Virus record (IMG/VR): IMGVR_UViG_3300042484_000590
Span: 1 to 22,562 of that record
Strand: one strand, 5' to 3'
Source: a virus
DNA: 22,562 nucleotides
Each line of letters starts with the position of its first letter. Position 1 is the first letter of the stretch. Shown one piece after another: positions 1 through 22,562 of this stretch. The position numbers were made by a program, and so were the translations under genes. The notes beneath the pieces are model-generated. The model did not search any database. It worked only from the letters and a program-made list of their open reading frames with translations, and was not told the origin of the DNA.

Positions 1-569
1 ACTCCAGTCTGATTGGCAAGTTTGTCAACGATGCCAAACGCCAGATTGAAGATGCCTACGCATGGAACGTGCTCGGCCAGACGGTGACGATCACCACAAC
101 GCCGGGCACCTACATATACTCTTTGACTGGCGCTGGCCAGAAGTTTCAAGTCATGGATGTGATCAACGTCACATCAAATGTCGGAATGCAGAACATCAGC
201 TTCGTGCAGATGAATCGCTTTCAGAACCTGGTGCCCGCGATCAGCGGCATCCCTGAGTACTACAGCTTTGACGGCGTGGACAACAACGGCGACACCAAGG
301 TGGTGCTGTACGCCCGTCCAGATAACGTCTACGTCCTTCCCTTCTCGCTGACTGTGCCCCAAGCCACGCTGTCGTCTGACAATACGCTGGTCAAGGTGCC
401 TGACGTGCTGGTCGTGCAAAATGCTTACTCTCGCGCCTTAGTTGAACGTGGTGAGGACGGCGGTTTGAACTCGTCTGAGGCGTTCCAGTTGTACCGTTCG
501 ATGCTGGCCGACTACATTGCGCTGGAGGGCACACGCTACCCAGAGGCGCAGGAGTTTGTAGCGATATGA
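1..569 (+). CDS. Head-tail adaptor protein, SU10-like (5' end missing)
   Basis: The reading frame is already open at base 3 and runs to a TGA ending at 569, giving 188 visible residues; the true start lies upstream of the window. A GTG at 69 is in frame, but about 22 well-formed coding residues precede it, so it is internal. The first visible residues (SLIGKFVNDAKRQIEDAYAW) and the following TVTITTTPGTYIYSLTG match the helical N-terminus and small beta domain I associate with phage adaptors of the SU10 type. Such adaptors form a ring beneath the portal and connect the head to the tail. The downstream nozzle-like gene, joined by an ATGA overlap at 566-569, fits this position in the virion gene order. 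The family assignment comes from pattern recognition and was not checked by a search. Confidence 0.8.
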   Translation, partial: SSLIGKFVNDAKRQIEDAYAWNVLGQTVTITTTPGTYIYSLTGAGQKFQVMDVINVTSNVGMQNISFVQMNRFQNLVPAISGIPEYYSFDGVDNNGDTKVVLYARPDNVYVLPFSLTVPQATLSSDNTLVKVPDVLVVQNAYSRALVERGEDGGLNSSEAFQLYRSMLADYIALEGTRYPEAQEFVAI

Positions 570-2125
570 GCCAAGCCATTCAAATTGCCAGCATCTCAGC
601 CCCCGGCTTTTACGGGCTGAACACGCAAGACTCGCCTCTTGATCTTGCGTCTGGCTTTGCTTTGGTGGCAACGAATTGCGTGATCGACCAGTACGGCCGC
701 ATTGGCGCTCGTAAGGGCTGGACACGGGTCAACGCGGCGTCAGGTAACCTTGGGGCCAACGATGTGGGCGTGATCCACGAATTGGTGCAGCCGGACGGCA
801 CTTTGACCGTTCTGTTTGCGGGCAACAACAAGCTGTTCAAACTTGGCGCATCCAATGTGGTGACCGAGTTGACCTACGGGGGCGGGGGTACCGGCCCGAC
901 CATCACAGCCAGCAATTGGTCGGTGGTATCGCTTAACGGCATTACCTACTTCTTCCAGACCGGCCACGACCCGCTGATCTACGACCCCACTATCAGCACG
1001 ACGACCTATCGCCGAGTGAGCGAAAAGTCAGGCTACGTCGGCACGGTGCCTAGCGCCAACATCGCGCTGTCTGCTTACGGTCGCCTGTGGGTGGCCAGCT
1101 CCAGCACCGACAAGGTTACCGTGTCCTTCTCTGACCTGATTGCAGGCCATGTTTGGTCAGGCGGCACCACTGGCACCTTGGACACGACAAGAGTGTGGCC
1201 AAACGGCGCTGATGAGGTGCAGGGCTTGGCTGCGCACAACGGGTTTCTGTTCATCTTTGGTAAGCGCCAGATTCTGGTCTACCAAGGCGCGACAACACCT
1301 TCCACGATGTTTTTGTCCGACACGGTTGGCGGCATTGGCTGCTTGGCCCGCGACAGCGTGCAGACCACCAGTTCGGACGTGATCTTCTTGTCCAACTCGG
1401 GCGTGCGCTCGTTAATGCGCACGATCCAAGAGAAGTCTGCCCCAGAGCGCGATCTGTCTAAGAACGTCCGCAACGACTTGATGACCGACGTTGGTGTGCA
1501 GACGCTGGCCAACATCAAGTCGGTGTATTCCGAGCGAGAGGGCTTCTACCTTCTGACCATGCCTTTTACGCAGTCGGTCTATTGCTTTGATACCAAGATC
1601 ATGCTGCAAGACGGCTCGTCCAGGGTCACAACTTGGGACTCAATTCAGCCAACTGCGCTCTACGCGCTGCGCAACGGCAGCGTCTACATCGGCAAAAACG
1701 GCTACATCGGGGATTACACCGGGTATCAAGACTACGAGTCAAGCTATCGGTTCCAGTACTACACCAACCACGCTGATTTGGGCGACATCAACCGGACATC
1801 AATCTTGAAGAAGATTTCGGTGGTGGTAATTGGCGGCACAAACCAGCCCGTTATCTTCAAGTGGGGGTTTGACTTCAAGACCAACTACTTGAGTTCTACG
1901 TCCACAATTCCGATACAAGGCGTGTCGGAGTACGGCATTGCTGAATATGGCGCGAACGCAGTACCAGTTGCTCAGTATTCCGACGGCATTGCGCTCAACA
2001 CGCTAAATGTATCGGCAAGCGGGGCGGGTAAAGTTGTCCAAACTGGGTATGAATCGGACATTGATGGCTCGCAACTGTCTATTCAAAAGATCGAAATTCA
2101 AGCCAAGAACGGGAAGCTATCATGA
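566..2125 (+). CDS. Tail nozzle/stabilisation-like virion protein
   Basis: This 519-residue protein starts at the ATG in the ATGA overlap with the adaptor gene, so its translation is probably coupled. The N-terminus (APGFYGLNTQDSPLDLASGFALVATN, then GRIGARKGW) is a pattern seen in phage tail nozzle or P22 gp10-like stabilisation proteins, where a conserved arm precedes a repeated beta structure. The body is rich in aromatic and Gly/Thr beta strands (for example VYIGKNGYIGDYTGYQDY), has no membrane segment and has no catalytic motif. It ends in another ATGA overlap with the next gene. Its place between adaptor and fibre genes supports a role in the tail tip that closes the DNA channel. It could be a different beta-propeller tail protein; the virion assignment is firmer than the nozzle name. 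Confidence 0.7.
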   Translation: MSQAIQIASISAPGFYGLNTQDSPLDLASGFALVATNCVIDQYGRIGARKGWTRVNAASGNLGANDVGVIHELVQPDGTLTVLFAGNNKLFKLGASNVVTELTYGGGGTGPTITASNWSVVSLNGITYFFQTGHDPLIYDPTISTTTYRRVSEKSGYVGTVPSANIALSAYGRLWVASSSTDKVTVSFSDLIAGHVWSGGTTGTLDTTRVWPNGADEVQGLAAHNGFLFIFGKRQILVYQGATTPSTMFLSDTVGGIGCLARDSVQTTSSDVIFLSNSGVRSLMRTIQEKSAPERDLSKNVRNDLMTDVGVQTLANIKSVYSEREGFYLLTMPFTQSVYCFDTKIMLQDGSSRVTTWDSIQPTALYALRNGSVYIGKNGYIGDYTGYQDYESSYRFQYYTNHADLGDINRTSILKKISVVVIGGTNQPVIFKWGFDFKTNYLSSTSTIPIQGVSEYGIAEYGANAVPVAQYSDGIALNTLNVSASGAGKVVQTGYESDIDGSQLSIQKIEIQAKNGKLS

Positions 2126-2805
2126 GCAACTATACAAAAAGCACCAACTTCGCGAGCAAGGACAATCTTTCATCGGGCAACCCCGCGAAGATTGTCAAAG
2201 GCACTGAGATTGACACCGAGTTCAACAACATCGCCACGGCCATCTCGACCAAGCAGGACTCTAGTACGGCTGGCGATGTGACCTTAACTGGCACACAGAC
2301 GCTGACCAACAAGACGATTGATTACGCCAGCAACACGCTGACTGGCGTGGTCGGCACGACTGCAACGCAGACGCTGACCAACAAGACAATCACCTACGCA
2401 GACAATACGCTGACGGGTGTTGTGGGTACAACTGCCACACAGACCCTGACCAACAAGACGATTGAGGCTGGCACGTTCACCAACGGGTACACCGAGGAAG
2501 TGGCGACAGCCAACACCAGCACGGCCTACACAATTGACCTGCTTGGTGGCACGGTCCAAATCCTGACGCTGACAGGCAACTGCACGTTCACATTCCCCAC
2601 GGCCACGGCTGGCAAGAGCTTCACGTTGCTGCTGAAGCAAGACGGTACAGGCTCACGCACAGTGACATGGCCAGCGGCTGTGAAGTGGCCATCCGGGACT
2701 GCGCCAACGATCACGGCCACTGCATCCAAGCTGGACAAGTATGTGTTCACGGCTGACGGAACCAACTGGTATGGTTCCGAGGCTGGCAAGAACTACACCG
2801 TCTAA
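2122..2805 (+). CDS. Tail fibre-like protein with TLTNKT repeats
   Basis: A 227-residue protein starting in an ATGA overlap with the preceding gene. Residues 58-113 hold three copies of TQTLTNKT at a spacing of exactly 24 residues (starting at 58, 82 and 106), with intervening NTLTGVVGTTA. This Thr/Asn-rich repeat is common in trimeric beta-helical phage fibres. Residues from about 127 onward are Thr/Gly-rich (TLTGNCTFTFP, GSRTVTWPAAVKWPSG) and resemble a distal fibre domain. The N-terminal 45 residues, with GTEIDTEFNNIATAI, look like a virion-attachment segment. No signal peptide, enzyme motif or membrane helix is visible. It probably pairs with the larger fibre-like protein downstream to form the receptor-contacting appendage. 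The exact role, proximal or distal, is not known. Confidence 0.72.
   Translation: MSNYTKSTNFASKDNLSSGNPAKIVKGTEIDTEFNNIATAISTKQDSSTAGDVTLTGTQTLTNKTIDYASNTLTGVVGTTATQTLTNKTITYADNTLTGVVGTTATQTLTNKTIEAGTFTNGYTEEVATANTSTAYTIDLLGGTVQILTLTGNCTFTFPTATAGKSFTLLLKQDGTGSRTVTWPAAVKWPSGTAPTITATASKLDKYVFTADGTNWYGSEAGKNYTV
2293..2460 (+). repeat. 72-bp tandem coding repeat, about 2.3 copies
   Basis: Each unit encodes a 24-residue block starting TQTLTNKT. The DNA copies are similar but not identical (many third-position differences), so the repeat has been maintained at protein level and is not a very recent duplication. Confidence 0.8.
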
Positions 2806-2814
2806 GGGGTATTG

Positions 2815-4743
2815 ATGTTTTCAAGCAATACTTCATCGGCTGCGGGTGATGCCAACTACATCGAAGACGTATTCAGCACTTGGCTGTACACAGGCAACGG
2901 CTCCACGCAGACGATCACCAACGGAATTGATCTGGCGGGTAAGGGTGGCCTACTGTGGGTCAAGTGCCGAAATGCTGCCGCGTCTCACCGACTGTATGAC
3001 ACAGGGCGCGGCGCAAATCAATATTTAAACAGTGCGTCAACCGATGGCACAAATTTAACCGATACAGGTCAATCGTTTACTTCAACCGGTTTTCAGTTTG
3101 CAAGCAACGATGGCACAGTCAACGACTCAGGACGCGATTACGTCTCATGGACATTTCGCGATCAGCCGAAGTTCTTTGATGTGGTGACGTATACGGGGAC
3201 TGGTTCTGCAAGAACTGTTGCACATAGTCTTGGCTCTGTTCCGGGTTGTGTGATTGTAAAAAGCACAAGCGTAGGCGGTGCGGGTTACGATTGGCGCGTG
3301 TATCACCGTGGCCTGACCTCTGCCGCGTATACCATTCAACTTAATCTGACGAGCGCCGAAAGCAATCAGCCAAGTATCTGGAACAGTACCGCTCCCACCA
3401 GCACAGTGTTCACTGTTGGTACTGATATTTCAGTAAACGAAGTAGGTCAAACCTACGTAGCCTACCTATTCGCCCACGACGCAGGGGGCTTTGGCCTGAC
3501 TGGTTCGGATAATGTGATTTCGTGTGGGTCTTTTACTTACAATAATTCAGTCGGAGTTTCTGTAACTCTTGGTTACGAGCCGCAATGGATTATGTATAAA
3601 AGTTCTACTGCTTTAGGAGGCGGTACAAACTGGATAATGCACGACATAATGCGTGGGATGCCCGTTCCGCCTTCAACAACAGCCACATTGGCCGCAAATA
3701 ACAGCGGGGCAGAATCTAGCAGCTTTGCAAGAGCATATCCAACCGCCAATGGTTTTACGCTGCCCTCTGGCTTAGGAGCGGCTGATGACTACATCTACAT
3801 AGCCATACGCCGTGGCCCGATGAAAGTGCCGACAACGGGGACGAGTGTGTTTTCGCCTGTGGCTTACGCGGGAACAGGCTCCGCAACGACAACAACTTCA
3901 GGGTTTGTTTCTGATTTGGCAATCATTAAATCACGAGGAATTTACGCCAACAGTTTTGAAGATCGTTTACGCGGCGCAAACAGAGTTCTTGAAAGCACTG
4001 GAACTGGGGCTGAAATTGCAACTTCACAGTACGTGCTTGGGTTTGACATCCAAAACGGCGTTCGTATAGGCACAGATGTCGGCGTAAATGGCAGCGGTAC
4101 AACTTACATTGACTGGATGTTCCAACGCGCCCCCGGCTTCTTTGATGTGGCTTGCTATACGGGGACGGGAATCGCAAGAACAGTAACGCACAACTTGGCG
4201 GCAGTGCCTGAGTTGATGATTGTAAAAGTGCGTGACACAACCGGCACATGGCTATGCTATTCGGCTGGTTCCGGAGCAACATCCTTTTTAGCTCTTAACT
4301 CCACAAACGCGGCTACTACATCTTCTTTAGCTTGGAATGACACCGCGCCCACGGCATCTGTTTTTACGGTTGGAACAAGCTCATTTGCTAACGGGTCTGG
4401 CAACACATTTGTTGCCTACCTCTTTGCAACCTGCCCCGGCGTGAGCAAAGTAGGCAGCTACACAGGTACAGGAACGACACTTCAGATTAACTGCGGCTTT
4501 GCAGCAGGCGCTAGGTTTGTGCTTATCAAGCGTACCGACAGCACAGGTGACTGGTACGTGTGGGACACCGCCCGTGGTATCGTGGCTGGTAACGACCCCT
4601 ACCTGCTACTCAACAGCACAGCGGCTGAAGTGACATCAACTGACTACATCGACACCTTCAGTTCTGGGTTTGAGATCAGCAGCACAGCGCCAGCAGCCAT
4701 CAACGCCAGCGGCGGCACATTCATCTTTCTTGCAATAGCGTAA
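2815..4743 (+). CDS. Large tail fibre/receptor-binding-like protein with internal duplication
   Basis: The start chosen is the ATG at 2815, because AAGGGG lies five bases upstream; a TTG at 2812 is also in frame. The 642-residue protein is Thr/Ser/Gly-rich and lacks enzyme or membrane motifs. A module near residues 120-222 (FFDVVTYTGTGSARTVAHSL, later TAPTSTVFTVG and VAYLFAHD) is repeated near 442-540 (FFDVACYTGTGIARTVTHNL, TAPTASVFTVG, VAYLFAT). A third partial copy begins at about 548 (GSYTGTGTTL) and ends in a conserved-looking C-terminus (SSTAPAAINASGGTFIFLAI). This architecture is typical of phage fibre proteins carrying the domain I recall as DUF7483-like. The middle of the gene is visibly more AT-rich at third positions than its ends, which suggests mosaic exchange. 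It probably determines adsorption specificity, but that is inference. Confidence 0.72.
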   Translation: MFSSNTSSAAGDANYIEDVFSTWLYTGNGSTQTITNGIDLAGKGGLLWVKCRNAAASHRLYDTGRGANQYLNSASTDGTNLTDTGQSFTSTGFQFASNDGTVNDSGRDYVSWTFRDQPKFFDVVTYTGTGSARTVAHSLGSVPGCVIVKSTSVGGAGYDWRVYHRGLTSAAYTIQLNLTSAESNQPSIWNSTAPTSTVFTVGTDISVNEVGQTYVAYLFAHDAGGFGLTGSDNVISCGSFTYNNSVGVSVTLGYEPQWIMYKSSTALGGGTNWIMHDIMRGMPVPPSTTATLAANNSGAESSSFARAYPTANGFTLPSGLGAADDYIYIAIRRGPMKVPTTGTSVFSPVAYAGTGSATTTTSGFVSDLAIIKSRGIYANSFEDRLRGANRVLESTGTGAEIATSQYVLGFDIQNGVRIGTDVGVNGSGTTYIDWMFQRAPGFFDVACYTGTGIARTVTHNLAAVPELMIVKVRDTTGTWLCYSAGSGATSFLALNSTNAATTSSLAWNDTAPTASVFTVGTSSFANGSGNTFVAYLFATCPGVSKVGSYTGTGTTLQINCGFAAGARFVLIKRTDSTGDWYVWDTARGIVAGNDPYLLLNSTAAEVTSTDYIDTFSSGFEISSTAPAAINASGGTFIFLAIA

Positions 4744-4751
4744 GGACCATC

Positions 4752-5192
4752 ATGCAAATCAGAACACAAGACGGACGGGTAATGTACGAGGGTGAATTCC
4801 GCGCACTCTTTCCCAACACATCACTGCCCCAACAACTGACCGAAACTATTATCAACGACTTGGGCGGCGATGTGGTGTTTGAAGGCCCACAGACACAACC
4901 CACACGCTACCAAGTTGGCTTTGCCGATGGTGTGCAGCAGATCGAGGGCAAGTGGTACACCAAGTACAGCGTGGCCGACATGGATGCCGAGGCCATTGCA
5001 GCCAAAGATACTGAGCAAGCCAAGGCCATCCGCAGCCAACGTACTGATAAACTCAAGGCCAGCGATTGGACACAGGTGGCAGACGCTCCAGTAGACAAAG
5101 CTGCATGGGCCACTTACCGCCAAGCATTGCGCGACATCACGGCGCAACCAGGCTTCCCTTGGGACACCCAGTGGCCTGACGCACCCGTTTAA
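4752..5192 (+). CDS. Tail fibre assembly/tail assembly chaperone-like protein
   Basis: A 146-residue protein starting eight bases after the fibre gene stop. The C-terminal part (about residues 93-146) carries RTDKLKASDWTQVADAP, then WATYRQALRDIT and QPGFPWDTQWP. This is the characteristic pattern of the phage tail assembly chaperone family Phage_tail_APC (related to fibre assembly proteins). The N-terminal half (YEGEFRALFPNTSLP, then YQVGFADGVQQIEGKWY) resembles the variable region that may contact the fibre. Members usually sit directly after the fibre gene whose folding or attachment they assist, as here. No signal peptide or membrane segment is seen. The family call is strong by motif; the specific client, the 642-residue fibre, is inferred from position. 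Confidence 0.8.
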   Translation: MQIRTQDGRVMYEGEFRALFPNTSLPQQLTETIINDLGGDVVFEGPQTQPTRYQVGFADGVQQIEGKWYTKYSVADMDAEAIAAKDTEQAKAIRSQRTDKLKASDWTQVADAPVDKAAWATYRQALRDITAQPGFPWDTQWPDAPV

Positions 5193-5203
5193 GGAGAACG
5201 ATT

Positions 5204-7153
5204 ATGTGGGATTACGGTAAATTTATCGAAGCTCTGAAGTCGGGCGACGCAAACTACGCAGCCGAATTGGGCAAGCTCGGCGGCGTGATGGGGCAAAACG
5301 CACAGAACGTCTACCGCGAAATCTTAGCCCAGCAAGCCGCAGGTACTGCCCCGGCTTGGTACACGGGTAAAACGGCGGCACCTGAAGCTGCGGCTGCGAA
5401 CTTTGCGCTGCGCTTGGCTGAAAACGGTATTGGCTCTTTGACCGAATTGGGTCAAATGACCGTGCCCGGCGGGACTTCAACAGAATTTGGTGGCAATGAG
5501 CCAGACACGACTGTCACCATCAACAAAACGACCGGGCAGCCCCTGCCACGCCCAGACCTCTTGACCCGAGGCACTCGGGACTTGGGCATTGACTACAACA
5601 TTCAATTTGCCCCTGACGGCAGTGCGGTGCCTTTCACAACTGAGCGCGTAGGCAGCGGGGAGAGCTTTGTCAAGGAAGCCTTGATACCCGGCGCGTTGCT
5701 GCTGGCGGGCGCGTATGGCTTGGCTAGCCTGACAGGCGCAGCAGCGGGTGCTGGTGGCGGTGCTGCTACTGGTGGCGCTGGGCTGTTCGGCGGCGCGGGT
5801 TTAACAGCAGAACAGTTAGCGGTAGTAAATGCGCTAGGTGGTGCAGAAGTAGCAGGCGGCTTAACGGCAGCAGAAGCTGCTGCTGCTGGTTTAACAGGCG
5901 GGTTTACAGGAACTGCTGGATTGCTAACAGGTGCTGGAATGACAGCCGAACAATTAGCCGCAGCAAACGCGCTAGGTGGTGCAGAAGTAGCAGGCGGCTT
6001 AACGGCAGCAGAAGCTGCTGCTGCTGGTTTAACAGGCGGGGTTCCGGCTGCTGCTGCGGCTGGTTTAACAGCCGAACAATTAGCCGCAGCAAACGCGCTA
6101 GGCGGCGCAGAAGTAGCCGGGGGTTTGACAACAACGCAAGCTGCTGCTGCTGGTTTAACAGGCGGGGTTCCGGCTGCTGCTGGCCTGTTGACTCCATCGC
6201 TCATCACAGGTGGCCTCAACACTGCGGCTGGCCTGCTTCAATCAGACAAAGATCGTTCTGCTGCACAAGCAGGCGCTGCCAGCATCAATGCCGCTACGCA
6301 GCAGGCGGTGCAAGGTGCGCAATTCCGGCCTATCGGTACGACAACGCGCTTTGGCTCGTCGAATTTCCAGTACGACCCGGTAACGGGTCGGATGACTAGC
6401 GCTGGCTACCAACTCAGCCCGGAGGCAAAAGCAGCGCAGGACCGATTTGCAGCGCTGGTAGGCCAAGGCATCACGCAAATCGAAGGAGCGCAGAAAGCGT
6501 TCTCGCCTTTGGAAACTGGTGCGCAGAGTCTGTTCGGCTTGGGTAACCAATACCTTGCGCAGTCACCACAAACCGTGGCGCAGAACTACATCGACCAACA
6601 GATGGCGCTCTTGCGGCCTGGTCGGGAGCTGGAGCTGGCCAACTTGCAAAACAGATTGCAGCAGCAAGGCCGTGGGGGTCTGTCTGTGGCGCAAGGCGGC
6701 GCTTTCGGTGCAACAACACCTGAGTTGCAGGCTCTGTACAACGCCCGCGCACAGCAAGACGCGCTGCTGGCAGCGAATGCCCAACAAGCAGGCCAGCAAA
6801 ACGTCACGTTCGGCGCGGGTCTGCTCGGCACGGGCGCTACAACTTTGGGTAACTACTACGCAGGCCAGCAAGCAGCGTACTCGCCGTACACTAGCGCATT
6901 GGGTCAGGTCACAGGGATCGAAAACTTAGGTCAGCAACCGTTCACCATGAGCACTGGTTTGGCGCAACAAGTGGCTCAAGCAGGCGCAAACGCTGGGCAG
7001 CTTGGCTTGAGGGGCGCAAGTTCTGCTGCGGACATCTCGATGGGCCGCGCGGCTACAACCGACCCGTTTGCCTCACTGCTGTCTGGGTTTGCTAGTAATC
7101 CGAGCTTTGCCACCGGCGTCACGAACACGATAAACAAAGTCTGGGGGACTTAA
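5204..7153 (+). CDS. Ala/Gly-rich internal virion (DNA ejection-like) protein with three repeats
   Basis: A 649-residue protein with a strong AAGGAG site just before ATG 5204. Residues about 159-200 are hydrophobic and Gly/Ala-rich (ALIPGALLLAGAYGLASLTG then a glycine-rich run), like a membrane-inserting hairpin. Residues 198-323 contain three copies of a block around TAEQLAAANALGGAEVAGGL followed by an Ala run and GLTGG. The C-terminal half is polar and helical, with RFGSSNFQYDPVTGRMTSAG, a Gln/Leu-rich helix near 475-500 and many Ala-Gln pairs. No enzymatic motif is evident. Together with the next two genes it occupies the place where podoviruses encode proteins ejected into the cell envelope at infection. 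The ejection role is inferred from composition and order; it could also be a tail-tip or core protein. Confidence 0.62.
   Translation: MWDYGKFIEALKSGDANYAAELGKLGGVMGQNAQNVYREILAQQAAGTAPAWYTGKTAAPEAAAANFALRLAENGIGSLTELGQMTVPGGTSTEFGGNEPDTTVTINKTTGQPLPRPDLLTRGTRDLGIDYNIQFAPDGSAVPFTTERVGSGESFVKEALIPGALLLAGAYGLASLTGAAAGAGGGAATGGAGLFGGAGLTAEQLAVVNALGGAEVAGGLTAAEAAAAGLTGGFTGTAGLLTGAGMTAEQLAAANALGGAEVAGGLTAAEAAAAGLTGGVPAAAAAGLTAEQLAAANALGGAEVAGGLTTTQAAAAGLTGGVPAAAGLLTPSLITGGLNTAAGLLQSDKDRSAAQAGAASINAATQQAVQGAQFRPIGTTTRFGSSNFQYDPVTGRMTSAGYQLSPEAKAAQDRFAALVGQGITQIEGAQKAFSPLETGAQSLFGLGNQYLAQSPQTVAQNYIDQQMALLRPGRELELANLQNRLQQQGRGGLSVAQGGAFGATTPELQALYNARAQQDALLAANAQQAGQQNVTFGAGLLGTGATTLGNYYAGQQAAYSPYTSALGQVTGIENLGQQPFTMSTGLAQQVAQAGANAGQLGLRGASSAADISMGRAATTDPFASLLSGFASNPSFATGVTNTINKVWGT
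5795..6172 (+). repeat. Three imperfect tandem coding repeats (GLTAEQLA...GAEVAGGL...AAAAGLTGG)
   Basis: The shared segment beginning GCGCTAGG starts at 5831, 5969 and 6095, so the periods are 138 and 126 bp. The length difference is a few extra residues (TGTAGLLTGAG versus VPAAAAAG) between the conserved blocks. The DNA is highly similar between copies, especially copies 1 and 2, which suggests recent duplication or gene conversion. Confidence 0.85.
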
Positions 7154-7154
7154 C

Positions 7155-8744
7155 ATGGCTGAAATTGTAGGAAGTTTGTTCGGCATCACGGCTGACCAAT
7201 ACGAACGCGATCTTGCGCGGCAAGATCAGGCGCGGGCCATCCAGATGGCTGGCCTAGCCCCAGGCACACGCGGCGCGGCGATGATCCAGTACGGCGCGTC
7301 GCAGCTCGGGCGCGGCATCGGTAGCTTGTTGGGTGGGCAAGACCCACAGTTGCAGCTCATCAGCGCCCGTCAAAAAATACTAGGGATGATTGACCCCAAT
7401 CGGCCAGAAACATTTGATCAGGGTGTTCAGATGGCCTTGCAGTCTGGTGACCAGCAATTGGCCTACGGGCTTCGGCTGGAGGCTGACAAAGCTCGGCAGC
7501 AGGCGCTTGTTCGACAAGATCAAGCACTTATTCGCCAAGATGAAATTCAAAAACGCCAAAGCGCACAACTGGCGCAACAGCGGGCGCTTGAGGCTCAAAA
7601 CCTTATTCAAAGCGCATATCAGCCTGCTACGCCAGAACAACAGCAATTTGTTGAGGTTGATGAGCAGGGCCGGCCAGTGACGATACCAGGTCGCCAAGCG
7701 TCTTTTAATATCAATCCTGTTTTGCCTCAACTCATGCAATCACCAGAGGGTCGAGCAGCCATCTCTCAGCAAGCAAAACTGCTTCCAGACCTTCGCAGGC
7801 TTGGTGCTGCTTCAATGCGTGAAGAGAATCCATTTTCTACTTTCACCACTGATCCAACGATTCCAAAAACCGTTCAAACATTGGCGCAGCAATACTCTAG
7901 GAGTTTTGCAAGCGGCGTTCTTGACCCTGAAAAAGCTGATGCGCGGGTTAAAGAGTTGGCTGATATGACGCAGCGTGTTCAGCAATTTGAGCAGAATCAG
8001 CAGCAGATTAAAGACAACCAAGCCATCATGCAATCGTTGCGCCAGCAAGGTCTTGAGAACTCTCAGCAAGCTCTTTTGATTCAGCAAGGCAATCAAGCAT
8101 TGCAAGCGCAGAACATCCAATTCCAGCAAGAAATGAAGCGCAAGGAAGCAGACGCCAAGGCAGATTTAAAAGCCAATAAGCCGTTGCCAAGTTATCTAGC
8201 CAAGGAAGAGGAAGCCGACTTCTCTACTGCAACCGCAGCGACCAACATTGCCACAAATGCAAATGAATATCTAAACCGCATCAAAACTGGCGAAATCAAA
8301 TTTGGCTTGAAAGACTTGGCTAGTATTCGTGCCCGTCAGATTACTGGATCCGGTGCGCCTGATGTTGTGGCCCGCGAAGAATACGACAAGTTTGTCACCA
8401 ACTTGGTGAATGAGAGTTTGCGATTGAACAAAGGCACGCAAACCGAAGGTGATGCTGTGCGAGAGGCAAAAGCACTGAAAAGCTCAGAGTCAAAAGAAGC
8501 TGCTGCAACTGCAACAAAAAAATTGATTGATCTCAATATCCAAAAAGCACAGGATGCAGAAATTGCAGTGCAGAAACGCAGAGCTAATGCGGGGTTTCCA
8601 CCACCACCACAACCGATTGTTGTTCCAAAGTTTGATGTTCAAATCATTACACCAGCCCAATACAACAGCTTTTTGAAGAATCCAAAATTCCCAAGTGGTA
8701 CAGTTTTTGTTGATCCAGATGGCGTAAGAAGGGTGAAACCATAA
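7155..8744 (+). CDS. Gln-rich coiled-coil internal virion protein
   Basis: A 529-residue protein beginning one base after the previous stop codon. The N-terminus (MAEIVGSLFGITADQYERDL, later GIGSLLGGQDPQLQLISARQ) is a pattern I associate with conserved structural proteins of environmental podoviruses. Residues about 110-155 and 260-335 are long Gln/Ala/Lys-rich helices (for example KARQQALVRQDQALIRQDE) with strong coiled-coil character. No catalytic residues, signal peptide or transmembrane helix stand out. The gene overlaps the next by one base (TAATG), implying coupled translation and a fixed ratio of the two products. By order and composition it is probably one of three core or ejection proteins, comparable in position, not proven homology, to T7 gp14-16 or P22 gp7/gp20/gp16. 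Confidence 0.62.
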   Translation: MAEIVGSLFGITADQYERDLARQDQARAIQMAGLAPGTRGAAMIQYGASQLGRGIGSLLGGQDPQLQLISARQKILGMIDPNRPETFDQGVQMALQSGDQQLAYGLRLEADKARQQALVRQDQALIRQDEIQKRQSAQLAQQRALEAQNLIQSAYQPATPEQQQFVEVDEQGRPVTIPGRQASFNINPVLPQLMQSPEGRAAISQQAKLLPDLRRLGAASMREENPFSTFTTDPTIPKTVQTLAQQYSRSFASGVLDPEKADARVKELADMTQRVQQFEQNQQQIKDNQAIMQSLRQQGLENSQQALLIQQGNQALQAQNIQFQQEMKRKEADAKADLKANKPLPSYLAKEEEADFSTATAATNIATNANEYLNRIKTGEIKFGLKDLASIRARQITGSGAPDVVAREEYDKFVTNLVNESLRLNKGTQTEGDAVREAKALKSSESKEAAATATKKLIDLNIQKAQDAEIAVQKRRANAGFPPPPQPIVVPKFDVQIITPAQYNSFLKNPKFPSGTVFVDPDGVRRVKP

Positions 8745-10615
8745 TGGCAAACTATCAAGATGCTCCACTGGCTGATCAGCCACAGGCTGGTCAGCCACAA
8801 GCCTTCACCTCCGTCCTTGGCCCTGGTGTTCCTTACTCCGGTCCAGCCGAGGCACTTCGCTCAATTGGTCAGGGCTTGACCTTTGGCACTCTAGACGAGA
8901 TCGAGGCGGCTGTTCGCACTGGCTCAATCAGTGGTCCTGAGTATGAGCGCCAGCGCAATCTGTTGCGTGAGCAGCAAAAGCAATTCGGCCAAGACATGCC
9001 AATCACCAAGACTGGTTTGGAGATCGGTGGCAGTTTGATCGCTCCACTTGGTGCTGCCAAGCAGATTGGCCGACTTGCACCAAGCACCCAAGCAGCGGTC
9101 ATAGGTCAAACCGTGCCAGGTCAAGTTGCCCGTGGCACAGCCGTTGGCGCTGCAACTGGTGCGGCTTCTGGCTACGGCTTTGCCGAGAAAGACGCCGGGT
9201 CCGAGGCTGTTGTTGGCGGCATCTTTGGCGGTTTGCTTGGTGGCTCCGTGCCAATTGTTGTTGACAAGGCTGGAACACTCATCAAGAACGTGCTGAACTC
9301 TGCTGGCATTGGTGACCAAGAAACAGCAGCATCAAAGATGCTGGCAAGCTATCTCAAGAAAGACAATCTAACGCCAACAGAGGCACAGCAAGCACTAGAT
9401 GAGCTGCGCAAGATTGGCGTCCCCAACCCAGTCATTGCGGACTTGGGGAAAAGCCTCAACGATCTGGCTTACAGCGCCTATGTGGTGCAATCCAAGGCCA
9501 AGGGAGGCACAGAGTCTTTCTTAGTCAACCGCATGATTGACCAACCCAATGACATTGTGAAGGGCTTGGTTGAAAAAGCTGGCTTGGCTAAGAACGTCAA
9601 TGGCTTTGAATACCTTGAGGCTTTGACTGAAAATCAATCACGACTTGCCAGCCAAGCCTATCCAGAAGCATACCGATTGGCTGTTGATGCAACGCCATTT
9701 AGAAAGTATGTAGATCGCCCTGTATTCCAAAAAGCCTATGAGGAAGCGGTCAAACGAGCTGGTGTTTATGGCAATACTCTGCCTGATTTGAGTGCCATTA
9801 GAAACGCTCAATCAGTGCCCACCGACATCTTGCACCAGATCAAGATTGGTCTTGATCGCGTTGTTGATGCAGAAACTGATCCTCTTACAAAAAAAATGAC
9901 AGGCTATGGCGGTGACGTCTCTAAAGTAAAAACAGAGTTCAACGACCTTATCAAGTCACTCAATCCTGAATACAAGAAAGCAAACGCCGAGTTTGCTGAT
10001 GCAGAGCGCATCAAAAATGCTTTCAAGATGGGCGAGGACTATCAACGACTTGATCCAGCAGAAGCTGCATCAAAGATCAAGAAACTCAACTCAGACGAGA
10101 AAGAGGCTTTCAGGTTGGGCGTTATGGCTGACGTCAACAACCGCCTTGGAAACTTCAAGGGCGGCGATTTCAGCAAGCAAATATTCAAATCTGAAAATCA
10201 AAAGCTCTTGCTGCGTAATGCTTTCCCAGATCAAGCCTCTTACACTGAATTTTCTCAGTACGTCAAAGGCTTGGGGCAGCAAAGCGCAACCAAGCAACGT
10301 GTTCTTGGTGGCTCTCGCACAGATGAAAATCGTGCTGTTCGTGATGAATCGAACCTTCTTGGATCGCTTGCACAGGCAACTGCAACTGGTGACCCTTTGA
10401 GCATGTTGCGTGCTGGTGGTCAGGCATTGCTTTCAAGGGCAAAAGGCATCAGTGGCGAGAGTTCAGAGGCGTTGCAAAAACGTCTGTTTACTGTTGACCC
10501 AATAGAACAGACCACCATCTTGCGGGAATTAAACCGCAGAGCACAAAGACCTCAAACAGGTCTTTTAACTGGCGCTGCGGCTGTTGGGTCTGCTACTGGA
10601 ATGTTGGGCAATTAA
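8744..10615 (+). CDS. Glycine-zipper internal virion/ejection-like protein
   Basis: A 623-residue protein whose ATG shares one base with the upstream stop. Residues 93-170 are rich in small residues with Gly-zipper spacing (GTAVGAATGAASGYGF, VVGGIFGGLLGGSVPIVVD), suited to packing or pore formation in membranes. The rest is mostly helical and charged (for example KTEFNDLIKSLNPEYKKANA and ERIKNAFKMGEDYQRLDPAE), ending in a short Ala/Gly tail (TGLLTGAAAVGSATGMLGN). There is no lysozyme or transglycosylase motif that I can recognise. As the last and C-terminally helical member of the virion operon it is the best candidate for a large ejected protein that helps DNA cross the envelope. This is inference. 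It ends six bases before the stop of a convergent gene. Confidence 0.6.
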   Translation: MANYQDAPLADQPQAGQPQAFTSVLGPGVPYSGPAEALRSIGQGLTFGTLDEIEAAVRTGSISGPEYERQRNLLREQQKQFGQDMPITKTGLEIGGSLIAPLGAAKQIGRLAPSTQAAVIGQTVPGQVARGTAVGAATGAASGYGFAEKDAGSEAVVGGIFGGLLGGSVPIVVDKAGTLIKNVLNSAGIGDQETAASKMLASYLKKDNLTPTEAQQALDELRKIGVPNPVIADLGKSLNDLAYSAYVVQSKAKGGTESFLVNRMIDQPNDIVKGLVEKAGLAKNVNGFEYLEALTENQSRLASQAYPEAYRLAVDATPFRKYVDRPVFQKAYEEAVKRAGVYGNTLPDLSAIRNAQSVPTDILHQIKIGLDRVVDAETDPLTKKMTGYGGDVSKVKTEFNDLIKSLNPEYKKANAEFADAERIKNAFKMGEDYQRLDPAEAASKIKKLNSDEKEAFRLGVMADVNNRLGNFKGGDFSKQIFKSENQKLLLRNAFPDQASYTEFSQYVKGLGQQSATKQRVLGGSRTDENRAVRDESNLLGSLAQATATGDPLSMLRAGGQALLSRAKGISGESSEALQKRLFTVDPIEQTTILRELNRRAQRPQTGLLTGAAAVGSATGMLGN

Positions 10616-10621
10616 TTCGCC

Positions 10622-10828
10622 TCACAGCCGACCCTTGGGCAGCTCATGCTTATTCAAGGTCGGCTTGACGCTGGGATGCGCCCGGCTGTGGATACTGAAG
10701 GCTTTGTAGGCCACCAAGTTCTCCGCTGGGGTGAGGTGGGCGTAGGTCTGCGCGGGTCTTGGCTTAAACGCAGCATCCTTCATAAAGATGCTCGGGCGCG
10801 GGTCTTTCTTCCATTCAAACGGGTTCAT
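10622..10828 (-). CDS. Small hypothetical phage protein (68 aa)
   Basis: I do not recognise this protein. It starts with MNPFEWKKDPRPSIFMKDAA and is Lys/Pro/His-rich, with no membrane helix or metal motif. Its ATG lies 14 bases inside the end of the upstream 87-residue gene, in keeping with the tight packing of this operon. The start of the downstream convergent virion operon is not affected; the two genes stop six bases apart. It is the last gene of the leftward operon. The overlap and the sensible amino-acid composition favour a real gene over a chance frame. Confidence 0.55.
   Translation of the reverse strand: MNPFEWKKDPRPSIFMKDAAFKPRPAQTYAHLTPAENLVAYKAFSIHSRAHPSVKPTLNKHELPKGRL
10626..10665. 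repeat. Inverted repeat at the convergent junction
   Basis: AGCCGACC (10626-10633) pairs with GGTCGGCT (10658-10665), with TT/AA extending the stem across one bulged C. It lies at the end of the leftward operon and just after the rightward structural operon. No clear T-run follows on either strand, so terminator function is possible but unproven. Confidence 0.4.
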
Positions 10829-11078
10829 GTCTTCCTTTCAACATCTCTGCGCGGCAGTCGTTCCAGCCTTGCACATATTGGGGATGCTCACCCTCTCGCG
10901 TTCCAAACGCATCGGGGACTGCTGGCTGTGCTGTCACAGCATCAAACCGCTTCTGTCCTTGCTCACGCTCATCAGCACGGACAAGTTCGGCAAAGGCTTT
11001 GAGTCTCAATAACTGAGCCTCAGTCCAAAACGCATGCTCACTGTAAACCTCATGGGCCATGTCTATCGTGTCTCTCAT
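10815..11078 (-). CDS. Small hypothetical phage protein (87 aa)
   Basis: The ATG at 11078 forms an ATGA overlap with the stop of the upstream membrane peptide and has GGGGGTG just before it, so I prefer it to the in-frame GTG at 11120, which would place 42 extra bases inside the upstream gene. The product, beginning MRDTIDMAHEVYSEHAFW, is mainly helical; the segment LLRLKAFAELVRADEREQ resembles a helix often seen in short accessory phage proteins. A later part reads EHPQYVQGWNDCRAEMLKG, another pattern recurrent in small phage proteins. No function can be assigned. Confidence 0.65.
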   Translation of the reverse strand: MRDTIDMAHEVYSEHAFWTEAQLLRLKAFAELVRADEREQGQKRFDAVTAQPAVPDAFGTREGEHPQYVQGWNDCRAEMLKGRHEPV

Positions 11079-11185
11079 ATCACCCCCATCAAATAAGCAA
11101 TACCCGTCCACACACCCCACAGGATGGTGATGGACACCATAGCGGAGCCAATCACCCCGCCAATCAGGATTGTTTTTAGCTTCAT
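11075..11185 (-). CDS. 36-residue single-pass membrane peptide
   Basis: This gene is too short for usual length cut-offs but is well supported. AGGAGG lies eight bases before ATG 11185; the start overlaps the previous stop as ATGA, and its own stop overlaps the next start as ATGA. The peptide begins MKLKTILIGGVIGSAMVSIT and continues with ILWGVWTGIAYLMGVI, so almost the whole chain after the Lys-containing N-terminus is one hydrophobic segment. Positive charge at the N-terminus favours an N-in orientation. It could be a holin-like, spanin-like or host-membrane-modifying peptide, but no lysis neighbour is visible, so I leave the role open. Confidence 0.68.
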   Translation of the reverse strand: MKLKTILIGGVIGSAMVSITILWGVWTGIAYLMGVI

Positions 11186-11274
11186 TTAATGATCCTCCTG
11201 AACATCCCGCATCGGGCGCACTTGTACATTCCCGGCCCAGAGATGGGCTTCCAGTCGTGAGGGCAGTTGTTCAT
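11182..11274 (-). CDS. 30-residue Cys-containing micro-protein
   Basis: The gene is bounded on both sides by ATGA overlaps: its start overlaps the stop of the NrdR-like gene, and its stop overlaps the start of the membrane peptide. The product starts MNNCPHDWKPISGPGMYKCA and contains C4, H6, C19 and C22 (CARCG), an arrangement able to bind one zinc ion as a tiny ribbon or knuckle. It ends in the basic stretch FRRIIK. The internal AGGAGG serving the next gene lies in its last codons. It is unrecognised beyond the metal-site pattern; DNA or RNA binding would be a guess. Confidence 0.62.
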   Translation of the reverse strand: MNNCPHDWKPISGPGMYKCARCGMFRRIIK

Positions 11275-11411
11275 TTCTTCCCCGGCAAGATAAGTTCAAG
11301 TGTCGTAAACCTGTGCATGTTGGCGCACATGTAACGGCGGCGGCGGGTGCCGTCAGAGCGCATACGGCTGTCAATGACCTCGGTATAAGTTCCGCACACG
11401 GGGCACTTCAT
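11271..11411 (-). CDS. NrdR-like zinc-ribbon micro-protein (46 aa)
   Basis: The start ATG (11411) overlaps the upstream stop as ATGA and the stop overlaps the next start in the same way. The sequence opens MKCPVCGTYTEVIDSRMRSD, then has RRRR followed by YMCANMHRFTTLE. This copies the N-terminal zinc ribbon of the bacterial ribonucleotide reductase repressor NrdR (CPxC, DSR, RRRR, CxxC, RFTT), but the ATP-cone domain is absent and the last cysteine of the site is replaced, leaving C3, C6, C29 and probably H33 as ligands. It may be a small DNA-binding regulator or a mimic of NrdR. NrdR likeness is visible; regulation of ribonucleotide reductase is only a hypothesis. Confidence 0.72.
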   Translation of the reverse strand: MKCPVCGTYTEVIDSRMRSDGTRRRRYMCANMHRFTTLELILPGKK

Positions 11412-11566
11412 TTGTACCTCCGCAGCGGCTCGACCTTCTTCTCTGGCGGTGGCGGCAGCATCTTCTCAGACGGCGGGGTCCACCCCCACTTGCGCCAGGT
11501 CGCCTGCACGTCAGCCCCGCTGCTCCACTTGAATTCTTTGTTCGGTACGGACGGATAGACTGTCAT
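11408..11566 (-). CDS. Small hypothetical protein with W-rich motif (52 aa)
   Basis: The ATG at 11566 is preceded by AAGGAAC seven bases upstream, and the stop forms an ATGA overlap with the NrdR-like gene. Its first 56 bases overlap the end of the upstream 70-residue gene in another frame, an unusually long overlap for this operon. The product begins MTVYPSVPNKEFKWSSGADV, then reads TWRKWGWTPPSE followed by a proline run and basic C-terminus. The WRKxGWxPPSE pattern recurs in short accessory phage proteins, but I know no function for it. Confidence 0.65.
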   Translation of the reverse strand: MTVYPSVPNKEFKWSSGADVQATWRKWGWTPPSEKMLPPPPEKKVEPLRRYK

Positions 11567-11723
11567 TTTTTGTTCCTTCAATTACTAAGTGCCGGTAGGC
11601 ACGGATTGCTGCTTTCAAGTCTGCTTGCAGACTCTCAATCAGCTCGTCTTGCTCAGACAACCGCTTGGCGGCGTCTTGGGCAAACTTGGCCAGGTTGTGC
11701 GCTTCCCACGCCTCAAACCTCAT
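11511..11723 (-). CDS. Short coiled-coil protein (70 aa)
   Basis: It starts at ATG 11723 in an ATGA overlap with the upstream 100-residue gene. Residues 1-50 form a continuous amphipathic helix (NLAKFAQDAAKRLSEQDELI then ESLQADLKAAIRAYRHLV) that looks like a coiled coil. The last 20 residues lie over the start of the next gene in a different frame and are probably less constrained. No motif identifies a function; a small oligomeric adaptor or regulator would fit, without evidence. Confidence 0.6.
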   Translation of the reverse strand: MRFEAWEAHNLAKFAQDAAKRLSEQDELIESLQADLKAAIRAYRHLVIEGTKNDSLSVRTEQRIQVEQRG

Positions 11724-12022
11724 GCCAATTCCTCCCGCGCCATCTCATCGGCCTTTTTGCCCCAATACTCTCGGGTGACGCTATCCACCAGAATCCCCAC
11801 CTGGTCGAATTTGCGCTCGGCCAGCACCTTGCCCAGCACCATCTTGACGTTGTTGCTTGCCTCGCCCAGCGCCTCGGCGATGTTGAAGCCATCCATCGGG
11901 TCGCACGCCTCGCCATGTGTCAGCAGCTCGGCAGCTCGCGCCTCGATTGCAAACTCAAGGCGCTCGGCCCTGTCCTCGTCAGACTGGCGGCTGTTCATCA
12001 TTTGGGTGTTCATGCAGCTCAT
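11720..12022 (-). CDS. Hypothetical phage protein (100 aa)
   Basis: The frame is open further upstream, but the ATG at 12022 makes a 4-nt ATGA overlap with the 34-residue gene, so I take it as the start. The 100-residue product begins MSCMNTQMMNSRQSDEDRAE and is acidic and helical, with IEARAAELLTHGEACDPMDG, ALGEASNNVKMVLGKVLAE and a C-terminal DSVTREYWGKKADEMAREEL. It is soluble, with no membrane or metal site. It is not recognised. Position in a long run of coupled accessory genes suggests a host-takeover or anti-defence role, which is speculation from context only. Confidence 0.65.
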   Translation of the reverse strand: MSCMNTQMMNSRQSDEDRAERLEFAIEARAAELLTHGEACDPMDGFNIAEALGEASNNVKMVLGKVLAERKFDQVGILVDSVTREYWGKKADEMAREELA

Positions 12023-12123
12023 TTGCGGCATCCCTTCAAGCAGGCTGGTGAATGTTTGGACTGGCACACGCCAAGAATTTGGCAGCGGGTCAGTGGCTTT
12101 GGTTTGATCCAGATTGTCTTCAT
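12019..12123 (-). CDS. 34-residue Cys-rich micro-protein
   Basis: Both ends are ATGA overlaps, with the 47-residue membrane protein upstream and the 100-residue protein downstream. The peptide starts MKTIWIKPKPLTRCQILGVC and continues with QSKHSPACLKGCRK. It therefore has C14, C20, C28 and C32 plus H24, a spacing compatible with a single zinc or disulfide-stabilised knuckle, and seven Lys/Arg residues. The open frame extends upstream to an in-frame ATG at 12333, but that region runs through the terminator hairpin and two ribosome binding sites, so the short form is preferred. Function unknown. Confidence 0.6.
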   Translation of the reverse strand: MKTIWIKPKPLTRCQILGVCQSKHSPACLKGCRK

Positions 12124-12263
12124 GCCGACCACCCGTAGAACAGGCAGGCGGCCAAGCCAATGCCGATGACAAGGGCTGTGATCAAATCCAATGCAGCCTC
12201 TGCACGGGCGTGCAGCTTGGCGGCGCGGACTTGGTAGTGCTGGTTGTATTTGTGGTGCTTCAT
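12120..12263 (-). CDS. 47-residue small membrane protein
   Basis: ATG 12263 has TAGGAG six bases upstream, just after a terminator-like hairpin, and the stop forms an ATGA overlap with the next gene. The product begins with a His/Lys/Tyr-rich segment (MKHHKYNQHYQVRAAKLHAR) followed by AEAALDLITALVIGIGLAAC and LFYGWSA. One hydrophobic helix at about residues 25-44 is visible, with a basic N-terminus predicted to remain in the cytoplasm. It is the first gene of the micro-gene chain after the hairpin. A lysis, superinfection-exclusion or host-membrane role is possible, but nothing in the sequence decides among them. Confidence 0.65.
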   Translation of the reverse strand: MKHHKYNQHYQVRAAKLHARAEAALDLITALVIGIGLAACLFYGWSA

Positions 12264-12274
12264 GTTGTTCTCCT

Positions 12275-12298
12275 AAAAGACGGGGCCGTGGCCCCGGT
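12275..12298 (-). terminator. Probable rho-independent terminator or attenuator
   Basis: Reading leftward, a GC-only stem (CGGGGC/GCCCCG at 12281-12286 and 12291-12296, 4-nt loop) is followed at once by TCTTTT (12280-12275). It sits between the 62-residue gene and the 47-residue membrane gene, and its T-run abuts the ribosome binding site of the latter, so it may attenuate and not fully stop the operon. Confidence 0.6.
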
Positions 12299-12302
12299 TG
12301 GT

Positions 12303-12491
12303 TTAAGCAAAATGATGGCGAGGTGCAATCCAAATTTTTCCATCTCGTTGTGCGCGGATGTGAACATACTTATCTGTGATTTTTACGATCCATCCGTCGA
12401 TCAAAGCCTCGGTGCGTGCGGTGCGAACGCTACGACCGTTGTATGCCACTACTGAGACTTCACAATTAATTGAGGGCTTGCTGTAAAACAT
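12303..12491 (-). CDS. Small hypothetical protein (62 aa), beta-rich
   Basis: ATG 12491 is preceded by GGAG eight bases upstream. The product begins MFYSKPSINCEVSVVAYNGR and has alternating hydrophobic stretches (ALIDGWIVKITDKYVHIRAQ, then GKIWIAPRHHFA), suggesting a small beta-barrel such as an SH3- or OB-like fold; this is only a visual impression. It is separated from the upstream RHH gene by 92 bases and followed by a hairpin terminator, so it may form its own short transcription unit. Confidence 0.6.
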   Translation of the reverse strand: MFYSKPSINCEVSVVAYNGRSVRTARTEALIDGWIVKITDKYVHIRAQRDGKIWIAPRHHFA

Positions 12492-12560
12492 GTCGGTTAC
12501 TCCGGTTTGGTTTGTTGCGATGACTGAATCATAACACCACTTCCCACAATCTCACACAAT

Positions 12561-12583
12561 TATTTTATAGGGACAAACCCTAA
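12561..12583 (-). promoter_or_regulatory. AT-rich promoter-like element upstream of the 62-aa gene
   Basis: On the - strand TATAAAATA (12569-12561) resembles a -10 box, but no good -35 is found at 16-18 bp. Just upstream is a short hairpin, TAGGG-TTTGT-CCCTA, directly after the RHH stop codon. It could instead be a weak terminator followed by an AT-rich stretch. This is the only gap over 60 bases in this half of the operon. Confidence 0.3.
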
Positions 12584-12736
12584 TCACTTCTTTTCTTTTG
12601 CCAGCCCCAGCTTGATGTAATGCAGCACCTGTGCGGCCAGCGTTCTGGTGTGGCGCTCGGCCTGTCTACGCACCTCCAGCTCTACGTCAGCAGGCAGGCG
12701 AATGGTCATGTACTTGTCTTTGATTTGCTCGGTCAT
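12584..12736 (-). CDS. Ribbon-helix-helix (Arc-like) DNA-binding protein (50 aa)
   Basis: The ATG at 12736 overlaps the stop of the VRR-NUC gene as ATGA. The product reads MTEQIKDKYMTIRLPADVEL, then EVRRQAERHTRTLAAQVLHY and IKLGLAKEKK. The short strand YMTIRLP, followed by two helices with the conserved-looking turn RHTRTLAAQ, is the classic ribbon-helix-helix fold of Arc/MetJ-type repressors, and 50 residues is about the Arc length. Such proteins act as dimers on operator DNA, the strand entering the major groove. Its target is unknown; the operon it lies in is an obvious candidate for feedback control. Fold assignment is strong, function inferred. Confidence 0.78.
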   Translation of the reverse strand: MTEQIKDKYMTIRLPADVELEVRRQAERHTRTLAAQVLHYIKLGLAKEKK

Positions 12737-13089
12737 AACGTGTCTTTCTGTTGGTTGAAAAAGGCAGTGATCTGCTCCTTAGCATCTTCAGCACCCTTGC
12801 ACACTTTAGCACAATAGCCCACTTCCTCAAGATACTTGATCCAATCCTTCTGCTCTGCACTGAGCACGCCACCCTTGACGCGCTTCATCTCTACCCACAA
12901 GCGCCAGGCAGGGATAAACAGATCAGGCACGCCAGCAGATACGCCCTCGACCTTCAGCCTGGCAGCTGCTGCAATGCTTCTCTGGCCACCGTTTGGGATA
13001 GCAAAGATGCGCACACCTCTGTGGGTCTGGCGAAACCATTTCACGACCTCACGTTGCTCCTCATGCTCCGTTGGTATGCGATCAGTCAA
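12733..13089 (-). CDS. VRR-NUC domain nuclease (118 aa)
   Basis: The sequence carries the VRR-NUC pattern of the PD-(D/E)xK superfamily: an N-terminal HEEQREVVKWFRQTH with catalytic-type E10/E11, IPNGGQRS, GVSAGVPDLFIP with D56, VEMKR with E67 and K69, then LSAEQKDW. Proteins of this family are Mg-dependent nucleases; stand-alone phage versions are thought to cleave branched or structured DNA during recombination or packaging. I place the start at the TTG at 13089, which overlaps the stop of the upstream gene as TTGA and has GAGAGGTG five bases before it; an in-frame GTG at 13119 would add ten residues. The gene is followed by, and coupled to, an RHH regulator. Confidence 0.82.
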   Translation of the reverse strand: MTDRIPTEHEEQREVVKWFRQTHRGVRIFAIPNGGQRSIAAAARLKVEGVSAGVPDLFIPAWRLWVEMKRVKGGVLSAEQKDWIKYLEEVGYCAKVCKGAEDAKEQITAFFNQQKDTL

Positions 13090-13277
13090 AACATCACCTC
13101 TCGTTCCCACTTGGGGCACTCGCCAACAGCCTCAGCAAACTCTGCTGGCGGCTTCATGAAGAACTCAACGCATTGCCCATCGTTGCCGTAGTGCTCACAG
13201 GTGTGGCAGCACCTTGGTGGACCTGCACGGTCCCACTCGCGCCACTGGATTAAGAACTCGGGTTCACTGTGTCTCAT
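13086..13277 (-). CDS. Small Cys-rich hypothetical protein (63 aa)
   Basis: ATG 13277 overlaps the helicase stop as ATGA; a second in-frame ATG lies six bases earlier at 13283. The product begins MRHSEPEFLIQWREWDRAGP and then has CCHTCEHYG, followed by GQCVEF and a C-terminal GECPKWERE. The Cys pattern (CCxxC ... C ... C) is typical of a family of very short zinc-binding phage proteins. Its position between a helicase and a nuclease suggests an accessory role in DNA processing, but no function is known to me. Confidence 0.68.
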   Translation of the reverse strand: MRHSEPEFLIQWREWDRAGPPRCCHTCEHYGNDGQCVEFFMKPPAEFAEAVGECPKWEREVMF

Positions 13278-14863
13278 GCCCATTTCCTTCGCGTTACTTT
13301 GAAAAATTTACCATCCTTGCGAAACTCAATCATGCTTGGAGGTGTTGCGTTATTGAGGTTTTGCGCCATCTCAATCATGGTCTTCACATTCAGACCACCA
13401 GAAACAATTTGGGCACGCTCTGCAATCGTGATCAGCTTTTGCACAGCAGACTGGCCTGCATAACCATCGTGCGTGATGGCCAGATACTCAGTCACCGCCG
13501 GGTCGCTCAACCCGCCGTAATACGTCACAGCCAGCATCTGCTTGCCCGATGCCTTGCTGGTGTGCTCACGCCATGCCCAGCTCGTCACCTCAAGCTCTTG
13601 ACCCTCCAGCCCCATGATGTCGTCATCATGCAGTTGCAGATTCTTGACCTCCCTTGGTGGGAATGGATGATCGCAGGCAGGGCAGACCATAACCGAGATA
13701 TGCACCAGCTCGTCGCAGTTCTCGCAGACTTTGAGGGGCGCTTCGCCATTGCCATCGCCACCTTTCTTTGGCGGCTGCACGTTGGTGATCGGGCCGTGTG
13801 TGGCCACCACGCCAGCGAAGTCGAGCACCAGGCAGTGGTCGGTGTGGCTCTTGACCCTCATGCCCCGGCCAGCCATCTGCACATAAAGGCTTGCGCTCAT
13901 CGTAGGGCGCAGCATCACCACCAGATCAATGTCAGGGTAGTCAAAGCCCGTGGTCAGCACATTGGCGTTTGTCAGCGCTTGCAGCTTGCCAGCCTTGAAG
14001 TCGGCAATCATTTCATCACGCTGCTTCTTTGGTGTGTCCCCCGTCACGCACGCAGCGGTCACACCCTGCTGGCGCAGGGCTTGGGCAATGTGCTCGGCGT
14101 GCTTAACACCAGCGCAGAAGAAAATCCACGCCTTGCGATCACCAGCTAAAGCCATCACCTCCTGCACCACAGCCTGATTTTTGTCGTCCGTGTCCACCGC
14201 TGCTTGCAGCTCTGACTCAATGAACTCGCCGCCACGCTTATGTACGCCAGTCACATCCAGCTTCGCCTTGGTGACCTTGGAGCGCAGCGTTGACAGGTGG
14301 CCCTTGTAGATTAGCTCCTCGATGCTGACAGGCTCAATTAGCGCATCAAACAGCGCAGGCTTGTCAGTAATCAGGCCATGCCCAAGTCTGTAAGGTGTGG
14401 CCGTTAAGCCCACCACCCTGATAGCAGGGTTGATGGCCTTGAGCTGCTCAAGCAACCCACGGTAGCCGCCCTCGTCCTTGTGGTTCACAAGGTGGCACTC
14501 ATCAATGATCACCAAGTCAATGTGTCCCAACTCTCTGGCCTTGCTTCGCACCGACTGGATGCCAGCAAAGGTGATCGGCTCGCCCAACTCACGCCGACCA
14601 ATGCTGGCGCTGTAAATGCCCATCGGAGCGCCCGGCCAGTGCTGGCGCATCTTCTCAGCGTTTTGCTCAATCAACTCCTTCACATGGGTCAGCATCAGCA
14701 CACGGGTCTCGGGCCAGTTCTGCAAGGCATCCTTGCACAGCGCAGCCACAATGTGCGACTTGCCTGAGCCTGTCGGCAGCACCAGGCAGGGGTTGCCCTT
14801 GCCACCGGCCTCGAACCAGGCATAAAGCTGGTCGATGGTGCGCTGTTGGTAGTCACGGAGCAT
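13274..14863 (-). CDS. SF2 DEAD/DEAH-family helicase with C-terminal zinc ribbon
   Basis: The 529-residue protein has all main SF2 motifs: motif I PTGSGKS (30-36), motif II DECH (121-124), motif III TATP (154-157), motif V TTGFD (304-308) and motif VI QMAGRGMR (329-336). This is the Rad25/XPB-RecG-like helicase layout (two RecA-like lobes) found in many phages. A CxxC...CxxC zinc ribbon (C380, C383, C394, C397) follows lobe two, and about 130 further residues have no recognised domain. It would unwind or remodel branched DNA using ATP. The ATG at 14863 shares one base with the exonuclease stop (TGATG), so I prefer it to the GTG at 14866. The pairing with an exonuclease and an annealing-type ATPase suggests work in recombination-dependent replication. 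Confidence 0.92.
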   Translation of the reverse strand: MLRDYQQRTIDQLYAWFEAGGKGNPCLVLPTGSGKSHIVAALCKDALQNWPETRVLMLTHVKELIEQNAEKMRQHWPGAPMGIYSASIGRRELGEPITFAGIQSVRSKARELGHIDLVIIDECHLVNHKDEGGYRGLLEQLKAINPAIRVVGLTATPYRLGHGLITDKPALFDALIEPVSIEELIYKGHLSTLRSKVTKAKLDVTGVHKRGGEFIESELQAAVDTDDKNQAVVQEVMALAGDRKAWIFFCAGVKHAEHIAQALRQQGVTAACVTGDTPKKQRDEMIADFKAGKLQALTNANVLTTGFDYPDIDLVVMLRPTMSASLYVQMAGRGMRVKSHTDHCLVLDFAGVVATHGPITNVQPPKKGGDGNGEAPLKVCENCDELVHISVMVCPACDHPFPPREVKNLQLHDDDIMGLEGQELEVTSWAWREHTSKASGKQMLAVTYYGGLSDPAVTEYLAITHDGYAGQSAVQKLITIAERAQIVSGGLNVKTMIEMAQNLNNATPPSMIEFRKDGKFFKVTRRKWA

Positions 14864-15891
14864 CACGCTACAACCCTCCCACCAAACTGCTTGCGCAAAT
14901 CATGCAACTGCGTCCAGCCCTTGTCCGCACAAGCCCCCGCATTAGCCAGCAACTCTTTAGAACTGAACACGCCCTCTTGCTCTGGGTCGCCATTGGCTAC
15001 ATTCGTACCATTGATCTCATAGACCGCAGTGAACTCGTCAGGCCCATCCTTGCGCTGCCACGGCACCAGATCAGGATGCAGGACATGACTCTCGCAACCA
15101 TTGCGCTGTGCGTCCACCGGGATCACGTCATCCCACTTAGCGCAGTGCCAGGTTGAGTCTGACAATGGCGTGGCCATCGCACAGGTCCGGCAGTTCACAT
15201 GCTTGGTGGTCTTGGACTCATGGCAGAACTCATGTGCGTCACAGAACTTGCACTGATACCAACTCGCATCGGTGCTGATCGGTGGCGGCATGTTGTCGCT
15301 CAAAGCAATGTAATGCCCGCGGCGAATCGCCTTTTCAGCCACATCCTTGTCCAGCTTCACGCGCTCGGTGTGGATGCGGTCATCGTCCTTGCACACAGCC
15401 AGATACAGCGCACGGTCCAGACCAGTGCCAGCCATGTAGACCTGCATCTGCACAAAATGCTCGGGCTTGGACTTCTCCACGCCATCTTTGACCAGCGCAT
15501 CAAACGACTTCTTGCTGTGCGTCTTAAACTCAGCGACATGCTTGGTCTTGGGCGCCTCAGGCACGCCAGAGTCAATGATGGCATCAAGGCTGCCAGACAC
15601 ATGGCTGCCAAAGTCAACCCGGTGCTGACTTGATACCTTGCGCACATCCAGACCAATCGCACGCAGGTCGCTGATGATGTTGGCCTCCTCTTGGTGGCCG
15701 CGGCGAAACAAACGCAGAATTCGGCCAGAGAACTCAGGCTGCACAGCCCACCGAAACGACAGCCAAAGCCACCTGTCGCAAACATGGCCCAAGGTACTGG
15801 CCCCAAGGTGCGGTCTAGGCACTTCGGCAGTGGCTTCATGGTGCTTGTCAATTAGCGCCTGAATGCTATGATCACTCTCGGGTATTTTCAT
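14863..15891 (-). CDS. Cas4/RecB-like PD-(D/E)xK exonuclease with Fe-S-type cysteines
   Basis: The start at ATG 15891 is set by AGGAG eight bases upstream; an in-frame ATG at 15930 lies inside the upstream hairpin. The 342-residue protein has a RecB-type nuclease core: H66, then GSLDAII (D103), VAEFKTH (E121, K123) and HFVQMQVYM (Q148-Y152). One cysteine before the core (C38) and three after it (C214, C217, C223 in CKFCDAHEFC) match the arrangement that holds a 4Fe-4S cluster in Cas4 and AddB. A second group (C234, C237, C250, C266) follows and is not usual for Cas4. Phage members act as 5'-3' exonucleases making ends for annealing. The nuclease family is clear; direction and cluster are inferred. 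Confidence 0.85.
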   Translation of the reverse strand: MKIPESDHSIQALIDKHHEATAEVPRPHLGASTLGHVCDRWLWLSFRWAVQPEFSGRILRLFRRGHQEEANIISDLRAIGLDVRKVSSQHRVDFGSHVSGSLDAIIDSGVPEAPKTKHVAEFKTHSKKSFDALVKDGVEKSKPEHFVQMQVYMAGTGLDRALYLAVCKDDDRIHTERVKLDKDVAEKAIRRGHYIALSDNMPPPISTDASWYQCKFCDAHEFCHESKTTKHVNCRTCAMATPLSDSTWHCAKWDDVIPVDAQRNGCESHVLHPDLVPWQRKDGPDEFTAVYEINGTNVANGDPEQEGVFSSKELLANAGACADKGWTQLHDLRKQFGGRVVA

Positions 15892-15916
15892 CGTGTTTTC
15901 TCCTGTTGGGAACTTT

Positions 15917-15948
15917 GCCCCGGCCTTCATCAGCCGGGGCTTTCTTTT
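15917..15948 (+). terminator. Strong GC hairpin with T-rich tail on the + strand, inside a leftward operon
   Basis: GCCCCGGC (15917-15924) pairs perfectly with GCCGGGGC (15933-15940) around an 8-nt loop and is followed on the + strand by TTTCTTTT. It lies in the 59-base gap between the DUF669 gene and the exonuclease gene, both on the - strand. On the - strand the stem is followed only by AAAG, so leftward it would be a hairpin just before the exonuclease ribosome binding site. Confidence 0.6.
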
Positions 15949-15950
15949 GC

Positions 15951-16436
15951 TTACTTCTTAGCCCAAGGTGGCGCGGCCTTGCCAGCCGATGGCGCACTGA
16001 CAACAGGCATCGAGGCCGCAGGCGCTGCACTGCCCGACAAAGACTTGAAAGCCTTTACCTCATTGCTGGCGCCATATTGCTCGTCTTGCTTGACCTCCAG
16101 CTTGATGCCAATCTGGCCACCAATCAACTGGTCGGTGTCGGCAACCTTTGCCAAGCCAATCGCACGCATGATCTCGCCTAACTGCTGGCGGCCAATCTCC
16201 TCGGCCTTTGGGTTGGCGTTCTTGATGTTCAAGTTGCCAAACACCACACGACCCTGGTGGCTTGGGCCAGTGATGTCGTAACGCAGCTTGATGTACTGTC
16301 CATTGCCAGCCTTGGTGGCTTTCAGCTCGGCTTGCGAAATGGTGGCGGTGTACCAGCCAGCAGGCAAAGGCTCAAAGCTGCCAGTGTTGCCAACAGGCAA
16401 TTCGTTGATGTCAAAAGTCTCTGAAAGAAAAGCCAT
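15951..16436 (-). CDS. DUF669-type, ssDNA-binding-like protein
   Basis: A 161-residue protein three bases after the preceding gene. It begins MAFLSETFDINELP and has the DUF669 hallmarks PLPAGWYTATISQAELKATK, GQYIKLRYDITGP and GRVVFGNLNIKN, then EEIGRQQLGEIMRAIGL. DUF669 proteins occur in phage recombination clusters beside annealing proteins and exonucleases, and are thought to bind single-stranded DNA. The C-terminus is an Ala/Pro-rich flexible tail ending PPWAKK, similar in style to the disordered tails of SSB proteins but basic, not acidic. Its neighbours here (Sak4-like ATPase and Cas4-like exonuclease) match that context. The ssDNA-binding role is inferred from family context. Confidence 0.8.
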   Translation of the reverse strand: MAFLSETFDINELPVGNTGSFEPLPAGWYTATISQAELKATKAGNGQYIKLRYDITGPSHQGRVVFGNLNIKNANPKAEEIGRQQLGEIMRAIGLAKVADTDQLIGGQIGIKLEVKQDEQYGASNEVKAFKSLSGSAAPAASMPVVSAPSAGKAAPPWAKK

Positions 16437-16439
16437 GAT

Positions 16440-16835
16440 TTACTCCTTAGGGATAATTTTGAAAGACGGGCGACCAGGCTTGGCCGTGATAGCACCAGCC
16501 AGAGGCCCGGTGATGGATTCGTCGGCTGCTTTCCAGACCGACATGTTGATTTCCGGCTTCCACCGGAAAAGTGTTGCAAGGTGATCGCTCAGTCCGGCTT
16601 CAGTGGCAAGCATTTGCAGCTTCTCTGAATCGACCTTGCGGTCGATGCGTCCCTCAATCTTGATCTCAAACCCTGCTGCACCAACGGTCTCGGTGCTGTC
16701 AAGTTGGTCTGAGATACGCGCCAGCTTCTTGATGTGGTCCTCAATATCGCGTCGATCTTCTGTTGCATCTTTTTCTTCTTGCTTTGCTCTGAGCCACATC
16801 TGGGCCAACTCGGCCATGTCGGTGGTTTCGATCAT
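16440..16835 (-). CDS. Conserved phage protein, DUF7173-like
   Basis: A 131-residue protein whose ATG (16835) overlaps the preceding stop as ATGA. The N-terminal half is a charged helix (MIETTDMAELAQMWLRAKQE, then DATEDRRDIEDHIKKLARIS) that could form a coiled coil; the C-terminal half includes FEIKIEGRIDRKVDSEKLQ and the ending KPGRPSFKIIPKE. This layout resembles small proteins, which I recall as DUF7173, regularly encoded just upstream of DUF669 genes. It may be a partner of the recombination proteins, but no biochemical role is known to me. Three bases separate it from the DUF669 gene. Confidence 0.7.
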   Translation of the reverse strand: MIETTDMAELAQMWLRAKQEEKDATEDRRDIEDHIKKLARISDQLDSTETVGAAGFEIKIEGRIDRKVDSEKLQMLATEAGLSDHLATLFRWKPEINMSVWKAADESITGPLAGAITAKPGRPSFKIIPKE

Positions 16836-17053
16836 TTCCTTCTTGCCTCCAGCATGGCGTCGGCAAGGTCGTAAGATTCATCTGCCAAATTTATATACAG
16901 CTCAAACAACATATCTGGTTGGGTTTCAGTCGAGTTTTGAAAATGTTTGTCCAAAATAAGTGACTGCATCGCCTTCGCCGCAAAGTAGTCCCGAAGCGTC
17001 ATGCCCTCGTGCCCGTTGTAGCCAACTGGAAAGGCTTGGTCGTTCTTTTTCAT
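16832..17053 (-). CDS. Small conserved phage protein (73 aa)
   Basis: ATG 17053 forms an ATGA overlap with the Sak4-like gene, and the stop overlaps the next ATG likewise. The motif QAFPVGYNGHEGMTLRDYFAAKAMQ is very common among short phage proteins of unknown function; the GMTLRDYFAAKAM core makes recognition easy. The C-terminal part (MLFELYINLADESYDLADAM) is an acidic helix. Its position directly after the annealing-type ATPase and before the DUF669 cluster is often seen, but its role is not known. Confidence 0.72.
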   Translation of the reverse strand: MKKNDQAFPVGYNGHEGMTLRDYFAAKAMQSLILDKHFQNSTETQPDMLFELYINLADESYDLADAMLEARRK

Positions 17054-17727
17054 GGCTTGCCCCCAATCTTGTTAATGATTGCACCCAAGTCCGGCGCCTC
17101 CCAACCAGCCAACTTGCCCGAGCGATCCTTGGCCAGCCACAGGCCATCGCTATCGCACATCAGCGCTCGCTGGGTGTTGCCCTCGCCGTCACGCTCCACA
17201 CGCAGCGCCAGCACTTCATCAAAGAAGTAAGGCAAGCCTTGGGTCAGGCTCTTGCCGGGCATCCCAGGGTTGTAGAGCATCTTGCCCATCTCATCGGTGG
17301 ACTTCTCCAGCTTGGCGCTCATGTAGACATGCTTGCCCGGCAAATCCCGAAAGGCACGGATCAGCTCTTGCATGGTGGTGTTCATCTCACCATAAGCCGC
17401 ACGCCCATCCTTGGACTTCTTCATCTCATGGGCCAGCACCACCTCGGCCACCTCGCTGATCGAGTCAAGCGCCACTGACTCAAAGCCCGATGCCTCCTTG
17501 CTGTCTCGGCACCAAGTAAAAGCCTCACGCAGATCATCCATGCTGGTGATCTCGATGTAAGGCAGGTCAGCGTCTTGGATAGACAACAAACCACCCTCGG
17601 CAGACAATACGATCACATTGGGCAGCGTCTTGACCAAGGTGGTCTTACCTGCACCAGCTTGCCCGTACACAAGCAACTTCACCCCATTGGCAGTTAAACC
17701 GCCAGTCGATTTCAAATTGATAGCCAT
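17050..17727 (-). CDS. Sak4-like RecA-fold ATPase (single-strand annealing/recombinase)
   Basis: ATG 17727 is chosen because AAGGAG lies seven bases upstream; an earlier in-frame ATG at 17802 falls inside the promoter region. The 225-residue protein has Walker A GQAGAGKT (22-29), a Walker B-type strand ESVALDS (83-89, D88) and the later segment HVYMSAKLEKSTDEMGKM, then PGMPGKSLTQGLPYFFDEVL. This matches phage AAA_24/Sak4 proteins, RecA-like ATPases of about this length that assist annealing of single strands with an SSB partner. Here the DUF669 protein two genes downstream would be that partner. It is the first gene of the leftward operon and sits directly behind its promoter. Family confidence is good; activity is inferred. 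Confidence 0.82.
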   Translation of the reverse strand: MAINLKSTGGLTANGVKLLVYGQAGAGKTTLVKTLPNVIVLSAEGGLLSIQDADLPYIEITSMDDLREAFTWCRDSKEASGFESVALDSISEVAEVVLAHEMKKSKDGRAAYGEMNTTMQELIRAFRDLPGKHVYMSAKLEKSTDEMGKMLYNPGMPGKSLTQGLPYFFDEVLALRVERDGEGNTQRALMCDSDGLWLAKDRSGKLAGWEAPDLGAIINKIGGKP

Positions 17728-17766
17728 CTGGCTCTCCTTCTTTTGCACCACTGTCAGGGAATCTGT

Positions 17767-17796
17767 TTGTGGTGTAGCGACATTGTAGCGTATGAT
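17767..17796 (+). promoter_or_regulatory. Predicted rightward early promoter
   Basis: TTGTGG (17767-17772) and TATGAT (17791-17796, five of six to TATAAT) are separated by 18 bp, a sigma70-type arrangement with a weak -35. It would start transcription near 17803 and express the HTH gene and primase-helicase. Its -10 lies in the spacer of the leftward promoter. Confidence 0.5.
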
Positions 17797-17809
17797 TCGC
17801 ACATCACAA
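17782..17809 (-). promoter_or_regulatory. Predicted leftward early promoter
   Basis: On the - strand TTGTGA (17809-17804, four of six to TTGACA) and TACAAT (17787-17782, five of six) are separated by 16 bp. Transcription would begin near 17776, about 50 bases before the Sak4-like ATG, and drive the long leftward operon. Confidence 0.5.
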
Positions 17810-17835
17810 CAATTTTTTTAAACAAGGACAAAAAC

Positions 17836-18021
17836 ATGATGACCCTCGAACAGATACGCCAAGCCCTTTCCGACCGAATGCCGATCAAGGTGGCAGAGGC
17901 AACAGGGCTGCACTACAACACTATCCGCCAGGTGCGCGATAACCCAGAGGCAAACCCCACGCACAAGGTCTTGCAGGCTTTGTCGGACTATTTGGAAAGC
18001 CGGAAGGTGACGCATGGCTGA
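17836..18021 (+). CDS. Small HTH DNA-binding protein (61 aa)
   Basis: The start is ATG 17836 (or the adjacent in-frame ATG 17839), with AAGGA seven bases upstream; a longer frame begins in the promoter region and is disfavoured. The peptide begins MMTLEQIRQALSDRMPIKVA and continues EATGLHYNTIRQVRDNPEA, then HKVLQALSDYLESRK. The segment KVAEATGLHYNTIRQVRDN has the helix-turn-helix pattern (Ala and Gly at the expected places), and the whole is about the size of a Cro protein. It follows the divergent promoters and overlaps the primase-helicase start by eight bases. It probably binds the operator just upstream and controls leftward and/or rightward early transcription. Confidence 0.75.
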   Translation: MMTLEQIRQALSDRMPIKVAEATGLHYNTIRQVRDNPEANPTHKVLQALSDYLESRKVTHG

Positions 18022-20029
18022 CCTCTCAAACGTATTTGGCGGCCCTTGGTCGCCACCACCAGAGAAAATCGTTGCATCTCCAGAGGCGCAACTTAAAGAC
18101 GCTATGAAGGCGGCAGGCTTAGAGCCACCAGATCACATTGAGATGGACGGCAAGATTCACCGCTTTAAGTCGGGCACCAAAGGCAAGCCAGGTATTGACA
18201 AGCCCGGTTGGTACTTGGTGTTTGGTGATGGCATCCCAGCGGGGCGCTTCGGCTGCTGGAGGGCAGGCATCGAGGCCACTTTCAGGGCAGACGTTGGCCG
18301 CAAGCTCACGCACACTGAGGAAATGGTGCATGTCAAGCGCCTGGCCGAGTCAAAAGCCGTGCGAGATGCAGAGATCATTCGCCAGCACCAAGTCGCCAGC
18401 GAGACAGTTGAGCAAATTTGGGCCACAGCAAACCCGGCCAGCCCCGAGCACCCCTACTTGTCCAACAAAGGCATTGGCGTGCATGGCGCACGCATTACGG
18501 GTGACGGTCGCCTCATGGTGCCTTTGTACGATCAGGACGGCAGTTTGAGCACGCTCCAGTACATTGCCCACGATGGCGGCAAGCTCTATCACCCTGGTGG
18601 CCAGACTGGAGGTAAATTCTGGCAACTAGGCTCACTGGATGAGCCTGGGCCGCTTTATGTGGCCGAAGGCTTTGCCACAGCAGCCACCATTCACGAAACC
18701 ACCAACCGCCCCGTCATCGTGGCCTACAGTGCCAGCAACCTTGTCCCCGTCACAAGCAAGTTGCGCGAGATGCACGGCCCAGCCCAAGAGATCGTGATCG
18801 TGGCCGATAACGACGCCTCCGGTGTTGGCCAGCGTTACGCCGAGCAGGCCAGTGCCAAGTACGGCGCACGCACGGTAACCCCACCAGTCCAAGGTGATGC
18901 CAACGATTATGTGCAGTCTGGAAACGACTTAGCCAGCCTTCTTGCACCAACACATGATGATTGGCTAATCCCTGCCGATGAGTTCTCGGCCCAGCCCAGC
19001 CCCATCTCGTGGCTGGTCAAACGCTGGATTCAGGACCAAGCCCTCGTCATGGTCCACGGCCCATCAGGAGGCGGCAAGACTTTCGTGGTGCTGGACTGGT
19101 GCCTGCGCATTGCCAGCAGCACCCCAGACTGGTGCGGCAACAAAGTGCGCCCCGGTCACGTGGTCTATCTGGCCGGCGAAGGCCACCACGGCCTAAAAGG
19201 CCGAATCGCCGCTTGGAAGCACCACCATCAATCAGGCAAACTCAACATGTGGCTCTCCAAGCACGGCTGTGACCTCAACACCCCCGCTGGCTACCTCAAG
19301 GTGCTTGAGCACATCAGGATGCTGCCCGAAACCCCCAAGGTTGTGGTGGTCGATACCTTGCACAGATTCCTTGCCGGAGACGAGAACAGCGCCCAGGACG
19401 CCAAGACCATGCTTGACGCCTGCGCCAACCTGATGATGGAGTTCAACTGCACCGTCATTCTGGTTCACCACACAGGCGTCTCCGATGAGGCCCAGCACCG
19501 TGCCCGAGGCTCAAGCGCCTGGCGAGGCGCACTCGACATTGAGATCAGCGTCATCCCCGGCAAAGACAACCAGCCCATGCAACTGGTCCAGCGCAAGTCC
19601 AAAGACGCCGAAATGGCCGAGCCAATCCACCTCAACCTCCAACAAGTCACCATCCCAGGCTGGTACGACGAGGACAACCAACCCGTCACCAGTGCCATCA
19701 CCACCCAAGCCGAAGCCCCAGCCGCACCCACCAAGAAAGACTCCAAGATTGATGGCCACCGAAAGACTTGGGAAAACGCTTGGTGGGCATCCGGCGCCGA
19801 GGTCAGGGATGACCTGCCCTACCTCAGTCGCTCAGCCCTCAAAGACAAACTGACCCAAGACGGCAACGCCGAGCGCACCGTGCGCAACATGATCAACCCG
19901 TCCTATAACGACAAACTGATCGGTGCGCTGCTCCAGGCTGACATGATCCAGAATACCGAACACGGGTGGATCATGGTCGATGAGGTCAACGCCAGTAGTA
20001 TGCTGTTGCGGAAAAACGACTGTGGATAA
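18014..20029 (+). CDS. Primase-helicase (Toprim plus RecA-fold helicase)
   Basis: A 671-residue two-domain replication protein. The N-terminal part ends in a Toprim domain: YVAEGF with E218 and VADNDASG with D265/D267 are its metal-binding residues, as in phage and plasmid primases. The C-terminal part is a RepA/AAA_25-type helicase: Walker A GPSGGGKT (349-356), Walker B VVVVD (443-447) and VILVHHTG (481-488). No clear N-terminal zinc-finger CxxC is seen, so template recognition may depend on other residues or a partner. A final segment (about 575-671) may be a winged-helix-like tail. It would unwind DNA and make primers at the fork. Its TAA stop lies inside a DnaA box of the candidate origin directly downstream. 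It overlaps the HTH gene by eight bases. Confidence 0.88.
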   Translation: MADLSNVFGGPWSPPPEKIVASPEAQLKDAMKAAGLEPPDHIEMDGKIHRFKSGTKGKPGIDKPGWYLVFGDGIPAGRFGCWRAGIEATFRADVGRKLTHTEEMVHVKRLAESKAVRDAEIIRQHQVASETVEQIWATANPASPEHPYLSNKGIGVHGARITGDGRLMVPLYDQDGSLSTLQYIAHDGGKLYHPGGQTGGKFWQLGSLDEPGPLYVAEGFATAATIHETTNRPVIVAYSASNLVPVTSKLREMHGPAQEIVIVADNDASGVGQRYAEQASAKYGARTVTPPVQGDANDYVQSGNDLASLLAPTHDDWLIPADEFSAQPSPISWLVKRWIQDQALVMVHGPSGGGKTFVVLDWCLRIASSTPDWCGNKVRPGHVVYLAGEGHHGLKGRIAAWKHHHQSGKLNMWLSKHGCDLNTPAGYLKVLEHIRMLPETPKVVVVDTLHRFLAGDENSAQDAKTMLDACANLMMEFNCTVILVHHTGVSDEAQHRARGSSAWRGALDIEISVIPGKDNQPMQLVQRKSKDAEMAEPIHLNLQQVTIPGWYDEDNQPVTSAITTQAEAPAAPTKKDSKIDGHRKTWENAWWASGAEVRDDLPYLSRSALKDKLTQDGNAERTVRNMINPSYNDKLIGALLQADMIQNTEHGWIMVDEVNASSMLLRKNDCG

Positions 20030-20040
20030 CCTGTGGATAA
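20021..20040 (+). promoter_or_regulatory. Two DnaA boxes (TGTGGATAA) 11 bp apart
   Basis: TGTGGATAA occurs at 20021-20029 and 20032-20040, each a perfect complement of the consensus TTATCCACA. The first contains the primase-helicase stop codon. The 11-bp spacing puts both on the same face of the helix. Confidence 0.75.
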
Positions 20041-20051
20041 CTTTTATTTGG

Positions 20052-20095
20052 TTGACCCTAAATGACCCTAGGGTCAAGTTTAGGGTTAGGGTCAA
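20052..20095. repeat. Nested palindrome I of TGACCC/GGGTCA half-sites
   Basis: The perfect 14-bp palindrome TGACCCTAGGGTCA (20063-20076) is enclosed by TTGACCCTAA (20052-20061) and its exact inverted copy TTAGGGTCAA (20086-20095). Half-sites lie at 20053, 20063 (forward), 20071 and 20089 (inverted). It looks like a binding array for a dimeric initiator or regulator. Confidence 0.8.
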
Positions 20096-20118
20096 AAATG
20101 GGCAAAACAGCGCCAAAG

Positions 20119-20166
20119 TTGACCCTCCCTGACCCCCAACCCTTTAGGGTTGGGGTCAAGGGTCAA
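20119..20166. repeat. Nested palindrome II of TGACCC/GGGTCA half-sites, large hairpin
   Basis: TTGACCCT (20119-20126) pairs with AGGGTCAA (20159-20166); inside, TGACCCC (20130-20136) pairs with GGGGTCA (20152-20158), and AACCCT (20138-20143) with AGGGTT (20146-20151), leaving a TT loop. This gives a 21-bp stem with a 3-nt and a 1-nt bulge. Half-site order (two forward, two inverted) repeats that of palindrome I. No T-run follows, so it is not a normal terminator. Confidence 0.8.
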
Positions 20167-20190
20167 GGCGTTGCAGGGGTTTTTGGGGTT

Positions 20191-20221
20191 GCTGAGTTTT
20201 TTGGACTCAGCCTGTGGATAA
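20191..20221 (+). promoter_or_regulatory. Short hairpin followed by a third perfect DnaA box
   Basis: GCTGAGT (20191-20197) pairs with ACTCAGC (20205-20211). TGTGGATAA lies at 20213-20221, immediately before an AT-rich stretch (20221-20250) that could serve as an unwinding element if this is an origin. Confidence 0.6.
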
Positions 20222-20250
20222 CTTTTCTAGTTCAATGACGTTTTTGATAT

Positions 20251-20279
20251 GGTGACCTTTCTTGGTCGCCTACTTTTTT
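20251..20279 (+). terminator. Probable rho-independent terminator after the primase operon
   Basis: GGTGACC (20251-20257) pairs with GGTCGCC (20264-20270) through one G-T pair around a 6-nt loop and is followed by TACTTTTTT. It would separate the rightward primase transcript from the small gene starting only a few bases later. Confidence 0.6.
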
Positions 20280-20284
20280 GAGAG

Positions 20285-20512
20285 ATGGCAATGGTCGGCA
20301 AAGCAACTCCAACGGTTAAGTACTTTCAGCGCACCCTTGGTGATGCTGAACGCGCCATCTTGCTGGCGGCAGGCAGTGGCGATATGTCCGCGGGCTTCAT
20401 GGAGGTCATCGATACCTACCGCCATTTCTACAATCTTGGATTGCGGCCCGATACACCGCTTGAGAGCGTTATCCTTGTCATCCCACAGACTCAACATGAT
20501 GGTGGCTTGTAG
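20285..20512 (+). CDS. Small hypothetical protein (75 aa) inside the candidate origin region
   Basis: The frame opens at ATG 20285; a second ATG at 20291 has GAGAG at a better distance (six bases) and may be the real start. The product contains TVKYFQRTLGDAERAILLAA, then GSGDMSAGFMEVIDTYRHFY and NLGLRPDTPLESVILVIPQT. The pattern LLAAGxGDMSAGFxEVI..Y is helical and looks like a conserved short phage family, possibly DNA-binding, but I cannot name it. It lies between DnaA boxes on both sides and follows a terminator, so it needs its own promoter or read-through. Coding quality is reasonable; function unknown. Confidence 0.6.
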   Translation: MAMVGKATPTVKYFQRTLGDAERAILLAAGSGDMSAGFMEVIDTYRHFYNLGLRPDTPLESVILVIPQTQHDGGL

Positions 20513-20584
20513 GCCCGATTTGAGGCCTTGGTGAGGCATTGGTGATGGTGAGATGGGTGGATGTTTTAAAGATGAATTGTTGAA

Positions 20585-20599
20585 TGAGAATCATTCTCA
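20585..20599. promoter_or_regulatory. Fur-box-like palindrome
   Basis: TGAGAATCATTCTCA is a perfect 7-1-7 inverted repeat differing from the Fur consensus TGATAATNATTATCA by one symmetrical base in each arm. The same form occurs in betaproteobacterial Fur boxes to my knowledge. No iron-related gene adjoins it, so it may serve another dimeric regulator. Confidence 0.4.
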
Positions 20600-20676
20600 A
20601 TTGGAAATGGTCCCCCAAGGATGGACCATCCGCCCCTTTCTCATTTTTCTTTCCCCGATTTTCCCAGCCGACCGAG

Positions 20677-20765
20677 TTATCCACAGCCCAAATACAAAAC
20701 TTATCCACAGATTGCGGTGCATAACCCTATGCTGTTGCAGTTGGTATTCCTTTTTCTGTGCATAA
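20677..20765 (+). promoter_or_regulatory. Second DnaA-box cluster
   Basis: TTATCCACA occurs at 20677-20685 and 20701-20709. On the opposite strand TTATGCACA occurs at 20765-20757, and a one-mismatch copy at 20724-20716. The orientation is inverted relative to the first cluster, so the two groups face each other across about 450 bp. Confidence 0.7.
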
Positions 20766-20932
20766 CTCAGGATCGACTTTACATAATGGACGTTGTGCGA
20801 AGTAGAAACGGGTAAACCCTAGGAACTGACGACTTTTGATGGGGGGGGAGGGGGTCGGTCGTTGTTGTGAATGTTGATGTACCCTCCCCCGTTCTGAAAA
20901 AGCTAAAATAGCGAAAACTCCGAAAGGGTAAA

Positions 20933-21268
20933 GTGAAAAAAAAGCAAAGCGCAGTGCAGATGACGATCCAAAGGTACGCAGAGAACCCGCCTGCGATCCT
21001 GCCAAAGACGGATCACCAACGCATCAAGGAGCTGAAAGAGCTGATGATCAGGTCTGGCGGCAAGGATGTCGCCGAGAAGGTGATCCAGATTGCGCTCAAC
21101 GATGAGCACCCCGGTCAGATGGCGGCGCTGAAGATGTGCATGGACAGGACGCTGCCGATAGGTATGTTCGAGAAGGACAAGAACCAGCGCAGCGCCATCA
21201 CGATCAACATCACGGGCCTGGGCGAGACGCCGACGGTCATTGAGCCAGAGGATGTTACGGATGTCTGA
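20933..21268 (+). CDS. terS: Terminase small subunit (probable)
   Basis: The start is the GTG at 20933, preceded by AAAGGG; no ATG is placed better. The 111-residue product starts with a basic segment (MKKKQSAVQMTIQRYAENPP), then AILPKTDHQRIKELKELMIR and SGGKDVAEKVIQIALNDEHP, a helical domain, and ends in a Thr/Ile-rich strand-forming tail (RSAITINITGLGETPTV). It lies directly before and overlaps the large terminase gene, where the small subunit is expected, and its sequence looks like the conserved TerL-upstream proteins of environmental podoviruses. TerS recognises the packaging site and forms a ring. A classical HTH is not obvious, so the assignment depends mainly on position and pattern. 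Confidence 0.7.
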   Translation: MKKKQSAVQMTIQRYAENPPAILPKTDHQRIKELKELMIRSGGKDVAEKVIQIALNDEHPGQMAALKMCMDRTLPIGMFEKDKNQRSAITINITGLGETPTVIEPEDVTDV

Positions 21269-22520
21269 CCTCAACTTCTCCCTACTGCCATGGCAACAGC
21301 AGGTTTATTCTGACCAGACGCGATTTAAAGTGATCGCCGCCGGGCGGCGCTGTGGGAAGTCGAGACTCGCCGCGACGACACTGATCATTGAGGCGCTCAA
21401 GTGCCCACCGGGCTCGGCCGTGCTGTACGTCAGCCCAACGATGGGGCAGTCGCGGCAGATCATCTGGGACTTGTTGCTGGACCTCGGGCGAGACGTGATC
21501 CAGTCGAGCCACGTCAACAACTTGGACATCACGATGGTCAACGGCGCGCGTATCTACGTTAGGGGCGCAGACCGACCCGACACGCTGCGAGGCGTCTCCC
21601 TAACCTACGCAGTTCTGGATGAGGTGGCCGACATCAAGCCAGAGGCGTGGGAGCAGGTCATTCGGGCCAGCTTGTCAGACAGGAAGGGCCGAGGGATGTT
21701 CATCGGCACGCCCAAAGGGCGCAACTGGTTTCACGACCTGTGGAAGCTGGGGCAGGATAACCAAGACAGCGACTGGAAAAGCTGGCACTTCACCACGCAG
21801 GACAACCCGCTGATCGACCCCACCGAGATTGAGTCAGCGAAGAAGACACTGAGTACGTTTGCGTTCAAGCAGGAATACCTGGCCAGCTTCAGCAATGCGG
21901 GCGCGGATGTGTTCAAAGAGGAGTGGATCAAGTACGGCGAGGAGCCGGACTACGGGAGCTACTTCGTGGCGGTGGACTTGGCCGGGTTTGAGGAAGTGGC
22001 CAAGCAGGCGGCGAACAGCAAAAAGCGGCTGGATGAGTCGGCGATTGCGGTGGTCAAGGTCACGGACGACGGCAAATGGTTCGTCAAAGAGATCGAGCAC
22101 GGGCGCTGGGATATCCGTGAGACAGCCGCCAAGATACTGATGAAGATGCGCGACTACCGGCCACTGTCCATCGGGATCGAGAGAGGGGCGCTAAAAAACG
22201 CGGTTTTGCCGTATTTGAGCGATCTGATGCGGAAAAACAACGTGTACAGCCACATCGTGGATTTGACGCACGGCAACCGGAAGAAAACGGACCGGGTGAT
22301 TTGGTCTTTGCAGGGGCGGTTTGAACACGGTAGAATCGTCCTGAACAGCGAGGAGAACTGGGACACGTTCGTGGACCAGCTTTTGATGTTTCCGTCGCAG
22401 GGCGTTCACGACGACCTGCCGGACGCGCTGTCGTACATCGACCAGTTGGCCGTCACCAGCTACTTTGAAGATGCTGATGACGAGGACTGGCAGCCGATGG
22501 ATGTAATATCGGGGGTATAG
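21261..22520 (+). CDS. terL: Terminase large subunit (ATPase and nuclease)
   Basis: ATG 21261 is preferred: it has AGAGG nine bases upstream and overlaps the TerS stop by eight bases; ATG 21252 and TTG 21240 are also in frame. The 419-residue protein has an N-terminal packaging ATPase with Walker A AGRRCGKS (27-34), Walker B VLDE (118-121) and the coupling region SLSDRKGRGMFIGTPKGRN. The C-terminal RNase H-like nuclease has D239 (VAVDL), E307 (IGIER) and the HDDLPDA motif (D384, D385, D388). This is the Terminase_6-type large subunit that pumps DNA into the prohead and cuts concatemers. A short Lys/Ala-rich insert (about 245-257) follows the first nuclease aspartate. Confidence 0.95.
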   Translation: MSDLNFSLLPWQQQVYSDQTRFKVIAAGRRCGKSRLAATTLIIEALKCPPGSAVLYVSPTMGQSRQIIWDLLLDLGRDVIQSSHVNNLDITMVNGARIYVRGADRPDTLRGVSLTYAVLDEVADIKPEAWEQVIRASLSDRKGRGMFIGTPKGRNWFHDLWKLGQDNQDSDWKSWHFTTQDNPLIDPTEIESAKKTLSTFAFKQEYLASFSNAGADVFKEEWIKYGEEPDYGSYFVAVDLAGFEEVAKQAANSKKRLDESAIAVVKVTDDGKWFVKEIEHGRWDIRETAAKILMKMRDYRPLSIGIERGALKNAVLPYLSDLMRKNNVYSHIVDLTHGNRKKTDRVIWSLQGRFEHGRIVLNSEENWDTFVDQLLMFPSQGVHDDLPDALSYIDQLAVTSYFEDADDEDWQPMDVISGV

Positions 22521-22540
22521 CCACCGACATAGGGGTCAAA

Positions 22541-22562
22541 ATGGATCAAAACGAATTCGATG
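22541..22562 (+). CDS. Start of the next gene (portal by expected order), cut by the window edge
   Basis: An ATG at 22541 with AGGGG five bases upstream opens a frame reading MDQNEFD to the end of the window. In this phage type the portal gene normally follows TerL. Seven residues cannot confirm identity. Confidence 0.4.

Follow-up and report, generated by a model that had tools for sequence, protein, structure and literature searches.

A word-bearing array behind a phage primase-helicase gene, proposed as a replication origin read by the protein's own C-terminal domain

The array of short half-sites that directly follows the primase-helicase gene of this virus is very probably a replication origin at which the phage primase-helicase acts as its own initiator. 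We base this reading on sequence comparison, which supports three points: the array belongs to the primase gene, its repeated word tracks the recognition helix of the protein, and the structure of the second module of the array is conserved. From these we infer binding, melting, priming and origin activity of the array. An iteron array with the primase-helicase as initiator had been among the suggestions of a first-pass annotation of this DNA, and the comparison supports it strongly, the word tracking a predicted C-terminal recognition helix. Throughout, the window is the whole stretch analysed, the 22,562 nucleotides of IMG/VR virus record IMGVR_UViG_3300042484_000590, in which the parts of the locus are as follows:

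17836 to 18021, + strand: small HTH regulator, a conserved neighbour that overlaps the primase start (PHROG transcriptional regulator, 3.8e-10)
18014 to 20029, + strand: primase-helicase of 671 aa, the proposed initiator (Toprim, AAA_25 and predicted C-terminal winged helix)
20053, 20063, 20120 and 20130 on the + strand, 20071, 20089, 20153 and 20160 on the - strand: TGACCC half-sites, exact matches
20052 to 20095, no strand assigned: module I, with half-sites 20053(+), 20063(+), 20071(-) and 20089(-) and a degenerate GGGTTA
20100 to 20107, + strand: GGGCAAAA, 5' of module II, independent of the word; nearly all relatives keep G3-5 C A3-4
20108 to 20173, + strand: module II hairpin (fold z -3.9, covariation, covariance model match)
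20108 to 20114 and 20167 to 20173, + strand: outer stem of module II, CAGCGCC/GGCGTTG in the window
20120(+), 20130(+), 20153(-) and 20160(-): module II half-sites, with unpaired stretches on the 5' side
20134 to 20143 and 20146 to 20155, + strand: inner stem of module II, around TTTA
20167 to 20178, + strand: GGCGTTGCAGGG, the window version of the CGATGC(A/G)GCG-like element that relatives carry 3' of module II

The eight TGACCC half-sites, in ++-- ++-- order over 20053-20165, lie exactly where the first-pass annotation had put them, as do the perfect 14-mer TGACCCTAGGGTCA (20063-20076), the 10-bp perfect inverted arms (20052-20061 and 20086-20095) and the 10-bp spacing of the forward half-sites in both modules. 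TGACCC would be expected 11.4 times in the whole window and 0.06 times in 115 bp, where eight copies are observed (Poisson P for at least eight copies in 115 bp, about 3e-15). The array begins directly after the stop of the primase-helicase gene, and near-identical short sites adjoining the putative initiator gene beyond chance, as in an iteron origin, occur in the window and in its relatives. Nine half-sites (--+++--++ for GGGTCA) are the rule among close relatives, against eight in the window, in which GGGTTA at 20083-20088 replaces the GGGTCA of those relatives. Palindrome I folds better as single-stranded DNA than all of 200 shuffles (z -3.8). Its bare 14-mer is an unspecific search key, present in more than 100 viral contigs, whereas a 24-mer of module II is specific; 5' of module II stands the word-independent GGGGGCAAAA. 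A DNA similarity search of the intergenic region against GenBank phages gave no match. Nor did we find an array of such design described in open papers, which hold precedents for other initiator families; since the literature covered was that of open papers, we put the novelty of the array as 'not found' rather than as proven.

The protein encoded directly upstream combines, like those of the P4 alpha type, a Toprim primase, a helicase and a predicted C-terminal winged helix in a single chain. Its Pfam matches are Toprim_3 (1.7e-13) and AAA_25 (1e-35), with no others, and its PHROG match is DNA primase. The translation carries EGFATA at residues 218-223, which we take to be the P4-type Toprim primase motif, and an AAA_25/RepA-like hexameric helicase part spans residues 320-490. 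The sole PDB sequence match of the protein is RSF1010 RepA (1g8y, E 8e-6), which with AAA_25 indicates a RecA-like SF4 helicase rather than one of SF3; Pfam, giving AAA_25 and Toprim_3 only, likewise showed no homology to the SaPI Rep helicase (DUF927 or D5/Primase_Cterm type). For the C-terminal domain, AlphaFold2 was given the last 125 residues with 54 relatives and returned a model with pLDDT of about 90 over residues 577-666 and the element order H-S-H-H-H-S-S. A Foldseek search with this domain gave no significant fold match (best E 0.15), and VIA-align of the model with ArsR, MarR, histone H1 (linker histone) and RuvB winged helices gave modest Z values of 6-7; we read the domain as a winged helix because of the element order of the model together with these values. 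Two parts of it matter for what follows, the second comprising the predicted recognition helix with its following loop:

19736 to 20014, + strand: predicted C-terminal winged-helix domain, about residues 575-667, the proposed array reader (AlphaFold2 model)
19859 to 19933, + strand: recognition segment, residues 616-640, in which the best word trackers are R621, T622, R624, N625, M626, N628, Y631, D633 and K634

Relatives were fetched with the primase from viral contigs, GenBank phages and one genome per bacterial species. A search for the array beside Toprim-helicase genes of phage and metagenome contigs, proposed in the first-pass annotation, found it behind the primase in about 100 relatives, with its start at the primase stop in nearly every locus; the arrays of L063, L069, L079, L098, L165 and L177 were missed by the automatic word caller and seen by eye. 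Four cultured phages carry it (Salicola CGphi29, Alteromonas XX1924, Alteromonas PB15 and Idiomarinaceae 1N2-2). It is also present in bacterial contigs binned to many phyla, where the MAG assignments may reflect misbinned phage contigs, and once in an isolate genome (Pyramidobacter, L242). The exact module II 24-mer occurs in 50 viral contigs, with the primase directly upstream in all 47 that have enough upstream sequence (46 primase C-termini by pattern and L274 on inspection, the other three contigs being too short). Across 14 genomes or records with a word, the array is the only dense cluster of its own word, no other 200-bp stretch holding more than two copies. From one relative to another the gene 3' of the array varies (terminase-side genes, MazG, a DUF protein and others), so the array belongs to the primase and not to the gene of a 75-aa protein or to the terminase. 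That 75-aa protein had been the other candidate initiator of the first-pass annotation, and because the gene behind the array differs among relatives the suggestion finds no support.

In one clade, L130-L169 (L130, L149, L151 and relatives), the primase is present with no array behind its gene, and no clear array was seen elsewhere in G015, the one 37-kb member checked. The recognition segment of this clade is a different one, GISNFPG..AAGSRRNLIDGK, and a small ORF follows the primase instead of the array. The Salicola phage CGphi29 (L207) also carries a TIGR-TasH locus (PMC12045711), which has no relation to the array as far as seen.

The word changes between groups and the layout stays. The window group uses GGGTCA/TGACCC, and others use AGGGGG, GGTAAC, GGGAAC, GGTACA, GGTTCA, GGGACA, TGGACAA, GGTACG and more, which makes about 20 word classes in the first set, with further classes in bacterial contigs; the class borders are partly a matter of judgement because some words are near-shifts of one another. 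On a tree of the catalytic part (residues 1-555; a quick tree with some long branches) the word changed at least 32 times. Module II geometry is nevertheless constant in most arrays, with the inner sites 21-23 bp apart, the left pair 9-10 bp and the right pair 7-9 bp. Conservation of the half-sites in relatives, to which the first-pass annotation had tied its proposal, had an unexpected outcome: the word itself is not conserved across the family, but all sites change in concert with the helix proposed to read them, and this concerted change strengthens a reading in terms of a protein and its sites. In the GGTACG group (L172-L193) the word forms part of a longer repeat that is conserved, AAACCGTACCAAA, and the actual site may therefore exceed six bases there.

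The C-terminal domain is most likely the reader that binds these words. Pairs of relatives with the same word share residues 616-640 beyond their relatedness (residual +0.31, permutation p 0.0005, corrected for identity over residues 1-560, the permutation removing shared ancestry only partly). The N-terminus, Toprim and AAA parts showed no word tracking in the permutation test (p 0.37-0.83), and the parts of the C-terminal domain around 616-640 track the word less than that segment. The same-word AUC of residues 616-640 was 0.87 at relatedness below 70% (0.51 for AAA and 0.51 for Toprim), 0.98 at 70-85% (0.75 and 0.64) and 0.90 above 85% (0.49 and 0.43). Because the permutation leaves some shared ancestry, recurrence and contrasts between nearly constant proteins weigh more. 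GRKxRTIEND-like helices pair with AGGGGG/GGGGGT in the distant lineages L037, L103, L118 and L155, and SEASAK.Y.KPS-like helices pair with GGTAAC in the distant lineages L048, L146, L171 and L179. A clean exchange separates L041 from L052, which are 100% identical over residues 1-560 and 16% identical over 616-640, and whose words are AGGGGG and GGTAAC, respectively. The switch between L061 and L070 is finer: the proteins are 98% identical, three of the 25 recognition residues differ, and the words are GGTAAC and GGGAAC.

Module II carries a conserved fold. The first-pass annotation had described its palindrome II as a bulged stem of 21 bp; the bulged hairpin is supported, but the stem is longer, since the outer stem had been omitted. 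As single-stranded DNA, module II folds better than all of 200 shuffles (z -3.9), and in nearly every word class examined it gives a single long hairpin in the order outer stem, unpaired stretch on the 5' side, word 1, unpaired stretch on the 5' side, word 2 and inner stem around TTTA. The outer stem varies in sequence (CCATAAA/TTTATGG in L172, ATGGGGG/CCCCCAT in L171). RNAalifold reports double changes in 18 of 22 pairs, outer stem included, and pair counts give two-sided changes throughout the inner stem, where the pairs are biased by the selection of hairpins for Watson-Crick arms. From 15 sequences with four words we trained a covariance model, which at E 0.01 or better recovered module II in 37 held-out loci; a sequence-only version of the alignment recovered 12. 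By their match coordinates, all 37 lie behind the primase and on its + strand. The match in the window (20098-20180, E 8e-14) is to a model trained on a near-identical sequence.

A structured RNA at the 3' end of the primase transcript, serving autoregulation, RNA stability or as primer RNA and maybe bound by the C-terminal domain, would account for a conserved bulged hairpin with compensatory changes in both stems and for the G-U pairs in its outer stem, and is the most serious alternative. We nevertheless consider it improbable, as the words are repeated both directly and inversely and all copies change together, neither of which a stem needs, and module I has no comparable shared fold. G-U pairs make up only 4% of the hairpin pairs, a figure biased by the picking of hairpins through Watson-Crick pairing, both strands of the hairpin fold about equally well, and an Rfam search gave no family above the gathering score, with sub-threshold chance matches only. 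Strand asymmetry of folding gave no clear answer as a discriminator between RNA and single-stranded DNA and was rejected for that use.

A packaging site (cos or pac) for the small terminase encoded 0.8 kb downstream is very unlikely. The gene of the small terminase does lie close by in the window and in CGphi29 (0.8-1.9 kb downstream), but XX1924 and PB15 have their terminase 5-6 kb away, beyond many other genes, with the array still next to the primase, and we rejected a terminase site on this gene neighbourhood; moreover, it is the primase C-terminus that tracks the word. We give equally little credence to a role as operator or partition-like site of the small HTH protein whose gene precedes that of the primase. 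The array does not lie at a promoter of the HTH gene, and the HTH sequence, tried as reader, failed to track the word (residual -0.03, p 0.73, 20 taxa), whereas the primase recognition segment tracks it in the same taxa; this outweighs the facts that the HTH gene is a conserved neighbour and that HTH dimers typically use inverted half-sites. Least credible is a repeat cluster or terminator without a specific reader, for although transcripts often end at inverted repeats after a stop codon, the geometry is conserved while the word changes, a given word recurs in distant lineages together with a given recognition helix, and a T-run directly after the hairpin is absent in relatives.

Exact DnaA boxes, absent from the first-pass annotation, frame the array on both sides:

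20021 to 20029, - strand: DnaA box TTATCCACA, exact match, overlapping the primase stop codon
20032 to 20040, - strand: DnaA box TTATCCACA, exact match
20213 to 20221, - strand: DnaA box TTATCCACA, exact match, downstream of the array
20677 to 20685 and 20701 to 20709, + strand: two more DnaA boxes TTATCCACA, exact matches

Of 98 arrays, 36 have at least two such boxes; of 2017 random intervals, 3 do. They are found in the window and in most of the GGGTCA, GGTAAC and GGGAAC groups, and are absent in most other groups. The layout of two boxes before and one after the array is kept (window 20021-20221; L048, L052 and L061), and the orientation of the boxes in the GGTAAC/GGGAAC groups is opposite to that in the GGGTCA group. 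The cumulative GC-skew minimum falls at the array in the window and in G001. Over 18014-22562 of the window the skew turns exactly at the array though the flanking genes run the same way, as it does in G001 but in none of the other complete relatives. In most complete relatives, however, the minimum lies away from the array, often where gene strands diverge, and GC skew was rejected as general evidence for an origin, since it fits the window group only. Two further small elements stand nearby: a hairpin GCTGAGT...ACTCAGC at 20189-20209, between module II and the downstream DnaA box, which is altered or lost in relatives, and, between the 75-aa ORF and the terminase genes, a perfect 7-1-7 palindrome, TGAGAATCATTCTCA, at 20585-20599, with a vague likeness to a Fur box.

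In our model of the array as an origin, the C-terminal winged helix would bind, as iterons, the copies of the word in both modules, just behind its own gene, and the bound protein would assemble hexamers on the DNA. In phages with DnaA boxes flanking the array, host DnaA may help to open the duplex. Once melted, module II would fold as a bulged hairpin, plausibly one at which the helicase and primase domains of the protein itself load or prime.

Together, the predicted winged helix and its array act like a specificity cassette that can be exchanged. We extend this, tentatively, to a hypervariable cassette of winged helix and array on an otherwise constant replication machine, in which the words may define replication compatibility groups of phages and module II may have a dual use; we think this wider proposal possible, although we would not yet favour it. 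A new word would be gained repeatedly within one lineage by joint exchange of domain and array or, alternatively, through one to three changes in the recognition helix and a concerted change at eight to nine sites. The selective pressure would be co-infecting relatives, satellites or host factors that use the same word. The dual use of module II would be as double-stranded binding sites and then, once melted, as a hairpin read for loading or priming.

The origin reading would provide a large phage group that has been little studied, and is known from metagenomes and from contigs of many bacterial phyla, with a likely origin and initiator. How a binding site in multiple copies and its reader change jointly is a long-standing question. 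Here nature provides a series of about 20 or more pairs of word and helix, some one to three residues apart and some clean domain swaps on an identical protein, which opens a direct test of an initiator recognition code and of coordinated change of a protein and multiple DNA sites. If the cassette proposal is true, the words would act as replication compatibility groups of phages.

The primase-helicase and its array are best read as an analogue of phage P4 alpha and of SaPI Rep. P4 alpha has a Toprim primase motif of the EGYATA type and an SF3 helicase. Its winged helix binds the origin repeats, and unwinding and priming by the same protein follow (PMC4234260). As in P4 alpha, a single polypeptide here holds a Toprim primase, a helicase and a C-terminal winged helix, the last of these predicted. 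In contrast to P4, the helicase is RepA/AAA_25-like (SF4) rather than SF3, the sites follow the gene directly and half of them sit within a conserved hairpin, and phages that are almost identical have different words. In RSF1010 (IncQ), RepC reads the iterons of oriV, RepA unwinds and RepB' primes at exposed hairpins (PMC4234260). Iterons plus hairpins (ssi in RSF1010) are common to both systems, but RSF1010 divides among three separate proteins, with another primase type, the functions that appear fused in one here. As the nearest solved relative of the AAA part is RSF1010 RepA, the protein resembles a P4 alpha in which the helicase is of the RepA type.

Both SaPI Rep and SCCmec Cch2 are self-loading initiator helicases whose C-terminal domains read iterons directly downstream of their own genes (PMC7581432). 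The same layout is found here, with the array directly downstream of the putative initiator gene and specificity placed by tracking in the C-terminal domain, the proposed reader. The helicase families are unrelated, primases are separate or of other kinds there, and a hairpin with embedded words, present here, is not known from them. For pRN1 (ORF904) and Bordetella phage BIP-1, a large stem-loop that directly follows a primase-helicase with a C-terminal winged helix serves as origin and has to be intact; the one of pRN1 still works when displaced (PMC4234260). The present locus likewise has a stem-loop directly behind the gene of a primase-helicase with a (predicted) C-terminal winged helix. 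However, pRN1 and BIP-1 have an archaeo-eukaryotic primase and an SF3 helicase, and no iteron structure is reported for them (PMC4234260), whereas iterons and stem-loop are combined here. The iterons of geminivirus Rep keep their position and pattern while their sequence varies between close relatives (PMC12548392), as the layout here is kept while the word varies; with a rolling-circle Rep, an unrelated protein and an unrelated host, this is an evolutionary parallel only. It is the precedents of SaPI Rep, Cch2, pRN1, P4 alpha and RSF1010 that make it plausible to read the array as an origin.
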